Below are positions 1 to 64,000 of a stretch of 64,000 nucleotides of DNA, in pieces. The translations under genes and the position numbers were made by a program. Under the pieces are notes generated by a model, which was given only the letters and a program-made list of their open reading frames with translations, did not search any database and was not told where the DNA came from. This DNA comes from Leptospirillum sp. (GTDB lineage: Bacteria; Nitrospirota; Leptospirillia; Leptospirillales; Leptospirillaceae): the NCBI GenBank assembly GCA_027315205.1, contig DAHUYM010000005.1:71638-135637 (forward strand), read 5' to 3'. Each line of letters begins with the position of its first letter. The first letter of the stretch is position 1.

Positions 1-228
1 CTGACGGTCGACATCGGGCGGGAAAAGAGAACCATCGTGGCGGGAATCGCCGGGTCGTATGAGCCGGAACAGCTCGTGGGAAAGACCGTCCTGATCCTCG
101 CCAACCTGAAGCCCGCGAAACTCATGGGCGTCGAATCCCAGGGGATGCTCCTCGCAGCCCAGACGGGCGAAGGGGTCTCCGTAATCGTGTTCGACCGCCC
201 GGCATCCCCGGGCGCCGAAATCCGATAG
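1..228 (+). CDS. metG: Methionyl-tRNA synthetase, C-terminal tRNA-binding domain (5' truncated by window)
   Basis: Only the last 75 codons are inside the window; the frame is open from base 1, so the start lies upstream. The visible residues, including the run VGKTVLILANLKPAKLMGVES, fit the EMAP/Trbp111-type OB-fold that many bacterial methionyl-tRNA synthetases carry at the C-terminus, where it dimerises and holds tRNA. The immediate downstream neighbour is tatD, a common metG-tatD arrangement. A free-standing tRNA-binding protein (CsaA/YgjH type) cannot be excluded because the catalytic part is not visible. Confidence 0.8.
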   Translation: MTVDIGREKRTIVAGIAGSYEPEQLVGKTVLILANLKPAKLMGVESQGMLLAAQTGEGVSVIVFDRPASPGAEIR

Positions 229-240
229 GATCCTATAAAG

Positions 241-1032
241 ATGGCCCCCGGTTTCATCGACAGCCATGCCCACCTGAACCTGATGCCGGAGGGGTTTGCG
301 CCGGACGAGGTCTTCTTGCGTTCCATGAAGGCCGGCCTCGAAGCGCTCGTCAACGTCGGGACGAATATCGATCACTCCCGGGAATCGATCTCCCTCGCGG
401 AGAAGAACCCCCGGATTTTCGCGACCGTCGGGCTCCACCCGAGCGAGGCCCATCTCTGGAACGACGAGACCTCGAAGACGATCGCCGAATTGGCCCGGGC
501 GCCCCGGGTGGTCGCCATCGGGGAAACGGGGCTGGACTTCTCCTACCCTGAACCTTCCCGGGAAGACCAGGAACGGGCTTTCCGGGGGCATATCGCCCTG
601 GCCCTCAGCCTGTCACTTCCCCTCGTGATCCATTGCCGGGATGCGTTCGACCGTCTTTTCGCAATCCTTTCGGAGGAAAGGCTTCCTTCACCTCCCGGAG
701 TCCTCCACTGTTTCACGGGGGATGAAAAATCAGCCCGGACAGCGGTCGGGCTCGGATTCTACATCTCCTTTTCCGGCATCGTGACGTTCAAGAACGCCTC
801 CTCCCTCCGTGCCGTCGCCCGCATCGTTCCGGAAGACCGGGTACTGGTCGAGACCGACTGCCCCTACCTGGCGCCGGTGCCCTACCGGGGCAAGACGAAC
901 GAACCGGCCTTCATCCCCGAGATCCTGAACACCCTGTCCCTTGAAACAGGACGCGAGCTTTCGGATCTCTCCCTGCGGATCGTCCGGAACACCCGGACTC
1001 TGTTCCGCCTCCCCGCAGCGGATCGTCCATGA
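241..1032 (+). CDS. tatD: TatD family metal-dependent hydrolase (DNase)
   Basis: This 263-aa protein is the normal size for TatD. The N-terminal FIDSHAHL supplies the metal-binding HxH. GETGLDFSY in the middle and ETDCPYLAPVPYRGKTNEP near the end are the family signatures for further metal ligands (Glu, Asp). Members are TIM-barrel, Mg-dependent 3'-5' exonucleases or deoxyribonucleases acting in the cytosol. The start lies 12 bases after the metG stop and the stop overlaps the next gene by ATGA, so metG, tatD and the acetyltransferase are probably one transcript. Confidence 0.93.
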   Translation: MAPGFIDSHAHLNLMPEGFAPDEVFLRSMKAGLEALVNVGTNIDHSRESISLAEKNPRIFATVGLHPSEAHLWNDETSKTIAELARAPRVVAIGETGLDFSYPEPSREDQERAFRGHIALALSLSLPLVIHCRDAFDRLFAILSEERLPSPPGVLHCFTGDEKSARTAVGLGFYISFSGIVTFKNASSLRAVARIVPEDRVLVETDCPYLAPVPYRGKTNEPAFIPEILNTLSLETGRELSDLSLRIVRNTRTLFRLPAADRP

Positions 1033-1508
1033 TCGTCGAACCTGCAAGCCCTGCCGATCTCCCCCGGATCCTCGACATCCAGCGAAAGGCCTTCGCCCGG
1101 TATTCTTCCCGGATCGACACGGAACCCTGGCTCGGGGAAACCCTGGAAGAGCTGGAAGCGGACTCTCGGGAGAAAACCATCCTTGTGGCGAAGGATGAGA
1201 ATGGGACGCCTGTCGGCTCGGTCCGGTTCATGACGGTCGAAGGCGTGGTTTTCGTCCGGAAAATCTCTGTCGATCCTGACGTCCAGGGCCACGGCGCCGG
1301 ACGCGCCCTGATCGAAGCCCTCGAGCGGTCCGTTCCTCCGGAAGCCCACAAAATCTTTCTGTGCACTCTTCTCCGGACGGAGCGGAACATCCCTTTTTTC
1401 CTGTCCCTGGGATACCGTCCCGAATCCCTTATGCCCGACCACTACCGGCATGCCGATCTGATCTGTTTCGGAAAACACCTGAATCCCCGGGACACCGGGA
1501 ACCGGTAA
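1029..1508 (+). CDS. GNAT family N-acetyltransferase
   Basis: This 159-aa protein has the GNAT fold throughout. VFVRKISVDPDVQGHGAGRALIE is the beta4 strand plus acetyl-CoA pyrophosphate-binding loop (Q/R-x-x-G-x-G/A with QGHGAG), and NIPFFLSLGYRP is the usual C-terminal F-x-x-x-G-Y/F element. The substrate cannot be read from the sequence. The start overlaps the tatD stop (ATGA), which implies translational coupling. It is not RimI; a better RimI candidate sits at 54815-55390. Confidence 0.85.
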   Translation: MIVEPASPADLPRILDIQRKAFARYSSRIDTEPWLGETLEELEADSREKTILVAKDENGTPVGSVRFMTVEGVVFVRKISVDPDVQGHGAGRALIEALERSVPPEAHKIFLCTLLRTERNIPFFLSLGYRPESLMPDHYRHADLICFGKHLNPRDTGNR

Positions 1509-1565
1509 CGTCCTTTTGCACTTTCCGTCCCGAAAATGGCACACTCTTCAGTCAGGAGGAACGCG

Positions 1566-2114
1566 ATGGCCCGTGTCGTCCTGGTGGACGGGTACAACGT
1601 CATCGGATCGGAAGGACGTTTCCGAAGGAACAGGGAAATCCTGGAAAAGGAACGGATGAACCTCGTCCGGCAGCTTTCGGAGTACCGATCCCGTCTCGAG
1701 GCCGGGACCGAAATTCTGCTCGTGTTCGACGGGTTTGCCTCGGACAGGGACCGATCCCTCACGAAGGCAAGAGGGGGGGTCACCGTTCTTTTTTCCGAAG
1801 AAGAGGGCACCGCCGATGCGGTCCTCATACGGTTGGCGGAGCGGTATAGGGAAAAAGCCATCGTCGTCTCCTCCGACAGGGAGGTCCTGGATCAATCCGG
1901 AAAATCCGGCGCCCGAACGATCGGCGCCCGCGAGTTCATGCAAAGGGTCGGTGCCCGGGTCCTCCCCCAGTCCTCCGTATTACCTGCGATGGCTTCGATG
2001 AAAGAGGAGTCCGATGACAGCGACGTCCCTCCCAAAAACTCCAGGAAACGGGGAAACCCCCGCCGTCTTTCCAAGAAGGAACGGTCACGCCGCCGAACCC
2101 TGGACACCCTCTGA
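1566..2114 (+). CDS. YacP-like NYN domain protein (putative RNase)
   Basis: The ATG at 1566 follows a strong Shine-Dalgarno (AGGAGGA at about 1554-1560), so this start was chosen over an upstream in-frame ATG at 1536. The 182-aa product opens with RVVLVDGYNVIG, the acidic motif of PIN-like NYN/YacP (Rae1) nucleases, and carries LVFDG and ADAVLIRLAE further on, as in the family. YacP/Rae1 of Bacillus is a ribosome-associated endoribonuclease. The last 40 residues are Lys/Arg/Ser-rich (KKERSRRR), suggesting RNA or ribosome contact. Nuclease activity is inferred only from the fold. Confidence 0.78.
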   Translation: MARVVLVDGYNVIGSEGRFRRNREILEKERMNLVRQLSEYRSRLEAGTEILLVFDGFASDRDRSLTKARGGVTVLFSEEEGTADAVLIRLAERYREKAIVVSSDREVLDQSGKSGARTIGAREFMQRVGARVLPQSSVLPAMASMKEESDDSDVPPKNSRKRGNPRRLSKKERSRRRTLDTL

Positions 2115-2117
2115 GAC

Positions 2118-3617
2118 GTGACGCCGGCCGGGACACGATCCGATCCTCCATCTCCCAGCCGGCCGGAACCCTCAAAAAAAGGGGGTCGCACCTCGTTCGA
2201 ACGCCGGTTCCTCTCCCCCAAATCCCCGGAACACTATCTGGATCAAAGCCGCCTTGAACACATGCAGTTAAAGCGGTCCCTGGGCCGCCTCGACCTGACC
2301 CTACTCGGTATCGGGGGCGTCATCGGGGTCGGGGTCTTCGTCCTGACCGGTATCGCGGCTTCGCGCCATGCGGGACCCTCCGTCACCCTCTCGTTCCTGT
2401 TGGGAGGGGTGATCGCGACGCTCGCGGCCTTGATCTACGCGGAGTTCGCCTCGAGGGTTCCGGTGACCGGTTCGGCGTATGCTTATGTCTCCATGGCGTT
2501 CGGGGAGATCCCTGCGTTCCTGACCGGCTGGTCCCTGATCCTGACTTACGCCGTGGGTGCGGTCACCGTATCGATCGGCTGGGCGGGCTACGTGAAGTCC
2601 CTCTTCACCGGCCTTCATATCCCCTATCTTCCGGAGAATCTGACCCGGAACCCTTTCGATGGGGGGACCGTCAACCTCCCCGCGGGTCTTGTCCTGATCC
2701 TGATTCTGGCCGTCCTCATGATCGGCACCCGCGGGTCGTCTTCCTTCAACAACCTGATGGTCTGCGTGAAAATCGGGATCATCGCCCTTTTCCTGGTTCT
2801 GGGCGGACACCATATCCACCCGGCCTACTGGCATCCGTTCTTTCCGCACGGTCCCATGGGGGTCCTGACGGGCACCATGACGATTTTTTTCGCTTACGTC
2901 GGGTTCGATGCCGTGACGACGGCATCAGAGGAAGCCCATAACCCCCAGAAGGACGTGCCGTTCGGGATCATCACCGCACTGGGCCTTTCCACGATTCTTT
3001 ACATGGCCGTGGCCTTCGTGCTCACGGGCATGGTGCCTTCGGCCTCCCTCGACAATCCCGCACCGGTCGCCAACGCCCTTCTGGCCGTGGGGGTCCGCTT
3101 CGGGCAGACGCTCGTGACGACGGGAGCCCTGGTGGGACTGACGAGCGTCCTGCTCGTTCTCCTGTTCGCCCAGAGCCGCATTCTGGTCATGATGGCACGG
3201 GACGGGCTCATGCCCCGGTTCATGTACCGTGTCCACGCCCAAAGGCGGACCCCAATCCCGGTGCTCGCCCTCCTTATGGTCTGCGTGTCGGTCCCGGCCA
3301 TGCTCTTCCCGATCAATACGCTGGCACAGCTCACGTCGGGAGGAACGCTCCTGTCCTTCATCATGGTGTCCCTGGCACTTCTCAGGTTCCGGCGCACCCA
3401 TCCCGAGGCAAACGGGCATTTCCGGGTTCCGTTCGTGCCGTTTCTTCCCCTTCTTTCCATCGCCCTCGACCTTCTCCTCATCGGGTCGGTCCCCCGATCG
3501 ACCCTCATCCTTCTTCTTGGCTGGCTCATGGCCGGAGGGGTTTTCTACCTGGGCAATGTTGTCCTCTGTTCGCGCCATGCACCCGAAAGCGAGATTCACG
3601 GCGAACCCTTTTCTTGA
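2118..3617 (+). CDS. APC superfamily amino-acid permease (CAT-like)
   Basis: A 499-aa integral membrane protein with about 12 hydrophobic segments beginning at GRLDLTLLGIGGVIGVGVFVLTG, the TM1 consensus of the cationic amino-acid transporter branch of APC. A second family signature, FFAYVGFDAVTTASEEAHNPQKDVP, lies near residues 255-280. The GTG at 2118 keeps the usual 25-45 residue cytoplasmic tail before TM1, but it has no clear ribosome binding site; an ATG at 2262 would cut close to TM1. It follows the yacP-like gene with 3 bases between them, so it is likely co-transcribed. The substrate (basic or branched amino acid) is not determinable. Confidence 0.87.
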   Translation: MTPAGTRSDPPSPSRPEPSKKGGRTSFERRFLSPKSPEHYLDQSRLEHMQLKRSLGRLDLTLLGIGGVIGVGVFVLTGIAASRHAGPSVTLSFLLGGVIATLAALIYAEFASRVPVTGSAYAYVSMAFGEIPAFLTGWSLILTYAVGAVTVSIGWAGYVKSLFTGLHIPYLPENLTRNPFDGGTVNLPAGLVLILILAVLMIGTRGSSSFNNLMVCVKIGIIALFLVLGGHHIHPAYWHPFFPHGPMGVLTGTMTIFFAYVGFDAVTTASEEAHNPQKDVPFGIITALGLSTILYMAVAFVLTGMVPSASLDNPAPVANALLAVGVRFGQTLVTTGALVGLTSVLLVLLFAQSRILVMMARDGLMPRFMYRVHAQRRTPIPVLALLMVCVSVPAMLFPINTLAQLTSGGTLLSFIMVSLALLRFRRTHPEANGHFRVPFVPFLPLLSIALDLLLIGSVPRSTLILLLGWLMAGGVFYLGNVVLCSRHAPESEIHGEPFS

Positions 3618-3639
3618 ACGCACGTCCCCGTTCCGGTAA

Positions 3640-3664
3640 GATCGGGACCAGAATTTTCCCGATC
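3640..3664. other. Perfect 8-bp inverted repeat (hairpin) between permease and lipoprotein genes
   Basis: GATCGGGA (3640-3647) and TCCCGATC (3657-3664) are exact complements around a 9-base loop. No T-run follows on plus, so it is not a canonical intrinsic terminator. It may be a 3'-end hairpin of the permease mRNA or an operator. Confidence 0.4.
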
Positions 3665-3690
3665 CGACCAACCGGAGAAAAACAAAACAC

Positions 3691-4695
3691 ATGAGCCATT
3701 TACCCCCGACGATCGCGCGCATCGTCGCGACCCTTTTCCTGGGCCTGGCCGGGCTCTCATCCATCACGTCCTGCGGAGGTGGACCGACCGTCGCCTCGGC
3801 CACAGGACACTACCTGTATCTGGCCTCGAGCAATGGGATCTACGGGTTTTCCATCATGTCGAACAATACGATTTCTCCCCTGTCGAATACGGCCTTGGCG
3901 AGCGGGGCCTACACGGCCGTTATCGTCGATCCGACCCCTGGGGGGGTCAACTCTCCCGTTCTGTACGCCGTTAACTCGGGAGCGTCGATTTCAAGTTTCG
4001 CGATCAACGGCAATGGGACCCTGGGAAGTGTTTCGAGTTTATCGTTAACGGGAAACTGCCTGGCGCACTATTCCGGACTTTCGCTCACGGCCGACGGGAA
4101 CTGGCTCCTGGCCGTCGACAATTCCGTGGCCACGAGCAATATAGACGCCATCAACCTCAAAACGAATACGTGTGAAACAGTCTCATCGGTGGACGGCTCG
4201 AATTTCCCCATTACTCTTGCCGTCAACTGCACCCTTTCCGGGGGGAACTGCAACGTGCTGGTGACGGAGGCTTCTACAATTGGCTCATCGACTCCTTCGA
4301 CACAGGTCCTGATTCCGTCATGGAGTTCCTCGACCGGCAGGTTTTCGGGAACAGCAACACCGTTGGGCGGGCTGGGTACCACCGCCCAGTCGGTCGTCTT
4401 CGACGCCGCGACCCTGTATTATTACCTGACGGCCCCTTCCTCCAATGAAATCGGCAGCCTCGTTTCCTCTTTTTCCTCCTCGACTGGTTTCACATCAACG
4501 CTTTCCTTTTCCACAATAACGAGCACCCCCTGCCTCGACGTCCTGAACAATGCCCTGTACCTTCCAACCACCAACGGATCCGTCTATCAGTTCGGAGTGG
4601 ATACGTCGGGAGGGATCCAAAGTGCCAGCCAGCTGTGGAGTCTCTCCTCCACACCTTCCATACCCACGATTTATGCCTGCGCCGTTTTAGACTAA
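3691..4695 (+). CDS. Exported lipoprotein with predicted beta-propeller
   Basis: A 334-aa protein. Residues 1-28 are a lipoprotein signal ending in the lipobox ITSC with Cys28. The rest is Ser/Thr/Gly-rich and repeats a pattern of short beta strands of the type YLYLASSNGIYGFSI, LYAVNSGASISSFAI and WLLAVDNS. Repeats of this kind occur in YncE/6-phosphogluconolactonase-like seven-bladed propellers. Several Cys occur in close pairs, which may form disulfides in the periplasm. It is the first of four secreted-protein genes in a row. The function is unknown and no catalytic motif is visible. Confidence 0.75.
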   Translation: MSHLPPTIARIVATLFLGLAGLSSITSCGGGPTVASATGHYLYLASSNGIYGFSIMSNNTISPLSNTALASGAYTAVIVDPTPGGVNSPVLYAVNSGASISSFAINGNGTLGSVSSLSLTGNCLAHYSGLSLTADGNWLLAVDNSVATSNIDAINLKTNTCETVSSVDGSNFPITLAVNCTLSGGNCNVLVTEASTIGSSTPSTQVLIPSWSSSTGRFSGTATPLGGLGTTAQSVVFDAATLYYYLTAPSSNEIGSLVSSFSSSTGFTSTLSFSTITSTPCLDVLNNALYLPTTNGSVYQFGVDTSGGIQSASQLWSLSSTPSIPTIYACAVLD

Positions 4696-4704
4696 GTAAA
4701 ATTT

Positions 4705-4720
4705 AGTGATATAAATCACT
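4705..4720. promoter_or_regulatory. Candidate CRP/FNR-type palindrome upstream of a lipoprotein gene
   Basis: AGTGAT-ATAA-ATCACT contains GTGA-N6-TCAC, the core of CRP/FNR-family operators, in an AT-rich stretch about 108 bases before the ATG at 4828. It also starts just 9 bases after the stop of the preceding gene and is followed by TTTTAT, so a weak terminator is an alternative reading. Confidence 0.35.
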
Positions 4721-4827
4721 TTTATATGTGACCCTTTTCACCGCTTTTTCCAACCAAACCCCATAGAATTCAGACCGGTTTTCTTCCCTTATATGATCCC
4801 TTCATCGTTCTTTGGGAGAACACGTGC

Positions 4828-5517
4828 ATGAATACGGGTCGTCGCGAAGACGTTTCGATCCTCATCCTTACGCTTCTGACCCTAAGTCTTTTTCTCCTCT
4901 CCGCCTGCGGAAGCACGGTTACGTCCGCCGGACGGGGAGGTCTGACCCGGGCCCGAAAACCGGTCGATCCCTTTTCGCCGGTTCAGTCGATGAGTTCCGA
5001 TGCCTGCTTTTCCCTCCCCTACGGTTCGGATCTGCTCTCCTGCATCCCGGGACAATCCCTGGCATTCGAAACGGTGGACGACCCCGGCGAGGTCGTAAAA
5101 GTGTCTCCCGGCAACTACACGATGCAAGGAGTCGTGGAAAGCGGACACGCCCAATCCGTCGCCGGGGAAGGTCCGGAAATGATGCTGATCGAGCCTTTTT
5201 CCCTGAAAATTTCCATCAACGAATCGGGAGCCCTCTCGATGGCCGAAAACTCTCGATTTTCGCTCTCGGCCGCCAATACCAGCGGGCGCAACATAACCAT
5301 GACCCTGAACGACGGCACCCAGAATGCGTTTACCGTTTCCGGCACTCTCCTTCCTCTACCAGGCAACCTTCTGCTCGGAGGAACAGGCTTTTCGATCCAG
5401 GCCATCGGCAAGACCGGGACCGACCGAAGCATCCGGATGGACGCGGTCCTGATCCCGGACAGCGGCCCCCCTTCCTATAAAAAACCCCCCGCCGGAGAAG
5501 TCGTCGGCAAATCCTAG
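4828..5517 (+). CDS. Putative lipoprotein of unknown function
   Basis: A 229-aa protein with a lipoprotein signal ending LLSAC (lipid-bearing Cys27). The mature part is Ser-rich, has two further Cys at about residues 59 and 71, and continues in beta-type sequence with no recognised domain. Another ATG-led reading lies in a second frame over the same bases, but only this frame has a signal peptide. The neighbours are secreted proteins as well. I do not recognise the family. Confidence 0.72.
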   Translation: MNTGRREDVSILILTLLTLSLFLLSACGSTVTSAGRGGLTRARKPVDPFSPVQSMSSDACFSLPYGSDLLSCIPGQSLAFETVDDPGEVVKVSPGNYTMQGVVESGHAQSVAGEGPEMMLIEPFSLKISINESGALSMAENSRFSLSAANTSGRNITMTLNDGTQNAFTVSGTLLPLPGNLLLGGTGFSIQAIGKTGTDRSIRMDAVLIPDSGPPSYKKPPAGEVVGKS

Positions 5518-5836
5518 CGGTCTTCCAAGAAATCGCAACCTGATCCACTTGCTCCGGAAAGCGGACCTGTCCCGGTGCTCCGGATCGTTCCTTCCGTCGT
5601 TTCCGATCCCCCAGCACCTCAACCGATAATGATTCTCGTTCCCATAACGTTCCGAAGAAGTCCCCCGAAAGACCTTCCTGTCTCGCCAAGTCATTTCCTC
5701 CGCCAAATATGACCAATCGTTGACCAGAACAACCTTTCAATAACCCCTGAATCCGCTTTCCTGTGGCTGGCATCTTCTTTGCTTCGCGATTCCGCTCGTG
5801 CGTTTCACAATACGGATCGACGAAAGGAATGCCTTC

Positions 5837-6355
5837 ATGAATAAAAAAATCCTTGGGACCCTCATCGGGATCCTGGGAGCCTGGCTTTTTCTGGTCCCTT
5901 ATACCGCCGGTGCCCAGGAGCGCACCCTCCTGACACCGGGTTTGGAGATCTCGAACGGAGCGGCCGGCCTCGCGGGGCAAGGCAAGATTTTCCTGGTCCC
6001 GAACCTGGGCTTCGAACTCGACGTGGGCTGGACACCCCAAGTGTGCGGCAACTGTACGCTCTCCCAGACGACAGTCACGGCCAATCTTTTCTACTGGATC
6101 AACCCGGTACGATACGCGAGCCTTTACCTGGCGGCGGGACCGGGTTTCGGGTATTTCAATCTTTCCCGGCCTGTCTCCGCATCTTCTCTGCTCCCCGTCT
6201 TCGACGTCGGGGTCGGGGTCGTTTTCTGGCCTTCGCGTCGTTTGGGAATCGAGCTCGAAAACCGCTGGTTCTTTCCCGACGGAGGACTCTCCGGAAACAC
6301 CGGCGGATCCCTCACAACCGACCGGTGGTTCATCGGATTGTCCGTCCCGATCTGA
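5837..6355 (+). CDS. Small outer-membrane beta-barrel protein (OmpA/OmpW-like size)
   Basis: The ATG at 5837 was chosen because a GAAAGGAA ribosome binding site precedes it and the product opens with a clean signal peptide (MNKKILGTLIGILGAW ... AGAQE). The mature chain of about 148 residues alternates polar and hydrophobic residues with aromatic girdle positions and ends in IGLSVPI, as expected for an eight-stranded barrel. A single close Cys pair (VCGNC) is unusual for a barrel. A function cannot be assigned. Confidence 0.72.
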   Translation: MNKKILGTLIGILGAWLFLVPYTAGAQERTLLTPGLEISNGAAGLAGQGKIFLVPNLGFELDVGWTPQVCGNCTLSQTTVTANLFYWINPVRYASLYLAAGPGFGYFNLSRPVSASSLLPVFDVGVGVVFWPSRRLGIELENRWFFPDGGLSGNTGGSLTTDRWFIGLSVPI

Positions 6356-6397
6356 CCCAAGTGATCCCGATCCCAACAACATCGAGGACCCCGAACC

Positions 6398-7948
6398 ATG
6401 TCTCCCCGTAGTCGTCCTATCTTTCGAAATCTCTTCTCGGGAATCATCCTTTTTATGATCGGCGCCATCCTGTCCGGGTGCCAGGGAAACACCCTGAGCT
6501 TCTCCCAGGGCAATACGGAGTCGGTCGTTACCGGGGTTGCTTTCGACGGACCGGTCGAGGGGGCTACGGTCGCCCTCGAAGCCTTCCCTCCAGGGTCCGG
6601 CATCCTGGGGACGGCGACGACCGATCCCCATGGATCGTTTACACTCGCGACTGGTGCCCTGGACCCGAACGGGATCTATCTCCTGACCGTTCGTAACGGT
6701 CAGACGCTCGATCTCGCGACGGGGGTCCGGATCACGTTCGGACAGGGGGATTACCTGTGGGCGATCGGGACGGGGAGCGACTTCGTTTCCGGAACGTTGA
6801 GCGTCACACCGTTCACGACGATGGAGAGCACGCTGGCCCTTACCTTTTCCGGCACGGGAACCTCCCCGGCCCACTCGTTTTCCCAATCGGAGAGTCTCTG
6901 GTCGGGGTATCTCGGATTCGATCCGCTGAAAACCGCTGTCGTGGATCCGACGGCCGGCCCCGGCCAGGTCACGCCGGGAGGATTGTACGGACTGTATCTC
7001 GCGGGCTTCTCCCAGCTCGCCGCGAACATCGGGTCCGCCCAGAACCTGGCCGCAGGATCGGCGAATACCCTAGGGCTTCTGGCCCAGATCGACAGCGATC
7101 TTTCAGACGGCGTCCTGAACGGAAAAGCCTCTGGGGCGTCCGCGTCCCTTTCCTACTATGGGTATACATTGTCTGGGGATACGCTTCGCAAGGATCTTTC
7201 CGCCGCCGTCCTCGAATTTTTGTGGAACGCCCGGAACCAGACCGGACTGACGCCCACACAGGTCGCCGGCTCGGCCAATGCTCTTGCCCTGAACACGTCG
7301 TCGCTCTTCCCTTCCGGAACGCCTTCCGCCGCTCCGGATCCGGGGTCGCCAAACATCCTGATCCAGTCCCCCCAGCCCAATATGTATTACAACGGATCGC
7401 TTCTGGTATCGGGATCCGCCTCCGACGACCTTGGGATCGGAAGCCTTGTCCTCTCCTCCTCGGACCTGTCGTTACCGGGGGGCGTCCTGACCGGAAACCC
7501 CATCCTGACCCAGATCGACACGACGGCCTATTCCGACGGAGCCTACGACCTCCTCTTCACCGCCACCGACTATGCCGGGAACATCGCCACGAAATCGATC
7601 CCCTTCGAGATCGACAACACCCCGCCGTCGATCTCCGGTCTCGCCCCGGCCCCAAATGCCGGGCTGACCTTCTGTACCGGGACGTCGGAGCCGGTGACGG
7701 TCACCGGAACCCTGACCGATTCGGGCTCGGGACCGAAAACCATTCAGGTTAAAGAATTAACTCCCCAATCGTTGACCCTGACCTCCCTTCTTTCGTCTCT
7801 TTCAAGCACACAGACGTCGTTTCAATTCAGCTTTCTCGTCCCCTCGACGGGAGGCTGCCACCAGGCGACGTTCACCTTTGCCCTCACGGGATACGACAAC
7901 CTTTTTAACTCCGAGCCGTTTTCCTACACTCTCACCATCCAGAACTGA
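6398..7948 (+). CDS. Large lipoprotein with carboxypeptidase-regulatory-like and Ig-like segments
   Basis: A 516-aa protein. Residues 1-28 are a lipoprotein signal ending ILSGC. Residues about 45-110 (VTGVAFDGPVEGATVALEA through TDPHGSFTLATGAL) match the pattern of carboxypeptidase-regulatory-like or surface-adhesin CNA-B type folds. Residues about 315-400 (SPQPNMYYNGSLLVSGSASD through FTATDYAGN) and 405-516 resemble two bacterial Ig-like domains. The central part is helical and Ala/Leu-rich. The likely location is the outer membrane or cell surface. It closes the secreted-protein cluster. Confidence 0.75.
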   Translation: MSPRSRPIFRNLFSGIILFMIGAILSGCQGNTLSFSQGNTESVVTGVAFDGPVEGATVALEAFPPGSGILGTATTDPHGSFTLATGALDPNGIYLLTVRNGQTLDLATGVRITFGQGDYLWAIGTGSDFVSGTLSVTPFTTMESTLALTFSGTGTSPAHSFSQSESLWSGYLGFDPLKTAVVDPTAGPGQVTPGGLYGLYLAGFSQLAANIGSAQNLAAGSANTLGLLAQIDSDLSDGVLNGKASGASASLSYYGYTLSGDTLRKDLSAAVLEFLWNARNQTGLTPTQVAGSANALALNTSSLFPSGTPSAAPDPGSPNILIQSPQPNMYYNGSLLVSGSASDDLGIGSLVLSSSDLSLPGGVLTGNPILTQIDTTAYSDGAYDLLFTATDYAGNIATKSIPFEIDNTPPSISGLAPAPNAGLTFCTGTSEPVTVTGTLTDSGSGPKTIQVKELTPQSLTLTSLLSSLSSTQTSFQFSFLVPSTGGCHQATFTFALTGYDNLFNSEPFSYTLTIQN

Positions 7949-7981
7949 CCGGCATCTCCGGGGAAAAACCGCGGGATCGGG

Positions 7982-8010
7982 TTGCATCGCCCGGACCACA
8001 ACGATAGTAT
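7982..8010 (+). promoter_or_regulatory. Candidate sigma70-type promoter for the APC-USP permease
   Basis: TTGCAT (7982-7987), a 17-base spacer, and TAGTAT (8005-8010) lie 50 bases upstream of the permease start at 8061, after the preceding lipoprotein stop. The fit is by consensus only. Confidence 0.45.
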
Positions 8011-8060
8011 AAAAAGGTTTTGTCGGATCTCGGGTTCACCTTCATCGCACAAGGAATCCC

Positions 8061-10019
8061 ATGGCTCTGTTTCGGATCTACCACAATACGCGCACGACGG
8101 TCGCCCGGTTCCAGCAGTCGGTCCTTCGCCGGGTGGTCGGAATCGGGGCACTGTACTCCACCGGATACGGGGACGTGGGGTCATCGATCTACTACGCACT
8201 GGGTGTCACGACAATCTACGCCCAGGGGGCATCGTTTTTGGCCATCGGGGTCGCCGGCATGTTCTTCGTCGCGACGGTCCTTAGCTACGCGGAACTCAGT
8301 TCCGCCATTCCCGAATCCGGCGGCTGTTCCCTTTTCGCCCAAAGGGCTTTCGGGGACGGCGGGGCCTTTTTCGCCGGATGGGCTCTCCTTCTCGACTACA
8401 TCCTGACGCTTGCGATCAGCGCCTTTTCGGTCGGTCCCTACCTCGGCTATTTCTTCCCGATCCTGAAAACCAATCCCCAGGCGAACGTCACCTTCACCGC
8501 GATCCTGATCGGGCTCCTCGTCTTCATCAATATCTTCGGCCTCAAGGAATCGTCCTGGTTCAGCCTCATGCTGACCGGGTTCGACATCCTGACCCAGGTC
8601 TCCCTTATGGCACTGGGAATCGTCTTCCTCCTGAACTTTCACAAGATATGGGCCCAGTTCACCATGGGGGTCGCCCCCACATGGACCCATTTCCTGTACG
8701 GGATCTCGATCGCGATGGTCGCCTATACCGGCATCGAAGCGATCAGCCAGATGGCCGCAGAAGCCCGTGATCCCGGAAAATCCGTCCCCCGGGCGATGTT
8801 CATGACCATGGGCACCACGATTTTCCTGTATGCGGGTATCTCCATGGTGGCCCTTTCCGCCATGGATCCCAAGATCCTTTCCACCACCTGGGTCAACGAT
8901 CCGATCGCCGGAATCGCCTTCTACATGCCCCACGTGAGCCAGTTTCTGGGTCCGTGGATTGCACTTCTGGGAGCTACGATCCTCACCATTGCGGCCAACG
9001 CCGGCCTGATCGGCGTCTCGAGGCTCGCATACTCCATGTCCAACAATTTTCTCATCCACCCGATCTTCCGCCACACGACCGTCCGGTGGCGGACCCCGGT
9101 CTATTCCCTCGTCACGTTCGGAGCCGTGGCCACGATCATCGTCGCCCTCTTTCCCTACCTCGACATCCTGGCCGACCTTTACAACTACGGGGCGATGCTG
9201 GCCTTCACGATGACCCATGCCTCCCTGATCTTGCTCCGCAAGACGCAACCGGACCTCAAACGGCCGTTCAAGGTACCGTTTGCCGTCCGGATCGGGGCGT
9301 GGGAAATTCCTCTTCCGGCGGTCTTCGGCCTCATCGGAACCGGAGGGGTGTTCTTGATGGTCCTCCTGTTCCATAAATACGGTCGCGTCTTCGGAACGGT
9401 CTGGATGGCGGCCGGAATCGCATACTACCTTTGGTTCAGGAAGAAAGAGTCCCTGCCTGTCATGGAGCGTGTCCAGATCACCGAACTCAAGGAACGGCCG
9501 GAAAAACAGACTCCGCACACCCTGTTTCTCGTGGCGACGAGCCCGACCCGCCCGTCCCCCAATCTTCGGGACGTCTGCAAGATCGCCAGGGCCGACAATG
9601 CCAAGGTGACGGTCATCACCGTGATCGAGGTTCCGCTGACGCTGCCGCTCACCGCCGACATGAACGCGGAAGAAAAGACCGCACGCCACACCCTTGACCT
9701 GTGCCAGGCGATCGGCGTCGAGGAAGATGTCATCATGGATACGATCCTGGCGAAAGGAAGGGCGGTAGGTCCCGTCTTGAATTTTCACATCAAGAAGATG
9801 AAGGCGGACACGCTGGTGATCAACGATACCCAATCGGCCATTTCGCGTTCGATCCTGGCATCCGTGGACCGCTCCTCCAACACCGTCACCGTCTGGAGCA
9901 CCCACAGCGTATCCGGGGGCGGACGCACGCCGACGCCAAAACCCCTTCTCACCAAGGAACGCCCGATCGTACTGGAGGAAACCTCTTCCACCCCGCGTCC
10001 ACCGGCAGCGGAAGCCTGA
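8061..10019 (+). CDS. APC superfamily permease with C-terminal UspA-like domain
   Basis: A 652-aa protein. Residues 1 to about 460 form 11-12 hydrophobic helices with APC signatures near the start (GIGALYSTGYGDVGSS) and at YTGIEAISQMAAEARDPGKSVP. After a charged linker, residues about 485-620 (TLFLVATSPTRPSPNLRDVC, KVTVITVIEV, DTLVINDTQ) alternate beta and alpha as in universal stress protein domains. Fusions of APC transporters to cytosolic Usp domains are known and are thought to regulate transport through nucleotide binding. The canonical Usp ATP motif G-2x-G-9x-G-S/T is not evident here (SAISRSILASVDRSSNTVTV sits in its place), so this domain may not bind ATP. The substrate is unknown. 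Confidence 0.86.
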   Translation: MALFRIYHNTRTTVARFQQSVLRRVVGIGALYSTGYGDVGSSIYYALGVTTIYAQGASFLAIGVAGMFFVATVLSYAELSSAIPESGGCSLFAQRAFGDGGAFFAGWALLLDYILTLAISAFSVGPYLGYFFPILKTNPQANVTFTAILIGLLVFINIFGLKESSWFSLMLTGFDILTQVSLMALGIVFLLNFHKIWAQFTMGVAPTWTHFLYGISIAMVAYTGIEAISQMAAEARDPGKSVPRAMFMTMGTTIFLYAGISMVALSAMDPKILSTTWVNDPIAGIAFYMPHVSQFLGPWIALLGATILTIAANAGLIGVSRLAYSMSNNFLIHPIFRHTTVRWRTPVYSLVTFGAVATIIVALFPYLDILADLYNYGAMLAFTMTHASLILLRKTQPDLKRPFKVPFAVRIGAWEIPLPAVFGLIGTGGVFLMVLLFHKYGRVFGTVWMAAGIAYYLWFRKKESLPVMERVQITELKERPEKQTPHTLFLVATSPTRPSPNLRDVCKIARADNAKVTVITVIEVPLTLPLTADMNAEEKTARHTLDLCQAIGVEEDVIMDTILAKGRAVGPVLNFHIKKMKADTLVINDTQSAISRSILASVDRSSNTVTVWSTHSVSGGGRTPTPKPLLTKERPIVLEETSSTPRPPAAEA

Positions 10020-10364
10020 ACTTCAGGATTTCCCCAGAGGTGTGGACTGGGGAGAGGGTCCGTCCGGGATCTTTTCCTCGTATTCGGGACACAGGTCGAT
10101 TGACGTCGTCACCCACATTCAAAAAGAGCCCGAACGTCGAGAACAGGTGCTACCCGGACGATCGGAAGCTTATTGAAGTCCGGTTCGTGATCCTGGAGTT
10201 TCTGCCCGTTGCGGTCCGCCTTCTTCCACGTACATCTTTTCCGCGGTCACGTTGTTGGTCTTGGCGTCCGTGATCGATTTGATGTCACGGCTCCGGACCT
10301 CCGACTCGAGCATCCCCCGGGAATCCCCTCTCCTGTATGACACTGTCCGAAAGTGCGGTTCACG
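10020..10364. other. Intergenic region between the APC-USP gene and cydX
   Basis: It holds a hairpin at 10031-10053 (TCCCCAG, 9-base loop, CTGGGGA) just after the permease stop, without a T-run, and the possible frameshifted remnant described separately at 10109-10313. Nothing else is recognised. Confidence 0.4.
10109..10313 (-). pseudogene. Possible frameshifted small gene remnant downstream of cydX
   Basis: On minus, an ATG at 10313 opens a 47-codon frame (MLESEVRSRDIKSITDAK ...) that stops at 10170-10172. From about 10240 the neighbouring frame reads plausible protein (ADRNGQKLQDHEPDFNKLP ... LFECG) to a stop at 10109-10111. The two halves together look like one coding sequence broken by a single frameshift near 10230-10245. 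The start region has a GGAGAGGGG stretch 12-20 bases upstream. I recognise no family. A short intact 47-aa gene or chance are the alternatives. Confidence 0.3.
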
Positions 10365-10511
10365 TCAGCGGGACGAATTCTTCCGTTCGGGCTCAGCGTC
10401 TTCGCGTTCCCTGAGGATCGACTCGTCGACCTGGACTTCGAGCCACAGAGCATGCATGACGGAGAGCAGGACCGCCATCGTGATTCCTATAAACCATGTG
10501 AAATACCACAT
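10365..10511 (-). CDS. cydX: Cytochrome bd oxidase small subunit CydX
   Basis: A 48-aa protein, short enough to be missed by ordinary gene calling. It begins MWYFTWFIGITMAVLLSVMH and continues ALWLE, matching the CydX/YbgT consensus MWYFxW ... NALWLE in order and spacing. It has one transmembrane helix followed by an acidic and then basic 23-residue tail, longer than the 37-aa E. coli CydX. It lies 28 bases downstream of cydB with a GAGGAT ribosome binding site. CydX packs against CydA and stabilises the haem groups of the bd complex. The position as third gene of cydABX supports the call. Confidence 0.93.
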   Translation of the reverse strand: MWYFTWFIGITMAVLLSVMHALWLEVQVDESILREREDAEPERKNSSR

Positions 10512-10539
10512 CGTCCGTATCCTCGCTTCCTTCGCGTAC

Positions 10540-11679
10540 TCAGTAGAGCGTATGTTCGTCCTTCCGGACGGAGGATTCGGTGATCTTTCCCCGCATGACC
10601 CGATAACACCAACCGGTATAGCCCACCACCACCGGGGTCAGAAGAATGGTCGCCCAGAACATCAAGAGAAGGGTCAGGCGGCTCGAGACGCTGTCCCACA
10701 CCGTGAGGCTGCTGACCGGATCGAACTTCGACGGGATGAGAAAGGGAAAGAGGGACACCCCCGCGGTCGCGACCACTCCGACCTGGGAAAGAGACGAACC
10801 CACGAAACCCAATAAGGGCCTTTCGATCCTGGTGGCCAGAAACACCAGCGCGATTCCCAGGTAGACCAGTGCCGGAACGGCCCAGAGCGCCGGGTGGTCA
10901 TGGAAATTGTGAAGCCAGGCTCCGGACTCCCGGACGACCGTTTTCGCGAGGGGATCCGGAAGTCCCCCAGGATTGTCGCCCCCCGTAATCCGGTACCCCG
11001 GGACCCCCCGGGCGATCCATACCCCGCCCAGGAGGAATGCCAACCCCAGGAGAACACCGAATCCCCGGGCCGCCAGGATGGCCCTGGACTGGAGAACTCC
11101 TTCCGTGCGCACCACAAGATAGTTCGCACCGTGGAACAGAACCATGAGAAGGCCGATGCCCCCCGCCACGAGAGTGAACGGCGTAAAGAGATCCCAGAAC
11201 GACCCCGTGAAATAAGAGCGCATGTCCCGGTCGAAACGGAATCCGACCCCTTCGAAAAGAGTGCCGAACGCCACGCCGAACACGACCGGGGGAACGGCTC
11301 CTCCGATAAAAAGCCCCCAGTCCCAGACCTTTCGCCAAACCAAATTGGAAATCTTGCTCCGGTAATCGAACCCGACCGGGCGAAAGAAAAGCGACCACAG
11401 GACAAGAAGCATGGCCCAATAAAACCCCGAGAATGCCGTCGCGTACACCAGTGGCCAGGCGGCGAACACCGCCCCGCCGGCCGTGATGAACCAGACCTGA
11501 TTCCCTTCCCAGTGCGGCCCGATACTGTTGATCAGGACGCGTCGCTCGGAATCGGTCCGGCCTACGAAGGGCAGAAGGGCGCCCACGCCCATGTCGAACC
11601 CGTCCATGACCGCAAAGCCGCACAGTAGGACAAGAACCAGAACCCACCAGAGAAACTTCAGAGCGGCGTAATCAAACAT
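10540..11679 (-). CDS. cydB: Cytochrome bd ubiquinol oxidase subunit II
   Basis: A 379-aa protein, the usual CydB length. The N-terminal GFAVMDGFDMGVGALLPFVG and SIGPHWEGNQVWFITAGGAVFAAWP are CydB signatures. About eight to nine hydrophobic helices follow, including PFTLVAGGIGLLMVLFHGANYL. CydB is the structural partner of CydA in the inner-membrane quinol:O2 oxidoreductase. It follows cydA by 29 bases and precedes cydX. I see no sign of truncation. Confidence 0.96.
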   Translation of the reverse strand: MFDYAALKFLWWVLVLVLLCGFAVMDGFDMGVGALLPFVGRTDSERRVLINSIGPHWEGNQVWFITAGGAVFAAWPLVYATAFSGFYWAMLLVLWSLFFRPVGFDYRSKISNLVWRKVWDWGLFIGGAVPPVVFGVAFGTLFEGVGFRFDRDMRSYFTGSFWDLFTPFTLVAGGIGLLMVLFHGANYLVVRTEGVLQSRAILAARGFGVLLGLAFLLGGVWIARGVPGYRITGGDNPGGLPDPLAKTVVRESGAWLHNFHDHPALWAVPALVYLGIALVFLATRIERPLLGFVGSSLSQVGVVATAGVSLFPFLIPSKFDPVSSLTVWDSVSSRLTLLLMFWATILLTPVVVGYTGWCYRVMRGKITESSVRKDEHTLY

Positions 11680-11708
11680 GTCTTACCCTTTCTTCCGGTT
11701 TCTTCCGG

Positions 11709-13292
11709 TCAGGCGTCGAGCGGTTCCGGAACGGACTTTAGACCCGGTTTCTCCCCGTCGTAACGTCCCGTGTGCAGAGTCGACGGGCCCATCCGGGCGA
11801 ACCGGAACATGAGGTACAGCTCGACGGCCAGAAGAATCGTATAGAAAAGGACGAAACCTCCGAGCGAGATCAAAACGCTTCGGGCCGACAGGGTGGAGAC
11901 CGAGTCCCAGGTGGGAAGGACACCGTAGATCGACCACGGCTGACGGCCGTACTCGGCGACGAACCAGCCCAACTCGCTCGCCAAGTAGGGCATCGGGATA
12001 AAATACAGGGCCCAGAGGAGGAGCCACCGTTTTTTTTCGCAGGCGTTCCGGCTGGAAAAATAAAACGCCAGGGCAAAGAGGACGAGAAAGGAAAAACCCA
12101 GTCCGACCATGATCCGGAACGTCCAGAACAGGGGAGTCACCTTCGGTATCGTGCCCAAGGCTGCCCGATGGATCTCCTCGCTCGTGGCCTTCGATACGTC
12201 CGGCGAATACTGCTTCAGAAGAAGTCCGAAACCCAGATCCCCTTTTGTCTTATCGAACTCCGAACGGGCCGACCGATTTTTCGGGTCCGCCCTCAGGGCT
12301 TCGAGCGAGGTTAACGCACGTATACCGCTCCGGATCCTCTTTTCGTTCGTTTCCAGGATCTCCCGGATTCCGGGAATCGGTTCGTCGAAGGACCGGGTCG
12401 CGATCAACCCCAACACCCACGGGATCCGTATCGCGTAATCGTTCTTCATCTGCTCCTGGTCGGGGATGGCAAACAGGTTGAAGCTGGCCGGCGCCGGTTC
12501 CGTCTTCCACATCGCCTCCATCGCGGCGAGTTTGGTTTTCTGGCCCAGGTCGTCCAAGTATCCGGATTCATCGCCCAAGATGATGACAGACAGCGACGAA
12601 GCGAGTCCGAACGCCGCAGCGATCCGGAAGGACCGCTTCGCGAACTCCGTGTCCCGCCCTTTCAGGAGGTACCAGGAACTGATCCCCAGTACGAAAAGCG
12701 ACGCCGTGACATATCCGGCGCTCACGGTATGCACGAACTTGGCCTGGGCGACCGGATTCAGGAAAAGGGCCCATATGCTGTCGAGCTCCATTCTCATGGT
12801 CTGCGGATTGAAACTCGCTCCGACCGGGTTCTGCATCCATCCGTTCGCCACGAGGATCCAGAGCGCGGACAGATTGGTTCCCGTGGCGGTCAGGACCGTG
12901 ACGGCCAGGTGCCCCTCCTTTGAAAGCCGATTCCACCCGAAGAAGAAAAGTCCGATGAACGTGGACTCGAGAAAAAACGCCATCAGGCCTTCGATCGCCA
13001 GGGGGGTCCCGAAGATGTCGCCGACATATTGGGAGTAGTACGCCCAGTTTGTTCCGAATTCGAATTCCATCGTCAGGCCGGTTGTCACCCCCAAAGCGAA
13101 GTTGATGCCGAAAAGCTTTCCCCAGAACCGCGTCATGTCCTTGTAGATGACCTTCCCCGTCATCACATAGACCGTTTCCATGATCACGAGGATATACGTG
13201 AGTCCCAGGGTCAGGGGAACGAAGAGGAAGTGGTAAAGAGCCGTGACGGCGAATTGAAGACGGGACAGGTCAACCAGCTCTTCAGAAATCAT
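11709..13292 (-). CDS. cydA: Cytochrome bd ubiquinol oxidase subunit I
   Basis: A 527-aa protein like E. coli CydA. Haem ligands are visible: His21 in TALYHFLF (b595/d side in family numbering), His188 in KFVHTVSAGY and Met near residue 405 in FWTFRIMVGLG (the b558 pair). The GRQPW motif is present before the last helices. The Q loop between helices 6 and 7 is long, as in the L-type subfamily. The enzyme reduces O2 to water with quinol without pumping protons and usually has high O2 affinity. It heads cydABX; its leader region holds an inverted repeat. Confidence 0.97.
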   Translation of the reverse strand: MISEELVDLSRLQFAVTALYHFLFVPLTLGLTYILVIMETVYVMTGKVIYKDMTRFWGKLFGINFALGVTTGLTMEFEFGTNWAYYSQYVGDIFGTPLAIEGLMAFFLESTFIGLFFFGWNRLSKEGHLAVTVLTATGTNLSALWILVANGWMQNPVGASFNPQTMRMELDSIWALFLNPVAQAKFVHTVSAGYVTASLFVLGISSWYLLKGRDTEFAKRSFRIAAAFGLASSLSVIILGDESGYLDDLGQKTKLAAMEAMWKTEPAPASFNLFAIPDQEQMKNDYAIRIPWVLGLIATRSFDEPIPGIREILETNEKRIRSGIRALTSLEALRADPKNRSARSEFDKTKGDLGFGLLLKQYSPDVSKATSEEIHRAALGTIPKVTPLFWTFRIMVGLGFSFLVLFALAFYFSSRNACEKKRWLLLWALYFIPMPYLASELGWFVAEYGRQPWSIYGVLPTWDSVSTLSARSVLISLGGFVLFYTILLAVELYLMFRFARMGPSTLHTGRYDGEKPGLKSVPEPLDA

Positions 13293-13603
13293 GGAATGCT
13301 CCCGTGGATTTTTTGAGGGACAGAATCCGTTTTCGACGTTTAAGGATATCCTCCGATGTCCTGTCCCTGTCTCAAGCTTTTCGACGGAGAAGAGATCACA
13401 TCAGGCCACCGTCCCGAGATTGCTTGATTCCGGACATCCGATTCCTTCGAAACCGTCTCCGGAGATCTCCTCTCGATCCGGACGATCGAGGATCGTTCCT
13501 TTTCCTGGGCTCTCGATCGGGGGAAGAACGGTCTTCCAGGTCTTGCCAGGTGGATGGGAATCAGCGGCCGGACCCTCTTTACACAGGACCGGAGAACGTA
13601 CCC
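13293..13603. other. Intergenic region upstream of cydA, with inverted repeat
   Basis: This region should carry the cydABX promoter on minus. TTGAGGGACAG (13313-13323) and CTGTCCC (13361-13367), followed by TCTCAA, form an interrupted inverted repeat that would fold in the cydA leader 20-80 bases before the start. GGATATCC lies in the loop. No clear FNR or ArcA site and no open frame with coding character were seen in the rest. Confidence 0.4.
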
Positions 13604-15013
13604 CTATTCCACCGGTTTGCCGAAAGAGCCCGTTCCGTTCAGGGTCGAACGGTAAAGAAGCACATACACCACCCCCGTCCACAGGATCGTCGGGATCGAA
13701 ACACCGGTTTTCGCGATCCACCCGGGAGCGATCCTTCCTACGCCGTAGAAAAAAAGAATACCGGTGCCGAGGCTCAGGATCCCCGTCAGGTTGAACCCGT
13801 TTCGGAACCAGTAGGAGCCTTCGGATGAGGCAGAAAATAGGCTTTCTTCGTGGAACCGGCCTTTCCTGAAAAGGAGGTAGTCGACCAGAACCAGTGTCCA
13901 GAGGGGAATGAAAACCCCCCCGATCGTCGTCAGGAAGTCGGTGAAATAACCGATGAAAGAGGTAAAGAAGAGGGGAATGAACGCGGTGAACACCTGGACC
14001 GTGCTCACCGCGGAAAGCGCTGCGAAGGGTCGGAGGGTACGGTTCTTTTTCCGTGCGAAAGCCAGAAGGGCCATGCCTGCGCCGTACAGGTTGCTGGCGC
14101 TGACGCTGACAGAAGACAGGAGGATCACGGACAGCGCGACGTAGGACAGGCCCAGACTGGCCATGAGCTGCGAAGGGTCGGCATCGGATGGATCGAGATC
14201 CCCTCCCCGCGCAAGCCCGATCCCGATAACCCCGACGGCTCCCACCAGGACGAACCAGGCCTGTCCGACCCAGAGACCCAGCCAGGAACCCAGGGCCGCC
14301 CCGGTTCCGGACTTCGAAAACCGGGCAAAATCGCCAACCTGGAGCCATGTCCAGATATTGATGAATGTGATATCGATCAGCTGGGGGACCGAAAGGGACG
14401 ACGCCGTGGCATGGAAGGAAAGGATCTGGTGAAGGTTCCACCGGTTCAGAACGTGCCAGGTTTCGATGCCGCCGAATCCCAGGAGAAGGAACGAGGACAC
14501 CCATTTCAGGATCTTGATGCTGACGTGGCCGAGGGAAGCGACGATTCCCTGCAGGACGGCGATCGCGAGGATCGCGAAGGCCAGGGGAATCTTTCCCGGC
14601 GACGCGTCTCCGACGGGATTGCCAGCCGTCTCCCAGATCCGGACCAGCGAAGCCGCCCCGATATACGTGGTGACCGTGGTCCATCCGATCTGGACCACGG
14701 TCTCGGAAATGCCCAGGAGAAGGTTCGAACCTCTCATGCCCAGAACGGGGCGGGCGAGGACGACCGTGGTGGCTCCATACCGGAAGGCGATATATGCCAG
14801 GGTCGCCCAGGGAAGGATGACAAGGGGTGTCAGGACGAAGGTGTTGAAAAACAGGAACGGAAGTCCAGCCAGCGCGAGTAAGCCGCCGAAATACCAGCTC
14901 GAGGCGTTGGAACCGTCCCCGAACCAATTCCAGAAAAGGTCCAGGAAACTATAGTTCCGGTCGGACGGGGACACGGGCTGGACCCCGTTCGGAGACGCGT
15001 CCGGCCCGGTCAT
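13604..15013 (-). CDS. NCS1 family purine/pyrimidine (or thiamine precursor) permease
   Basis: A 469-aa membrane protein with about 12 helices. The N-terminal motif FWNWFGDGSNASSWYFGGLLALAG resembles the NCS1 start motif (N-x-D-x-x-x-x-x-x-x-GxL in CodB/Mhp1 relatives), and GATTVVLARPVLGMRGSN fits the conserved loop after TM2. Members import cytosine, allantoin, hydantoins, uracil or hydroxymethylpyrimidine with Na+ or H+. No nucleobase-metabolism gene is adjacent, so the substrate is open. The gene diverges from the 60-aa membrane protein gene at 15137. Confidence 0.83.
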   Translation of the reverse strand: MTGPDASPNGVQPVSPSDRNYSFLDLFWNWFGDGSNASSWYFGGLLALAGLPFLFFNTFVLTPLVILPWATLAYIAFRYGATTVVLARPVLGMRGSNLLLGISETVVQIGWTTVTTYIGAASLVRIWETAGNPVGDASPGKIPLAFAILAIAVLQGIVASLGHVSIKILKWVSSFLLLGFGGIETWHVLNRWNLHQILSFHATASSLSVPQLIDITFINIWTWLQVGDFARFSKSGTGAALGSWLGLWVGQAWFVLVGAVGVIGIGLARGGDLDPSDADPSQLMASLGLSYVALSVILLSSVSVSASNLYGAGMALLAFARKKNRTLRPFAALSAVSTVQVFTAFIPLFFTSFIGYFTDFLTTIGGVFIPLWTLVLVDYLLFRKGRFHEESLFSASSEGSYWFRNGFNLTGILSLGTGILFFYGVGRIAPGWIAKTGVSIPTILWTGVVYVLLYRSTLNGTGSFGKPVE

Positions 15014-15075
15014 GTTCCAAGAACCTCAGGCACCGGAACACTCGCCCTGTCGGGGCTTCCCCCTTGACTGCTCGA

Positions 15076-15104
15076 TTGATAAAATCGCATGACAGTGATA
15101 GTGT
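15076..15104 (+). promoter_or_regulatory. Candidate promoter for the 60-aa membrane protein gene
   Basis: TTGATA (15076-15081), a 17-base spacer and TAGTGT (15099-15104) lie 33 bases before the ATG at 15137. TTGACT at 15064 is an alternative -35 without a good -10 at the right distance. Confidence 0.4.
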
Positions 15105-15136
15105 AAAGAACGGGCGATTCAAAAGAAAGGGTTTTT

Positions 15137-15319
15137 ATGTCCGGCAATGAGATCTACGATCACGTCTCTCGCATGAACGTCATCATGGTCTACGGATTCC
15201 TGGCGGTCATGGCGGGCGGGCTTGTCGTTGTCTTTCTTCAGTGGGTCTATCAGCGTTTCATACGCCGGACACCTCCCCAGGAGTATACCGAAAAACCCCG
15301 GCTCTTCCACAAGGACTGA
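15137..15319 (+). CDS. Small single-span membrane protein
   Basis: A 60-aa protein with a charged N-terminus (MSGNEIYDHVSRMN), one hydrophobic helix (about residues 15-35, VIMVYGFLAVMAGGLVVVFL) and a basic cytoplasmic tail (RFIRRTPPQEYTEKP). It has a promoter-like element and an AAAGAAAGGG ribosome binding site of its own. I do not recognise a family. It might be an assembly factor or regulator of a membrane complex, but nothing in the sequence shows which. Confidence 0.68.
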   Translation: MSGNEIYDHVSRMNVIMVYGFLAVMAGGLVVVFLQWVYQRFIRRTPPQEYTEKPRLFHKD

Positions 15320-15366
15320 GACGGCGCTTCTCTCATTACGCCTTCTGAACGATTCGGATCGAAGGA

Positions 15367-16068
15367 ATGTGGATTATCGGTGATGGCGGATCCCCTTTCA
15401 GGGCTCCGGACAATACCCTATCGTCTTTTCAGCTGGCCGTTTCGGAATGGTCGGACGGGGTCCTCGTCTGCGTTAGAAAGACATCGGACGCAGCGTTTGC
15501 CCTTTCCCGGGAAGGGTCGGTCGACGTTTCGGGGGAAAAACGTACGCTCGGATCGATCTCCGAGTCCGAATGGACTACCCTCGCCCTCACCGATTCCCGC
15601 ACGGGTCAGGTTTACAGGCCAACTCCGTTCTCCACCCTCCTTTTCTGGCTTTCCGAAACCCCCGTCAGGGCCTTTTTCGAACCCCTGGGGAGCCTTGCGG
15701 AATCCAGAGAGGATTGCGACGCCCTCATCAAAATCGTGGAATCCGCGAAGCCGAAACGGTCTCCGTCCTATATCCTTCCGCCCCGGTTCGCCGCGCCGTC
15801 CCTGCCGTCGGAATCTCTCTGGACCTTCTATCCCTCGCGCACGGAGCTTCCGCTTCCGGACGGGCGGAAGAATGTCCAGGCGATAGGGTTCGCATCCGAC
15901 CTGAGCAAAGAAACCGTTTCAGGGTTTTCTCGCGTCATGCTCAGGGACCGCGCCGGATTCTCCGAACGGACGGGCCTCAGATTTCCCGGCCTATGGGGCA
16001 TCGTCACCCATTCCCCGTACTTCGCGAGAAAGCGTTATTCCCCCACTCCGCCGGGACCTCGAACATGA
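15367..16068 (+). CDS. Glycerophosphodiester phosphodiesterase-like protein, probably inactive
   Basis: A 233-aa protein. The opening WIIGDGGSPFRAPDNTLSSFQLAVSEWSDGVLVCVRKTSDA runs parallel to the GDPD consensus (x-AHRGxxxxxPENTLxAFxxAxxxGADxxExDVxxTKDG). The catalytic HRG is replaced by GDGG, the metal-binding Glu of PENT by Asp, and ExDV by VCVR; the later HD motif is also missing (ALSREGS). The TIM-barrel frame appears kept while catalytic and Ca/Mg-binding residues are lost, so I infer a non-catalytic homologue. Its stop overlaps the der start by ATGA, implying coupled translation. Confidence 0.62.
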   Translation: MWIIGDGGSPFRAPDNTLSSFQLAVSEWSDGVLVCVRKTSDAAFALSREGSVDVSGEKRTLGSISESEWTTLALTDSRTGQVYRPTPFSTLLFWLSETPVRAFFEPLGSLAESREDCDALIKIVESAKPKRSPSYILPPRFAAPSLPSESLWTFYPSRTELPLPDGRKNVQAIGFASDLSKETVSGFSRVMLRDRAGFSERTGLRFPGLWGIVTHSPYFARKRYSPTPPGPRT

Positions 16069-17456
16069 TGATTCCCCCCCTGATCGCCATCCTCGGCCGT
16101 CCCAACGTCGGGAAATCGACGCTTTTCAACCGCCTTCTGGGGCGCAAGGAAGCGATCGTCGAAGACCAGCCTGGGGTGACCCGGGACCGTCATTACAGCC
16201 AGGGGACACACGGGAGGTACGCGTTCCGGCTCGTCGACACGGGAGGAATCCTCTTCGGCGACGATCATCCCCTCGGGGACGCCATCCGGAAACAGGCCCT
16301 TTTTGCGCTCGAAGAAGCGGATGCGCTCATATACGTGATGGACGGTAAAGAAGGGTTCAACCCGATCGACCGGGACGTGCTCGAGCTTGTCCGCGCGTCC
16401 GGGAAACCGGCGGTGTACGCGGTCAACAAAGTGGACACCCAACGCTCGGAGCTGATGGTCGCCGACTTCCACAGGCACGGGATCTCTCCCATCGTGGGCG
16501 TTTCGGCGACACACGGCCTGAACGTGGACGCCCTCCTCGATCCTTTCATCTCCCTGATGCCTGAATCCTCCGATGTGCCGGACCGGGGCCTGGGAATCCG
16601 GCTTTCCGAATCGGATACGGAGGATGTGAAGGAATGGCTCGAGACCCGGTTCGCCGAACCGCCGAGAGTGACGGTCGTCGGCAGGCCGAACGTGGGAAAG
16701 TCTACCCTCATCAACCGGTTGCTTGGCGAAGAGAGACTTGTGACGAGCCCGATCCCCGGAACGACGCGCGACGCGATCGACACCCTGGTAACGTTCAAGG
16801 ACCGGGATTACCATTTCGTCGACACGGCGGGACTCAGGAAGCGCGGAAAGGTCTCCGAAGCATCGGAGCTTTATGCCCAGATCCGAACCGACCGGGCCAT
16901 CCTGGAATCGGAGATCGTCGTGGTTCTCCTGTCGGCCGAGGACGGAATCACCGACGGGGACTTAAGGATTATCCGCCATGTGATCGATCGCCGGCGGGGA
17001 CTCATCCTGGCCTTCAACAAATGGGACCTGCTGAAAGACAGGGACAAACGGGACATACCCACATTTTCCGAGGTCCGGGAAGAGTATCCATTTTTCGCGT
17101 TCGCCCCCATGTTTTCCTGCTCCGGGAAAACCGGCTTCCGAATGTCCCAGTTTTTCTCCGAGATCGAAACGGTCCGGAAGTGGTACTTTTCCCGGATTCC
17201 GACCTCGGAACTGAACGCCTACCTCCAGCCGATCATTTTTGCGACGCCTCCTCCCAGGCTCAAGAACACCCCGGTCCGGATCTTCTATGCCACACAGGTC
17301 CAGATCGCCCCCACGGTGATCTTCCTTTTCGCCAACAAGCCGGAAGGGATCTCGCCACAATACCGGCAGTTCCTTTCCCGCAAGATCCGGGAAAAATACC
17401 CGTTCCCCGGGGTCCCCTTCCTCCTCAAGGTCCAGGCGAAGACAAAAGACCGGTAA
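16065..17456 (+). CDS. der: Ribosome assembly GTPase Der (EngA)
   Basis: A 463-aa protein with two tandem GTPase domains, the hallmark of Der. The first has GRPNVGKST at residues 11-19 and DTGG in its G3 box; the second has GRPNVGKST at about residue 206, DTAG and NKWD. The C-terminal KH-like domain (about 355-463) is complete. Der acts in late 50S subunit maturation. The ATG at 16065 (or the adjacent one at 16068) was chosen over a long upstream extension that runs out of frame through the preceding gene. Confidence 0.96.
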   Translation: MMIPPLIAILGRPNVGKSTLFNRLLGRKEAIVEDQPGVTRDRHYSQGTHGRYAFRLVDTGGILFGDDHPLGDAIRKQALFALEEADALIYVMDGKEGFNPIDRDVLELVRASGKPAVYAVNKVDTQRSELMVADFHRHGISPIVGVSATHGLNVDALLDPFISLMPESSDVPDRGLGIRLSESDTEDVKEWLETRFAEPPRVTVVGRPNVGKSTLINRLLGEERLVTSPIPGTTRDAIDTLVTFKDRDYHFVDTAGLRKRGKVSEASELYAQIRTDRAILESEIVVVLLSAEDGITDGDLRIIRHVIDRRRGLILAFNKWDLLKDRDKRDIPTFSEVREEYPFFAFAPMFSCSGKTGFRMSQFFSEIETVRKWYFSRIPTSELNAYLQPIIFATPPPRLKNTPVRIFYATQVQIAPTVIFLFANKPEGISPQYRQFLSRKIREKYPFPGVPFLLKVQAKTKDR

Positions 17457-17725
17457 TTCCCGCTTCCGAATCCGGAAACGCGGTTTCCAGGACGCAAGAA
17501 CCTCTTCCAGAAAAGCGTTCTCTAAGAAAAATAATACATGTTCTATAGTACCTTATAATAAAGAATATCCCTTCCATCAATTTTCAACGGTGATTTTCTA
17601 TTGTCATAGGGCGAACGGGACGTCTACGAAGTCGTTTCGACGCATTCCACACGTACCAAAGGAAAAATCGGGATGCCAACGATGTCGTCCCGAGCTTTTC
17701 CACCTCCTTGAAAGGGGCAAACGAA

Positions 17726-18253
17726 ATGGACATAACCCTATCCCGTAACGTCAGGACATTCATGGCCGCGGCACTCCTTGTCGCCGGCCTTCTCTTCTCC
17801 ACGACCCAAGTCGCGTCCGCCAACGAATTCAAACACGGGCACGCGTGCGAAAGATTTCACCACATGATGCTCCATGGGGGACCTGTCGGGTTCTACCTTT
17901 TGAACCAGGACGCTCTCGGGCTCACGAAGAGCCAGGTCGGGAAACTCTCCGATCTCAAGCTCTCCTTTGCAAAAACGTTCATCCGTGAAAAATCCGAGAT
18001 CCGGATCCTTCACCTGGAAAACATGAAACTCTTGATGCACCGTCGGGTCGACACAGCCCAGGTCCATAAGAACGTGAACGCGATCCTCGGACACAAGAAG
18101 AAAATCAAACTCGCGTTCGTGGACATGATTTCGAACGCCAACCGGGTTCTCACTCCCGAACAGTTCCAGAAGTCCAAAAAGCTCTTCCGTGCAATGATCC
18201 TCAGGATGCACGCCGGGAGGGCGCAGGGAGGGAATGCAATCCATAAGGCCTGA
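17726..18253 (+). CDS. Spy/CpxP-like periplasmic stress protein
   Basis: A 175-aa protein. The ATG at 17726 has an AAAGGGG site 8 bases upstream and was preferred over a TTG at 17708. A signal peptide ends near STTQVASANE. The mature part is Lys/His-rich and helical. LGLTKSQVGKLSDLK and VLTPEQFQKSKKLF are the two LTxxQ repeats that define the Spy/CpxP family, here as LTKSQ and LTPEQ. Family members are ATP-independent chaperones or metal-responsive inhibitors of envelope sensors. The His-rich segment HGHACERFHHMMLH may bind metal. The response regulator and kinase follow directly, as in Cpx-type loci. Confidence 0.8.
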   Translation: MDITLSRNVRTFMAAALLVAGLLFSTTQVASANEFKHGHACERFHHMMLHGGPVGFYLLNQDALGLTKSQVGKLSDLKLSFAKTFIREKSEIRILHLENMKLLMHRRVDTAQVHKNVNAILGHKKKIKLAFVDMISNANRVLTPEQFQKSKKLFRAMILRMHAGRAQGGNAIHKA

Positions 18254-18286
18254 CGTCACAAGTGGAAGACTTGATCGGTTCGCCGC

Positions 18287-18315
18287 CGGATGCCGCACGT
18301 ATGAGGTGGCATCCG
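18287..18315 (+). other. Intercistronic hairpin between the Spy-like gene and the response regulator
   Basis: CGGATGCC (18287-18294) and GGCATCCG (18308-18315) are perfect 8-bp complements in the 134-base gap. No T-run follows, so it may stabilise the upstream mRNA end or set different expression of the two parts rather than terminate. Confidence 0.5.
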
Positions 18316-18387
18316 CCGCGGAGACCGGGCGTAAAAGAATGAAGGAAACAGAACTCCCGGAAAATCGATACGCGAGGAGGGCGCAAG

Positions 18388-19071
18388 ATGATGAATGTCC
18401 TATTGGTGGAAGACGACCCGGTCATCGGGCGGACACTTTCGATGAGCCTGCCCTACAGAGGATTTCATGTCACGGTTTCGGGTACGATTCTTGAAGGGTG
18501 GGACGACTTCCGGTCCGGCTCTTTCGATCTCGTCTTGCTCGACATCCAGCTTCCCGACGGTTCGGGGTTCGATATTTGCCGCCGGATCCGGGAGGTCGAT
18601 GGAGAGAAACCGATCGTCATGATCACCGCGCGAACGGATGAACCTTCTGCGGTGAAGGGACTTCTGGACGGGGCGGATGACTATATCCGGAAACCCTTCG
18701 GCCTGGACGAACTGACTGCGCGAATGAACCGACTTCTCGGGCGGAACAAGGCCCGTAAAGAGCTCATTCTGTACCGGGCGGTAAGGATCGATCTCGCACA
18801 GCGAAAAGTCTGGATCGCCGGGAAGGAAGTCTCTTTCGGAAAGAGGGAATTCGACATCCTTTCGATTCTCGCCCGGCATTCAGGGGACGTGGTGACACGG
18901 GAAGAGATCCTGGACAGCATCGACGATGAGGCGGATCTTTTCGACCGGACCATCGATTCCCACCTGAGCCATGTCCGGAAAAAAATACGGACCGCCGTCG
19001 GAGACGAAATACAGATCATTCCGGTCTACGGCGTGGGGTATCGTCTCGAATCGCACGCAGGAGCCACATGA
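18388..19071 (+). CDS. OmpR/PhoB family response regulator
   Basis: A 227-aa protein. The receiver domain (residues 1-115) has the acidic pair EDD at 8-10, the phosphoacceptor Asp52 in LVLLDIQLPDGSG, the switch Thr in MITAR and Lys in KPF. The C-terminal winged helix (about 130-225) includes FGKREFDILSILARHSGDVVTREEIL and DRTIDSHLSHVRKKI, typical of Trans_reg_C. The start at 18388 follows GAGGAGGGCGC. The stop overlaps the kinase start by ATGA. It probably controls the Spy-like gene upstream, by analogy with Cpx/CpxP. Confidence 0.94.
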   Translation: MMNVLLVEDDPVIGRTLSMSLPYRGFHVTVSGTILEGWDDFRSGSFDLVLLDIQLPDGSGFDICRRIREVDGEKPIVMITARTDEPSAVKGLLDGADDYIRKPFGLDELTARMNRLLGRNKARKELILYRAVRIDLAQRKVWIAGKEVSFGKREFDILSILARHSGDVVTREEILDSIDDEADLFDRTIDSHLSHVRKKIRTAVGDEIQIIPVYGVGYRLESHAGAT

Positions 19072-20492
19072 ACCGTAAGACCCTCGTAAAGCTATTGGTT
19101 CTCAGTCTTTCCGTCTCTCTTTTCATCAGCACCGTTCTTCTTTACAGCTTCCGGAAGCTCGAGGAATCGAGGGGTTCGGTGACGCGGAAACCGGGACTTT
19201 TTCTCCTGGCGCAAATCGCTGAAAGCGAACCGGCCTATTTTGCCCTCCGGCAATTCGACCGGATCGCGGCGGCGCCGGGAATCCGGCATCCCCGGAAAAT
19301 CTGGGTCGTCGGAGAAGGCGGAGTGATCCTTGGATCGTCCCCTCCGTCGACTCCCCTTCCGATCGCGTGGAAAGAGCTGGAAATCCCCAAGGAAATCCAT
19401 GAGTTCACGGCCCATTTCGGTCCCTTCGACGTCACCCCCGACTTCTTCCTGATACGCCTGAACGCGCCGGTTCCCCTCTATCTTCTCCTGCAGATTTCCA
19501 CCCGATTGATCTTCATCCACGAGTTCCTGCCGCGGGCGATTTTTCTTCTCGCCTGCATGAGTCTTTCCGCTTTCCTCGGCCTTTTGATCACATTCGTCTA
19601 CCTTAGGCGAAAATCCCAAAAAGCCAAGGAAGTACTCGGACGCCTTGAAAAAGGGGAATTGAAAGCCCGTTTCCCGATCACCAAGCTTGACGAGATCGGA
19701 AGCCTCATGACCGATTTCAACCGGATGGCCGACGAAATTGAAAACCTCATCACTCGGATCGAAGAAACCGAAAGAGCCCGGCAGGAACTGCTCCAGGAGC
19801 TGGGACACGATCTCAGAACCCCGTTGACGGGACTCAGGACGGCCGCCGATACACTGGCGGCACACAGCCGGGAAATGTCCCATGAAGAACGCGAGCGATT
19901 CATCCGGATCATCCAGACAGAGAGCCTCTATTTTCTCCGGATGATCGAGAACCTCTTCCTGATCGCCGAAGTCGCCGAGCCCCGATATCGGAAGACCGCC
20001 GAAACCATCGATCTGGGAGATCTCGTCGAATCCGAGATCGACCAACAGAAAAACCAGGATTCCCCGGTCCTTTCCTGGACGTTCTCTCCTCCTTCAACCC
20101 GACAGCTGGTTGTCGGAGATCCCGTTCTTTTGAAAAGGCTTTTCAGGAACGCGCTCGAAAACGCGCGCCGTTACGCCCAATCTCGGGTTTCGGTAACGTT
20201 CGACGAGCCGAAAGGCCCGGACACGATTCCGATGGCGAAAATCCGGATCCAGGACGACGGGCCCGGCATTCCCTCCGAAGAGATCCAGATCTTCGGAAAA
20301 CGGCGTTCCAGGCGATTTTCCGCAGACGACAAGGTTTCGGACCCGACGGTTTCGATGGGTCTGGGATCGGTCATCATGGCCGCCATCGTACGGGTCCACG
20401 GAGGTTCCCTGTCCGTCCAGAACCTCAATCACTCCGTCCCGGAGAAACATGGTACGGAAGTCTTGATCCAGCTTCCCGCCTCCATCCGTTGA
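19068..20492 (+). CDS. Two-component sensor histidine kinase (HAMP-HisKA-HATPase)
   Basis: A 474-aa protein. TM1 spans about 8-28, a periplasmic domain of about 130 residues follows, and TM2 spans about 160-185. The HAMP domain (about 185-235, LKARFPITKLDEIGSLMTDFN) leads into the dimerisation helix with His247 in LGHDLRTPLTG, the phosphorylated residue. The ATPase domain shows an N-box (RNALENARRYA), a G1 box (QDDGPGIPSEE) and a G2-like box (MGLGS) before a terminal VRVHGGSL. It pairs with the regulator it overlaps. The periplasmic part could sense the Spy-like protein or envelope stress; that is inference from gene order. Confidence 0.93.
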   Translation: MNRKTLVKLLVLSLSVSLFISTVLLYSFRKLEESRGSVTRKPGLFLLAQIAESEPAYFALRQFDRIAAAPGIRHPRKIWVVGEGGVILGSSPPSTPLPIAWKELEIPKEIHEFTAHFGPFDVTPDFFLIRLNAPVPLYLLLQISTRLIFIHEFLPRAIFLLACMSLSAFLGLLITFVYLRRKSQKAKEVLGRLEKGELKARFPITKLDEIGSLMTDFNRMADEIENLITRIEETERARQELLQELGHDLRTPLTGLRTAADTLAAHSREMSHEERERFIRIIQTESLYFLRMIENLFLIAEVAEPRYRKTAETIDLGDLVESEIDQQKNQDSPVLSWTFSPPSTRQLVVGDPVLLKRLFRNALENARRYAQSRVSVTFDEPKGPDTIPMAKIRIQDDGPGIPSEEIQIFGKRRSRRFSADDKVSDPTVSMGLGSVIMAAIVRVHGGSLSVQNLNHSVPEKHGTEVLIQLPASIR

Positions 20493-20662
20493 TTTCGGGT
20501 TTCATATCCCACTGGGAACGAGATTCTTAAGCGATTCGTCTGTAGATTGTTGACTCAACAATGATTCACGTTCCCTGGCCATTTTTCGGAGATGATCCGG
20601 ATTTTGACCAGAAAAATCGGGATTCCACACTTTTTCACGATTTTTGATTTAGGATCATTTTC

Positions 20663-20728
20663 GGGCGGGTTATTGGAATAAAAAATGAAGGCCACCTCCT
20701 TCGGCTACCCTTTATTCCTGGCCCGCCC
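20663..20728. repeat. Nested long inverted repeat
   Basis: GGGCGGG (20663-20669) pairs with CCCGCCC (20722-20728). Inside it GGAATAAA (20675-20682) pairs with TTTATTCC (20711-20718). Inside that GAAGG (20687-20691) pairs with CCTTC (20698-20702). This gives 20 paired positions in one nested fold with small asymmetric internal loops. It resembles a REP-type element or a folded RNA. Confidence 0.6.
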
Positions 20729-20806
20729 CTTTCCGGCATGACTCCCATCCATGCCATGCATCCTGCCTGTCCCTACCCTCCAACACCCATCTCGCCGTCT
20801 GAAGGA

Positions 20807-20840
20807 TCCAGGGAGGCATTTCGGAAGGAACCTCCCTGGA
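20807..20840. repeat. Perfect 10-bp inverted repeat
   Basis: TCCAGGGAGG (20807-20816) and CCTCCCTGGA (20831-20840) are exact complements around a 14-base loop. A second stem, AATTCTC/GAGAATT (20845-20870), follows 4 bases later. Confidence 0.6.
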
Positions 20841-20930
20841 CTCCAATTCTCGCGGACACGCCGGAGAATTCTTTACAAAGAGTCCGTTCGGTTTAGACGG
20901 AAATTTCAAACGATAGCAGCACACAAAAAA

Positions 20931-20947
20931 GGCGGGACACTCCCGCC
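20931..20947 (-). terminator. Intrinsic terminator of ppsA (bidirectional shape)
   Basis: GGCGGGA (20931-20937), loop CAC, TCCCGCC (20941-20947). On minus the stem is followed by TTTTTT (complement of 20925-20930); on plus it is followed by TTTT. It lies 50 bases past the ppsA stop. Confidence 0.88.
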
Positions 20948-20997
20948 TTTTCCAACAACTTTTCCGTCTCTGGACGGAAATCCTGTCCGTTACCGTA

Positions 20998-23397
20998 TTA
21001 CCTGCCCATCTGACGTTCCGCCTCCAGGATCTTGAGCGTCGTCTTGATCACGGTATCGGGGTTCAGCGAGATCGACTCGATTCCCATCCGTACCAACGCT
21101 TCGGCCACTTCGGGAAAATCGCTCGGGGCCTGGCCGCAGATGCCGGAATGCACCTTGTTCCGCTTGGTCCCTTCGACCGCCATACGTATGAACGCCATGA
21201 CGCCCGGATCCCGTTCGTCGAAGGATTCTGCGAGGATTTCGGAATCCCTGTCGACGCCAAGGGTCATCTGGGTCAGGTCGTTCGATCCGACGGAAAACCC
21301 GTCGAACAGCTTTGAGAACGCGTCGATCTGTATGATGTTGTTCGGAATCTCGCACATCACGAAAATCTCGAGGCCGTTTTCGCCGCTCTTGAGACCGTTT
21401 TCGCCCAGAACCCTGATTACGCCCTCCCCTTCATGGATGGTCCGGCAGAAGGGAATCATGATCCGGACATTGGTCAGCCCCATATCGTTTCGGACCCGAC
21501 GGATGGCCTGGCATTCGAGAGCGAAGCCTTCACGGTAACGGGGACTCACGTACCGGGATGCACCCCGGAATCCGAGCATTGGATTTTCTTCGTGTGGCTC
21601 GAAATAGGTTCCCCCGATCAGGCTTGCGTATTCGTTGGACTTGAAATCGCTCATCCGGACAGTCACCGGCTTGGGGTAGAACGCCGCAGCGATCGTACCG
21701 ATTCCGAACGCGAGCTTCTCGACAAAGTATTCCTTCATGTTGGAATAGCCTGCCGTCATGCCTTCGATCTGGGCCCGCACTTTCGGGTCGGACACTTTTT
21801 CGGGGTGGACCAGGGCCATGGGATGGATCTTGATGAAACCGTTGATGATGAACTCCATGCGGGCAAGTCCCACACCGTCGTTCGGGATGAACGAGTGGCT
21901 GAAGGCCTGGTCGGGATCTCCCAGGTTCATCATGACCTGAGTCTTCGGCCGTTCGAGCCGGTCGAGCTTGGTCCGGTCCACATGGAACTTCAGGATCCCT
22001 TCGTACACCATTCCGGTATCGCCCTGGGCGCAGGAAACGGTCACTTCCTGCCCATCGGTCAGGTCGTCGGTCGCCGCTTCGGACCCGACGACAGCCGGGA
22101 TCCCGAGTTCGCGACTCACGATGGCCGCATGGCAGGTCCTGCCGCCCCGGTTGGTGATGATGGCCGCGGCCGTTTTCATCACCGGCTCCCAGTCGGGAGT
22201 CGTCGTCTCAGCGACGAGAACCTCGCCGGGCTTGAAATCCCGAATCTGGCCCAGTTCGCGGATCACGTGGACCTTTCCGGAAGCGATCTTCTGGCCGACC
22301 GACTTTCCCCGCACGAGTACACGACTCTTTTCGTCGAGCGTGTAGGCTTCCAGATAATCGTCCTTCTTCTGGGACTCGACCGTTTCCGGCCGGGCCTGAA
22401 CGAGGAAGATGTCTCCCGAGATCCCGTCCTTGGCCCACTCCATGTCCATCGGACGGCTCTCTCCCGCTTTCCTGGAATAATGGTCCTCCACCTTTACGGC
22501 ATAGTCGGCCAGCACGAGAATCTCGTCGTTCGTCAGGCAGAACTTCCGTCCTTCTTCCGCGGAAACCCGTTCATTGTGGACCGTCTCCTTCGTCTTTCCT
22601 TCCGAATAAACCATACGGAACTGCTTCTGCCCGAGGTTTTTCCGGATGATGGACCGATGACCGGTCTTGAAGGTCGGCTTGAAAACATAGAACTCGTCCG
22701 GATCCACGTTCCCCTGGACGACGTTCTCGCCCAATCCGTAAGCACCCGTGATAAACACCACGTCCCTGAAGCCGGTTTCCGTGTCGAGGCTGAACATCAC
22801 TCCGCTCGACCCCTTGTCGGAGCGGACCATCTTCATGACCCCAATCGAAAGGGCGATGTCGAAGTGATCGAATCCCTTGTCGACCCGATACGAGATCGCC
22901 CGGTCGGTAAACAGGGAGGCAAAGCACTTGAGACAGGCTTCCTTCAGTTCCGCGAAACCCCGGATATTGAGATAGGTATCCTGCTGGCCCGCGAACGACG
23001 CGGTTGGTAGATCCTCTGCAGTCGCCGAACTCCTTACGGCGACGTCCGGGTTTTCCCCGTACTCCTTCCCCAGGATTTCGTAGCCCTTCCCGATTTCCAT
23101 CCAGAGATCCTCGGGAATCGGGGCACCCAGAATAAGATCCCTCGCACGTTTTCCGCGCTTCGCCAAATCATCCATATTGTGGCGATCAAGACCGCTTAGA
23201 GTCTGCTTCAGCTGGTCCCGTATCCCGGCAGAATCGAGGATATGCCAGTAGGCATCCGCCGTGATGGCGAAACCGTTGGGCACCTTGACCCCCTGGGGCA
23301 CCAGCTCCTGATAAGCCTCACCCAATGATGCGTTCTTGCCTCCCACAAGATGAAGGTCTGTCAGTTTGATCTCATTAAAAAAACGGATGTATTTCAT
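20998..23397 (-). CDS. ppsA: Phosphoenolpyruvate synthase (pyruvate, water dikinase)
   Basis: A 799-aa protein, the family's usual length. The start at 23397 has GGGAG just upstream; an ATG 18 bases earlier is less likely. The N-terminal ATP-grasp-like domain opens LHLVGGKNASLGE and includes VRSSATAEDLPTASFAGQQ. The phosphohistidine domain has the catalytic His in NRGGRTCHAAIVSRELGIPAVVG (about residue 420). The C-terminal TIM barrel binds PEP/pyruvate (SVGSNDLTQMTLGVDRD, with Cys in SGICGQAPSD). The enzyme makes PEP from pyruvate, ATP and water, a step that reductive-TCA autotrophs and gluconeogenic cells need. Confidence 0.95.
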   Translation of the reverse strand: MKYIRFFNEIKLTDLHLVGGKNASLGEAYQELVPQGVKVPNGFAITADAYWHILDSAGIRDQLKQTLSGLDRHNMDDLAKRGKRARDLILGAPIPEDLWMEIGKGYEILGKEYGENPDVAVRSSATAEDLPTASFAGQQDTYLNIRGFAELKEACLKCFASLFTDRAISYRVDKGFDHFDIALSIGVMKMVRSDKGSSGVMFSLDTETGFRDVVFITGAYGLGENVVQGNVDPDEFYVFKPTFKTGHRSIIRKNLGQKQFRMVYSEGKTKETVHNERVSAEEGRKFCLTNDEILVLADYAVKVEDHYSRKAGESRPMDMEWAKDGISGDIFLVQARPETVESQKKDDYLEAYTLDEKSRVLVRGKSVGQKIASGKVHVIRELGQIRDFKPGEVLVAETTTPDWEPVMKTAAAIITNRGGRTCHAAIVSRELGIPAVVGSEAATDDLTDGQEVTVSCAQGDTGMVYEGILKFHVDRTKLDRLERPKTQVMMNLGDPDQAFSHSFIPNDGVGLARMEFIINGFIKIHPMALVHPEKVSDPKVRAQIEGMTAGYSNMKEYFVEKLAFGIGTIAAAFYPKPVTVRMSDFKSNEYASLIGGTYFEPHEENPMLGFRGASRYVSPRYREGFALECQAIRRVRNDMGLTNVRIMIPFCRTIHEGEGVIRVLGENGLKSGENGLEIFVMCEIPNNIIQIDAFSKLFDGFSVGSNDLTQMTLGVDRDSEILAESFDERDPGVMAFIRMAVEGTKRNKVHSGICGQAPSDFPEVAEALVRMGIESISLNPDTVIKTTLKILEAERQMGR

Positions 23398-23458
23398 CGA
23401 CTCCCTTTCAGGCAAAAAAAGAGCGGACCCCTCCCCTTTGCGGCGAAGGAGGTAAAAA

Positions 23459-23479
23459 AGGCCCCATTGGCAAGGGCCT
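23459..23479 (-). terminator. Intrinsic terminator after the sigma54 activator gene
   Basis: On minus, AGGCCC, a 9-base loop and GGGCCT (complement of 23459-23479) are followed by TTTTTT (complement of about 23453-23458). It separates the activator from ppsA, so ppsA should have its own promoter close to 23400-23450 or depend on readthrough. Confidence 0.78.
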
Positions 23480-23526
23480 CTGATCCTTCTTGAGACTATA
23501 AAGGGTAGGAAACTTTCAGAAAATAA

Positions 23527-24474
23527 TCAAGGCGAACGTCGATCCCCATCACCTGCGGATAGCGGACGATTTTTCCCGTAGCGGCGTATTTTCCGACGGT
23601 ACGTCGTCGGTGAAAGCCCTGTAATCCGCCTTCCGGCCCCATGATCTCCTCCGGAAGACCTGATAACCTGGGAAAAATAAGACGTCTCCCAGGTTTCCCG
23701 GGCCGCGAGATATTCCTGACAGGTCGTCTCCGTATCTTCCGGGAAGAAGAGATCGGCCGTAAGGCAATCGTTTCTTGCGTGAAGAAGGGCCGATGACGTT
23801 TTCTCGGACAACTCCCGGACATTCCCCGGCCAATGATAGGACAGGAGAAGGGACATGACGCTTTCCTCCAGTCGGGGAACATTTTTTCGATAGAGTTTTG
23901 AAAAATGCCGGACGAAACCCCAGAGAAGATCCGGAAGATCCTCCAGTCGTTCCTTCAACGGAGGAAGCAGGATGCGGTGGGTCTTGAGCCGGAAATACAG
24001 ATCTTCGCGCAGCTGCCCTTCTTCCCAAAGGGTTTTGAGCGGCACGTTGGTGGCAAGCACCACCCGGGCGCCCGTTGTCCGGATCTGCAGGGAACCGACC
24101 GGCAAGTAGGTCCGTGTCTCGAGAACCCGGAGGAATTTCGGCTGAAGCTCCAGGCTCATGCTGTTGAATTCGTCGAGGAAAAGTGTGCCCTTGTCCGCCG
24201 CCTCGAACAGTCCCTCCCTGTTTTCAGTGGCTCCCGTAAAGGCTCCTTTCCGGTACCCGTAGAAATGGCTCTCGAAGAGGGCAACCGGGATTTCCGCCAT
24301 ATTGACCGGATAGAAAGGCCCCGAAGACCTCAGGGAGCGCTCGTGTAGAGCCCTCACGAAGAGTTCCTTCCCGGTCCCTGTTTCCCCTTCGACAACGACG
24401 ATCACGTCATGAGGAGCCAGCACGTTCAAATCCCGGAGGGCTTTCCGGTACGCCTGTGAACGGCTGTTTTCCAT
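23527..24474 (-). CDS. Sigma54-dependent transcriptional activator without N-terminal sensor domain
   Basis: A 315-aa protein (324 if the ATG at 24501 is used; that ATG touches its GGGAGG, so the start at 24474, preceded by GGAAGGGG, is preferred). The AAA+ domain starts almost at residue 1: Walker A GETGTGKE, the sigma54-contacting loop GAFTGA in RKGAFTGATENR, Walker B-like GTLFLDEFNS and the WPGNVREL sensor II region. A short Fis-type helix-turn-helix region closes it (about residues 265-305, TGLSPTTYRRKIRRYGK). There is no receiver, GAF or PAS module, so activity must be set by its own level or by a partner, as with PspF. The neighbour ppsA is a possible target; the sequence does not prove it. 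Confidence 0.9.
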   Translation of the reverse strand: MENSRSQAYRKALRDLNVLAPHDVIVVVEGETGTGKELFVRALHERSLRSSGPFYPVNMAEIPVALFESHFYGYRKGAFTGATENREGLFEAADKGTLFLDEFNSMSLELQPKFLRVLETRTYLPVGSLQIRTTGARVVLATNVPLKTLWEEGQLREDLYFRLKTHRILLPPLKERLEDLPDLLWGFVRHFSKLYRKNVPRLEESVMSLLLSYHWPGNVRELSEKTSSALLHARNDCLTADLFFPEDTETTCQEYLAARETWETSYFSQVIRSSGGDHGAGRRITGLSPTTYRRKIRRYGKNRPLSAGDGDRRSP

Positions 24475-24854
24475 GACGGCATTTTCCCCTTCCAAATCCA
24501 TCCTCCCTTATAAGTGGTCGTTCCATTCCCCGTTCCATGCGTTTCTGAACGAACCTTGAAAAAAGAAGCCCGTTTTTACGACATTTCAACATTCCTCACA
24601 AGACGAAGTTCTGTGATGGAGACCGCTTTCATTCATCAAGGGGTTTTCTCAAAACGATTTCAGGATTCCTGATATTGAGAGCGTGTTCCTGAGGCATGCA
24701 TAAAATGAATGGAGGAGAACGTCAAATGCGTCTTCAAGGCGATCCTGAACCGGCCGGATGGCCCATTGCGGGAGAGGACACCAAATATTCGATTTTCCGC
24801 CAGAATGCCACCCGGGGATCGGATCGACTTCTCATCCTTATAATAAGGATCCTT
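24475..24854. other. Intergenic region with small open frame and a palindrome
   Basis: It holds the promoter area of the sigma54 activator (minus) and, on plus, a GGAGGAG ribosome binding site at 24711 ahead of an ATG at 24726 (listed separately). ATCCTTAT-A-ATAAGGAT is a perfect palindrome at 24834-24850, just past the stop of the next minus-strand gene. Without a T-run it is a weak terminator candidate. No -24/-12 sigma54 promoter was found. Confidence 0.45.
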
Positions 24855-24989
24855 TCAACGCTCCATCATTTTTTCATAAACATCCCAAAGAATAAGAATA
24901 AGGATCATCAATCCCCAGGCCAGATAAATCGCCCATTTCGTCCCGAGGAGACCGGAGCGGACCCCAGACGTAGTGACAAGGTCCTTTAA
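24726..24989 (+). CDS. Doubtful small ORF with strong ribosome binding site
   Basis: 87 codons from an ATG preceded at good spacing by GGAGGAG. The first half (MRLQGDPEPAGWPIAGEDTK ...) is unique sequence; the second half lies antisense to the 3' end of a well-supported minus-strand gene (24855-25520) and looks like its shadow. No family is recognised. I list it because of the ribosome binding site only; a shorter leader-type peptide or no gene at all is equally possible. Confidence 0.22.
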   Translation: MRLQGDPEPAGWPIAGEDTKYSIFRQNATRGSDRLLILIIRILSTLHHFFINIPKNKNKDHQSPGQINRPFRPEETGADPRRSDKVL

Positions 24990-25520
24990 CGGGAGGCGAA
25001 GAGCCGGATCCTGGGAGAAATAGTCCAATATCGCTTCATAAAGGAACGGGTCCCGGATCTCACCGCGGAAGAGTTCAATCAATGGTTGCCCTTCCGACAT
25101 CAGGCAAAACGTGGCGGGCGGATATTTTTTTCCGGTTTCCGATACGGCGCGAACCGATGAAATGGGTATGTCGACGGGAGAGACGTCCTTTCCGGAAACA
25201 TTCTGCGAAATCCGGACGTCGGAGGACGTGACCCGAATCGTGACGGCCGGCTTTTCAAGATAACGGACGAGAATCTGATAAATCCCTGGAAGCAGGAGAT
25301 AGCCCGCGGCCGCCGGTACGAACCATCGTCCCTCAACGCCAACGGCGTGGATCGAAAGGAGTAAAACGGCAGAGAGAACAGAAAAAACGAACACTGTACG
25401 GACACTGGGCACCACTCGTCTCCCCCGACCGGGTATGGTGTACACGGTGAGCGTCCAGGGAAAAGCTGGATAACTTCGGGGTGTCTTATCTACGTATTCG
25501 ACAGTTTGCGGTGCGTTCAC
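24855..25520 (-). CDS. Membrane protein of unknown function, three helices
   Basis: A 221-aa protein from a GTG start with GAGG five bases before it. Hydrophobic helices lie near residues 43-62 (VFVFSVLSAVLLLSIHAVGV), 65-85 (WFVPAAAGYLLLPGIYQILV) and 193-215 (TKWAIYLAWGLMILILILW). The 110 residues between helices 2 and 3 are beta-rich (VTIRVTSSDVRISQNVSGK) and would be cytosolic; their arrangement after a helical hairpin recalls bacterial PH-domain (DUF304-like) membrane proteins, but this is only a resemblance. No partner gene is adjacent. Confidence 0.65.
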   Translation of the reverse strand: MNAPQTVEYVDKTPRSYPAFPWTLTVYTIPGRGRRVVPSVRTVFVFSVLSAVLLLSIHAVGVEGRWFVPAAAGYLLLPGIYQILVRYLEKPAVTIRVTSSDVRISQNVSGKDVSPVDIPISSVRAVSETGKKYPPATFCLMSEGQPLIELFRGEIRDPFLYEAILDYFSQDPALRLPLKDLVTTSGVRSGLLGTKWAIYLAWGLMILILILWDVYEKMMER

Positions 25521-25702
25521 CCGAACCTCACAGTGTCGTCAGAAGATTCATTCCATTTTGTATTTATATTAACAATAATGTTTGACTTAAATCCTGCATC
25601 AATGCGACGGCGATCACACATCCTTAACGGACGTTACTGGTATCTTCCTTGCTTAAACTAATGGCAAGTTTTGATTTCGGTCTTTACAGGGAGGCAAATA
25701 AA

Positions 25703-26323
25703 GTGGAAAAGACAACAGGGGTGCTGAACATGAAACACGGACATTTTTCCCTTCTCCGATTTCTCCACATTGTCGGGATGGGGATTTTCTTTGTCCTCTC
25801 CTATGTCTTCGAGGCCCCATCCACTGTTTTCGCCCTGGACAATGGTGACAACAAGCGCGGCACATCAAAATCCCTGATTGGAGGGGTTGTCGTTCACATC
25901 GAAAAACGTACTGCCGGCCATATAAAGCTGCTACTGGACCGCACCCCTCTGGATGTCAACAACCGCCCCGTCTGTCAGAAACCTACGGGTAAACTCGTAA
26001 CCGTTCTCGCGGGCAAGGACTTCGAAGCCGCCCACGAGAACAGCGCTTTCGTCGTCATGGAAGACCCAAGCGACCCGTTGCCCTCGCATCTCGCCGTCGG
26101 CGACTGCCTGACAGTGACCGGCAACGATATCGACCGGGTGGATCCCGCCACGGGCAAAGAAGACGAGGACAGCATTCAGATCGTCCGTTCGTTAAAAAAT
26201 AAGTCGATTCGCATGATTCAGGCCCTTTCTGTCACCCTCTGGCCCGACGGCCTGTCCTTGAACTCCCACCATAATCTTTCACTCTCGAAACCCTCTCCCG
26301 CCCACAATCTCCATCCCCTCTGA
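25703..26323 (+). CDS. Exported protein of unknown function, possible OB-fold
   Basis: A 206-aa protein. The GTG at 25703 has AGGGAGG 8 bases upstream, better than an upstream ATG at 25649. An N-terminal signal (about residues 10-45, LLRFLHIVGMGIFFVLSYVF ... VFALDNG) suggests export. The mature part, GGVVVHIEKRTAGHIKLLLDR to LAVGDCLTVTGNDIDRVDP, alternates beta strands and resembles a small OB-like fold with a Cys pair (VCQKP and GDCL). The C-terminal 30 residues are Ser/His/Pro-rich. I do not recognise a family. It is monocistronic: a strong terminator follows. Confidence 0.62.
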   Translation: MEKTTGVLNMKHGHFSLLRFLHIVGMGIFFVLSYVFEAPSTVFALDNGDNKRGTSKSLIGGVVVHIEKRTAGHIKLLLDRTPLDVNNRPVCQKPTGKLVTVLAGKDFEAAHENSAFVVMEDPSDPLPSHLAVGDCLTVTGNDIDRVDPATGKEDEDSIQIVRSLKNKSIRMIQALSVTLWPDGLSLNSHHNLSLSKPSPAHNLHPL

Positions 26324-26344
26324 GCAGAAGGCCTGAACGCGAAT

Positions 26345-26382
26345 TGGGGGAGACGGACGAGGGACCGTTTTCCCCATTTTTT
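26345..26382 (+). terminator. Intrinsic terminator
   Basis: An 11-position stem (26345-26355 with 26364-26374, two G-U pairs) with an 8-base loop is followed by A and a run of seven T (26376-26382). It ends the exported-protein gene 21 bases upstream. Confidence 0.8.
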
Positions 26383-26786
26383 TCCATAGCCTTCACGCGT
26401 TATCCGCTATATTAATCCCACACCCCTAGATCAACTTGGTCAACCACGTTTTCCAAAAAGTGCCAGGGCCATCGTTCGAACATAATGTCGCAAGTGCACG
26501 GTGCATGACTTCTTCAGCCTTAAACAACTACCTCTGGCAGCCTGCTCACTTTTTCCGGACAGCTCCGCATCTCGGATCACCGACAATAAAGATAAAAGAA
26601 GAAAACAAATTTGTCGCCTTCTCTGACAAAAACTCCAGATCGTTCACGTCCTCCTAGAGAACAATCCTTTTAAAAGGACAATGGAACACATTTTGCTTAA
26701 CTTATCACAGCGGAAGTCCGGAACGATCGTTGGGTTCCGACGCTCACCGATGAAATATGTCGCACCACGTGAGGGAGGAAGTCCCC
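26383..26786. other. Intergenic region, no gene recognised
   Basis: About 400 bases between the terminator and the DUF2844 gene. A 73-codon open frame at 26436-26657 has no ribosome binding site and no coding character. The last 100 bases, which include GAACACATTTTGCTTAAC, probably hold the promoter of the next gene, but I cannot mark a convincing -35/-10 pair. Confidence 0.4.
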
Positions 26787-27326
26787 ATGAATCGAAACAA
26801 CATCAGAAACCCATACATACCGTCCGGGCTTGGGCGCATATTTTCGATAACGGGCCTGGCCGCCTGTCTTTTGGCCCTCTCCATTCTCCCTGCCCATGCC
26901 GCCCTGGGAGAGTCTGCCGTTTCGGCGGCCGAAGACGCGGATGCCCTTTCCATGCATATGGTCGGCGCGGAACCCTGCCAATTTGAAAAACAGGACATGA
27001 GCCGACCGGAAACCCTCAGGCAAGAACCCTGTATCTTCTACGAACTCAAATCCCACTTTCCCGGTATCCGCGTGAGGGAGTACGTCAGCCTCTCCAGTCC
27101 GGGAAAAATCTTTGCCGTCTATTGGGAAGGGTCCGGCAAAATCTCGTCGATCCTGGGAAAGGATGTCGCCGCGTTTCGTTCCGTCCTAAAGTCCAAGGGC
27201 AACACGATCAAAACGGGTGATCTCCTGATTTTCAGAAACAGCACGGGAAACAGGTATCTCGTGATCGACCAGAGCCTTGTCCCGAAAGGGATGTCGTTCA
27301 TGACGATCAGCTCGGCCGGAAACTGA
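26787..27326 (+). CDS. DUF2844-like exported protein
   Basis: A 179-aa protein. The ATG at 26787 follows GAGGGAGGAAG at workable spacing. The signal peptide ends near ILPAHAALGE; the early ALGE is itself typical of DUF2844 proteins. The stretch GIRVREYVSLSSPGKIFAVYWEGSGK and the later LLIFRNSTGNRYLVIDQSLVPKGM match the DUF2844 layout (VREYVSP-G-VFAVAWQGP, then a C-terminal strand region). In Betaproteobacteria DUF2844 genes are often followed by DUF3443; here a different orphan gene follows. The function is unknown, and the location is presumably periplasmic. Confidence 0.7.
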   Translation: MNRNNIRNPYIPSGLGRIFSITGLAACLLALSILPAHAALGESAVSAAEDADALSMHMVGAEPCQFEKQDMSRPETLRQEPCIFYELKSHFPGIRVREYVSLSSPGKIFAVYWEGSGKISSILGKDVAAFRSVLKSKGNTIKTGDLLIFRNSTGNRYLVIDQSLVPKGMSFMTISSAGN

Positions 27327-27340
27327 CCCTGCAAAGGATG

Positions 27341-27361
27341 TCCCCGAGGGCTGCTTCCGGG
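27341..27361 (+). terminator. Weak intrinsic terminator candidate
   Basis: CCCCG ... CGGGG with an 11-base loop is followed by CGATTTTCT, shortly after the DUF2844 stop. The short stem and interrupted T-run make it weak. Confidence 0.35.
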
Positions 27362-27452
27362 GCGATTTTCTCTCGGGGCTCTCCCCGGTGTGGATGTGTC
27401 CGGCATCCGGGATTTGAAAACGCGTTGCATGGGACATCTCATGAGGAACGAT

Positions 27453-27983
27453 ATGGACCCCGAGTTCGGACTCGAAGCGGATGCGATCTCTTCCACACTC
27501 TTGCGCGCGCACGCGCAGGAAACCCATATGGATGTCTACACTTCCCTGTATCGATTTTTCCTGATCGGTTCCCCCTGCCTGTCTGTCTGGCCACTGGAGC
27601 CCGAAGGCGCCCGAAAGATCGATGAGGGAAGATTCCGGAACGCGCTGTACGATAAAATGTCCGGACTCGTTTTCATGAACGTTTCGACCGGTCACTCCAG
27701 CATCCTTCCTTGCTGGCTGGAAGCCCTGCACTGCACCGACTTTTCCAAAGCGTATCCCGGGGGCTGGCATCCTTCTCAAATCGGTCCATGGAATTACATC
27801 GAACTGTTTTCCAGTCGTTATATCGACCGGGGACATGGGCTTTTTCTTCCCGAAATCGACGAGGATCCGCTTCGATCGTTGCACCATTCCCGTGGTTTTT
27901 CATGGACAGTTCCGGAACTGAGCGCATTCGGACGATATACGTCACAGGACAAGATCGCCGCGTTCCCTACGCTCTCGAAATAA
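27453..27983 (+). CDS. Orphan protein of unknown function
   Basis: A 176-aa protein from an ATG with GAGG six bases upstream; a GTG at 27390 would add 21 residues. The composition is that of a real globular protein (for example DFSKAYPGGWHPSQIGPWNYIE and LFLPEIDEDPLRSL), with many aromatics and three Cys. There is no signal peptide. I find no motif or family. The opposite strand is also open, but that frame is Arg/Gly/His-rich in the way antisense frames are in GC-rich DNA. The 3' end overlaps the mpg gene (minus) by 17 bases. Confidence 0.58.
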   Translation: MDPEFGLEADAISSTLLRAHAQETHMDVYTSLYRFFLIGSPCLSVWPLEPEGARKIDEGRFRNALYDKMSGLVFMNVSTGHSSILPCWLEALHCTDFSKAYPGGWHPSQIGPWNYIELFSSRYIDRGHGLFLPEIDEDPLRSLHHSRGFSWTVPELSAFGRYTSQDKIAAFPTLSK

Positions 27984-28518
27984 ACGGATTGCCTTTCAGG
28001 TAGAACCGCAAAAGACGCCTGGCCCACGTCCCGGCATACTCCACCCCGATTCGTGGCCTTTTGACGATCACGGGTTCTTCGCCAACTCCTGCCGAGCCGA
28101 TGTGAAAATCGTCGCTTACGAGATCGCGGCCATTCATATTCCCGTCAATATGCATCGCCTTGCACAGGAGCCCGGGACCCTTCGTCCGACCTTCAAGATT
28201 CCGGACCGGTTCAAGCGCACGCAACAGGACCGCTGATGCATGTCCTTCCCGTTCGGTGACGACGTTCATGCAAAAGTGCATGCCGTAGATCATATAAACA
28301 TAGGCATGACCCGGAGGACCGAACATGATTTTCGTCCTTTTCGTGTGCCCGCGAGACGAATGCGAAGCACGGTCATGATCTCCCAGGTAGGCTTCGACCT
28401 CCACGATCTTTCCGATCCGCTCCACGCCCCCGATCCGGTGCACCAGATATTTTCCGAGAAGTTCTTTGGCGACAGTCGTCGTTTCCCTATCGAAAAAAGA
28501 ACGGGGCAGGATCTCCAT
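27967..28518 (-). CDS. mpg: 3-methyladenine DNA glycosylase (MPG/AAG family)
   Basis: A 183-aa protein from the ATG at 28518 (GTGGGAG upstream); in-frame ATGs further up would add a non-conserved tail of up to 51 residues. LPRSFFDRETTTVAKELLGKYLV is the family N-terminus. IVEVEAYLGDHDRASHSSRGHTKRTKIMFGPPGHAYVYMIYGMHFCMNVVT carries the catalytic Glu (VEVEAY) and the intercalating Tyr region. RTKGPGLLCKAM is the C-terminal GPGxL motif. The enzyme excises alkylated and deaminated purines. It stands alone, convergent with the orphan gene. Confidence 0.94.
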   Translation of the reverse strand: MEILPRSFFDRETTTVAKELLGKYLVHRIGGVERIGKIVEVEAYLGDHDRASHSSRGHTKRTKIMFGPPGHAYVYMIYGMHFCMNVVTEREGHASAVLLRALEPVRNLEGRTKGPGLLCKAMHIDGNMNGRDLVSDDFHIGSAGVGEEPVIVKRPRIGVEYAGTWARRLLRFYLKGNPFISRA

Positions 28519-28916
28519 GTGAAAGATCTCCCACTCTTCATGGCTTCCAGATTCTCCTTTTCCAAGCCCGCCGGTCGTCATCGCTTCAATGATTTCCTGA
28601 TTTCCGCACATTGGAAAATCGAATTGGCTTTCCGAAAATGGATACGTCCGAGCGGAGGTGTCTTGGCTCATCCCCTAACCGAAATGGTTCACAAAAGCCT
28701 GAAACCGGATCATTCAATATGCTTTTGAGAAACCTCATACGGATCCTTTTTAACCTCCGACATCGGTAAAAACAACCCGTTCAAAGACGCTATTAATTCT
28801 CAAAAGACCACGGCAGGCATAGATCTGTGCGATTCATACCCTTTCTCAGGCATCCTATAGTGTTCAATCAATTTAACGAAATTTTTTCTCTATACAAAAA
28901 GGACGTAAAATTTTAA
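28519..28916. other. AT-rich intergenic region, no gene recognised
   Basis: About 400 bases between mpg and the promoter of the small basic peptide gene. The part nearest mpg (to 28671) could be coding if an earlier mpg start is used. The remainder, to about 28916, is clearly more AT-rich than the neighbouring genes and I see no feature in it. Confidence 0.4.
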
Positions 28917-28945
28917 TTGATTATTGTTATGTATGTCGGTATTAT
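28917..28945 (+). promoter_or_regulatory. Strong sigma70-type promoter for the 33-aa basic peptide gene
   Basis: TTGATT (28917-28922), exactly 17 bases, TATTAT (28940-28945), in AT-rich DNA. The predicted start of transcription near 28952 coincides with the beginning of a hairpin. Confidence 0.65.
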
Positions 28946-28952
28946 TTGTTCA

Positions 28953-28980
28953 ATACATAGGGATAGTGATCCCTGTATAT
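28953..28980 (+). promoter_or_regulatory. 5' UTR hairpin before the basic peptide gene
   Basis: A 12-position stem (28953-28964 with 28969-28980; one mismatch and one G-U) with loop AGTG would form at the very 5' end of the transcript, ending 4-8 bases before the AAGGAGG site. It could stabilise the mRNA or modulate translation. Confidence 0.5.
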
Positions 28981-28997
28981 AAAAAAGGAGGATAAGA

Positions 28998-29099
28998 ATG
29001 CCTACAGCAAAGAAAGCCACCAAAACCACCAAAACAGCTGCAACCAAGAAAACGACTAAGGTGGCAAAAGCGGCTAAGGCACCTGCTAAGAAAAAATAG
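28998..29099 (+). CDS. 33-aa Lys/Ala/Thr-rich basic peptide (histone H1-like)
   Basis: The ATG at 28998 follows AAGGAGGATAAG, a near-perfect ribosome binding site. The product begins MPTAKKATKTTKTAATKK and ends AKAPAKKK: it contains only Lys, Ala, Thr, Val, Pro and Met, with 14 Lys and no acidic residue. Such sequence resembles the tail of bacterial H1-like (HC1/HC2, AlgP-type) nucleoid proteins, which bind DNA through disordered KKA/KKT repeats. It has its own promoter, 5' hairpin and strong terminator, so it looks like a highly expressed single gene. A DNA- or RNA-compacting role is inference. Confidence 0.7.
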   Translation: MPTAKKATKTTKTAATKKTTKVAKAAKAPAKKK

Positions 29100-29106
29100 T
29101 CCAAAG

Positions 29107-29141
29107 GGCAGGGGACGCTTCACTCGAGTGCGCCCCCTGCC
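29107..29141 (+). terminator. Strong intrinsic terminator of the basic peptide gene
   Basis: GGCAGGGGACGC (29107-29118) pairs with GCGCCCCCTGCC (29130-29141) with one mismatch, loop TTCACTCGAGT, followed by TCTTTCCCC. It starts 7 bases after the stop codon. Confidence 0.78.
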
Positions 29142-29705
29142 TCTTTCCCCGTCTCCTGGCGCCTTGCAGATTATCGGATGGAGATTCCAGAAAATAAGCC
29201 AAAAGAGATACTCCTAGTCTGGCTTGATTGACGTTCCAGGCCGACCTCAGTTGTCCCCTCAACCATTTCGCTTGACCTCAATTCGACGGTGACCCGTTGT
29301 ATGTCTACCGGAACGGGTATTCTTACCCGAAAATTCCGAGACATACAAAAATGATTGTTGATCAACAACAAGGTCGGCACGATTCACTTTTTGGAGGATT
29401 CTTCTCCTTTCTTTCCGATCCGGGAGATCCTTCAAAAATGCTGTTTCGATGACCGGGATCGGGACGTCCAGGACCGTACCATTCGCTAACCCGTAATGAT
29501 CGCTCCAGCCAAGATGATCGCCGCAACGATCGCCATGAAGATCTTCATGAGGCCTCCTTCCCCTGCCGATGTTTCTCCCGGTTCGCACTCGAACCGCATG
29601 CCCATTAATTAAGCAATTATCTTGCCGAGAATGTGCAAACCGTAATACCCGAAGCAGGAGGGAAAAGGGACAGGCACAACCCGGAAGCGAAAATATCCTG
29701 AGAAC
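29142..29705. other. Intergenic region around the broken gene
   Basis: Besides the pseudogene at 29171-29548, the part 29549-29705 holds no gene. It includes the palindrome TTAATTAA near 29606-29613 and is the 3' flank of the TMEM175-like gene and the likely promoter area of the broken gene. Confidence 0.4.
29171..29548 (-). pseudogene. Broken small exported-protein gene, or a 20-residue hydrophobic peptide gene
   Basis: On minus, a very good ribosome binding site (AAGGAGG) precedes an ATG at 29548. It opens MKIFMAIVAAIILAG, a signal-peptide-like helix that stops after 20 residues (29486-29488). The sequence then continues in the next frame as NGTVLDVPIPVIETAFLKD ... ADLVVDQQSFLYVSEF, and then in the third frame as FRVRIPVPVDIQRVTVELRS to a stop at 29171. 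Two frameshifts in a former gene of about 125 codons explain this best. Alternatively the first 20 codons are an intact membrane peptide of the size of type I toxins. Sequencing errors would give the same picture. Confidence 0.42.
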
Positions 29706-30329
29706 TTACATGCGTCTCACGAACCGGGGAGCGATCGCATAGTACAGCTGCACGGCGAAAATGAACCCGATGCTCAAATGAATGCTGAAGATGCACAAAA
29801 AGGCACCAAAGGCATAGAGAACCTGCGCGATCGTGATCCTTCTCTTGATCGCCAGGGGAACACCAGGATCCATGTCGGCTTTCAGGAGCCCGAGGTGTGT
29901 CGCGCAGTTCCAGCTCAAATAAAGCGCGACCCCCAGAAGAAGGATATTCGCCCAATAAACAACAAGTGCGACCCTGAGCGTCGGGTAGCCGGCCAGGAGC
30001 TGTGTCGAGAACGGGATGAGGGTGACTGCGAACAAAAAAAGAAGGTGAACCCAGGTCAGGCTCCTGTGGGATTTTTCGAGGAAATTGAGCTGTGTTTGCT
30101 GACCGACCCAAAAAATGCCGAGGGTCAGGAAACTCATCAGGTACATCACGATCCGGGGGGACATACGGGAAAGGGCATGTACCAGATCATGTTCGGAATG
30201 CACCATTGACGGGATCGGAAGATGAAGGTCCAGGACAAGAAGGGTCATGGAAACAGCGAAGATCCCGTCGCTCAGGGCCGCGAGGCGTTCCACGCTCTGG
30301 CCGGCGATCCGATTGTACGAGAGCATCAT
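29706..30329 (-). CDS. TMEM175-like (DUF1211) membrane protein, putative K+ channel
   Basis: A 207-aa protein with six hydrophobic helices. The first, RLAALSDGIFAVSMTLLVLDL, is the family signature RxxxFSDGIFAIxxTLLVLxL, with Leu in place of the usual Phe of FSD. Bacterial TMEM175 proteins assemble as tetramers with an ion path lined by helix 1 residues and conduct K+ with low selectivity. No ribosome binding site is obvious; Met1 and Met2 are adjacent. The gene is single and diverges from the SnoaL-like gene. Confidence 0.82.
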   Translation of the reverse strand: MMLSYNRIAGQSVERLAALSDGIFAVSMTLLVLDLHLPIPSMVHSEHDLVHALSRMSPRIVMYLMSFLTLGIFWVGQQTQLNFLEKSHRSLTWVHLLFLFAVTLIPFSTQLLAGYPTLRVALVVYWANILLLGVALYLSWNCATHLGLLKADMDPGVPLAIKRRITIAQVLYAFGAFLCIFSIHLSIGFIFAVQLYYAIAPRFVRRM

Positions 30330-30506
30330 GCCGGAATTTCGTGCAAGAAAACGGCAGATAATGGTAAGATTTTATTTATCAAAGAAAAACTCCAGTGACA
30401 CGTTCGACTGTCCGGCCCTTCGTGAAGAAGGGCTGAGACCTTAGATGTCAGCCAAGTCACGAATCGGACCATTCTTCCAAACGCCAAACCGTGAGGAGAA
30501 CCATTA

Positions 30507-30968
30507 ATGTCTTCACTGCAATCGACTGCATCGACCTGCATCAAAAACAAGATTTTAAGGCTCTTCTACGAAGAAATCCTGAACCAGGGGAAGCTCGATC
30601 TCATCGATGAAATGTTTGCGTCCGATTTTGTCAGCCATCCGGGGGAACTCGATACGAAAGTACCCGGAAGGGAACCGTTCAAAGCGGTTGTCACGCGCCT
30701 CAAGACATCGTTTCCGGATCTGTATTTTACCATCGAGGACACGGTGTCCGAAGACAATCGCATGGTCGTCCGGTGGTCCATGGAAGGAACCCATCTTTCC
30801 GATCTCGACGGGATTTCCGCCACCGGAAAACGAATCAAGGGCTACGGTATTACCATATTCAGGCTGGAAGAGGACAGGATCGCCGAGCTTTGGGCTCAAA
30901 CGGACCGCCTGGGTTTCGTTCAACAGCTGATCGGCCAAAATCCGGCCCCGGTAGACCCCTTGTCGTAA
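30507..30968 (+). CDS. SnoaL-like polyketide cyclase family protein (ester cyclase fold)
   Basis: A 153-aa protein with an NTF2-like alpha+beta cone. NQGKLDLIDEMFASDFVSHPG, the Phe-Pro-Asp motif SFPDLYFTIEDTVSEDNRMVVRWSMEGTH and GYGITIFRLEEDRIAELWAQTDRLGFVQQLG-like end follow the SnoaL consensus closely. GAGGAG lies before the ATG. Most members of this group in non-Streptomyces genomes have no known substrate; the fold alone does not show cyclase activity. No biosynthetic gene is nearby. Confidence 0.85.
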   Translation: MSSLQSTASTCIKNKILRLFYEEILNQGKLDLIDEMFASDFVSHPGELDTKVPGREPFKAVVTRLKTSFPDLYFTIEDTVSEDNRMVVRWSMEGTHLSDLDGISATGKRIKGYGITIFRLEEDRIAELWAQTDRLGFVQQLIGQNPAPVDPLS

Positions 30969-31142
30969 AATATCGAATGATGTTTGAAAGAGGAGTTGCC
31001 TTGATTACCCTGTGGATCGGCATTCGGGGGAAAATCGTGAACGGGACAAAGTTCGCCTTGAGCTTTTCAATTCAACAAAAGGATTTTTTCTTATTTTCGG
31101 AATGGAATCATCTACAAGGTTTGATAAAAAGTCTTAAGTTAT

Positions 31143-31218
31143 TGGTGGAGGGTAGGGGAGTCGAACCCCCGACCTTCAGGTTGCGATCCTGACGCTCTCC
31201 CAACTGAGCTAACCCCCC
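31143..31218 (-). tRNA. tRNA-Ala (anticodon CGC)
   Basis: 76 bases with encoded CCA. The acceptor stem pairs GGGGGGT with ACCCTCC and contains the G3:U70 wobble that marks alanine tRNAs. The D arm (GCTC/GAGC), the anticodon arm TCAGG-ATCGCAA-CCTGA and the T arm with GGTTCGACT are complete. The loop reads A-T-CGC-A-A, so the anticodon is CGC (codon GCG). It lies alone, downstream of purN on the same strand. Confidence 0.95.
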
Positions 31219-31275
31219 GCATTCGAACAGGCAATACCATAACAGAACCGGTTTCGACCGGCAAGAAGGCGAAGC

Positions 31276-31914
31276 TTACGTCTGATTGTCCTTCGATACG
31301 AAAATCGTTCTCCCCACCAGATGGACCCTGCCTTCCGAATGAATCCTGAGCGCTTCCTCGTAGGCGGCATGTTCCGCCTCACGGATCCTCGACGAAAGAC
31401 TCTCCTCGGTATCCCCGTCCAGAACCGGAACAGCCCTTTGGACGATAATCGGCCCGTGATCCATCTCGATATCGACGTAATGGACGGTCACCCCCGAGAC
31501 CTTGACCCCGTAGTTGAGCGCCTGTCTCTGGGCATGGAGCCCCGGAAACGCCGGAAGGAGAGAAGGATGGATATTCAGTATCCGGTTCGGATAGGCGTTG
31601 ATCAGCAAGGGGCCGATGAGGCGCATGTAACCCGCCAGGGCGATGGAGTGGACCTCTTGGTCCTTCAAACTCTCGAGGACCGACTTTTCATAATCGTTCT
31701 TCGACGGAAACCGGGACGGTACGGCGAGAAGAACAGGAATTTCCAGTTTTTTTGCCCGCTCGAGGACACCCGCACCGGGGCGATCGCACACAAGAAGGAC
31801 CGGCGTCACTCGTGGAATCCTTCCCTGCCGGGAAGACTGGACGATCGCCTCGAAATTGGTACCGGAACCCGACGCGAAAATGGCCAGGCGTACCGAATCA
31901 GAAAGAACGGTCAT
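31276..31914 (-). CDS. purN: Phosphoribosylglycinamide formyltransferase 1
   Basis: A 212-aa protein of normal PurN size. It starts at the ATG at 31914, inside the end of purM (17-base overlap). LAIFASGSGTNFEAIV is the N-terminal nucleotide loop. The active site is complete: Asn and His in ILNIHPSLLPAFPG, and Asp in the VDIEMDHGPIIVQ stretch. The enzyme transfers the formyl group of 10-formyl-THF to GAR. Its formyl donor could be supplied by the Fhs protein encoded at 50730-52418. Confidence 0.95.
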   Translation of the reverse strand: MTVLSDSVRLAIFASGSGTNFEAIVQSSRQGRIPRVTPVLLVCDRPGAGVLERAKKLEIPVLLAVPSRFPSKNDYEKSVLESLKDQEVHSIALAGYMRLIGPLLINAYPNRILNIHPSLLPAFPGLHAQRQALNYGVKVSGVTVHYVDIEMDHGPIIVQRAVPVLDGDTEESLSSRIREAEHAAYEEALRIHSEGRVHLVGRTIFVSKDNQT

Positions 31915-32950
31915 AGACGACCTCTCCTCCCCCCGGAATGACCTCTCCCAGAAAATGGAAGGTCTCTCCCTTCGCCGAAAGGAACCGCTCCAGGGCGTGG
32001 GCGTGAGACGATGAAACCAGGACGACCAGGCCGATCCCCATGTTGAAAACACGGAACATTTCCCGGGTGGTCACGTTTCCTTTTTCCTGGAGGACGCGGA
32101 AGATGGGCGGCTTCGGCCAGGAACGCGGATTAACCCGGGCCGAAAGGCCATTGGGGAGGATCCTTGGGACGTTTTCCGTGAGCCCTCCGCCGGTCACATG
32201 CACCATGCCGCTGACGGGAACCTCCCGGATCAACTCCAGGATCAGTCCGACGTAGATACGCGTCGGATCCAGGAGTACCGCTCCCCACGTGCGCCCCGAG
32301 GACCAGTCCGGACAGGACTCCGGGGTGACTTTCCCGTCTTCGAGAAGAATGTGGCGAACCAGGGAAAATCCGTTCGAGTGGAGGCCGCTGGAAGGAATGC
32401 CGTAGAGTTTGTGCCCCATCTCGATGGCATGGCCGTCAACGATCCGTTCGCGATCGGCGATCCCGACCACAAATCCGGCCAGATCGAAATCGTCCTGTCG
32501 ATAGACCCCCGGCATTTCGGCCGTTTCGCCTCCAAGGAGTGCGGCCCCCGCCTGTCGGCACCCTTCGGCGATGCCCTGGAACACCCGCTTTCCTACGACC
32601 GGGTCCAGGCGACCCATCGCGTAGTAATCCAGGAAAAACAGGGGCTCGGCACCCATGACGGCGATATCGTTCGCACACATCGCCACCAGGTCGATGCCCA
32701 GATTTTCATAGATCCCGGCCCATTGCGCGACTTTCAGCTTGGTCCCGACCCCGTCCGTCCCGGAAACCAATACGGGATCCTTATACCTTTTCCACTCGGG
32801 ACGAAAGACTCCCCCGAACCCGCCGATACCCGCGAGCAGTCCTTCGCGATTGGTTGTCGCCGCAAGGGGCCGGATCGCGTCAATCCAACGATTTCCGCGT
32901 TCGATGGAGACGCCGGCCTGGGCATACCGGCCCTCATTCTCCTCCGTCAT
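31898..32950 (-). CDS. purM: Phosphoribosylformylglycinamidine cyclo-ligase (AIR synthetase)
   Basis: A 350-aa protein. VSGTDGVGTKLKVAQ, GIDLVAMCANDIAVMGAEPLFFLDYYA and LLGGETAEMPGVY are PurM signatures for ATP and FGAM binding. VTGGGLTENVPRIL lies in the C-terminal domain. It converts FGAM to AIR, the step after PurN and PurL. It forms a purM-purN operon on minus with overlapping ends, and its promoter must lie in 32951-33263. Confidence 0.96.
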   Translation of the reverse strand: MTEENEGRYAQAGVSIERGNRWIDAIRPLAATTNREGLLAGIGGFGGVFRPEWKRYKDPVLVSGTDGVGTKLKVAQWAGIYENLGIDLVAMCANDIAVMGAEPLFFLDYYAMGRLDPVVGKRVFQGIAEGCRQAGAALLGGETAEMPGVYRQDDFDLAGFVVGIADRERIVDGHAIEMGHKLYGIPSSGLHSNGFSLVRHILLEDGKVTPESCPDWSSGRTWGAVLLDPTRIYVGLILELIREVPVSGMVHVTGGGLTENVPRILPNGLSARVNPRSWPKPPIFRVLQEKGNVTTREMFRVFNMGIGLVVLVSSSHAHALERFLSAKGETFHFLGEVIPGGGEVVYDRSF

Positions 32951-33263
32951 TCCGGACCTTTCATAATAATTTTTGATTGTCTTTGATCTTGATTGACAAA
33001 ATTGTCGGGGGATGGTTTAATTTTGCATGAATTTGCCCTGCATTCATTGGGGTCCCGCCACTATAGAAGGCTCAAGAACACGGGGGATTATACCGAAAAG
33101 ACAGCGAAGCGGCAATTTGTCTTTTCGAACAAAGCTCAATCGGGCTGACCGGTTCTCGACCGTCGAGGTCCGCCAGATTGATCCCCCGATCCGGAAAACG
33201 AATCCTTATGTTCATGTTCAGGTAGATACCCCGCAAAACTGCGGCCATGGGGAACGATAATCC
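32951..33263. other. Divergent promoter region between purM and the Cys-rich protein gene
   Basis: It holds a clear plus-strand promoter (separate entry) at 32993-33021 and, by position, the purM promoter on minus. The roughly 230-base leader of the plus transcript (33030-33263) is long; I matched no riboswitch class in it. A 77-codon open frame at 33027-33260 has no ribosome binding site. Confidence 0.45.
32993..33021 (+). promoter_or_regulatory. Sigma70-type promoter for the 33264 gene
   Basis: TTGACA (32993-32998), a perfect -35, a 17-base spacer and TTTAAT (33016-33021). It implies a leader of about 230 bases before the ATG at 33264. Confidence 0.65.
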
Positions 33264-34331
33264 ATGAAAGAGTCGGGCATCGGGAATCGCCACGGAAGAA
33301 TCCTTCTATCCAGATCCATTTCGTCCATTCTTCTGGTGTCTCTGGCACTCTCCCCCGCATCCTGCGGAAACCTCTTCAACGGTGTCGGCGGAAGCGGGAC
33401 CGGAACGCTCGCGGCGGCTGAAACCACCGCCCTTGTCGACCTCGCCAACGGCAATTACGTGGCCGCGGCCCAGGTGATCAACGGATACTGCCCGAACAAC
33501 ACCTGTCCCGACGTGACGTCGGCCACAATCCTGGCCGACGCGTACATCGCCCTGGGAACCGCCCCGAACAGCAGCTACTCCGTCACCCAGCAGATTCTTC
33601 TCGCCACCCCGACGGGGACGATGGCGGGGACCAACCAGATCATCTCCAACCTGGTCGGGCTTACCAGTTCGAACGGGTCCGCGACGGATACGTATTCGGC
33701 GATCGCCCAGGCCGTGCCCTGCATCCAGAACAACAACTGCACCTCCCAGGGGCTTCAGACCACCGAGACGGCCCTCGAACTCCTGATCAACAGCGGCTGC
33801 TCCTCGACGGACTGTTCCTCGGCCGATCTGGCCTCCATGTACCTTCTGGGTGCTGCGGTCTACACCCTGGCCAGTCTCCAGTACTCGACCGGGGTGACCT
33901 TTATCTCGCCGAACTGGGAACTGTGTTCGCCTTCCGGCGGCGGAACATCGTCGTGCAGCGCCCTCTCATCCGGAAACATCGGGGCGATCTCTACCGATCT
34001 CGGAAGCAACCAAAACCTTCTCGCCGACGACTGTTATCTGATGTTCAATACCCTCGCGAACGCGTCGACCGTCTGCAGCAACACTGGAGGAACGAGCGCC
34101 CTGTCGAACGGACCGTCGCTTTCGAGCGTGGTCACGACCGTCGCCTCGTCGCTCGGAACGAGCGCGACATCCGTCACGAACTCTGTCAACGAGTTCCTGA
34201 ACACCGTCGCCGACTGCACCGGGAGCCTCGGGACCCCTTGCACGGCATCGACAGTGACCAGCGCCCCGACGTCGCTCACAAGCTCTCTAAGCTTTCAGAC
34301 GGCAGCGTCGAATTACCTTGGAAGCCTTTAA
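33264..34331 (+). CDS. Cys-rich exported protein (possible lipoprotein)
   Basis: A 355-aa protein. The N-terminus is a signal ending SPASC; with Pro at -3 the lipobox is poor, so a soluble or lipidated form are both possible. The mature chain has spaced Cys pairs (CPNNTC, CIQNNNC, CSSTDC, then DDC, TVC, ADC and TPC), enough for about six disulfides. Segments such as SATILADAYIALG and ADLASMYLLGAAVYTLASLQ look like TPR-type helical hairpins, so the fold may be a disulfide-braced helical repeat. It overlaps no other gene but is followed after 22 bases by a FadL-like barrel gene, suggesting a joint role. Confidence 0.7.
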   Translation: MKESGIGNRHGRILLSRSISSILLVSLALSPASCGNLFNGVGGSGTGTLAAAETTALVDLANGNYVAAAQVINGYCPNNTCPDVTSATILADAYIALGTAPNSSYSVTQQILLATPTGTMAGTNQIISNLVGLTSSNGSATDTYSAIAQAVPCIQNNNCTSQGLQTTETALELLINSGCSSTDCSSADLASMYLLGAAVYTLASLQYSTGVTFISPNWELCSPSGGGTSSCSALSSGNIGAISTDLGSNQNLLADDCYLMFNTLANASTVCSNTGGTSALSNGPSLSSVVTTVASSLGTSATSVTNSVNEFLNTVADCTGSLGTPCTASTVTSAPTSLTSSLSFQTAASNYLGSL

Positions 34332-34353
34332 CCCTGAAACGCAGGATATCACG

Positions 34354-35496
34354 ATGAAAAAACGCATTGTCAGCTTCCTCTTCGTCAGCCTGATCGCGGG
34401 ACTGACTGTTCTCGATTCTCCTCGTCCGGCGAAAGCGGGTCCCGGAGGAATCGCCGGCTCAGCCCTTTTCCAGCAATTTCCGGCCCTCTACCAGGGCGTC
34501 ATTCCACTCGGCATGGGGGGCGCCTTTACCGCCGTGGCCGACGACGAAAATGCCGTCTTCTACAATCCGGCAGGCCTCGACAACATTCAGGACTCCTCCT
34601 TCAAAATCATCAACGTTTCGGCCGACGTGACCTATCCGAACATGGTCACCCTCTATAACAATGCGCGTTCCGACAGCAATCTTCCCGCCGGAAGCACCCA
34701 GGACCAGGCCTATATCAACGACTTCAACCAGTTTGCGGGTCAATCGCTCTACGCGCGGGTGGGGGATTACTCCAATTACACCACACACGACTTCTCCATC
34801 GGGCTCCTGACAAACAACCAGGTTATGGCAACCCCGGCCGCCGCCGCGACCACCAACAACCTGGCTTCCCTCTATGGCCTGTCCGACAGCGGCATCGTGG
34901 TGTCCGGAGCCTACGGATTCTTCAACCACCACCTGCAGATAGGCGGAACTCTCATGGGATTGAGCCAGATGTTCCTTGACATCCCGAGCCTCTCGGTGGC
35001 GCAGGCCTCCACCCTCCAGTCCACCATCAATTCGAGCCTGACACATGGCCTGGGGATCCTCGGAAATGTCGGAGCCATCTACCATTTCGACCTACCGTTG
35101 AACCCCACAATCGGCGCATCGGTCGAAAATATCGGAACAGCCGATTTCGGCCAGGCGGGCACCCTTCCCCAGATGATCAATGCGGGCGTCGGACTCGATC
35201 CGGATATCGGATTCGGGAGACTCCTGGTGGATTTCGATTACGACGACGTCGCCAATTATCTCTACTACACCGGCGATTCCCTGTGGCTTCACACCCATTT
35301 TGGCGTGCAATACCAGTTCCCGGCGATCCTGACGCTTTCGGCGGGGGTCTACGAAGGCTACCCGACTTTTGGATTCGGCCTCGATCTCTGGGCCTTCATG
35401 GTGAATGGATCCTATTACACGGAAGAAGCCGGCGTGTCTCCGGGACAGAACCCGAACCACATCGTTTCTCTGCAGGTGGCGTTCGGCTGGATGTAG
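34354..35496 (+). CDS. FadL/OmpP1-like outer-membrane protein
   Basis: A 380-aa protein. The ATG at 34354 gives a clean signal peptide (KKRIVSFLFVSLIAGLTVL ... AKAGPGG). The N-terminal PLGMGGAFTAVADDENAVFYNPAGLDNIQ is the signature of the OmpP1/FadL/TodX and UPF0164 groups (a hatch loop leading into a 14-strand barrel). The C-terminus NHIVSLQVAFGWM ends in an aromatic-Met pair like many barrels. FadL proteins take up hydrophobic compounds across the outer membrane; the ligand here is unknown. Confidence 0.8.
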   Translation: MKKRIVSFLFVSLIAGLTVLDSPRPAKAGPGGIAGSALFQQFPALYQGVIPLGMGGAFTAVADDENAVFYNPAGLDNIQDSSFKIINVSADVTYPNMVTLYNNARSDSNLPAGSTQDQAYINDFNQFAGQSLYARVGDYSNYTTHDFSIGLLTNNQVMATPAAAATTNNLASLYGLSDSGIVVSGAYGFFNHHLQIGGTLMGLSQMFLDIPSLSVAQASTLQSTINSSLTHGLGILGNVGAIYHFDLPLNPTIGASVENIGTADFGQAGTLPQMINAGVGLDPDIGFGRLLVDFDYDDVANYLYYTGDSLWLHTHFGVQYQFPAILTLSAGVYEGYPTFGFGLDLWAFMVNGSYYTEEAGVSPGQNPNHIVSLQVAFGWM

Positions 35497-35514
35497 AACG
35501 GAAGGAAAACACCT

Positions 35515-35557
35515 GACGACATGAGGAGGATCGCGTCTTCTCCCGTCGTCATTTCGT
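35515..35557 (+). terminator. Terminator candidate after the FadL-like gene
   Basis: GACGAC ... GTCGTC with imperfect inner pairing (GAGGAGGA with TCTTCTCC) is followed by ATTTCGTC, 16 bases after the stop. The T content of the tail is low. Confidence 0.35.
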
Positions 35558-35592
35558 CAAGAAACCCGGGATTCCGGATCTCGGTCCGGTGA

Positions 35593-36321
35593 CTAGACGT
35601 CCCGGGTTGTCCGGGCCAGCCTTTCCAAGGCGGCCTTCGCCGCTTTCTGTTCGGCTTCTTTCTTGGAACGACCCGTACCTTCCCCGTAGGACTTGCCCCG
35701 AATCAGAACTTCCACGTCGAATTCTTTCTGATGGTCCGGACCCCGCTGGGACACGATCTCATAATGGGGGAGGGTTTCGAGTTCGCGCTGGCAATACTCC
35801 TGAAGATTCGTCTTGTAATCCAGGACGGAATCGGTCGACACAGTCTGATCGATCGCATGCCGAAAATGGTTCATGATGAATGTACGCGCGGCGTCGAGTC
35901 CGCCGTCGAGGTAGATCGCGGCGATTATCGCCTCCAGGGCATCGGCAAGAAGGGAGCTTTTTTCCCGTCCCTGGGTCAGTTCCTCCCCCTTTCCGATCTG
36001 GAGGAACATGCCGACTCCAATGTCCCGGGAGACCGTCGCCAGGGTCGGTTCCGACACGACCCTTCCCTTGAATTTCGAAAGGATGCCTTCCGGATACTGG
36101 GGAAAGTTCACCATCAGGTATTCCGCCACCACAAGACCGAGAATGGTATCTCCCAGAAACTCGAGCCTCTCGTTGTTCCGGGTCACCCCGAGCCGTCGGC
36201 CTTCGTTCATGAAGGATTTGTGGGTGGTGGCTTCTTCCAGGAGATCGTTCTGGTGAAAATGATATTCGAGACGGTCTTCGAGGGCCCTGAGGTCACGACG
36301 GATTCTGATCTTTGGGATCAC
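35593..36321 (-). CDS. rnc: Ribonuclease III
   Basis: A 242-aa protein. The RNase III domain has the signature NERLEFLGDTILGLVV (metal-binding Glu/Asp) and the second catalytic patch SSLLADALEAIIAAIYLDGG. The dsRNA-binding domain (about 165-235) ends GRSKKEAEQKAAKAALERL. The enzyme processes rRNA precursors and cuts double-stranded RNA. It follows fabF by 21 bases at the end of the fab cluster, the usual acpP-fabF-rnc order. Confidence 0.96.
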   Translation of the reverse strand: MIPKIRIRRDLRALEDRLEYHFHQNDLLEEATTHKSFMNEGRRLGVTRNNERLEFLGDTILGLVVAEYLMVNFPQYPEGILSKFKGRVVSEPTLATVSRDIGVGMFLQIGKGEELTQGREKSSLLADALEAIIAAIYLDGGLDAARTFIMNHFRHAIDQTVSTDSVLDYKTNLQEYCQRELETLPHYEIVSQRGPDHQKEFDVEVLIRGKSYGEGTGRSKKEAEQKAAKAALERLARTTRDV

Positions 36322-36342
36322 AGGCAGGGCTCCCTGGAAGCG

Positions 36343-37605
36343 TTAGGAAGGAACTTCCTTCCCGATCACGAGCGAAGCATTGGTACCGCCGAATCCGAAG
36401 GAGTTTTTGAGGACGGCCGTCACATTCATCCGTCGCGCTCCTTCGCGAACATAGTCCAGGTCGCATTCCGGATCGGGGTTGTCGACATTGATCGTCGGAG
36501 GGACAACGCCTTCCGTGAGAGCCTTGAGAGCGAAAATCGTCTCGACTCCGCCGGCTCCTCCGAGAAGGTGACCTGTCATCGATTTCGTCCCGCTGACCGC
36601 GATCTGGTTTGCATGCTCTCCGAACACTCTCCGGATGGCAAGCGTTTCGAGTTTATCCGCGAATGTCGACGTGGCGTGCGCATTGATGTGATTGATCCGA
36701 TGTTTCGGAATGCCGGCATTCCGGATCGCCATCTCCATACATCGGACTGCCCCGTCGGCATCGTCCGGTGGAGACGTAATATGGTAGGCGTCCCCGGTCA
36801 GCCCGTAACCCAGTATCTCGCCGTAGATTTTCGCTTCGCGTTCTTTGGCTCTCCCGTGCTCTTCGAGGACGACGACACCCGCCCCTTCGGAGAGTACGAA
36901 TCCGTCCCTGTCCCGATCGAAAGGACGACTGGCCCGCTCCGGTTCGCCGTTACGGGAAGAGAGCGCACGGGCAGCCGCAAAACCCGCCACGGTCAGGTCG
37001 GACATCGCGGATTCGGCACCCCCCGCGATCATGACGTCCGCATCCCCTCTCCGGATGATGTGATACGCATCCCCGATGCAATGGACGCCGGTCGCACACG
37101 CAGACACCGCACAGGAATTCGGACCGGATATTCTCAAATGGATCGAGATCTGTCCTGAAGCCAGATTGATGATCACCATCGGAATGAAAAAAGGGGACAC
37201 TTTCCTGGGTCCCCCTTCCATCAGCGCCTGGTGGTAAAACTCGATCCCCGGCAAACCCCCGATGCCAGAGCCGACATAGACACCGATCAAGTGCCGGTTC
37301 TCATCGTTGATCTCGAGCCTGGAATCCTCAACCGCCATTTTTGCCGCGGCCAACGCATAATGGATGAAGGTGTCCATTTTCTTGACATCCTTCCGGTCCA
37401 TCCATTGCGTTGGATCAAATCCCCTGACCTCGCCGCCGATCGTGACCGGAAAACCGGTCGTGTCGAAACGGGTGATCGGACCAATCCCGGAACGTCCTGC
37501 CAGAAGATTCTTCCAGCTGTCCGAGACGGTGTTGCCGAGCGGTGAGACCATCCCCATGCCCGTGACAACCACCCGCCGAACCGCCGGAGCGGTTCCGGCC
37601 ATCAT
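36343..37605 (-). CDS. fabF: 3-oxoacyl-ACP synthase II (KAS II)
   Basis: A 420-aa protein. The catalytic triad is visible: Cys in [12 protein letters not shown], His in [14 protein letters not shown] and His in [13 protein letters not shown]. The loop after the first catalytic His appears one residue shorter than the usual HxTSTPxxDKxE and has Phe for Pro, which could affect chain-length preference. It starts at an ATGA overlap with acpP. It extends acyl-ACP chains by condensation with malonyl-ACP. Confidence 0.95.
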
Positions 37606-37832
37606 ACCCGCTCGCTGATATAATCTATGGCGTTCTGCACCGTCGCTATTTTTTCGGCATCCTCATCCGGAATTTCGATTCCGAATTCCTCTTCAAGCGC
37701 CATCACGAGCTCGACGGTATCGAGCGAATCGGCACCAAGATCTTCCACAAAGTGGGATTCGGGATTGACTTCGTCTTCCTCGACTCCCAATTGCTCCGCA
37801 ATAATCTTTTTTACGCGCTCCTCAATAGCCAT
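37602..37832 (-). CDS. acpP: Acyl carrier protein
   Basis: A 76-aa acidic helical protein. [34 protein letters not shown] contains the DSL motif whose Ser receives 4'-phosphopantetheine. It carries growing acyl chains for FabD, FabH, FabF, FabG and PlsX, all encoded beside it. The stop overlaps fabF. Confidence 0.98.
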
Positions 37833-37918
37833 ACAGAAACAGTCCTCCCTAAACGCGATGTCTTCGACCCTTCATACGTCGGATCCGGCGGTCGGGTCGT
37901 GACCGGGATCCGAATCCT

Positions 37919-38665
37919 TCAGACGAGTGCCATTCCCCCGTTCACATGGAGGGTCTGGCCCGTCACAAAGCCCGCTTCGCGGGATACTAAATAACGGACG
38001 GCATGGGAAATTTCCGAAGCCGTTCCGAACCGGCCGACGGGAATTCGTTCGAGCGCCGCTTCCCGAACCTTTTCGGGAAGGATTCCGGTCATGTCGGTCT
38101 CGACGAATCCGGGGGCCACGACGTTTACCGTGATCCCGCGGGTCGCCACTTCAAGAGCCAGACTTTTCGAAAGGGCCACGAGCCCCCCTTTCGATGCCGC
38201 GTAATTCGCCTGGCCGGCATTGCCCGTCGTGCCGACAATGGAGGAAATGGAAACGATCCGGCCATACCGTTCCTTCATCATCGCTTTAACGACCTTGCGC
38301 ATCAACCGGAACGGCCCGACAAGGTTTGTCCCGAGGACATCGAGGAAATCCTCGTCCTTCATCCTTACAAGGAGCCCATCGTGCACTATTCCCGCATTGT
38401 TCACAAGAATATCAATGCGTCCCGACTGATTCAAGAGTCGGTCCACACCCGCCTCGATCGAGTCCGGAGAAGACACGTCAAGCTCGAGAACACGGCCCTT
38501 GCGCTCTCCTCCCAAAGAGACGACGGACTCTTCGAGCTCCGGCGTCGCCTTGCGGACCCCGAACCAGACCTCCGCCCCTTCCGCTATGAGCATCGAAGCG
38601 ATGGACCAGCCGATTCCCCGCGCCGCTCCGGATACGAGCGCGACCTGTCCCGCAAGCGGTTTCAT
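37919..38665 (-). CDS. fabG: 3-oxoacyl-ACP reductase
   Basis: A 248-aa short-chain dehydrogenase. The NADP loop is VSGAARGIGWSIA, then VNNAG, and the catalytic Ser-Tyr-Lys is in SISSIVGTTGNAGQANYAASKGG. VAPGFVETDMT and FVTGQTLHVNGGM close the family pattern. The start codon overlaps the fabD stop. It reduces 3-ketoacyl-ACP in fatty-acid elongation. Confidence 0.96.
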   Translation of the reverse strand: MKPLAGQVALVSGAARGIGWSIASMLIAEGAEVWFGVRKATPELEESVVSLGGERKGRVLELDVSSPDSIEAGVDRLLNQSGRIDILVNNAGIVHDGLLVRMKDEDFLDVLGTNLVGPFRLMRKVVKAMMKERYGRIVSISSIVGTTGNAGQANYAASKGGLVALSKSLALEVATRGITVNVVAPGFVETDMTGILPEKVREAALERIPVGRFGTASEISHAVRYLVSREAGFVTGQTLHVNGGMALV

Positions 38666-39612
38666 GAGACCTCCGTCGGTTTGTCGACCGATTCCCATGC
38701 GGCATTTTTATCGATTCTCCGTCCCAGGCCCGAAAGGATCGTTCCCGGACCCACCTCGAGGAAAACGGAGATCCCTGAACGAACCGCTTCCCGGACCGAA
38801 TCTTCCCAGAGAACCGGAGCAGTGATCTGGCGAATGAGCCTCTCTTTCAGGACGGCTGGATCGCTCGACGGGGTCGCCGTCACATTGGAGATGACCGGTC
38901 CGTCCGGAATCGTCCACGCCAAGCCTTCGAGAACGGGAATCATTCTTTTTGCCGCGGACTCCATCAATGGCGTATGGGAGGGCACAGAAACCGCAAGAGG
39001 GATCACTTTGCGGGCTCCCGCCGCCTTCAATCGCTCCGAAGCCTCCCGGACACGCTCCCGGGATCCGGCGATCACGACCTGTCCCGGGCTGTTCATGTTG
39101 GCCATGCCCGCGTATTCTTCCGGGCCGGCGGGACCGAGGCCCTCAAGGACCGAACGGATCGCCTCGCGATCCATGCCGAGAACAGCCGCCATCAGGCCTT
39201 CCCCTTCGGGTATGGCCTCCTGCATGAAACGGCCCCTCAAATGAACCGCCATCAACGCCTCTTCGAACAAAAGGGATCCGGACGCCACGAGAGCAGAATA
39301 CTCTCCCAGGGAATGCCCCAGGTAAAGATCGGGACGAGGATTACCTTCGTCCTGGAGACGACCGACGTACAGGGCGCTCACGAGAAGAAGGGCCGGCTGT
39401 GTCCATTCCGTACGATTCTGGAATCCGTCCGGATCCGGACCGATCAAGCGGTCCGCCGGATACTTGAGGATGTCCGAAGCTTTTTCCATAAGACGTTTTT
39501 CGGATGCGCGGTCGAAGACCTGTCCCATATTCGGGTACTGGGACCCCTGGCCCGGAAAGATCCAGGCCGTGCCACCTCCGAAATTTTTCTCATAAAGATC
39601 CGTCATTTCCAA
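38662..39612 (-). CDS. fabD: Malonyl CoA-ACP transacylase
   Basis: A 316-aa protein. IFPGQGSQYPNMG opens the fold. The nucleophile Ser is in GHSLGEYSALVASG and the catalytic His in SVPSHTPLMESAA. Gln in NMNSPGQVVIAG is also conserved. It loads malonyl units onto AcpP. It lies 7 bases after fabH and overlaps fabG. Confidence 0.95.
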   Translation of the reverse strand: MEMTDLYEKNFGGGTAWIFPGQGSQYPNMGQVFDRASEKRLMEKASDILKYPADRLIGPDPDGFQNRTEWTQPALLLVSALYVGRLQDEGNPRPDLYLGHSLGEYSALVASGSLLFEEALMAVHLRGRFMQEAIPEGEGLMAAVLGMDREAIRSVLEGLGPAGPEEYAGMANMNSPGQVVIAGSRERVREASERLKAAGARKVIPLAVSVPSHTPLMESAAKRMIPVLEGLAWTIPDGPVISNVTATPSSDPAVLKERLIRQITAPVLWEDSVREAVRSGISVFLEVGPGTILSGLGRRIDKNAAWESVDKPTEVS

Positions 39613-39619
39613 AACCTTC

Positions 39620-40627
39620 TCAATCCTTTTCCCACGTCAGAAGACCCGATCCCCATGTGACGCCGCTTCCGAACGCCGTGAGAACGACCCGGTCGTTCAG
39701 GCGGATACGCCCGTCCCGAACCGCTTCATCGAGCGCCATCGGGATCGAGGCCGCCGAAGTGTTTCCGTACCGGTCGATATTGATCACGAATTTTTCCTTC
39801 GGGATCCCGAGACGTTCGGACAGCGCGTCCAGGATCCGGATATTGGCCTGATGAGGAACGACCCAGTCGACCGAGTCCATGGAAAGGTGTTCCAACTTCA
39901 GGATTTCATTTACGGACTCCGCGAGAGTCCGTACAGCCATCTTGAAGGTTTCCCCACCCTTCATCCGGATCGTGCAGTCTTTTCCGGGCGGGGTCGTCCT
40001 CGAAGCGGGCTGGCGCGATCCCCCGCCGGGCACATGGATCAGATCCCAGTATCTCCCGTCGGCATGCAGGTCGATGGACCCCACGCCACGATCTTCTTCC
40101 TTCTGGGCTGACGACAACACAACGGCACCCGCCCCGTCCCCGAAGAGAACGCATGTCGAGCGGTCGGTCCAGTCTACGTAACGGCTCATCACTTCCGAGC
40201 CAACGACCAGAATCGTGTCGCATTGCCCCGATACGATCATGCTGTCCGCGACTTTCAGGGCATACATGAAACCGGAGCAGACAGCGTTGACATCAAAGGC
40301 AAAGATTCCCGGGATTTTCAGTGCGGCCTGGAGAAGGCACGCCGAGGAAGGAAATGTGATGTCAGGAGTGGCGGTTGCCAAGATAATCCCGTCGAGGTCA
40401 GACGGCAAAATGCCGGCGCTCTCGAGTGCCGGCATCGCCGCTTTGAAGGCCAGATCCGATGTCGCCTCGTCAGGGCCCGCGATACGACGTTCGCGGATGC
40501 CCGTCCTCTCCCGGATCCAATTATCCGAAGTCTCTACTCTCTTTGCGAGGTCGTCGTTTGTCCAGACGATCTCCGGTGCATAGGAGCCCGTACCGGTTAT
40601 GACACTTTTGCGTCTTTTCATCGTCAC
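39620..40627 (-). CDS. fabH: 3-oxoacyl-ACP synthase III
   Basis: A 335-aa protein. The triad residues are in FDVNAVCSGFMYAL (Cys), VPHQANIRILDAL (His) and GNTSAASIPMALDEA (Asn). SDNWIRERTGIRERRI is the N-terminal family motif. It starts fatty-acid synthesis from acyl-CoA and malonyl-ACP. The start overlaps the plsX stop. Confidence 0.96.
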   Translation of the reverse strand: MTMKRRKSVITGTGSYAPEIVWTNDDLAKRVETSDNWIRERTGIRERRIAGPDEATSDLAFKAAMPALESAGILPSDLDGIILATATPDITFPSSACLLQAALKIPGIFAFDVNAVCSGFMYALKVADSMIVSGQCDTILVVGSEVMSRYVDWTDRSTCVLFGDGAGAVVLSSAQKEEDRGVGSIDLHADGRYWDLIHVPGGGSRQPASRTTPPGKDCTIRMKGGETFKMAVRTLAESVNEILKLEHLSMDSVDWVVPHQANIRILDALSERLGIPKEKFVINIDRYGNTSAASIPMALDEAVRDGRIRLNDRVVLTAFGSGVTWGSGLLTWEKD

Positions 40628-41616
40628 ACCGTCCCGGGAGCCAATTCCCGGGCGATACGGTCGATCATGTCCTTTTCAACCACATCCCGGGCCACGCGGA
40701 ATGCGCTCCGGATGGCCTTGGGTTCGGAGCGGCCATGGCAGATGAAGAACGGACCATTCACGCCCAGAAGGGGGGCACCGCCATATTCCGCATAATCGAC
40801 CTTTCTTTTGAGGATCGCAAATGCGGGGCGAATCAGAAGGCCTCCGATCTTTGACATGAAGGAATGCCGGGCGGCTTGCCGCATCATGGAAAAGAAGGCT
40901 TCCGCCAACCCTTCTGAGGTTTTCAGCACGACGTTCCCAACAAACCCGTCCGTGACGACGACGTCGGCTTTTCCGTGAAAGAGGTCTTTCCCTTCGACGT
41001 TGCCGATGAAGGGGAGCCCGGAATTCATCAGGAGGATCCGGGTTTCCCGGACAAGATCGTTTCCTTTGTTTTCCTCTTCCCCGTTCGAGATCAGGCCGAC
41101 CGTGGGCGATGGGAGATTCAGGACGATCTGGGCGTAATGAAAACCCATTCGGGCGAACTGCAGGAGATGGGTAGGCTTGCAGTCCACGTTAGCGCCGGCA
41201 TCGACCAGGATAAAGGCTCCCGTCAGATGAGGGATCACCGCGGCGATCGCAGGACGCTCCACGCCCGGGATCCTGCCCAGCACGAAAAGAGCCGCCGCCA
41301 TGGAAGCCCCGGTGTGTCCCGCTGAAATGGCCGCCGCCACTTCCCCGTCCTTCAAAAGCTCGGCGGCAACCCACACGGAGGAACGTTTCTTCTTCCGGAC
41401 ATCGGTCGCCGATTCATCCATGCCGACCGTTTCGGGTGCATGAACGATCGCAAAAGGCACGCCTTCGAGACCCAGGCCCCGAATCTCCGACTCGAGGTGG
41501 GGACGGTCCCCGACCAGGACGGGCTGGACACCAAGCTCGCGGTAAGCGTCTGATGCCCCAAGGATCAGGGGCGAAGAACCGAGATCCCCGCCCATGGCAT
41601 CAATGGCAATCTTCAT
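40624..41616 (-). CDS. plsX: Phosphate acyltransferase
   Basis: A 330-aa protein. IAIDAMGGDLGSSPLI, ISAGHTGASMAAALFVLGRIPGVERPA, VDAGANVDCKP and YGGAPLLGVNG are the ordered PlsX signatures. It converts acyl-ACP to acyl phosphate for PlsY and so starts phospholipid synthesis. It lies between rpmF and fabH as in many bacteria. Confidence 0.96.
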   Translation of the reverse strand: MKIAIDAMGGDLGSSPLILGASDAYRELGVQPVLVGDRPHLESEIRGLGLEGVPFAIVHAPETVGMDESATDVRKKKRSSVWVAAELLKDGEVAAAISAGHTGASMAAALFVLGRIPGVERPAIAAVIPHLTGAFILVDAGANVDCKPTHLLQFARMGFHYAQIVLNLPSPTVGLISNGEEENKGNDLVRETRILLMNSGLPFIGNVEGKDLFHGKADVVVTDGFVGNVVLKTSEGLAEAFFSMMRQAARHSFMSKIGGLLIRPAFAILKRKVDYAEYGGAPLLGVNGPFFICHGRSEPKAIRSAFRVARDVVEKDMIDRIARELAPGTV

Positions 41617-41628
41617 CAGCGGGATGGA

Positions 41629-41811
41629 TCAGCCGTTCTTGACCCTGATAACGGAACGATTCTTATAGTTGCCGCAGGAAAGGCAGACATAATGAGGTTT
41701 CTTTATCATGCCGCAGGAGGGACACAAGACGGCAGGACCAGCAACGAGCTTCTTGTGGGTTCGCCTCTTGTCACGCCGACAACGTGATATTTTGGTTTTT
41801 GGATGGGCCAT
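41629..41811 (-). CDS. rpmF: 50S ribosomal protein L32
   Basis: A 60-aa basic protein. MAHPKTKISRCRRDKRRTHKK is the L32 start (usually MAVPKxKxSxxRRxxRRxH). The zinc ribbon CPSCG ... CLSCGNYKN has all four Cys. The order yceD-rpmF-plsX-fabH is widely conserved. Confidence 0.97.
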   Translation of the reverse strand: MAHPKTKISRCRRDKRRTHKKLVAGPAVLCPSCGMIKKPHYVCLSCGNYKNRSVIRVKNG

Positions 41812-41885
41812 GCCACATTCCTCCGTTCAGTCGTTCGTCTTACATCTTTACATATAGCATTTATCGGAAAGGGAAGACCGGAGAA

Positions 41886-42374
41886 CTACGCCGGACAACG
41901 ACATTCCTCCCTGTTCCTGTTTCCCCCGCAACGATCGCACAACCCAGGACAACCTTCCCGGCAAAGGGGATATTCCGGAAGATCGGTCAGAATCAATTCA
42001 CGCAGCCATGGGACGAGATCGACCTGACCATCATCCCCATATTGCTCGTGCTCGGGATAGCTTGCTCCCCCTTGGCGGCGATGAATGAAATGGCCGTATT
42101 CCGAAAACGATCCGGAGAGCGGGAATGGATCAAGGCAACGCACGCATTCAAGGTTGAGACCATACTGGATGTGGACATGGACGGAAACTTCCGTTCCCTG
42201 CCGGCCTATCGTCCCCGTGACATGAACGGGTCCGTCCCCCAAAGGGGGATCCGGAAATGCCTCGGGATCCAGGAGAGTATCGATCGCCTCCTCGGATACC
42301 CGGCGGACATCCGGAATCCGGTCCACATGGTACTTGAGTTCACGAACGGCTGATTCTATCGGTCGGTCTGGCAC
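41886..42374 (-). CDS. yceD: YceD family (DUF177) protein
   Basis: A 162-aa protein. LECVRCLDPFPLSGSFSEYGHFI and the C-terminal CREGCPGLCDRCGGNRNREECRC give the DUF177 pattern with Cys pairs that may bind zinc. Members are linked to 23S rRNA accumulation and always travel with rpmF. It begins 10 bases after the proS stop. Confidence 0.9.
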   Translation of the reverse strand: MPDRPIESAVRELKYHVDRIPDVRRVSEEAIDTLLDPEAFPDPPLGDGPVHVTGTIGRQGTEVSVHVHIQYGLNLECVRCLDPFPLSGSFSEYGHFIHRRQGGASYPEHEQYGDDGQVDLVPWLRELILTDLPEYPLCREGCPGLCDRCGGNRNREECRCPA

Positions 42375-42384
42375 CTGTCAAGTC

Positions 42385-43656
42385 TCAGTCTTGAGTGTCG
42401 GATTCGTAAAGATCGCTCAGCGCGATCGCCAAAGAGTCCAATGTGACGATAAGGCGTTCCCCTGATCGTCGGATTTTGATTTCGGCCTGCCCCTGCGCGA
42501 CGTTTCTTTCTCCCAGGATAACCTGGTAGGGGAAACCGCGTAGATCGGCATCCTGGAACTTGATGCCCGGACGAAGATCTCTGTCGTCGATGTAGACGTC
42601 TTCGCCCCACAGATCCTCAAGGGTCCGGATGGCCTCCTGCACTTCGGGCCTGTCCGCCATTCCCGGCCCCAGGGTGAGCACCGAAACCCGGAATGGAGCA
42701 ATGGCGGGGGGCCAGACCATTCCCTGCTCGTCGTGGGATTGTTCCAGAGCCGCGGCCAGGAGCCGTGATACGCCGATCCCGTAGCAACCCATATAGAAAG
42801 GGATTTCCTTCCCTTCCTTGTCAAGGAACGCTGCTTCCATCGGAACGCTGTACTTGTGACCCAGATAGAAGACGTGCCCGACCTCGATCGCAGTTTTCGA
42901 AGAGACCGGGCCGCCGCACTTGGGACAAGCCAGGGCATCAGGCTCTTTCTCGACGTTCGCGGCCCAGGAACATTTTTCGCAAATCAGAACCGTATCTTCG
43001 CCGGAAGCGGCAAGAATCATGAATTCGTGCGAGAGGTTTCCCCCGATCAATCCCGAATCGGCCTCGACCATCCGGCTGTCCAGCCCAATTCGCCGGAAAA
43101 TCCGGGCATAAGATTCCTGCATGATCCCGTAAATCCGCCGGGCGTCGTCTTCGTCGGCGCTGAAAGAATAGGCATCTTTCATGACGAATTCGCGCCCCCT
43201 CAGAAGGCCGAAGCGGGGGCGTATCTCGTCCCGGAACTTCGTCTGAATCTGGTATATAAGAACGGGCAGCTGACGATAGGAATGAACGGTCTGGGAAATG
43301 AGGTCGGTGACCACTTCCTCGTGGGTCGGCCCCAGGGCGAAGGGTCTGTCGTGGCGGTCCGAAAGGCGGAAGAGTTCCTTTCCGTACTTGTCCCACCGTC
43401 CCGTCCGCTCCCACAGGTCCGAAGGCTGAAGGGCCGGCAACAGAACTTCAAGGGCACCGGCTCGGGACATCTCTTCTCTTACGATTCCCTCGATTTTCCG
43501 AAGGGCACGGACACCCATCGGGAGGAACGAATAAACCCCTCCCGCAAGCTTTTTTATAAACCCTGCCCGAAGCATGAGCCGATGGCTTACGACTTCGGCT
43601 TCGGCCGGCTCCTCATGCAGGGTCAGGACCGGATCCTGCCTGGCCCTCACAAACAC
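42385..43656 (-). CDS. proS: Prolyl-tRNA synthetase lacking the editing insertion
   Basis: A 423-aa protein against about 570 aa for standard bacterial ProRS. Motif 1 (IVREEMSRAGALEVLLPALQP), motif 2 (FRDEIRPRFGLLRGREFVMKDAYSF), motif 3 (MGCYGIGVSRLLAAALE) and the anticodon-binding domain (DVYIDDRDLRPGIKFQDADL) are intact. The roughly 180-residue INS domain that hydrolyses Ala-tRNAPro is absent between motifs 2 and 3. In its place lies a short CEKC ... CPKC ribbon that joins directly to IEVGHVFYLGHKYS. Alphaproteobacterial and mitochondrial ProRS also lack INS. Editing in trans would be expected; no ProX-like gene is in the window. Confidence 0.95.
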   Translation of the reverse strand: MFVRARQDPVLTLHEEPAEAEVVSHRLMLRAGFIKKLAGGVYSFLPMGVRALRKIEGIVREEMSRAGALEVLLPALQPSDLWERTGRWDKYGKELFRLSDRHDRPFALGPTHEEVVTDLISQTVHSYRQLPVLIYQIQTKFRDEIRPRFGLLRGREFVMKDAYSFSADEDDARRIYGIMQESYARIFRRIGLDSRMVEADSGLIGGNLSHEFMILAASGEDTVLICEKCSWAANVEKEPDALACPKCGGPVSSKTAIEVGHVFYLGHKYSVPMEAAFLDKEGKEIPFYMGCYGIGVSRLLAAALEQSHDEQGMVWPPAIAPFRVSVLTLGPGMADRPEVQEAIRTLEDLWGEDVYIDDRDLRPGIKFQDADLRGFPYQVILGERNVAQGQAEIKIRRSGERLIVTLDSLAIALSDLYESDTQD

Positions 43657-43663
43657 TCTCCCA

Positions 43664-44797
43664 CTATCGGCGGTTCATAGCCGGGTGCATCGGAAGACCG
43701 TTCTTCGGCTCTTCTCCGCCCCCGTCCGCCCGCATTTTCGCGACGCGGGCCTCGACCTGCTCGATGATAAACTCCTCTATGTCCGTATCCTTGATCTTCC
43801 GGACAACTTCCCCGTTTTCAAAATAAATACCGACACCCTGTCCGCCCGCTATTCCCAGGTCGGCTTCCTTGCCTTCGCCGATTCCGTTCACCACGCATCC
43901 GAGAATCGAGACGTCGATGGTTTCCTTGATATGGGAAAGACGCTCTTCCACCCGCTGGGAGATTCCGACAACATCGATCTCGAGACGCCCGCACGTCGGG
44001 CACGCGATGACGTTGACCCCCCTCTGGCGGATACCCAGGGATTTCATGATTCCCCATGCGACTTTCACTTCCTCGACAGGATCTGCGGCAAGGGAAACGC
44101 GTACGGTGTCCCCGACACCATGCGCCATCAGATATCCGAGTCCGACGGCGGACTTCACTGTTCCGGACAGAAGAGGCCCCGCCTCCGAAACCCCGATATG
44201 CAGGGGGTAGTCACAACGTTCGGACATGAGCATGTAGGCGTCCACGGTGTCCGGGACATTGGAGGCCTTCAGCGAGATCTTGATGTCGTAGAACCCTTCT
44301 TTTTCCAGAAGCTGGACGTGACCCAGGGCCGACTCGACCATCGCTTCAGGGGTCGGGTGACCATAACGGTCCAGAAGATGCTGTTCGAGGGAACCCGCAT
44401 TCACCCCGATCCGAATGGGAAGCCCCTTGTCCTTCATGCGTTCCACGATGGCGCGGACTTTCTGCTGGTTCCCGATGTTGCCGGGATTGATGCGGATGGC
44501 ATCGACCCCGCCTTCGAGCACCTTGAGCGCGAGGTGATAGTCGAAATGGATGTCGGCGATGACCGGGATCGGGGATTTCGCCCGGATCTTTCCGACCGCT
44601 TCGGCCGCTTCCATGTCGACCACGGCCAACCGAATGATTTCGCAACCGACCTGGGAAAGTTGTTCGATCTGGGCCAGGGTGGCCGGAATATTACGGGTAT
44701 CGGTCGTCGTCATCGACTGCACGGCAACCGGAGCATCTCCACCGATCGGAACCGAACCGACCATAATCCGACGTGTTTTCTTGCGTTCGATCTTCAT
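43664..44797 (-). CDS. ispG: 4-hydroxy-3-methylbut-2-enyl diphosphate synthase (flavodoxin/ferredoxin)
   Basis: A 377-aa protein. VQSMTTTDTRN, VIADIHFDYHLAL, RINPGNIG and IGVNAGSLE mark the TIM-barrel. The [4Fe-4S] ligands are in IACPTCGRLEIDV and VSILGCVVNGIGEGKEADLGIAGG. It makes HMBPP in the MEP pathway and needs reduced ferredoxin or flavodoxin. It is flanked by rseP and proS with short gaps; dxr of the same pathway is two genes upstream. Confidence 0.96.
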   Translation of the reverse strand: MKIERKKTRRIMVGSVPIGGDAPVAVQSMTTTDTRNIPATLAQIEQLSQVGCEIIRLAVVDMEAAEAVGKIRAKSPIPVIADIHFDYHLALKVLEGGVDAIRINPGNIGNQQKVRAIVERMKDKGLPIRIGVNAGSLEQHLLDRYGHPTPEAMVESALGHVQLLEKEGFYDIKISLKASNVPDTVDAYMLMSERCDYPLHIGVSEAGPLLSGTVKSAVGLGYLMAHGVGDTVRVSLAADPVEEVKVAWGIMKSLGIRQRGVNVIACPTCGRLEIDVVGISQRVEERLSHIKETIDVSILGCVVNGIGEGKEADLGIAGGQGVGIYFENGEVVRKIKDTDIEEFIIEQVEARVAKMRADGGGEEPKNGLPMHPAMNRR

Positions 44798-44863
44798 GCC
44801 GTTTCCGCTCCTCGCCGGTCCATTGTCTAAGGCTTGGACCTTTCACCAAGCGGGTCTCGGTCC

Positions 44864-45928
44864 CTACCGGGTACCGAAGATCCGCATCAGGTCATTATAG
44901 AATGCGAATACCATGATTGTCAGAAGGATCACGAAACCTACCTGCATGGAAATCTCCCGCACCCTCATCGAAAGGGGACGGCGCAGGATTCCCTCCATGG
45001 CGAGAAACACCATGTGTCCCCCGTCCAGAACGGGAACCGGGACGAGATTCATGACACCTAGTGTGACACTGATAAATCCCATGAAAATGATCAGGTTCAC
45101 GACTCCCGACTGGGCCGCCTTGGCTGACATCTGGGCGATCAGGATCGGACCACCCAGATTTTTCGAGGAAATGGCTCCGGTCAGGATCTTATAAAGGGAA
45201 ATCACCGTTATTTTCGTCACATTGACTGTTTTCTGCAGTCCCTTCCCGAAACCTCTGAACAGACCGTATCGGACAGTCTGAACATCTCCCTTCGGAGCGA
45301 CACCGATCTTCCCCTGGGGAACCTTCTCTCCGTAAATGTTCGATCCCATCATCGATTTCGGAACGATCGTCAGGGACAGGGGCTGACCGCCCCTCTGGAC
45401 CGACAGCCGCAACGGGACATCGATCCGGTTCTGGATTTGACGGCGCAGATCGTTCCAGTTTCCGAGGGGATGGTTCCCGACCGCCAGGATGCGGTCGCCT
45501 GGCTTCAGGCCCGCCGTCGCCGCGGGAGAGTTGGGCAGTATCTCCCCGACGACCGGTTCAAGGACGGGGATCCCGATCCAGAAGACAAGGGAGAACAGGA
45601 AAAAAGCGAGCAGGAAGTTCGCTGCCGGACCTGCGGCCGCGATCGCCATCCTCTTTGAAACGGACAGCGAAGAAAACGACCTGTCCCTGTCCTCAACAGG
45701 CACCTTTTCCGGGTCGGTTTCGCCCAGCATCTTGACATATCCCCCGAGCGGGATCCATGCCACCCGATACTCTGTTTCACCGACCGTCCGCGCGTAGATT
45801 TTCGGTCCGAACCCGATCGAGAACTTCTCGATCTTCACGCCGAAACGCCGGGCTACGAAAAAGTGTCCCATCTCGTGAACCACGACGAGAACCCCGATAA
45901 CCAGCACAAAAGAGAGTACGGCCTCCAT
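44864..45928 (-). CDS. rseP: Site-2 zinc metalloprotease RseP
   Basis: A 354-aa membrane protein. The zinc motif HEMGH lies in TM1 and the Asp ligand region in VPVPVLDGGHMVFLAMEGILRR. One PDZ domain is visible (about 115-200, SPAATAGLKPGDRILAVGN), where E. coli RseP has two. It cleaves membrane-anchored anti-sigma factors or signal peptides within the bilayer. Order cdsA-dxr-rseP is conserved in many bacteria. Confidence 0.94.
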   Translation of the reverse strand: MEAVLSFVLVIGVLVVVHEMGHFFVARRFGVKIEKFSIGFGPKIYARTVGETEYRVAWIPLGGYVKMLGETDPEKVPVEDRDRSFSSLSVSKRMAIAAAGPAANFLLAFFLFSLVFWIGIPVLEPVVGEILPNSPAATAGLKPGDRILAVGNHPLGNWNDLRRQIQNRIDVPLRLSVQRGGQPLSLTIVPKSMMGSNIYGEKVPQGKIGVAPKGDVQTVRYGLFRGFGKGLQKTVNVTKITVISLYKILTGAISSKNLGGPILIAQMSAKAAQSGVVNLIIFMGFISVTLGVMNLVPVPVLDGGHMVFLAMEGILRRPLSMRVREISMQVGFVILLTIMVFAFYNDLMRIFGTR

Positions 45929-45943
45929 TAGGCCTCCTTCAGT

Positions 45944-47131
45944 TCATGACCCAGTCGCGCCCGCTGCCACCGGCGTCCGCGCTATCCGGTCGATACGTTC
46001 TTCCGCCGTTTTCCGGGCCTTTCTCGAAGAATCCCGGATTTCAGAAAGGGTCCGGGGCGGTTCGAGAGGGGCATCCGTCAGAAGAACTTCTTGAATCCGG
46101 GCAATGTCCGGAAAGGAAATCCTTTCTTCCAGAAAGGCCTGGACAGCCGCTTCGTTGGCCGCATTCAGCCAGATCGCGGATTGCCCCCCCTGTTTCAGCG
46201 CCCTGAGCGCATAACCTATGGAGGGGAAAACCTCATGATCCGGCTCATCGAACGTAAGTTGCCTCAGAACGGGGAAATTCAGCGTCGGAACATCCAATGG
46301 CAGGCGATCTTCGCCTGTAATTGCATAACTGATGGGCCCACGCATGTCCGGAGCTCCCATCTGCGCAAGGAATGACCCGTCGATAAACTCTACCATCGAA
46401 TGAATGATGCTCTGCCGATGCACGACGACTTCGATTTTCTCGGGGTCGATGTCGAACAGCCACCGGGCTTCGATCACCTCCAGTCCCTTGTTCATCAGCG
46501 TGGCGGAATCGATCGTGATTTTCGGTCCCATTTTCCACGTTGGATGGTTCAGGGCCTCGGTGACGGTCACCATCGACACGTCATCCTTTGAACGCCCGAA
46601 AAGGGGGCCCCCGGAAGCCGTCAGGATCACTCGCCGGACTTTCTCCCAGGGATGTCCGCGCATCGCCTGATGGATCGCACTGTGCTCTGAGTCTACCGGC
46701 ATCAGACGGGCACCCTTTTCGCGGACGCGATCGATGACGGCCTGGCCTCCGACAACCAGGGTTTCCTTGTTGGCCAGCGCAATGACCCTCCCGGGGAGGA
46801 TCCCTTCCCACGTTGGCCCAAGTCCCGCCTCGCCGACAATGGCGGAAAGAAGGACAGAACAGTCCGGATGCGCCGCCACTTCGCAGGCTCCTTCCTCTCC
46901 GGAGAGAACACGGATTCCTTTTCCGGAAAGCCGTTTCCGGACGGCCGGATATATGTCGGGAGCCACCGATACCATATCCGGCCGGAACTCTTCAGCCTGA
47001 CCCACGATGAGGTCCTCGTTCCTTCCCGAAGAGAGGGCAAGCACACGAAACCGGTCAGGATGCCGGCGGACGATGTCCAGCGTCGCACATCCGATGGAAC
47101 CAGTGGAGCCCAGAATGGAAATCGTAATCAT
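45944..47131 (-). CDS. dxr: 1-deoxy-D-xylulose 5-phosphate reductoisomerase
   Basis: A 395-aa protein. SILGSTGSIGCATLDIVRRHPD binds NADPH. LANKETLVVGG, PVDSEHSAIHQ and the active-site loop region ITIDSATLMNKGLEVIEARWLF follow in order. It commits carbon to the MEP pathway. It begins 23 bases after cdsA and ends 15 bases before rseP. Confidence 0.97.
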   Translation of the reverse strand: MITISILGSTGSIGCATLDIVRRHPDRFRVLALSSGRNEDLIVGQAEEFRPDMVSVAPDIYPAVRKRLSGKGIRVLSGEEGACEVAAHPDCSVLLSAIVGEAGLGPTWEGILPGRVIALANKETLVVGGQAVIDRVREKGARLMPVDSEHSAIHQAMRGHPWEKVRRVILTASGGPLFGRSKDDVSMVTVTEALNHPTWKMGPKITIDSATLMNKGLEVIEARWLFDIDPEKIEVVVHRQSIIHSMVEFIDGSFLAQMGAPDMRGPISYAITGEDRLPLDVPTLNFPVLRQLTFDEPDHEVFPSIGYALRALKQGGQSAIWLNAANEAAVQAFLEERISFPDIARIQEVLLTDAPLEPPRTLSEIRDSSRKARKTAEERIDRIARTPVAAGATGS

Positions 47132-47154
47132 CGCTTCCTCCCCGGAGGGATCGT

Positions 47155-47994
47155 TCAGACCCAGAACCGGATGGAATACCCTTCAAAAAACACCAGAAAC
47201 GCATAAAATGCCACACCGTTGAAAAGAAGGCTGTCGATCTTGTCCAGAAATCCACCGTGTCCCGGAATGAGACCTCCCGAGTCCTTCACTTTCGCCGTCC
47301 GCTTGAAGGACGATTCGGCAAGATCGCCCGCCTGTCCCACAATCGACAAGGCGAAAGCCGCTCCGATCAAGTCTCCCAACGGGACGGACGGGGTAAAAAA
47401 CCGATGTGTGGCATATGTCCACAAAAGGCCGCCGGCAACCCCTCCTACAGCCCCTTCCCATGTTTTTTTCGGAGAAAGGATCGGAGCCAGGGGAACCCGG
47501 CCAAGAATCGACCCGAATGCATAAGCGAAGATATCGACGATCCAGGTCATTCCGACCAGATACACGATCAGACCGGATCCTCCCGGAAGGCTTCTGAGCA
47601 AAATGAGAAAGCCCAGGGAGAAAGGAATATAGAGAATCCCGGTCGCAAACAGGGGGAAATGCCCTGAAAAGTCTTCGTCATCCGCATAAACGGCACAAAA
47701 AACCAGAAGCCCCAAGGATCCCAACCCCAGAAGGGTCAGGAGCGCCTCGCCCGAAAGACGTCCGTCCGAAACTCCCCAAAACCCCGCCAAGACCAGGCTG
47801 CCGTTCACCAGAGCCGCCCTGACTCTCCGGCTGTCTTTTTCGCCCAGGAACATTCTGTAGAACTCGAACTGGGCCATGAGGGAAACAGGCAGGACCAGGA
47901 GAGCAAATCCCGGAACCCCTCCCCATCGGACGAGAGCGAGGAAGAGAGGGACAAAAACCAGAGCGACAAGAGTTCTCTGGAAAAGATTTTTCAA
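47155..47994 (-). CDS. cdsA: Phosphatidate cytidylyltransferase
   Basis: A 279-aa membrane protein with about seven to eight helices. The TTG at 47994, which overlaps the uppS stop (TTGA), gives KNLFQRTLVALVFVPLFLALV as the start, as usual in the family; a longer frame upstream is antisense-like. The C-terminal signature is KVKDSGGLIPGHGGFLDKIDSLLFNG (S-x-x-K-R-x-x-x-x-K-D-x-x-x-x-x-PGHGGxxDRxD). It makes CDP-diacylglycerol. Confidence 0.94.
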   Translation of the reverse strand: MKNLFQRTLVALVFVPLFLALVRWGGVPGFALLVLPVSLMAQFEFYRMFLGEKDSRRVRAALVNGSLVLAGFWGVSDGRLSGEALLTLLGLGSLGLLVFCAVYADDEDFSGHFPLFATGILYIPFSLGFLILLRSLPGGSGLIVYLVGMTWIVDIFAYAFGSILGRVPLAPILSPKKTWEGAVGGVAGGLLWTYATHRFFTPSVPLGDLIGAAFALSIVGQAGDLAESSFKRTAKVKDSGGLIPGHGGFLDKIDSLLFNGVAFYAFLVFFEGYSIRFWV

Positions 47995-48794
47995 ACAGAA
48001 AGGCCCCCTGGACTGTCTTCCGTCTTGCCGAACCGACGTTTCCGTTCTTGAAAACTCGTCAGGGCCCGCCGGTAATCCTCTTCCCCGAAATCGGGCCAGA
48101 GGGTCGTGGTGAAGTAGAGCTCCGCGTAGGCAATCTGCCAAAGAAAGAAATTACTGATCCGGACTTCCCCGCTGGTACGGATCAGAAGATCGGGAGGCGG
48201 CAGCGTCGTCGATTCGAGGTACCGTGCGAACCTGTCTTCACTCAGGTCGTCAGGATTGGCCAATCCCTTTTGAACATCGATGGCGAATCGGGCGGCCGCA
48301 CGAACGATCTCTTCGCGGCCGGAATAGGAGAGCGCAAGGGTCAGCACCATCCGATCCAGCCCTTCGGTACGGCTTTCGGCCCACGAGATCTTGTCACGGA
48401 CCGCCGCCGGAAGCCTGCTCCTGTCGCCCACGACAGAGAACCGTATCTCTTTCTGGATCAGCGTTCCGATCTCCCGTTCGATGTACTCTTCCAGGAGGGC
48501 CATCAACGCGTCGACCTCATGCCTGGGTCGGCTCCAATTTTCCCATGAAAAAGCGTAGAGCGTCAAATAAGGGATTTCCCAGGCCCTGGTGGCCGTGACG
48601 ATCGTCCTGACAGCCGACGCGCCTGCCCGATGCCCAAGGATCCTTGGCAGATGCCTCTGCATCGCCCATCGTCCGTTTCCATCCATAATGATCGCCACAT
48701 GGCGCGGAGGATTTCTCAGCCAAGTTGGCTTTCCCGACGGAAGAGTGGCGGATTCGGTGGTAAACAGCCCGGATGTCTTGGATTCGGAACTCAT
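47991..48794 (-). CDS. uppS: Isoprenyl transferase (undecaprenyl diphosphate synthase)
   Basis: A 267-aa protein. HVAIIMDGNGRWAMQRHLPRILGHRAGA holds the catalytic Asp and the P-loop. LYAFSWENWSRP and DLLIRTSGEVRISNFFLWQIAYAELYFTTTLWPDF are the other signatures. It makes the C55 carrier for peptidoglycan and other envelope polymers. The start overlaps the stop of the gene before it, and the stop overlaps cdsA. Confidence 0.96.
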   Translation of the reverse strand: MSSESKTSGLFTTESATLPSGKPTWLRNPPRHVAIIMDGNGRWAMQRHLPRILGHRAGASAVRTIVTATRAWEIPYLTLYAFSWENWSRPRHEVDALMALLEEYIEREIGTLIQKEIRFSVVGDRSRLPAAVRDKISWAESRTEGLDRMVLTLALSYSGREEIVRAAARFAIDVQKGLANPDDLSEDRFARYLESTTLPPPDLLIRTSGEVRISNFFLWQIAYAELYFTTTLWPDFGEEDYRRALTSFQERKRRFGKTEDSPGGLSV

Positions 48795-50719
48795 CTTCCG
48801 GCACCTCCTGCCGGCCGGTTGAGCAACGTCGGGACCGAGCCCTTTGGCGTCACCGCCTTCAGAACTTTCGTAGGCAACGGATAGTAGGACAACGTGCCTT
48901 CGTTCACGTAGAGATTCTGTATATTCATGAAATTGAAGACAGGCTCGGTCGCCACGATCAGGGAAGGCTTCAGGGTCTGGGGATTGGTTCCGAGAGCGAT
49001 ATCGCTGATGAACCCCTTTACGCGAGCAAGTTTTTCCTTCAGGATCCAGTTCACGCCCGTCCATTGGTAAAAGAATACCTGTCCATACTGGTACCCCTCG
49101 AATTCTTCCCCTTCGGTCGAAAACGGAACGTTCTTGTACACGATGATGAAGGGCCTTCCACCGCCCTTGCCGTCCGCCGACAGCGTGAGAATTCTTCCCT
49201 TCAGATGAATGTTCCTCTGGCTGATCGGAAGGAGTTCATGGGGGCGTCCATAAACGAAATGGTCGAAATATCCCCCTAGGAATATCGGGCTCTTGTATTG
49301 AACGTCTCCGCGCGAACTCAGAATTTCCAGATGATCGTCCGCTCCGATCTGAAGAAAGATCTGGTGCCCGTCGAGAATGACCGGTTGCGTTCCGAACAGG
49401 GTCACGCCCGGTGGCCAATCGACCGAAGCGCTTTTCCGGAAATGGTCCCGGATCCACTCATAGGCATGGATATTTCCGAAAAAGGGTTTGTTCACTCCCA
49501 TCTTCTGTCCGAGCAACGTGGGTCCACGGCCGGGGATGTCGACGATTCGCAGATACAGGGGAACGTGTTTCCACACCCTTTTCATATTCGTACCGTCATA
49601 GTCCAGAACATAGGATTCCGGCGCGCCGTTGACGATATTCGTTACGGCAACCTGTTCCCGCCCGGGATGCCGCTCAGACGGGATGATCGTACCCGAAGAT
49701 ATGAAGACATGACGGTTCCCGGCAGTCGAACGATCGTTTTCCTCGAACTTGGTCCTGAACGACTTCATCGATATGTCGCTCACGAGAATGCTGCGCGTGT
49801 TTGAAACCGCCAGAAGTCGTCCCTTGTTTCCCCTGAAATCCCCCAGTGCAATGAATCTGGGGATGAAGGGAACCTTGACGACCGCATCGGGCCTGGCAAG
49901 ACCCGGGAGTTTCGGAGTGATGATCCCTCCTCCAGTCGACGAATCGGACGCCAGTTCCGCAAGGGAGTGGAGGCCCGAAAGCATTCCCGACACTTTGGCG
50001 ACGGACTGTCCGCTGGCTCCGGACACCGCGTCCATCTCCAGGATGATCCTGGAACCGACAAGGGTCGTATCCGCAACGAGAAGAGCATTGACTTTCAAAA
50101 GACGGGCGAGCCGGATCATGGAATCCGGATCCCGTTTTTTGCCCAGACCGAGGGTATGCATAGTGGCTTCAACCCGGAACGGATCCACGGCCAAAAATCG
50201 TGATGAACCGTCGATTTTTCGGGCCAAATGGGCCAGTACACGGACGTCGGTATAACTCGAAGCCGGAACCAGAGCCACGGACAGGGGCGCTCCGGAAACC
50301 CTCACACGGTCCCCCACATTTACATTCCCGCCCTTTTCGGCCTTGAAGCGGCCCGTCGCCTTCTGGTTCCCCACGTCCGTCACCGTAATTTGCCCGAGTC
50401 TGGTTTCCCGGTACCCCAGAACCAGGTCGGTATAGGGGTCCCGGAATGCCTCTCCGGATCGTACCGCCTCAAGAGCCAGTCCGGGGTAGATCCCAGACTC
50501 TTCCCCTTTGTCGATCTCCACACGGGAACCCCCGTCCTCCACGCCAACGATCCGTGCCTCGACCTTCGGAAAAAACGTGGCCAGTACACGGATGATATCG
50601 TCCGTCTTCACGAGCGGAGGATTCTGTGAACCCCAGGAGTCCGGGCCCGCGAAGAACACGAGCGCTGTTCCCATGGCCAGGGCCATGGAGTAAAGACGTT
50701 TCTGGTACTTTTCTGTCAT
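48791..50719 (-). CDS. Exported protein with FlgT-C-like domain and propeller-type repeats
   Basis: A 642-aa protein starting at the ATG at 50719 with a signal peptide (KRLYSMALAMGTALVFFAG). Residues about 40-150 (VEARIVGVEDGGSRVEIDKGEESGIYPGLALEAVR through VNVGDRVRVSGAP) resemble the FlgT C-terminal domain. Residues about 270-630 contain repeated beta elements of the FG-GAP/VCBS kind (FIALGDFRGNKGRLLAVSN, ILDGHQIFLQIGADDHLEILSS, FISDIALGTNPQTLKPSLIVAT). Such proteins act in the periplasm or on the surface. Its place between fhs and uppS with an ATGA overlap is unexplained. Confidence 0.72.
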   Translation of the reverse strand: MTEKYQKRLYSMALAMGTALVFFAGPDSWGSQNPPLVKTDDIIRVLATFFPKVEARIVGVEDGGSRVEIDKGEESGIYPGLALEAVRSGEAFRDPYTDLVLGYRETRLGQITVTDVGNQKATGRFKAEKGGNVNVGDRVRVSGAPLSVALVPASSYTDVRVLAHLARKIDGSSRFLAVDPFRVEATMHTLGLGKKRDPDSMIRLARLLKVNALLVADTTLVGSRIILEMDAVSGASGQSVAKVSGMLSGLHSLAELASDSSTGGGIITPKLPGLARPDAVVKVPFIPRFIALGDFRGNKGRLLAVSNTRSILVSDISMKSFRTKFEENDRSTAGNRHVFISSGTIIPSERHPGREQVAVTNIVNGAPESYVLDYDGTNMKRVWKHVPLYLRIVDIPGRGPTLLGQKMGVNKPFFGNIHAYEWIRDHFRKSASVDWPPGVTLFGTQPVILDGHQIFLQIGADDHLEILSSRGDVQYKSPIFLGGYFDHFVYGRPHELLPISQRNIHLKGRILTLSADGKGGGRPFIIVYKNVPFSTEGEEFEGYQYGQVFFYQWTGVNWILKEKLARVKGFISDIALGTNPQTLKPSLIVATEPVFNFMNIQNLYVNEGTLSYYPLPTKVLKAVTPKGSVPTLLNRPAGGAGR

Positions 50720-50729
50720 CGGCAACCCT

Positions 50730-52418
50730 TCACAAAAGCCCTTCCGTCCGACCTTCTGAAGAGAGACGAATCTGCCGATATGCCGGGCGCGAGGGAAGAC
50801 CGGGCATCGTTTGGATCTCGCCCGCGATGGCCGTAATGAATCGAGCCCCCGTCGCATAGCGGATTTCCTCGACGGGAAACGCATAGTCTTCAGGAGCTCC
50901 CTTCTTCGCGGGGTCATGAGAAAGGGAGGCCCACGTCTTGGCGATGCAAACGGGAAAATGGTCCGCGCCGTATCGCGGCGCATCCTTGAGGGCCATCAAC
51001 GCCTTCCGGGAATAAACGACGTCTTTGGCTCCATAAAGGGTTGTTGCGATCCTGGATATCTTATCGGCAGGGGGAAGGTCCGGTTCGTAAAGGGGACGGT
51101 ACGCGACCGTCTCCTTTACACGGGTCCTCTTCAAAACGGCCTGCGCCAAGTCGATCGCACCGGCGCTTCCATCCCTGTAATGCCAAGCCACGACCGCATT
51201 GTCCGCTCCGGCATCCAGAGATGCGTCCCGGATGATTTTCCATTCCTCTTCGGAATCGTTGGGATGGGCGTTGATCGCAACGATTACAGGAACTCCGAAC
51301 TGGAGGATGTTCCGGATCTGCTTCACAAGATTGGCCGCTCCACGCGCGACCGACTTCGGATGGGGCTTGTCCAGGACTTCGGGAATGGGTTTCCCTGCCG
51401 TCGTGTCGGCAAGGCCGCCATGCATCCGAAGACTTTTCGCCGTGGCCACCAGAACCGCCGCGTCTGGCCCCCTCCCCAGCACCCGGCATTTGATATCGAA
51501 GAACTTTTCGCCTCCGAGATCCGCACCGAATCCGGCTTCGGTGACGACGCACTCAGCCCCGTTCAAGGCCACCCAGTCCCCGATGACAGAACTGTTTCCA
51601 TGTGCGATGTTTGCGAATGGGGATCCGTGGACGATTGCAGGAGTTCCTTCGCGGGTTGCCATGAGATTGGGCCAGAATGCCTCCCGCAGGATCGCCGACA
51701 TCGCACCGTCCACTCCGAGGTCCTTCGCATGAAGCAGGGCGCCTTCCCGAGAGAAGCCGAAGCTGACGGAAGCCAAGCGGGCCGACAGATCCTCGTAGGA
51801 GGTTGCCAAGGCAAGGATTGCCATGATCTCCGACGATACCGTAATGTCGAACCGGGTTTCCCTGGGAATACCGTTACCCTTCCCGCCCAGGCCGACCACC
51901 ACCTTTCTAAGCCCCCTGTCGTTCAAGTCCACGACCCTCGGCCAGGAAATAGTGAGGGGATCGATACCGAGGTGATTCCCGTGATGGAGCTCATTGTCGA
52001 TGGAAGAAGCCAGCAGGTTGTGGGATGCTCCGACGGCATGGATGTCCCCCGTCAGGTGGAGGTTCAGGACATCCGACGGTTCGATCGTCGAACGGCCTCC
52101 CCCGGCTCCTCCGCCCTTGATCCCGAATACCGGCCCCATGGAAGGCTGGCGGATCGACACGGCGGTCCGGATACCCAGGCGATTCAAAGCCATCGACATT
52201 CCGATCGAGGTCGTCGTCTTTCCTTCCCCAAGGGGCGTAGGGGTCATTCCCGTCACGAGAATATAAAGAGGTTTCTGCCCGGCCCTCTCCCGTTCGGAAA
52301 ACGCTTCCGCCGTTGGGGGCGGCAGATACCTCGGATCGATCTTCCCCCGGCCGGGGCCGAAGGGATAGTAATTTGGGCCGGGAACTCCCAGTTTGGCAGC
52401 AAGATCTTCAAGCGTCAT
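50730..52418 (-). CDS. fhs: Formate-tetrahydrofolate ligase
   Basis: A 562-aa protein from the ATG at 52418 (GAGGA upstream), matching the family length; a TTG at 52559 overlapping uppP would add 47 residues of unknown value. TPTPLGEGKTTTSIGMSMAL is the ATP P-loop. IKGGGAGGGRSTI, GDIHAVGASHNLLAS and TEAGFGADLGGEKFFDIKCR are further signatures. It makes 10-formyl-THF from formate, feeding purine synthesis (PurN here) and one-carbon metabolism. Confidence 0.96.
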   Translation of the reverse strand: MTLEDLAAKLGVPGPNYYPFGPGRGKIDPRYLPPPTAEAFSERERAGQKPLYILVTGMTPTPLGEGKTTTSIGMSMALNRLGIRTAVSIRQPSMGPVFGIKGGGAGGGRSTIEPSDVLNLHLTGDIHAVGASHNLLASSIDNELHHGNHLGIDPLTISWPRVVDLNDRGLRKVVVGLGGKGNGIPRETRFDITVSSEIMAILALATSYEDLSARLASVSFGFSREGALLHAKDLGVDGAMSAILREAFWPNLMATREGTPAIVHGSPFANIAHGNSSVIGDWVALNGAECVVTEAGFGADLGGEKFFDIKCRVLGRGPDAAVLVATAKSLRMHGGLADTTAGKPIPEVLDKPHPKSVARGAANLVKQIRNILQFGVPVIVAINAHPNDSEEEWKIIRDASLDAGADNAVVAWHYRDGSAGAIDLAQAVLKRTRVKETVAYRPLYEPDLPPADKISRIATTLYGAKDVVYSRKALMALKDAPRYGADHFPVCIAKTWASLSHDPAKKGAPEDYAFPVEEIRYATGARFITAIAGEIQTMPGLPSRPAYRQIRLSSEGRTEGLL

Positions 52419-52555
52419 GAAGTACGATTCCTCTGGAACGGTGGCTCTTCCCCGCCAGACCCGGATATCGGAATCCGGCCGCAGGAGAGCTAAAAAATCC
52501 GATTCTTTCAGTATGAACGGATTTCGGGACAAATCACAAGGGGCTGGCCTGTCCT

Positions 52556-53419
52556 TCAAAGCGGGAAGTAAATCACGACTCCCGCCACGACGGACAAAGC
52601 CAAACAGTAGATCCCGAACGGATACAGGGCCCGGGTTGCTTCAAAAGAACGGAAATACCTCATCAGAAAGGACGTTGTCAGATAGGCAGCGACAAAGGAG
52701 ACGGCCCCTCCAACGATCGAAAGTCGGATCATACCGGAATGCCCGCCGTGGATGAGTTTGGGGATCTCAAGAAATCCCGCGCCGAAAATGATCGGCGTCG
52801 ACAGAAGAAACGAGAACCGGGCGGCTTCTTCATGACCGAGTCCGTTGACGATCCCTCCCACCATCGTGATTCCCGAGCGCGAAAGCCCCGGTATCAGCGC
52901 CAATGCCTGGAAACCCCCGATCAGGATCGCCCGGGACATCGACAAGTCCGCGATCTTTCCTGGGAGGGCCACCCTCCGTCTGAGTCTCTCTCCCAGTAAA
53001 AGCATCAGTCCGTTCACGCCCAGGAACACGGCTGCGATACCCGGAGATTCGAACAAAATCCGGATTTTTTTCTCCAGGATGAAGCCCAGGATCGCAGCCG
53101 GTATCGTCCCGCCGATCAAAAAACCGAGCACTCGCCTCTCGACCAGAAGAGCCTTCTGGTTTCCGCTTTTCGGAACATACCCGAAGGCAGTCAGTCCCCC
53201 CTCGAAAAGCCGTATCCAGTCCGACCGGAAGAACAGGAGAAGTGCGAGCGCAGTCCCGAGATGGAGGGAAACCATGAACGGGAGAAAATCCGGATTGTGA
53301 GACACCGACGACCATCCGGTGAAAAGAGGAAGAAGAACGCCGTGGCCCAGAGAGCTCACAGGAGCCAATTCGGTCATGCCCTGAAGGAGAGAGAACCAGA
53401 TGGCCTGCCAAAACGTCAT
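52556..53419 (-). CDS. uppP: Undecaprenyl-diphosphatase
   Basis: A 287-aa membrane protein of the BacA/UppP family. Motif 1 is QGMTELAPVSSLGHGVLL (usual form QGxTEFLPISSSGHL, so several changes). Motif 2 is ALIPGLSRSGITMVGGIVNG, carrying the conserved Arg and Ser. It dephosphorylates C55-PP to recycle the lipid carrier made by UppS, encoded three genes away, and its loss or gain affects bacitracin tolerance in other bacteria. Confidence 0.93.
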   Translation of the reverse strand: MTFWQAIWFSLLQGMTELAPVSSLGHGVLLPLFTGWSSVSHNPDFLPFMVSLHLGTALALLLFFRSDWIRLFEGGLTAFGYVPKSGNQKALLVERRVLGFLIGGTIPAAILGFILEKKIRILFESPGIAAVFLGVNGLMLLLGERLRRRVALPGKIADLSMSRAILIGGFQALALIPGLSRSGITMVGGIVNGLGHEEAARFSFLLSTPIIFGAGFLEIPKLIHGGHSGMIRLSIVGGAVSFVAAYLTTSFLMRYFRSFEATRALYPFGIYCLALSVVAGVVIYFPL

Positions 53420-53481
53420 GTATCGCCTCGCTCGAAAGAAGAATGTTGGATTCCGCCGGACAGGACTCTAGGCGAAAACGG

Positions 53482-54243
53482 TCACGGGACGGTCCGGGCG
53501 GGGCTACCGGAAACAGGCGCGGGTGCGGGACGATGCCGGTTCCAGGTCCATGAGGCCAGGAGGATTCCGCTTTCGTACAGGACGACGAGCGGAACGAACA
53601 TGATCATCATGTTCAGGAAATCCTGGGTCGGAGAAAGAATGGACGCGGCGATCGCGTTTCCGACAAGCGCCCATCTCCGGCCCTTTCGCAGGCTTTCCGG
53701 ACTGACCCACCCGCGCGCGCCGGCAAAAGCCATCATGAGCGGAAGTTCGAATATAAGTCCGAATACGAAAAGGAACCTAAGCTCGAACGATACTGTCCGG
53801 TCGACTCCGAGAAACGCCTGCAGACCTTCCCGTTGCCCGAATCCCACCAGAAAATGAAGCGCTGCCGGGAGGGCTACGAAATGAGAGAAAGCGACCCCCG
53901 CTCCGAACGACAGGGTACCCGCCCCGACCCACCCGAAGAACCGGCGCCTTTCCTTCCGGTATAGGCCGGGAGAAACGAAGGCCCAAACCTCGTAGAGGAT
54001 GAACGGATAGGCCAGGCAGGCACCCATAAAGACCGCTACCTTCAGGGTGATCCAGAACGCTTCGGTCGGGGCCGTGAACACCATCGGGACTCCGGCCGTT
54101 TTTCCGAGAATGGACAGGATGCGGTCCGCAAAGGGAAAGCTCACCAGCATGCCCGCTGCCAGCCAGAAAAGCGACCGGAGGATCCGACGCCTCAGCTCGA
54201 CGATGTGGTCCCAGAACGGGGCTTTCTTCATGTTATCGATCAT
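53482..54243 (-). CDS. tatC: Sec-independent protein translocase TatC
   Basis: A 253-aa protein with six helices. DHIVELRRRILRSLFWLAAG is the N-terminal family motif, AFVSPGLYRKERRRFFGWV the conserved first periplasmic/cytosolic turn, and FGLIFELPLMMAF carries the conserved Glu. TatC recognises twin-arginine signals. The ATG at 54243 overlaps tatB by 11 bases; a second ATG at 54231 would sit after it. Confidence 0.95.
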   Translation of the reverse strand: MIDNMKKAPFWDHIVELRRRILRSLFWLAAGMLVSFPFADRILSILGKTAGVPMVFTAPTEAFWITLKVAVFMGACLAYPFILYEVWAFVSPGLYRKERRRFFGWVGAGTLSFGAGVAFSHFVALPAALHFLVGFGQREGLQAFLGVDRTVSFELRFLFVFGLIFELPLMMAFAGARGWVSPESLRKGRRWALVGNAIAASILSPTQDFLNMMIMFVPLVVLYESGILLASWTWNRHRPAPAPVSGSPARTVP

Positions 54244-54526
54244 TCTGGGTCGGAGGGATTACCGGCGGTTCCCCTCCCTTCTGGTACGCTTGGGGCCGCG
54301 GCTCCCATGCCTCCGGGGCGGAACGGGGTTTCACTCCGGAGGGATCCTCCTCGGTCCAGGATCTCGAAACCGACCGGATTTCGTCCAGGACCGGCCCGGC
54401 CTGTTTGCGGATGGCCCTGAATGTCCGACCCGCGGTCCTGGCCACCCTGGGCCACTCTTCCGGCTTTACCACCAGCATAAGGAGAAGCCCGATAAACAGG
54501 AGGTCGGGCCATCCGACGCCCAGCAT
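54233..54526 (-). CDS. tatB: Sec-independent protein translocase TatB
   Basis: A 97-aa protein: a very short N-terminus, one helix (WPDLLFIGLLLMLVVKPEEWP), an amphipathic helix (RVARTAGRTFRAIRKQ) and a Pro/charged tail. The Pro-Glu turn KPEEWP replaces the usual GPxxLP, with Lys for Gly. The position directly before tatC supports TatB over TatA. No tatA gene is in the window. Confidence 0.85.
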   Translation of the reverse strand: MLGVGWPDLLFIGLLLMLVVKPEEWPRVARTAGRTFRAIRKQAGPVLDEIRSVSRSWTEEDPSGVKPRSAPEAWEPRPQAYQKGGEPPVIPPTQNDR

Positions 54527-54529
54527 CGA

Positions 54530-54766
54530 TCAGGTTTCCTTTTCCGCAGGCCCTACAGGCTGGGACAGGAGGTCCTTGATCATGAGCTTCTGGTGCTTGA
54601 TCTCACGGATTTCCTCTTCTTCCGCCGGCGTGAGGACCGCCCGGCGGGAGAGTTCCATCAGCCGGGTCTCGAGCGTTTTGTGCTGCCGCTTCAGCTTCTC
54701 GATATGATACGTGTCCGGTACGAAATCGGCCGGTCCAGCCGCGCGGAACATATCCTGATTTGCCAT
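54530..54766 (-). CDS. YdcH family (DUF465) small coiled-coil protein
   Basis: A 78-aa charged helical protein. YHIEKLKRQHKTLETRLMEL ... LTPAEEEEIREIKHQKLMIKDLL has the DUF465 layout of two helices with H-x-x-L/K-x-x-KxLKD near the end. The family has no established function. It lies 3 bases before tatB. Confidence 0.82.
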   Translation of the reverse strand: MANQDMFRAAGPADFVPDTYHIEKLKRQHKTLETRLMELSRRAVLTPAEEEEIREIKHQKLMIKDLLSQPVGPAEKET

Positions 54767-54814
54767 TTTGTCCTCCTTGATGAAGTGTGCGGGGCCAGTC
54801 CCCGAAACCCGGTT

Positions 54815-55390
54815 TCAGGCGAGAGGCCCTTCCATGGACACAGGCCCGGAAGAAGGGGACGGGTTTTCGTTCCCGTTTCCTTCGACCGTTCCGGCATTAT
54901 ACACCATCAGAACCGCATCTTCGGAAGGTCCCTGGTAATAATGCTCGCGAATTCCCGACGGCAGAAATCCGAGGCGCGAATAGACGTTCCTGGCCGAAAG
55001 GTTGGACGCCCTCACTTCGAGGTAGACGCGCCGTATACCTGTCTCCTCGGCATACCGGAGAAAACGGGCCAACAGGAGAGAGCCAAGACCCTTGCCCCGA
55101 TAGGACGGATCGATGAAAAAATGATGGATTTCGGCTTCCCAATCCACGATCCAGGTCCCCATAAAACCGACCAGGCCCGGCCCGGAAGGACGGACGACGC
55201 CAAAGTACCGTGCAATCGGATTGGAATGGATTTCCTCCAAAAGGGTGTTCCCCATGTGAAACTCCGCCCGCTCGCGTTCGGACTGTTGGTCGAAAAAACG
55301 GCGTACAAGGGGAAGCCACGGACCCTTTGACAGATCCACGACCCGGAACTCGAAGCCCTGTGTCGGGAACTCAGACGGGAGATCGTCCAT
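54815..55390 (-). CDS. rimI: Ribosomal protein S18 alanine N-acetyltransferase (RimI-like)
   Basis: A 191-aa GNAT protein. EAEIHHFFIDPSYRGKGLGSLLLARFLRYAEETG holds the acetyl-CoA loop R/Q-GKGLG. VYLEVRASNLSARNVYSRLGF is the RimI-type segment (LEVRxSNxxAxxLYxxxGF). It sits directly after tsaB and overlaps it by 20 bases, the common tsaB-rimI pairing. The roughly 45-residue N-terminal extension is longer than in E. coli RimI (148 aa). Confidence 0.88.
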   Translation of the reverse strand: MDDLPSEFPTQGFEFRVVDLSKGPWLPLVRRFFDQQSERERAEFHMGNTLLEEIHSNPIARYFGVVRPSGPGLVGFMGTWIVDWEAEIHHFFIDPSYRGKGLGSLLLARFLRYAEETGIRRVYLEVRASNLSARNVYSRLGFLPSGIREHYYQGPSEDAVLMVYNAGTVEGNGNENPSPSSGPVSMEGPLA

Positions 55391-56051
55391 AGACCAGACG
55401 GGGGGGAACAAGTGGTTCGAACCGCCGCTCCCACGCCACAAGCCCCTGGAAAACCGCCCGCGGGCCGCTCCAGTCCGTCTCTCTCATGTTCTTTCTTTCC
55501 GGTGGTGGCAAAATGGAAAGAAGGAGCGGACTGCCGGGGCCGACAATCCGGACGGGGAACGACGGCAAGCAAGCGGCGATTTCTCCGGGATCGGACGGCG
55601 CTTCTCCCCGAAGGACCGGGGGCATCGGTCCGGGGGGAGATCGATAGAACCCGCTCTCGGGGTCCTTGATGTAGAAAACGGCGGAAATCTGTCCTTGCCT
55701 CGCATTCAGGACCGTCAAAAGGGCCGGATCGCCCAGCATCGACCATTGCCGCGCCAATGTGTCGAAAGGGCTGACCATGACGACCGGTATACCCAGGGAA
55801 GCTTCGATTCCCCGGACGAACGCGAACCCCGCCCGAAGGGAGGTGTAGCTTCCGGGTCCGGCCGAACAGGCGATCCTGTCCAGCGACTGGGCCGCCAGAC
55901 TTCTGGAGCCGAGCAGCCAATCCAGGGCCGGAGCGAGGGATTCTGAAGCCCCGACGGAAGGCCTCAGGGAGAGCTCGGAAAGCACCCTGTCCTCTTCGAA
56001 AAGAGCCAGACTTATGACCTCCGTCGACGTCTCGACCGAAAGATGGATCAT
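55371..56051 (-). CDS. tsaB: tRNA threonylcarbamoyladenosine biosynthesis protein TsaB
   Basis: A 226-aa protein from the ATG at 56051, which overlaps the radA stop. IHLSVETSTEVISLALF and IACSAGPGSYTSLRAGFAFVRGIEASLGIPVVMVSP are the ASKHA-fold TsaB signatures (GPGSFTGLRxGxxxAxGLA). TsaB scaffolds TsaD and TsaE for the t6A37 modification of ANN-decoding tRNAs. The usual Phe-Thr-Gly is Tyr-Thr-Ser here. Confidence 0.92.
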   Translation of the reverse strand: MIHLSVETSTEVISLALFEEDRVLSELSLRPSVGASESLAPALDWLLGSRSLAAQSLDRIACSAGPGSYTSLRAGFAFVRGIEASLGIPVVMVSPFDTLARQWSMLGDPALLTVLNARQGQISAVFYIKDPESGFYRSPPGPMPPVLRGEAPSDPGEIAACLPSFPVRIVGPGSPLLLSILPPPERKNMRETDWSGPRAVFQGLVAWERRFEPLVPPRLVYGRSPV

Positions 56052-57433
56052 GTCTTCTCCCGGAAAGAGCGGAAAAGGGCGAGGGCATCGCTCAATTCGC
56101 GGACAGGATGGAGGGTCATGCCTTCGGGGACGGGAATGTCCGGCTCGGGGGTGCTCGGAAGAATGGCGTCGTGGAATCCGTGGCGAGCCGCCTCGGAGAG
56201 GCGTTCCTGCCACGCCGGCACACGGCGGATCTCTCCCCCCAGCCCGACTTCTCCGAAAACGACGAGATCCGGAGGCAGGGCACGATCCCAGAGGCTGCCC
56301 GCCATGGCCAGCGAAATACCCAGGTCCAGGGCAGGTTCGTCGAGGTCCACCCCTCCCACCACATTGACGTAGATGTCGGAACCGGAAAGGGTCAGTCCGA
56401 ACCTCCTTTCGAGGACCGCAGCCAGGATCGTGAGCCTCGACGCTCCTACCCCCTGGGCGACTCTCCTCGGATTCGGGAACGGCGTGGGCGAAACGAGCGC
56501 CTGGAGCTCGATCAGCAGGGGACGGCTGCCTTCCCAGGCGGCGACCACAACAGAGCCCGGAAGCCGGGATTTACGACCTTCGAGAAAAAAGGCGGACGCG
56601 TTGTCCACTTCCCGAAGCCCCGCCGGATCCATTTCAAAGATTCCCAGTTCCCGTGTCGGACCGAACCGATTTTTGACGGTCCGGAGAAGACGGACCGGAT
56701 GCGAACGGTCTCCCTCGAGGTACAGGACGGTGTCGACCAGATGCTCCAGCACCCGCGGACCGGCGATGACCCCCTCTTTCGTGACGTGTCCGATCACCAG
56801 GACCGTCACGCCGGATCTTTTTGCCAATTCTAGGAGGAGGGCGGCCGACTCGCGGAGCTGGGTCACAGATCCGGCTCCCTGCCCCATCGAGCCCAGCGTG
56901 ATCGTCTGGATGGAATCGACCACCAGGATCTCGGGCTTCAAAAGAGCCACTTCCCGGATCACAGTTTCGAGATCGGTCTCCGGAATGAGATGGAGGTCCC
57001 CCGCATCCTGCCCCAGGCGGTCGAAGCGCATCCTTATTTGCTCAGGAGATTCTTCTCCCGCCGCATAGAGGATTTTCCGCGAACGGGCCATACGGGAGAC
57101 CGACTGAAGGATCAGGGTCGATTTTCCCACCCCGGGGTCCCCGCCGAGAAGGACGAATGACCCGGGCACGAACCCTCCTCCGAGCACGCGGTCAAATTCC
57201 CCGAACCCGCTCGGCATCCTGGGAAGTACCCGCCGTCCGACATCCTCCATTTTGATGGACCGGGACGCGCCTTCTTCGGGGGCCTCAAGGATCGCTTCCA
57301 GGAGTGTTTCCGGGCGGCCCGCCGGCTCAAGCCCGTCGGGAGAGTGGCACGACGGGCAAAATCCCATCCACTTTGCCGACCGGTACCCGCAAGACGGGCA
57401 CTCAAACGCATCTGTATCTTTTTTCCTGGCCAA
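56048..57433 (-). CDS. radA: DNA repair protein RadA (Sms)
   Basis: A 461-aa protein. The zinc finger is CPSCGYRSAKWMGFCPSC. Walker A is GGDPGVGKST (about residue 98), Walker B is ILVVDSIQT and the RadA motif KNRFG is present. The C-terminal Lon-like domain (about 300-455) includes IYVNVVGGVDLDEPALDL. RadA promotes branch migration in recombination. It is the first gene of the long minus-strand run and diverges from the barrel gene at 57572. Confidence 0.97.
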   Translation of the reverse strand: MARKKDTDAFECPSCGYRSAKWMGFCPSCHSPDGLEPAGRPETLLEAILEAPEEGASRSIKMEDVGRRVLPRMPSGFGEFDRVLGGGFVPGSFVLLGGDPGVGKSTLILQSVSRMARSRKILYAAGEESPEQIRMRFDRLGQDAGDLHLIPETDLETVIREVALLKPEILVVDSIQTITLGSMGQGAGSVTQLRESAALLLELAKRSGVTVLVIGHVTKEGVIAGPRVLEHLVDTVLYLEGDRSHPVRLLRTVKNRFGPTRELGIFEMDPAGLREVDNASAFFLEGRKSRLPGSVVVAAWEGSRPLLIELQALVSPTPFPNPRRVAQGVGASRLTILAAVLERRFGLTLSGSDIYVNVVGGVDLDEPALDLGISLAMAGSLWDRALPPDLVVFGEVGLGGEIRRVPAWQERLSEAARHGFHDAILPSTPEPDIPVPEGMTLHPVRELSDALALFRSFREKT

Positions 57434-57571
57434 ATATGACCTCGCGATCGCCGCGGCTTGGGGAGTTTCGGGTTGGAACCCGCGGCGGGATTATGTTACC
57501 CTTTCGGACATGAAAGAGATCCAGAAAACTCAACGATTTGAAGCATTTTTTTTCCGGCCGGCGGAGTCGGC

Positions 57572-58297
57572 GTGACCGTTCCGGACCGACAGGGCTTCCC
57601 GGCACGTCTCATTCCCTTCATCCTCCTGGCCTTTGTCGCCTTTGTCCCGCATTCCGTGCTTGCCGCCGACCCCAACTTTCCGGACACTGTCCCGTCCGGA
57701 GATGCCGCACCGGAATTTTCGACCGGCTCGGACGACGGGTCGGGCAACGACATCAATCCGCTGGGCAAACCAAACCGGATCCTTTTCAGCACCGACATCG
57801 GCTTCGTCCCGACGGTGGGACCGAACGTTTCCGGCACGACCGGAAACTCCCAGCCGGGGGTCGGGTTTCTACTGGACATCCAGGGAGGGTACACGATCCT
57901 ACCCAGCCTTGTTCTGACGGCCGGCATGTCGGTCCAGGCATTCGGAAACCTCACCAACCTTCCGCTCTTTCTTGGAGCGCAATACTATTTCGACAACGGG
58001 GGAGGACTCCCCGTCAGCCTCGACGGAGAGACGCACACGTTGATCCCCTACATCGAAATGGGGTTCGGACCGGCCTTCAACATTTCGACGGACAGCAACA
58101 AGGTCGGAGTGGGATCCCTTGCGATCGCCTTCCGCATCGGTCCCGGAGTGCTTCTTCCGTTCGGAAAGAACAAACGCCAGGGACTCTATTTCGAAATCGA
58201 CTACGAAACACAGTCCGGTCCGTTCAACGGAGACGGAATCACGTCATCGGCCTTCACCCTGATCCCCGTCAAGCTCGGTTACACGACCCTCTTCTGA
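57572..58297 (+). CDS. Outer-membrane beta-barrel protein of unknown function
   Basis: A 241-aa protein from a GTG preceded by GGCGGAG. A signal peptide (FPARLIPFILLAFVAFVPHSVLAAD) precedes an Asp/Ser/Gly-rich linker of about 40 residues. The rest has barrel-like alternation (GYTILPSLVLTAGMSVQAFG, IPYIEMGFGPAFNI, GLYFEIDYETQSG) and ends LIPVKLGYTTLF with a terminal Phe, the usual BAM recognition residue. It has no assigned ligand. Confidence 0.75.
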   Translation: MTVPDRQGFPARLIPFILLAFVAFVPHSVLAADPNFPDTVPSGDAAPEFSTGSDDGSGNDINPLGKPNRILFSTDIGFVPTVGPNVSGTTGNSQPGVGFLLDIQGGYTILPSLVLTAGMSVQAFGNLTNLPLFLGAQYYFDNGGGLPVSLDGETHTLIPYIEMGFGPAFNISTDSNKVGVGSLAIAFRIGPGVLLPFGKNKRQGLYFEIDYETQSGPFNGDGITSSAFTLIPVKLGYTTLF

Positions 58298-58305
58298 TCA
58301 GGCGA

Positions 58306-58333
58306 CCGTTCCGTCATTTCCGAACGGATTTTC
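58306..58333 (+). terminator. Terminator candidate at a convergent gene end
   Basis: CCGTTC (58306-58311), a 10-base loop, GAACGG (58322-58327), then ATTTTCC. It closes the barrel gene and overlaps the 3' end of the LOG gene on minus. Confidence 0.45.
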
Positions 58334-59006
58334 CAATTTCCTCAAGGACCTTGACGACCAGGCCCCCAGGATCCGCCTCGATGTCCAGGGGACATTCCGA
58401 GCCCTCCGGCAAAAAGGAGGCGCTTTTCAGGATCGGCGCCAGTCCGTTCCAGAAGGGCCTCCAGAAGGGCCGTTCTGGAGTTTCAGCACAAATGGCCGGG
58501 ATTCCGGCCCATTTGTCGACCTGACGAAGAGCCAGGAATTCGAACAGTTCATCCATCGTTCCGTATCCCCCTGGAAACAGGACGACCGCACGAATGTTCC
58601 GGAGAAAAAAATGCTTCCGGAGGAACAGATGCCTGAAAATCATGCTACGTGTCGTTTCATGGACTTTCCCGTCGACGGGATCCCATTCAAGGGCCGTTCC
58701 CCAAGCTCCCGCCCCTTCCAGGGTCGCCCCCATCGCTCCTTCGTGCCCTCCAACAAGGACCCGGACACCTTCGCGGCCCATGGATTCGCCGAACACCCGG
58801 GCCATCCGGCAGACCGGGTCACCCGGGGGGAGCCGGGACGATCCGAACACCGACACGGCCGGCCCGTTCCCGAGGTTCCGGAAAAAGCGGAAGGCCCGGC
58901 GCATCTCCTCTTCGAGGGAACGGATCAGTTCCCTTTCCTCCCGGTCCAGGGCCGGTTCCGAAAAACCGGATTTTTCCCGTTCAGGCGCCACCGACACGCA
59001 TTTCAT
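58314..59006 (-). CDS. LOG family protein (TIGR00730-type)
   Basis: A 230-aa Rossmann-type protein. VSVFGSSRLPPGDPVC is the N-terminal loop; VGGHEGAMGATLEGA and FPGGYGTMDELFEFLALRQ are the two phosphate/ribose motifs (PGGxGTxxE) of cytokinin-type phosphoribohydrolases. Related proteins hydrolyse nucleotide 5'-monophosphates. It overlaps the tldE stop by 26 bases and is the last gene of the tldD-tldE-LOG set. Confidence 0.85.
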   Translation of the reverse strand: MKCVSVAPEREKSGFSEPALDREERELIRSLEEEMRRAFRFFRNLGNGPAVSVFGSSRLPPGDPVCRMARVFGESMGREGVRVLVGGHEGAMGATLEGAGAWGTALEWDPVDGKVHETTRSMIFRHLFLRKHFFLRNIRAVVLFPGGYGTMDELFEFLALRQVDKWAGIPAICAETPERPFWRPFWNGLAPILKSASFLPEGSECPLDIEADPGGLVVKVLEEIGKSVRK

Positions 59007-60330
59007 GTACGAGAATGGAGGGGGATGCGAGGCTTCCCCGAATCTTCAGATCGTTTCCCACCCCCGTAATCCCCTTGTAGATGGAGTCGAGGTTCCCTGC
59101 AATGGTCAGTTCCGTCACGGGTCCGGAAATCTCTCCGTTCTCGATCCAGAACCCGAAGGCCCCGCGCGAATAATCTCCGTTGACCGTGTTGACACCGAAA
59201 CCGATGAGCTCCGTCACGTAGAGACCGGTCCCGACGGCCTTTATCAGCGATTCCTTGGAGCTTTCCCCGGAAGCGACCAGGATGTTCGACACCCCGACCT
59301 GCGGGACATCCCCCAACGAGCGGACGGCGTTTCCTGTCGAGGGCCGACCGAGCTTTCGGCCCGAATAGGAATCGAACAGGAAGGTCTTCAGGACCCCGCG
59401 CTCGACGAGAGCCTTGGGGGCGGTCGAAATCCCCTCACCGTCGAAAGGACGGCTTCCGAATCCGCCGTATAGCCAGGGGTCTTCGCGGATGGTCAGCAAG
59501 GGACTCGCGACGTCGGTTCCTTCCCGTCCTTTGAGGTAGGTGGCGTTTCGGTAGAGGGCATACCCCGAAAGCGCCCCGACAAGATGGGATACGAGCGACC
59601 GGGCCGTTTCCGGATCGAACAGGACCGGACAGGTCACCGTCCGGGGACGCTTCGGGTGAAGTCGGGAGAGAGCCCGTTTCGCCGCATGACGGCCCACTTC
59701 TTCGGGATGCGGCAGCCCCTTGAACGTATGGGACTGCTCGTACCAGTAATCCCTCTCCATGGAATCGCCGTCCTGTGCGATGACCGAGCACGAAACACCA
59801 TAAAGGCTCCTCCCGTAGGTTCCCGAGAACCCCTCGGAATTTACGAGCGCCCTGTGGGATACGGTCGTCTGGAACTCGGCACCTTCGGAATTACGGATCC
59901 TCGAATCTTCCCCGAATGCCGCGCGTTCGGCCTCCAATGCCAGCCGAATCCTTTCGTCCTGGCTTAGTTCGGTCAAATCTTCCAAAATGCCGAACGATTT
60001 CCAGTCCGCCCCGGGAGTCCCGGGTGTTCCGGGAAGTCCGTTGAACGGATCCGGAGCCGTTTCCCGGGCCAACGCCACGGCTTCCCGGGCCAGGCGGTCG
60101 AGAGATTCCCGGGCGAGGTCCCCTGTCGAGATCAGGGCCTGGGAACGGCCATTGAACACCCGGAGGCCGATACCGCGGCTCCGCGTCCTGTGTACTTTTT
60201 CGACCTCCCCCTTCCGGACCGCCACCGACAGGTCGTCGGAGGACAGGAACAAGGCCTCGGACGCCGTTGCTCCGTAATGGGCCGCACGCTCGACGACAAA
60301 GTCCAGAAGCCCGAGAAATTCGTCTTTCAT
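58981..60330 (-). CDS. pmbA: Metalloprotease TldE/PmbA
   Basis: A 449-aa protein from the ATG at 60330, overlapping the tldD stop. VAVRKGEVEKVHRTRSRGIGLRVFNG, TGNAVRSLGDVPQVGVSNI, and VTELIGFGVNTVNGDYSRGAFGFWIENGEI are the PmbA signatures. TldE lacks the zinc motif and forms the barrel-shaped heterodimer with TldD that degrades unfolded peptides and matures some ribosomal peptides (microcin B17, CcdA degradation in E. coli). I see no RiPP precursor in the window. Confidence 0.94.
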   Translation of the reverse strand: MKDEFLGLLDFVVERAAHYGATASEALFLSSDDLSVAVRKGEVEKVHRTRSRGIGLRVFNGRSQALISTGDLARESLDRLAREAVALARETAPDPFNGLPGTPGTPGADWKSFGILEDLTELSQDERIRLALEAERAAFGEDSRIRNSEGAEFQTTVSHRALVNSEGFSGTYGRSLYGVSCSVIAQDGDSMERDYWYEQSHTFKGLPHPEEVGRHAAKRALSRLHPKRPRTVTCPVLFDPETARSLVSHLVGALSGYALYRNATYLKGREGTDVASPLLTIREDPWLYGGFGSRPFDGEGISTAPKALVERGVLKTFLFDSYSGRKLGRPSTGNAVRSLGDVPQVGVSNILVASGESSKESLIKAVGTGLYVTELIGFGVNTVNGDYSRGAFGFWIENGEISGPVTELTIAGNLDSIYKGITGVGNDLKIRGSLASPSILVHEMRVGGA

Positions 60331-61787
60331 GCCGTCCCTCCCACTGTCAGTTCCTCGATACGCAGGGTCGGAAGTCCCACCCCGACCGGTACGGACTGGC
60401 CATCCTTGCCGCATGTCCCGACCCCCGGATCGAGCGCCAGGTCGGAACCGACCATGGTTACCCGCGTCAGGACATCCGGACCGTTTCCGATCAGGGTCGC
60501 TCCACGGACAGGATACTGGATTTTCCCGTCCTCCACCCAGTAGGCTTCCGACGTCGAAAAAACGAACTTGCCGGACGTGATGTCGACCTGTCCTCCTCCG
60601 AAGTTCACCGCATACAGCCCTTTTTCGAGGGACCGGATGATTTCCTCCGGGTCCGATTCGCCGGCGAGCATGACCGTGTTCGTCATCCGTGGCATCGGAA
60701 CATGGGCATAGGATTCCCTCCGTCCGTTTCCCGTCGGCGACATCCCCATGAGCCGGGCGTTGAGGCGGTCCTGAAGGTATCCTTTCAAGATCCCGTTTTC
60801 GATCAGGACAGTCCGCTGGGTGGGGGTGCCCTCGTCGTCCACGTTCAGGGATCCCCGACGATACGAGAGGGTTCCATCGTCGACGATCGTGCAAAGGGGC
60901 GACGCCACGCGTTCCCCGATACGTCCGGAAAAGGCGCTCGTGCCCTTCCGGTTGAAATCACCCTCCAGTCCATGTCCGATCGCCTCGTGGAGAAGAATGC
61001 CGGGCCATCCGGGACCCAGAACGACCGGCATCGTCCCCGTCGGACAGGGCCTGGCGGAAAGGTTCACGATGGCCTGCCGTGCCGCTTCCCTGGCCGCATG
61101 CGCCACCTTGTCGCCCGTCACTTCGGAGAAGGGAATCCGGCCGCCGTAACCGTAGGAACCGGTCTGGCGCTGTCCCTTCTCCTCCGCGATGACCGTGACG
61201 TTTACCCGGATGAGCGGCAAACGGTCGACCGCGAGATGGCCGTCTTTCCGGACCACCATGATGTGCTTCATCTCGGTGGACACCGACACCATCACCTGGG
61301 AAATCCTGGGGTCCACGCTCCGGGCGATTCGGTCGGCCTCGACCAGAAGGTCCTTTTTTTCGGGAACCGGTACGTCGAGTTCCTCTTCCCCGACGGGGTA
61401 GAGGGAATGGGTACGAAGAGGACTCCCGGAAATCCGCACAACCCCTCCCGAAGCCGAATCGAGGGAAATCGCGCGGGCCGTCCGGACAATGTCCTTGAGT
61501 GTTTCGGGACGGACCTCTTCGGTCATTGCGTAGCCGGTTTTCTCACCCGAAATGACCCGGGCTCCAACCCCCTGGGAAACATGCAACCCCCCTTTTTTCA
61601 CGATCCCTTCCTCGAGACTGAGTGTCCGGGCGGTCGTATATTCGAAATACAGGTCCGCATCGTCCACCGACTTCGATACGGCAGGACCCATGACATCCTC
61701 GAGAAGCCCCTCGTGGGTTCCGAACCGGCTCTCGAAAAACCGCACGAGGCCTTTATTGTCCTGACCGTCCATCTCCATGTCTCCCAT
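60327..61787 (-). CDS. tldD: Zinc metalloprotease TldD
   Basis: A 486-aa protein. The zinc motif is HEAIGHGLEGD (HExxxH). VNFGGGQVDITSGKFVFSTSEAYWVEDGKI and GSDLALDPGVGTCGKDGQSVPVGVGLPTLRI (with the third ligand Cys) follow. It is the catalytic partner of TldE, encoded next to it with a 4-base overlap. The first 10 residues are non-conserved and a later ATG (M6) is possible. Confidence 0.96.
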   Translation of the reverse strand: MGDMEMDGQDNKGLVRFFESRFGTHEGLLEDVMGPAVSKSVDDADLYFEYTTARTLSLEEGIVKKGGLHVSQGVGARVISGEKTGYAMTEEVRPETLKDIVRTARAISLDSASGGVVRISGSPLRTHSLYPVGEEELDVPVPEKKDLLVEADRIARSVDPRISQVMVSVSTEMKHIMVVRKDGHLAVDRLPLIRVNVTVIAEEKGQRQTGSYGYGGRIPFSEVTGDKVAHAAREAARQAIVNLSARPCPTGTMPVVLGPGWPGILLHEAIGHGLEGDFNRKGTSAFSGRIGERVASPLCTIVDDGTLSYRRGSLNVDDEGTPTQRTVLIENGILKGYLQDRLNARLMGMSPTGNGRRESYAHVPMPRMTNTVMLAGESDPEEIIRSLEKGLYAVNFGGGQVDITSGKFVFSTSEAYWVEDGKIQYPVRGATLIGNGPDVLTRVTMVGSDLALDPGVGTCGKDGQSVPVGVGLPTLRIEELTVGGTA

Positions 61788-61952
61788 TTGTCCTGTGTCC
61801 TTTCACTTGAAAATTGCCGGGCACTCAGCGATGATTAACCCATAGATCACATTTATTGAATAAAAAAGTTTCTGCCACCAGATGCATCCATAGCCAGAGC
61901 GAGGAGCCTGCCCATCGAGCGCAAAAAACCGTCCGGACTGCATGGTTCCCTG

Positions 61953-62996
61953 ATGGAAAAAGGGGTTTCCGAGAAAATATTTCCCGGAGGCATCCTTCTC
62001 TGGGGGAACGAAAACACAATTCTGGGAACCGACATGGCGGGGCTCACACGTACCGACATCCCGGGGGCCCAAGCGGTCGGCCAGGACACCGTTTTCGATC
62101 TGGCTTCGCTCACCAAGCCCCTCGTAACGGCCGGTCTCTCGCTCCTCCTTTCGGCCGAAGGCCTCCTCGACCTCGATTCGCCGATCTCCCGCCACCTGCC
62201 CGAAACGTCCGGGACTCACCTCGGGAACGTGCCTTTTCACAGGCTTCTTTCCCATTCCGCGGGGCTCACGCCCTGGGCGCCCCTGTTTCGGGAAATTCCG
62301 GCCGAACCCGCCCGAACGCTAAGGACCCGGCTCCTCGAGGGGATTCTTGCCCTGGAACCGGCCTACCAGGCCGGAACCGGCTCCCAATACAGCGATTTCG
62401 GGTACATCCTCGCCGGATGGATTCTGGAGCTCCTCGGAGGGGCTCCTTTGGATGTGCTGTTTTCGAACCGCATCCAGAAGCCTCTGGGTATTTCCGATTC
62501 CGGCTTCCGGCCGGCAGACTCGGCCTCCCCCCTTTACGGCCGCACCTTCGCAGCGACGGAAATCGACCCCGGAACCGACACGCCGTTCGTCGGCGTGGTG
62601 CACGACGAACATGCCCGGCTTCTCGGCGGCGTTTCGGGACACGCGGGATTGTTCGCAACGGCCGAGGCCGTATGGGGACTCTCCCGAGCCTGGATGATCC
62701 CCGGGATGCTGTATCCCCCAAAAGGGCTCGAACGGTTTCTCGCCCGGCAAGATGGAACGCCATGGACTCTCGGGTGGGACACCCCGACGCCCGGTTCGTC
62801 CTCCGGGGATCTCTTTTCGCCGAATTCGATCGGTCATCTCGGGTATACCGGGACATCGGTCTGGATCGACCGGGAACGCATGAATATCATAATCCTTCTG
62901 ACCCACCGGGTACACCCCGTCCGGACCAATAACCGCATCCGGGATTTCCGTCCGATCGTCCACAACCGTGTCATGTCGGAGGGCTTCGCCCGATGA
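61953..62996 (+). CDS. Beta-lactamase-related serine hydrolase (class C / esterase type)
   Basis: A 347-aa protein. FDLASLTKPLVTAGLSLLL carries the nucleophile and base in SLTK (S-x-x-K). YSD in GTGSQYSDFGYILAGWILE stands at the Y-x-N position, as in many esterase-type members. GHLGYTGTSVW is the third box (H/K-T-G form). There is no signal peptide at this ATG. No ribosome binding site precedes it; a GCGAGGAG sequence 45 bases upstream suggests the true start may be a non-ATG codon near 61909, which would add about 15 residues. It could be an esterase, a D-aminopeptidase or a penicillin-binding protein. Confidence 0.82.
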   Translation: MEKGVSEKIFPGGILLWGNENTILGTDMAGLTRTDIPGAQAVGQDTVFDLASLTKPLVTAGLSLLLSAEGLLDLDSPISRHLPETSGTHLGNVPFHRLLSHSAGLTPWAPLFREIPAEPARTLRTRLLEGILALEPAYQAGTGSQYSDFGYILAGWILELLGGAPLDVLFSNRIQKPLGISDSGFRPADSASPLYGRTFAATEIDPGTDTPFVGVVHDEHARLLGGVSGHAGLFATAEAVWGLSRAWMIPGMLYPPKGLERFLARQDGTPWTLGWDTPTPGSSSGDLFSPNSIGHLGYTGTSVWIDRERMNIIILLTHRVHPVRTNNRIRDFRPIVHNRVMSEGFAR

Positions 62997-63077
62997 AGAC
63001 AAAGTCCCTTACGCCGGAGTTCCCTGTTCCGGGAAAACGGGCATGATGACGGATTCCGGCGTTCGAAAGGGATCTCC

Positions 63078-64000
63078 ATGAAACGCTCACGCGTCCGGTG
63101 GATTTGGAGCGTTCCTGTATTCCTGGCGCTGATCTCCGTGGCTCTCTTCATCCGTGCCGCAGGAGAGAAAGGAACCCTCGAACGGGAACGGTCGAGCTTG
63201 AGCCATGTGTCCTTCGACCTGATTTCGATCGAGCGTTCCCTTCTGGCCGTCGACCGTGCATTGACCCAGTTCCCTCCCGCACCTCAAAGGATGATCGCAG
63301 GATTTCTGGCCCAGGGGAAAGCCACCCTTTCCGACATCCTCATAAGCCGCCCTTTTCCCCTCGAACGGTCCGAAAACCGCTTCAAGGTACTATCGGAACG
63401 CTTCGGAATGCTCGAACGGTCCGTCTCCCGTCCTCCATCCGAATCCCCGCTGACCCCCGACAGTCGACTGGCCTCCTTCGCGGTGAGGGCCATCACCCCA
63501 CTCCTCGTCGAAGCCGCGGTTTCTTCGCGGAAACTGTCGGAGGAAGAATCCCGTCTCGATCTCGTTTCCCTTGGGGCGTTCGCCGGTCTCGCGGTCTCGC
63601 TTCTGACCATGCTGTTCCTCTTCCGGATCGATTTCCTTACCCGGCGAGTGTCCCACCTGGCCGACAGGATCGGAACAGTGCTGGATCAATCGGAGAATGA
63701 AATCTATCTGATCGATGCCAGGGGAAACGCCATCCGCCATGCCAACAGGGGCGCCCTCATAAATCAGAAAACGACCCCGGACCAGCTCTTCGGGTCGACG
63801 TTCCAGTCCGTGGTGGCCCCCGGACACGAATCCGAAATCGAATCCGTTCTGCAGAAAGCGAAGGAATCGCCCAATCGTACGTTTCCCATCGAAACGATCC
63901 TCAGGAGAGCGGACAAGACGACCTATCCCGTCGACGGCACGGTCGTGTTCGACGGAAAAGAAGTTCCCCCCGTCCTTATCCTCATTCTCCGGGACATCAC
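63078..64000 (+). CDS. Membrane-anchored PAS sensor protein (3' truncated by window)
   Basis: At least 307 codons are open from the ATG at 63078 (AAAGGG upstream) to the window end. TM1 is about residues 8-25 (WIWSVPVFLALISVALFI), a periplasmic helical domain of about 140 residues follows, TM2 is near 175-192 (GAFAGLAVSLLTMLFLF), then a PAS domain from about residue 205 (IGTVLDQSENEIYLIDARG ... VVAPGHESEIE ... PVLILILRDIT). The output module (kinase, GGDEF or other) lies outside. The SERx-type periplasmic helices suggest a four-helix sensor. Confidence 0.8.
   Translation, partial: MKRSRVRWIWSVPVFLALISVALFIRAAGEKGTLERERSSLSHVSFDLISIERSLLAVDRALTQFPPAPQRMIAGFLAQGKATLSDILISRPFPLERSENRFKVLSERFGMLERSVSRPPSESPLTPDSRLASFAVRAITPLLVEAAVSSRKLSEEESRLDLVSLGAFAGLAVSLLTMLFLFRIDFLTRRVSHLADRIGTVLDQSENEIYLIDARGNAIRHANRGALINQKTTPDQLFGSTFQSVVAPGHESEIESVLQKAKESPNRTFPIETILRRADKTTYPVDGTVVFDGKEVPPVLILILRDI

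Follow-up and report, generated by a model that had tools for sequence, protein, structure and literature searches.

Between a sensor histidine kinase gene and the convergent ppsA gene lies a non-coding gap crowded with inverted repeats, and the question raised by this locus is whether these stems act as RNA, belong to a mobile palindromic element or merely accompany a rearranged gene junction. The gap of 505 bases (20493-20997) is bounded by the stops of the kinase gene (20492) and of ppsA (20998, - strand). It was studied within a window of 64,000 nucleotides, i.e., the whole stretch of DNA analysed, from a 2.0-Mb genome of the Leptospirillum family (an iron-oxidiser relative). To the left of the gap, Pfam analysis identified a der-like GTPase, a Spy/CpxP-like small protein, an OmpR-type response regulator and the HAMP/HisKA/HATPase kinase, whose gene closes the Spy-like/response regulator/kinase block. 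The Metal_resist match of the Spy/CpxP-like protein was weak and under the family cutoff. Two small ORFs, 20712-20924 (-) and 20751-21035 (+), were rejected as genes, as they had no Pfam family and overlapped the stems or the terminator. All the stems named in a first-pass annotation of this DNA were present in the sequence (Table 1).

Table 1. Genes, stems and terminator at the kinase-ppsA junction, in window positions.
Feature	Position	Strand	Remarks
Sensor histidine kinase gene	19068..20492	+	Pfam HAMP, HisKA, HATPase_c; homologues in family genomes
Outer pair GGGAACG/CGTTCCC	20514-20520 / 20569-20575	.	Encloses palindrome ATTGTTGACTCAACAAT (20546-20562)
Helix	20588-20598 / 20652-20662	+	Unbroken only with G-U pairs on +; weak alone (z -1.4)
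ATGATCC/GGATCAT	20592-20598 / 20652-20658		Perfect stem
AAAAATCG/CGATTTTT	20612-20619 / 20638-20645		Stem inside helix 20588-20662
Nested long hairpin GGGCGGG...GGAATAAA / TTTATTCC...CCCGCCC	20663-20728	+	10 pairs (2 G-U) + 8 pairs + inner hairpin
Branched domain closed by CCGTCTGAA/TTTAGACGG	20795..20900	+	Holds the 10-bp and 7-bp stems
10-bp stem TCCAGGGAGG/CCTCCCTGGA	20807-20840		In branched domain
7-bp stem AATTCTC/GAGAATT	20845-20870		In branched domain
Bidirectional intrinsic terminator AAAAGGCGGGA-CAC-TCCCGCCTTTT	20927..20951	.	T6 on ppsA side (-), T4 on kinase side (+)
Hairpin TTTCCGTC/GACGGAAA	20961..20980	.	Just beyond the interval of the first-pass annotation
ppsA, PEP synthase gene	20998..23415	-	Pfam; family homologues 82-94% identical; end convergent with kinase

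Perfect stems, defined as arms of at least 7 bp with a loop of 3-60, numbered 13 in the gap versus 1.8 expected, and none of the 200 shuffles reached this count. The background comprised 88 intergenic regions of at least 200 bp from approximately 324 kb of the same genome, with genes called, and dinucleotide-preserving shuffles. In this comparison the gap ranked first in stem count (the next region had 6) and second in folding (z = -4.1), and these statistics are optimistic, as the locus was picked for its stems. When G-U pairs were allowed, 20 helices were counted on the + strand (shuffle mean 8.3, maximum 19) and 21 on the - strand (mean 9.1, maximum 20), numbers that are high yet near the shuffle maximum. 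The stems are genuine and jointly above chance. A single inverted duplication was rejected as their source because their centres are many and different, and folding placed the main helices side by side, able to form together. Next after the kinase-ppsA gap in stem richness among the convergent gaps sampled was L080:2177-2988, with 6 perfect stems versus 1.6 expected.

The whole gap folded with a z of -5.0 on the + strand and -3.9 on the - strand; without the terminator, the values were -3.6 and -1.7, respectively. The segment 20493-20583, containing the outer pair and its palindrome, folded no better than shuffles (z -0.6/-0.9), and 20584-20660 gave -1.4/-0.7. Markedly lower values were obtained for the hairpin 20661-20730 (-4.3 on +, -3.5 on -) and for the branched domain 20793-20903 (about -3.9 to -4.6 on +, -3.2 to -3.5 on -). 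The excess is carried by three pieces, 20661-20730, 20793-20903 and the terminator at 20927-20951; the two domains and the terminator hold more structure than composition predicts, and the left half does not. The unusual stem density claimed in the first-pass annotation was borne out in total (13 versus 1.8, first of 88) but not as a uniform property, the left half being at chance level. Both domains exceeded their shuffles more on the + strand than on the - strand; the abutting helices 20584-20730 gave -4.0 (+) versus -1.8 (-), and 20793-20903 gave -4.6 (+) versus -3.5 (-). Five G-U pairs on the + strand complete three helices (20588-20662, 20663-20728 and the closing helix 20795-20900), and the - strand likewise has helices completed by G-U pairs. 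The preference for the + strand depends on few base pairs and is only a hint, pointing to RNA on that strand and not to a DNA palindrome.

The bidirectional terminator proposed earlier was found at 20927-20951, with T-tracts on both strands, as an 11-bp GC-rich hairpin with a 3-base loop, an A-tract on one side and a T-tract on the other. The family members compared all came from outside the host's own genus. In the family genomes read, a GC-rich hairpin with a T-tract followed shortly after the ppsA stop, and in several of these relatives der was the convergent partner of ppsA. The genus whose ppsA is most similar has a terminator (AAGGCGGG...CCCGCCTTTTT) that resembles the one at 20927-20951. 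The latter is an ordinary terminator common to both convergent genes. As for the suggested regulatory platform acting on the convergent transcripts, the comparison backed the shared terminator and nothing further.

Eight relatives, belonging to three genera, have der facing ppsA, mostly at a distance of 100-165 bases. The kinase-ppsA junction was absent from every relative examined, with no kinase adjoining ppsA. In the relatives, the block is found at another place in the genome and runs response regulator, kinase, Spy-like; in the window (17708-20492) the Spy-like gene comes first, then regulator and kinase, with the whole block placed between der and ppsA. Judging from gene order, the gap is probably a young junction unseen in relatives, which would explain why only the terminator has a counterpart there. 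An orphan response regulator paralogue with 70% DNA identity to the window's regulator (L088:3753-4442, contig C22 of G000) lies on another contig, without a kinase or Spy-like neighbour, and is perhaps a relic of block duplication. Upstream of the Spy-like gene, TTCCATCAATTTTCAACGGTGATTTTC (17572-17600) matches the family motif TTCCATCATTTTTCAAGAATT, which is located between the kinase and Spy-like genes in most family genomes read and occurred once in the 324 kb searched. TTCCATCAATTTTCAACGGTGATTTTC probably serves the Spy-like gene as operator or promoter, and the neighbouring response regulator perhaps binds this putative site.

At the gathering threshold, the single Rfam match in the window was a tRNA outside the gap. 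In the permissive search (E up to 10), the matches in the gap were weak terminator matches only, the best scoring 14-21.5 bits versus thresholds of 40-56, consistent with the earlier remark that the stems fit no known RNA class. No credible match to the gap DNA was found among 60 relatives; of the family DNA matches of 20-55 bases, those inspected lay in or overlapped long reading frames and were chance-like. When the nested hairpin and the two abutting helices were searched as covariance models in 21 family genomes, the original was the sole match; apart from the terminator, the gap had no counterpart in 20 family genomes by either DNA or covariance search. The model of the branched domain recovered only the original in 148 genomes, bar one weak match in G003 (24 bits, E 0.03), which apparently falls in coding sequence and was set aside as chance. 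Within its own genome the gap was a single copy according to blastn and three single-sequence covariance models. The first-pass annotation had listed a single, unconserved copy among the findings that would together speak against it; the gap is indeed single-copy, and a homologue is absent from the relatives compared. Because the gap is single-copy and without an Rfam match, it is neither a repeated element nor a known RNA family. Plasmids, phages and viral contigs yielded nothing except a 34-base phage match at chance level. A decayed second spy copy gave no match in the gap, and a replication terminus or origin was rejected, since the GC skew keeps the same sign across the site. No sigma-70-type promoter-like site was found in 20400-21100, and literature searches on Leptospirillum small RNAs brought up no directly relevant paper.

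Our best, tentative explanation (probability about 0.42) is that the gap is the 3' region of the kinase operon, specific to this lineage and rich in hairpins, which probably functions as RNA on the + strand and ends at the shared terminator. What was observed is that the two genes converge and share a terminator, that two domains fold strongly and that the gene order is rearranged. The Spy-like/response regulator/kinase block would have come between der and ppsA and thereby created a new 3' intergenic region. The kinase operon transcript would continue for approximately 460 bases after the kinase stop, up to the shared terminator. Its hairpins 20663-20728 and 20795-20900 would function as RNA, most likely by protecting the 3' end of the mRNA and keeping it insulated from transcription of ppsA; release of a 3'-UTR-derived small RNA from the kinase transcript is possible. 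This reading is favoured by the stem excess over shuffles and other intergenic regions, by two domains with z near -4 besides the terminator, by + strand folding, and by the terminator-type hairpin after ppsA and the der-ppsA convergence in relatives. The lack of a homologue and of a promoter-like site, the chance-level left half, the thin strand preference and the choice of the locus for its stems count against it. A serious rival, and a possible one, is a neutral rearrangement scar with a function for the terminator only, the remaining hairpins being relics of genes or terminators since lost, or products of chance. A junction absent from all relatives examined, a gap without a homologue, a left part at chance level and a locus chosen as the most stem-rich would all be expected of such a scar; 13 perfect stems versus 1.8 expected (rank 1 of 88) and two independent domains with z near -4 would not. 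The statistics lean to a working RNA in the kinase transcript over a scar, and an RNA function of the gap is plausible.

The succession of abutting hairpins, branched domain and terminator, together with the + strand preference, would also suit a separate small RNA gene, restricted to this species, that lies on the + strand, is driven by a promoter of its own and ends at the shared terminator. We consider this unlikely, given the promoter search, the Rfam matches limited to weak terminator-like ones and the lack of a homologue. Rather improbable is a species-restricted structured RNA of approximately 450 bases on the + strand, composed of two abutting hairpins, the branched domain and the terminator. 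AGACGGAAA (20895-20903) can also pair with 20961-20969, around the terminator and past the interval first annotated; in such an RNA it would have one possible partner within the branched domain and another beyond the terminator, so that termination in the stretch between kinase operon and ppsA could be modulated by the fold. The palindromic stems, lying in non-coding DNA where gene order was rearranged, could suggest a mobile palindromic element (of the REP/BIME type or another) or an old one-copy remnant. The REP/BIME-like proposal of the first-pass annotation did not survive the copy count (one in the genome by blastn and covariance models), and with no plasmid match and a phage match of only 34 bases, at chance level, a mobile origin is very improbable.

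Should the structured part work as RNA, the locus would offer a datable example of RNA structure newly formed at a rearrangement junction, in the shape of a small RNA or 3' UTR that arose after the gene block moved. Otherwise, the locus is a warning that, where rearranged genes end convergently, stem counts can mimic an RNA gene.

Among known systems, the gap shares short palindromic extragenic stem-loops with REP/BIME elements. REPs occur as many similar copies per genome (PMC12306157), whereas the gap has one copy only, and its stems are longer and mixed, without a common consensus. Like an intrinsic terminator between convergent genes, it has the same GC-rich hairpin, both T-tracts and the post-ppsA position seen in relatives, but a bidirectional terminator accounts for the right-hand 25 bases only and not for the remaining stems. 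By sequence and predicted folds, the gap is akin to a structured 3' UTR or a 3'-UTR-derived small RNA, with a long non-coding stretch after a gene, several hairpins and a terminator end.
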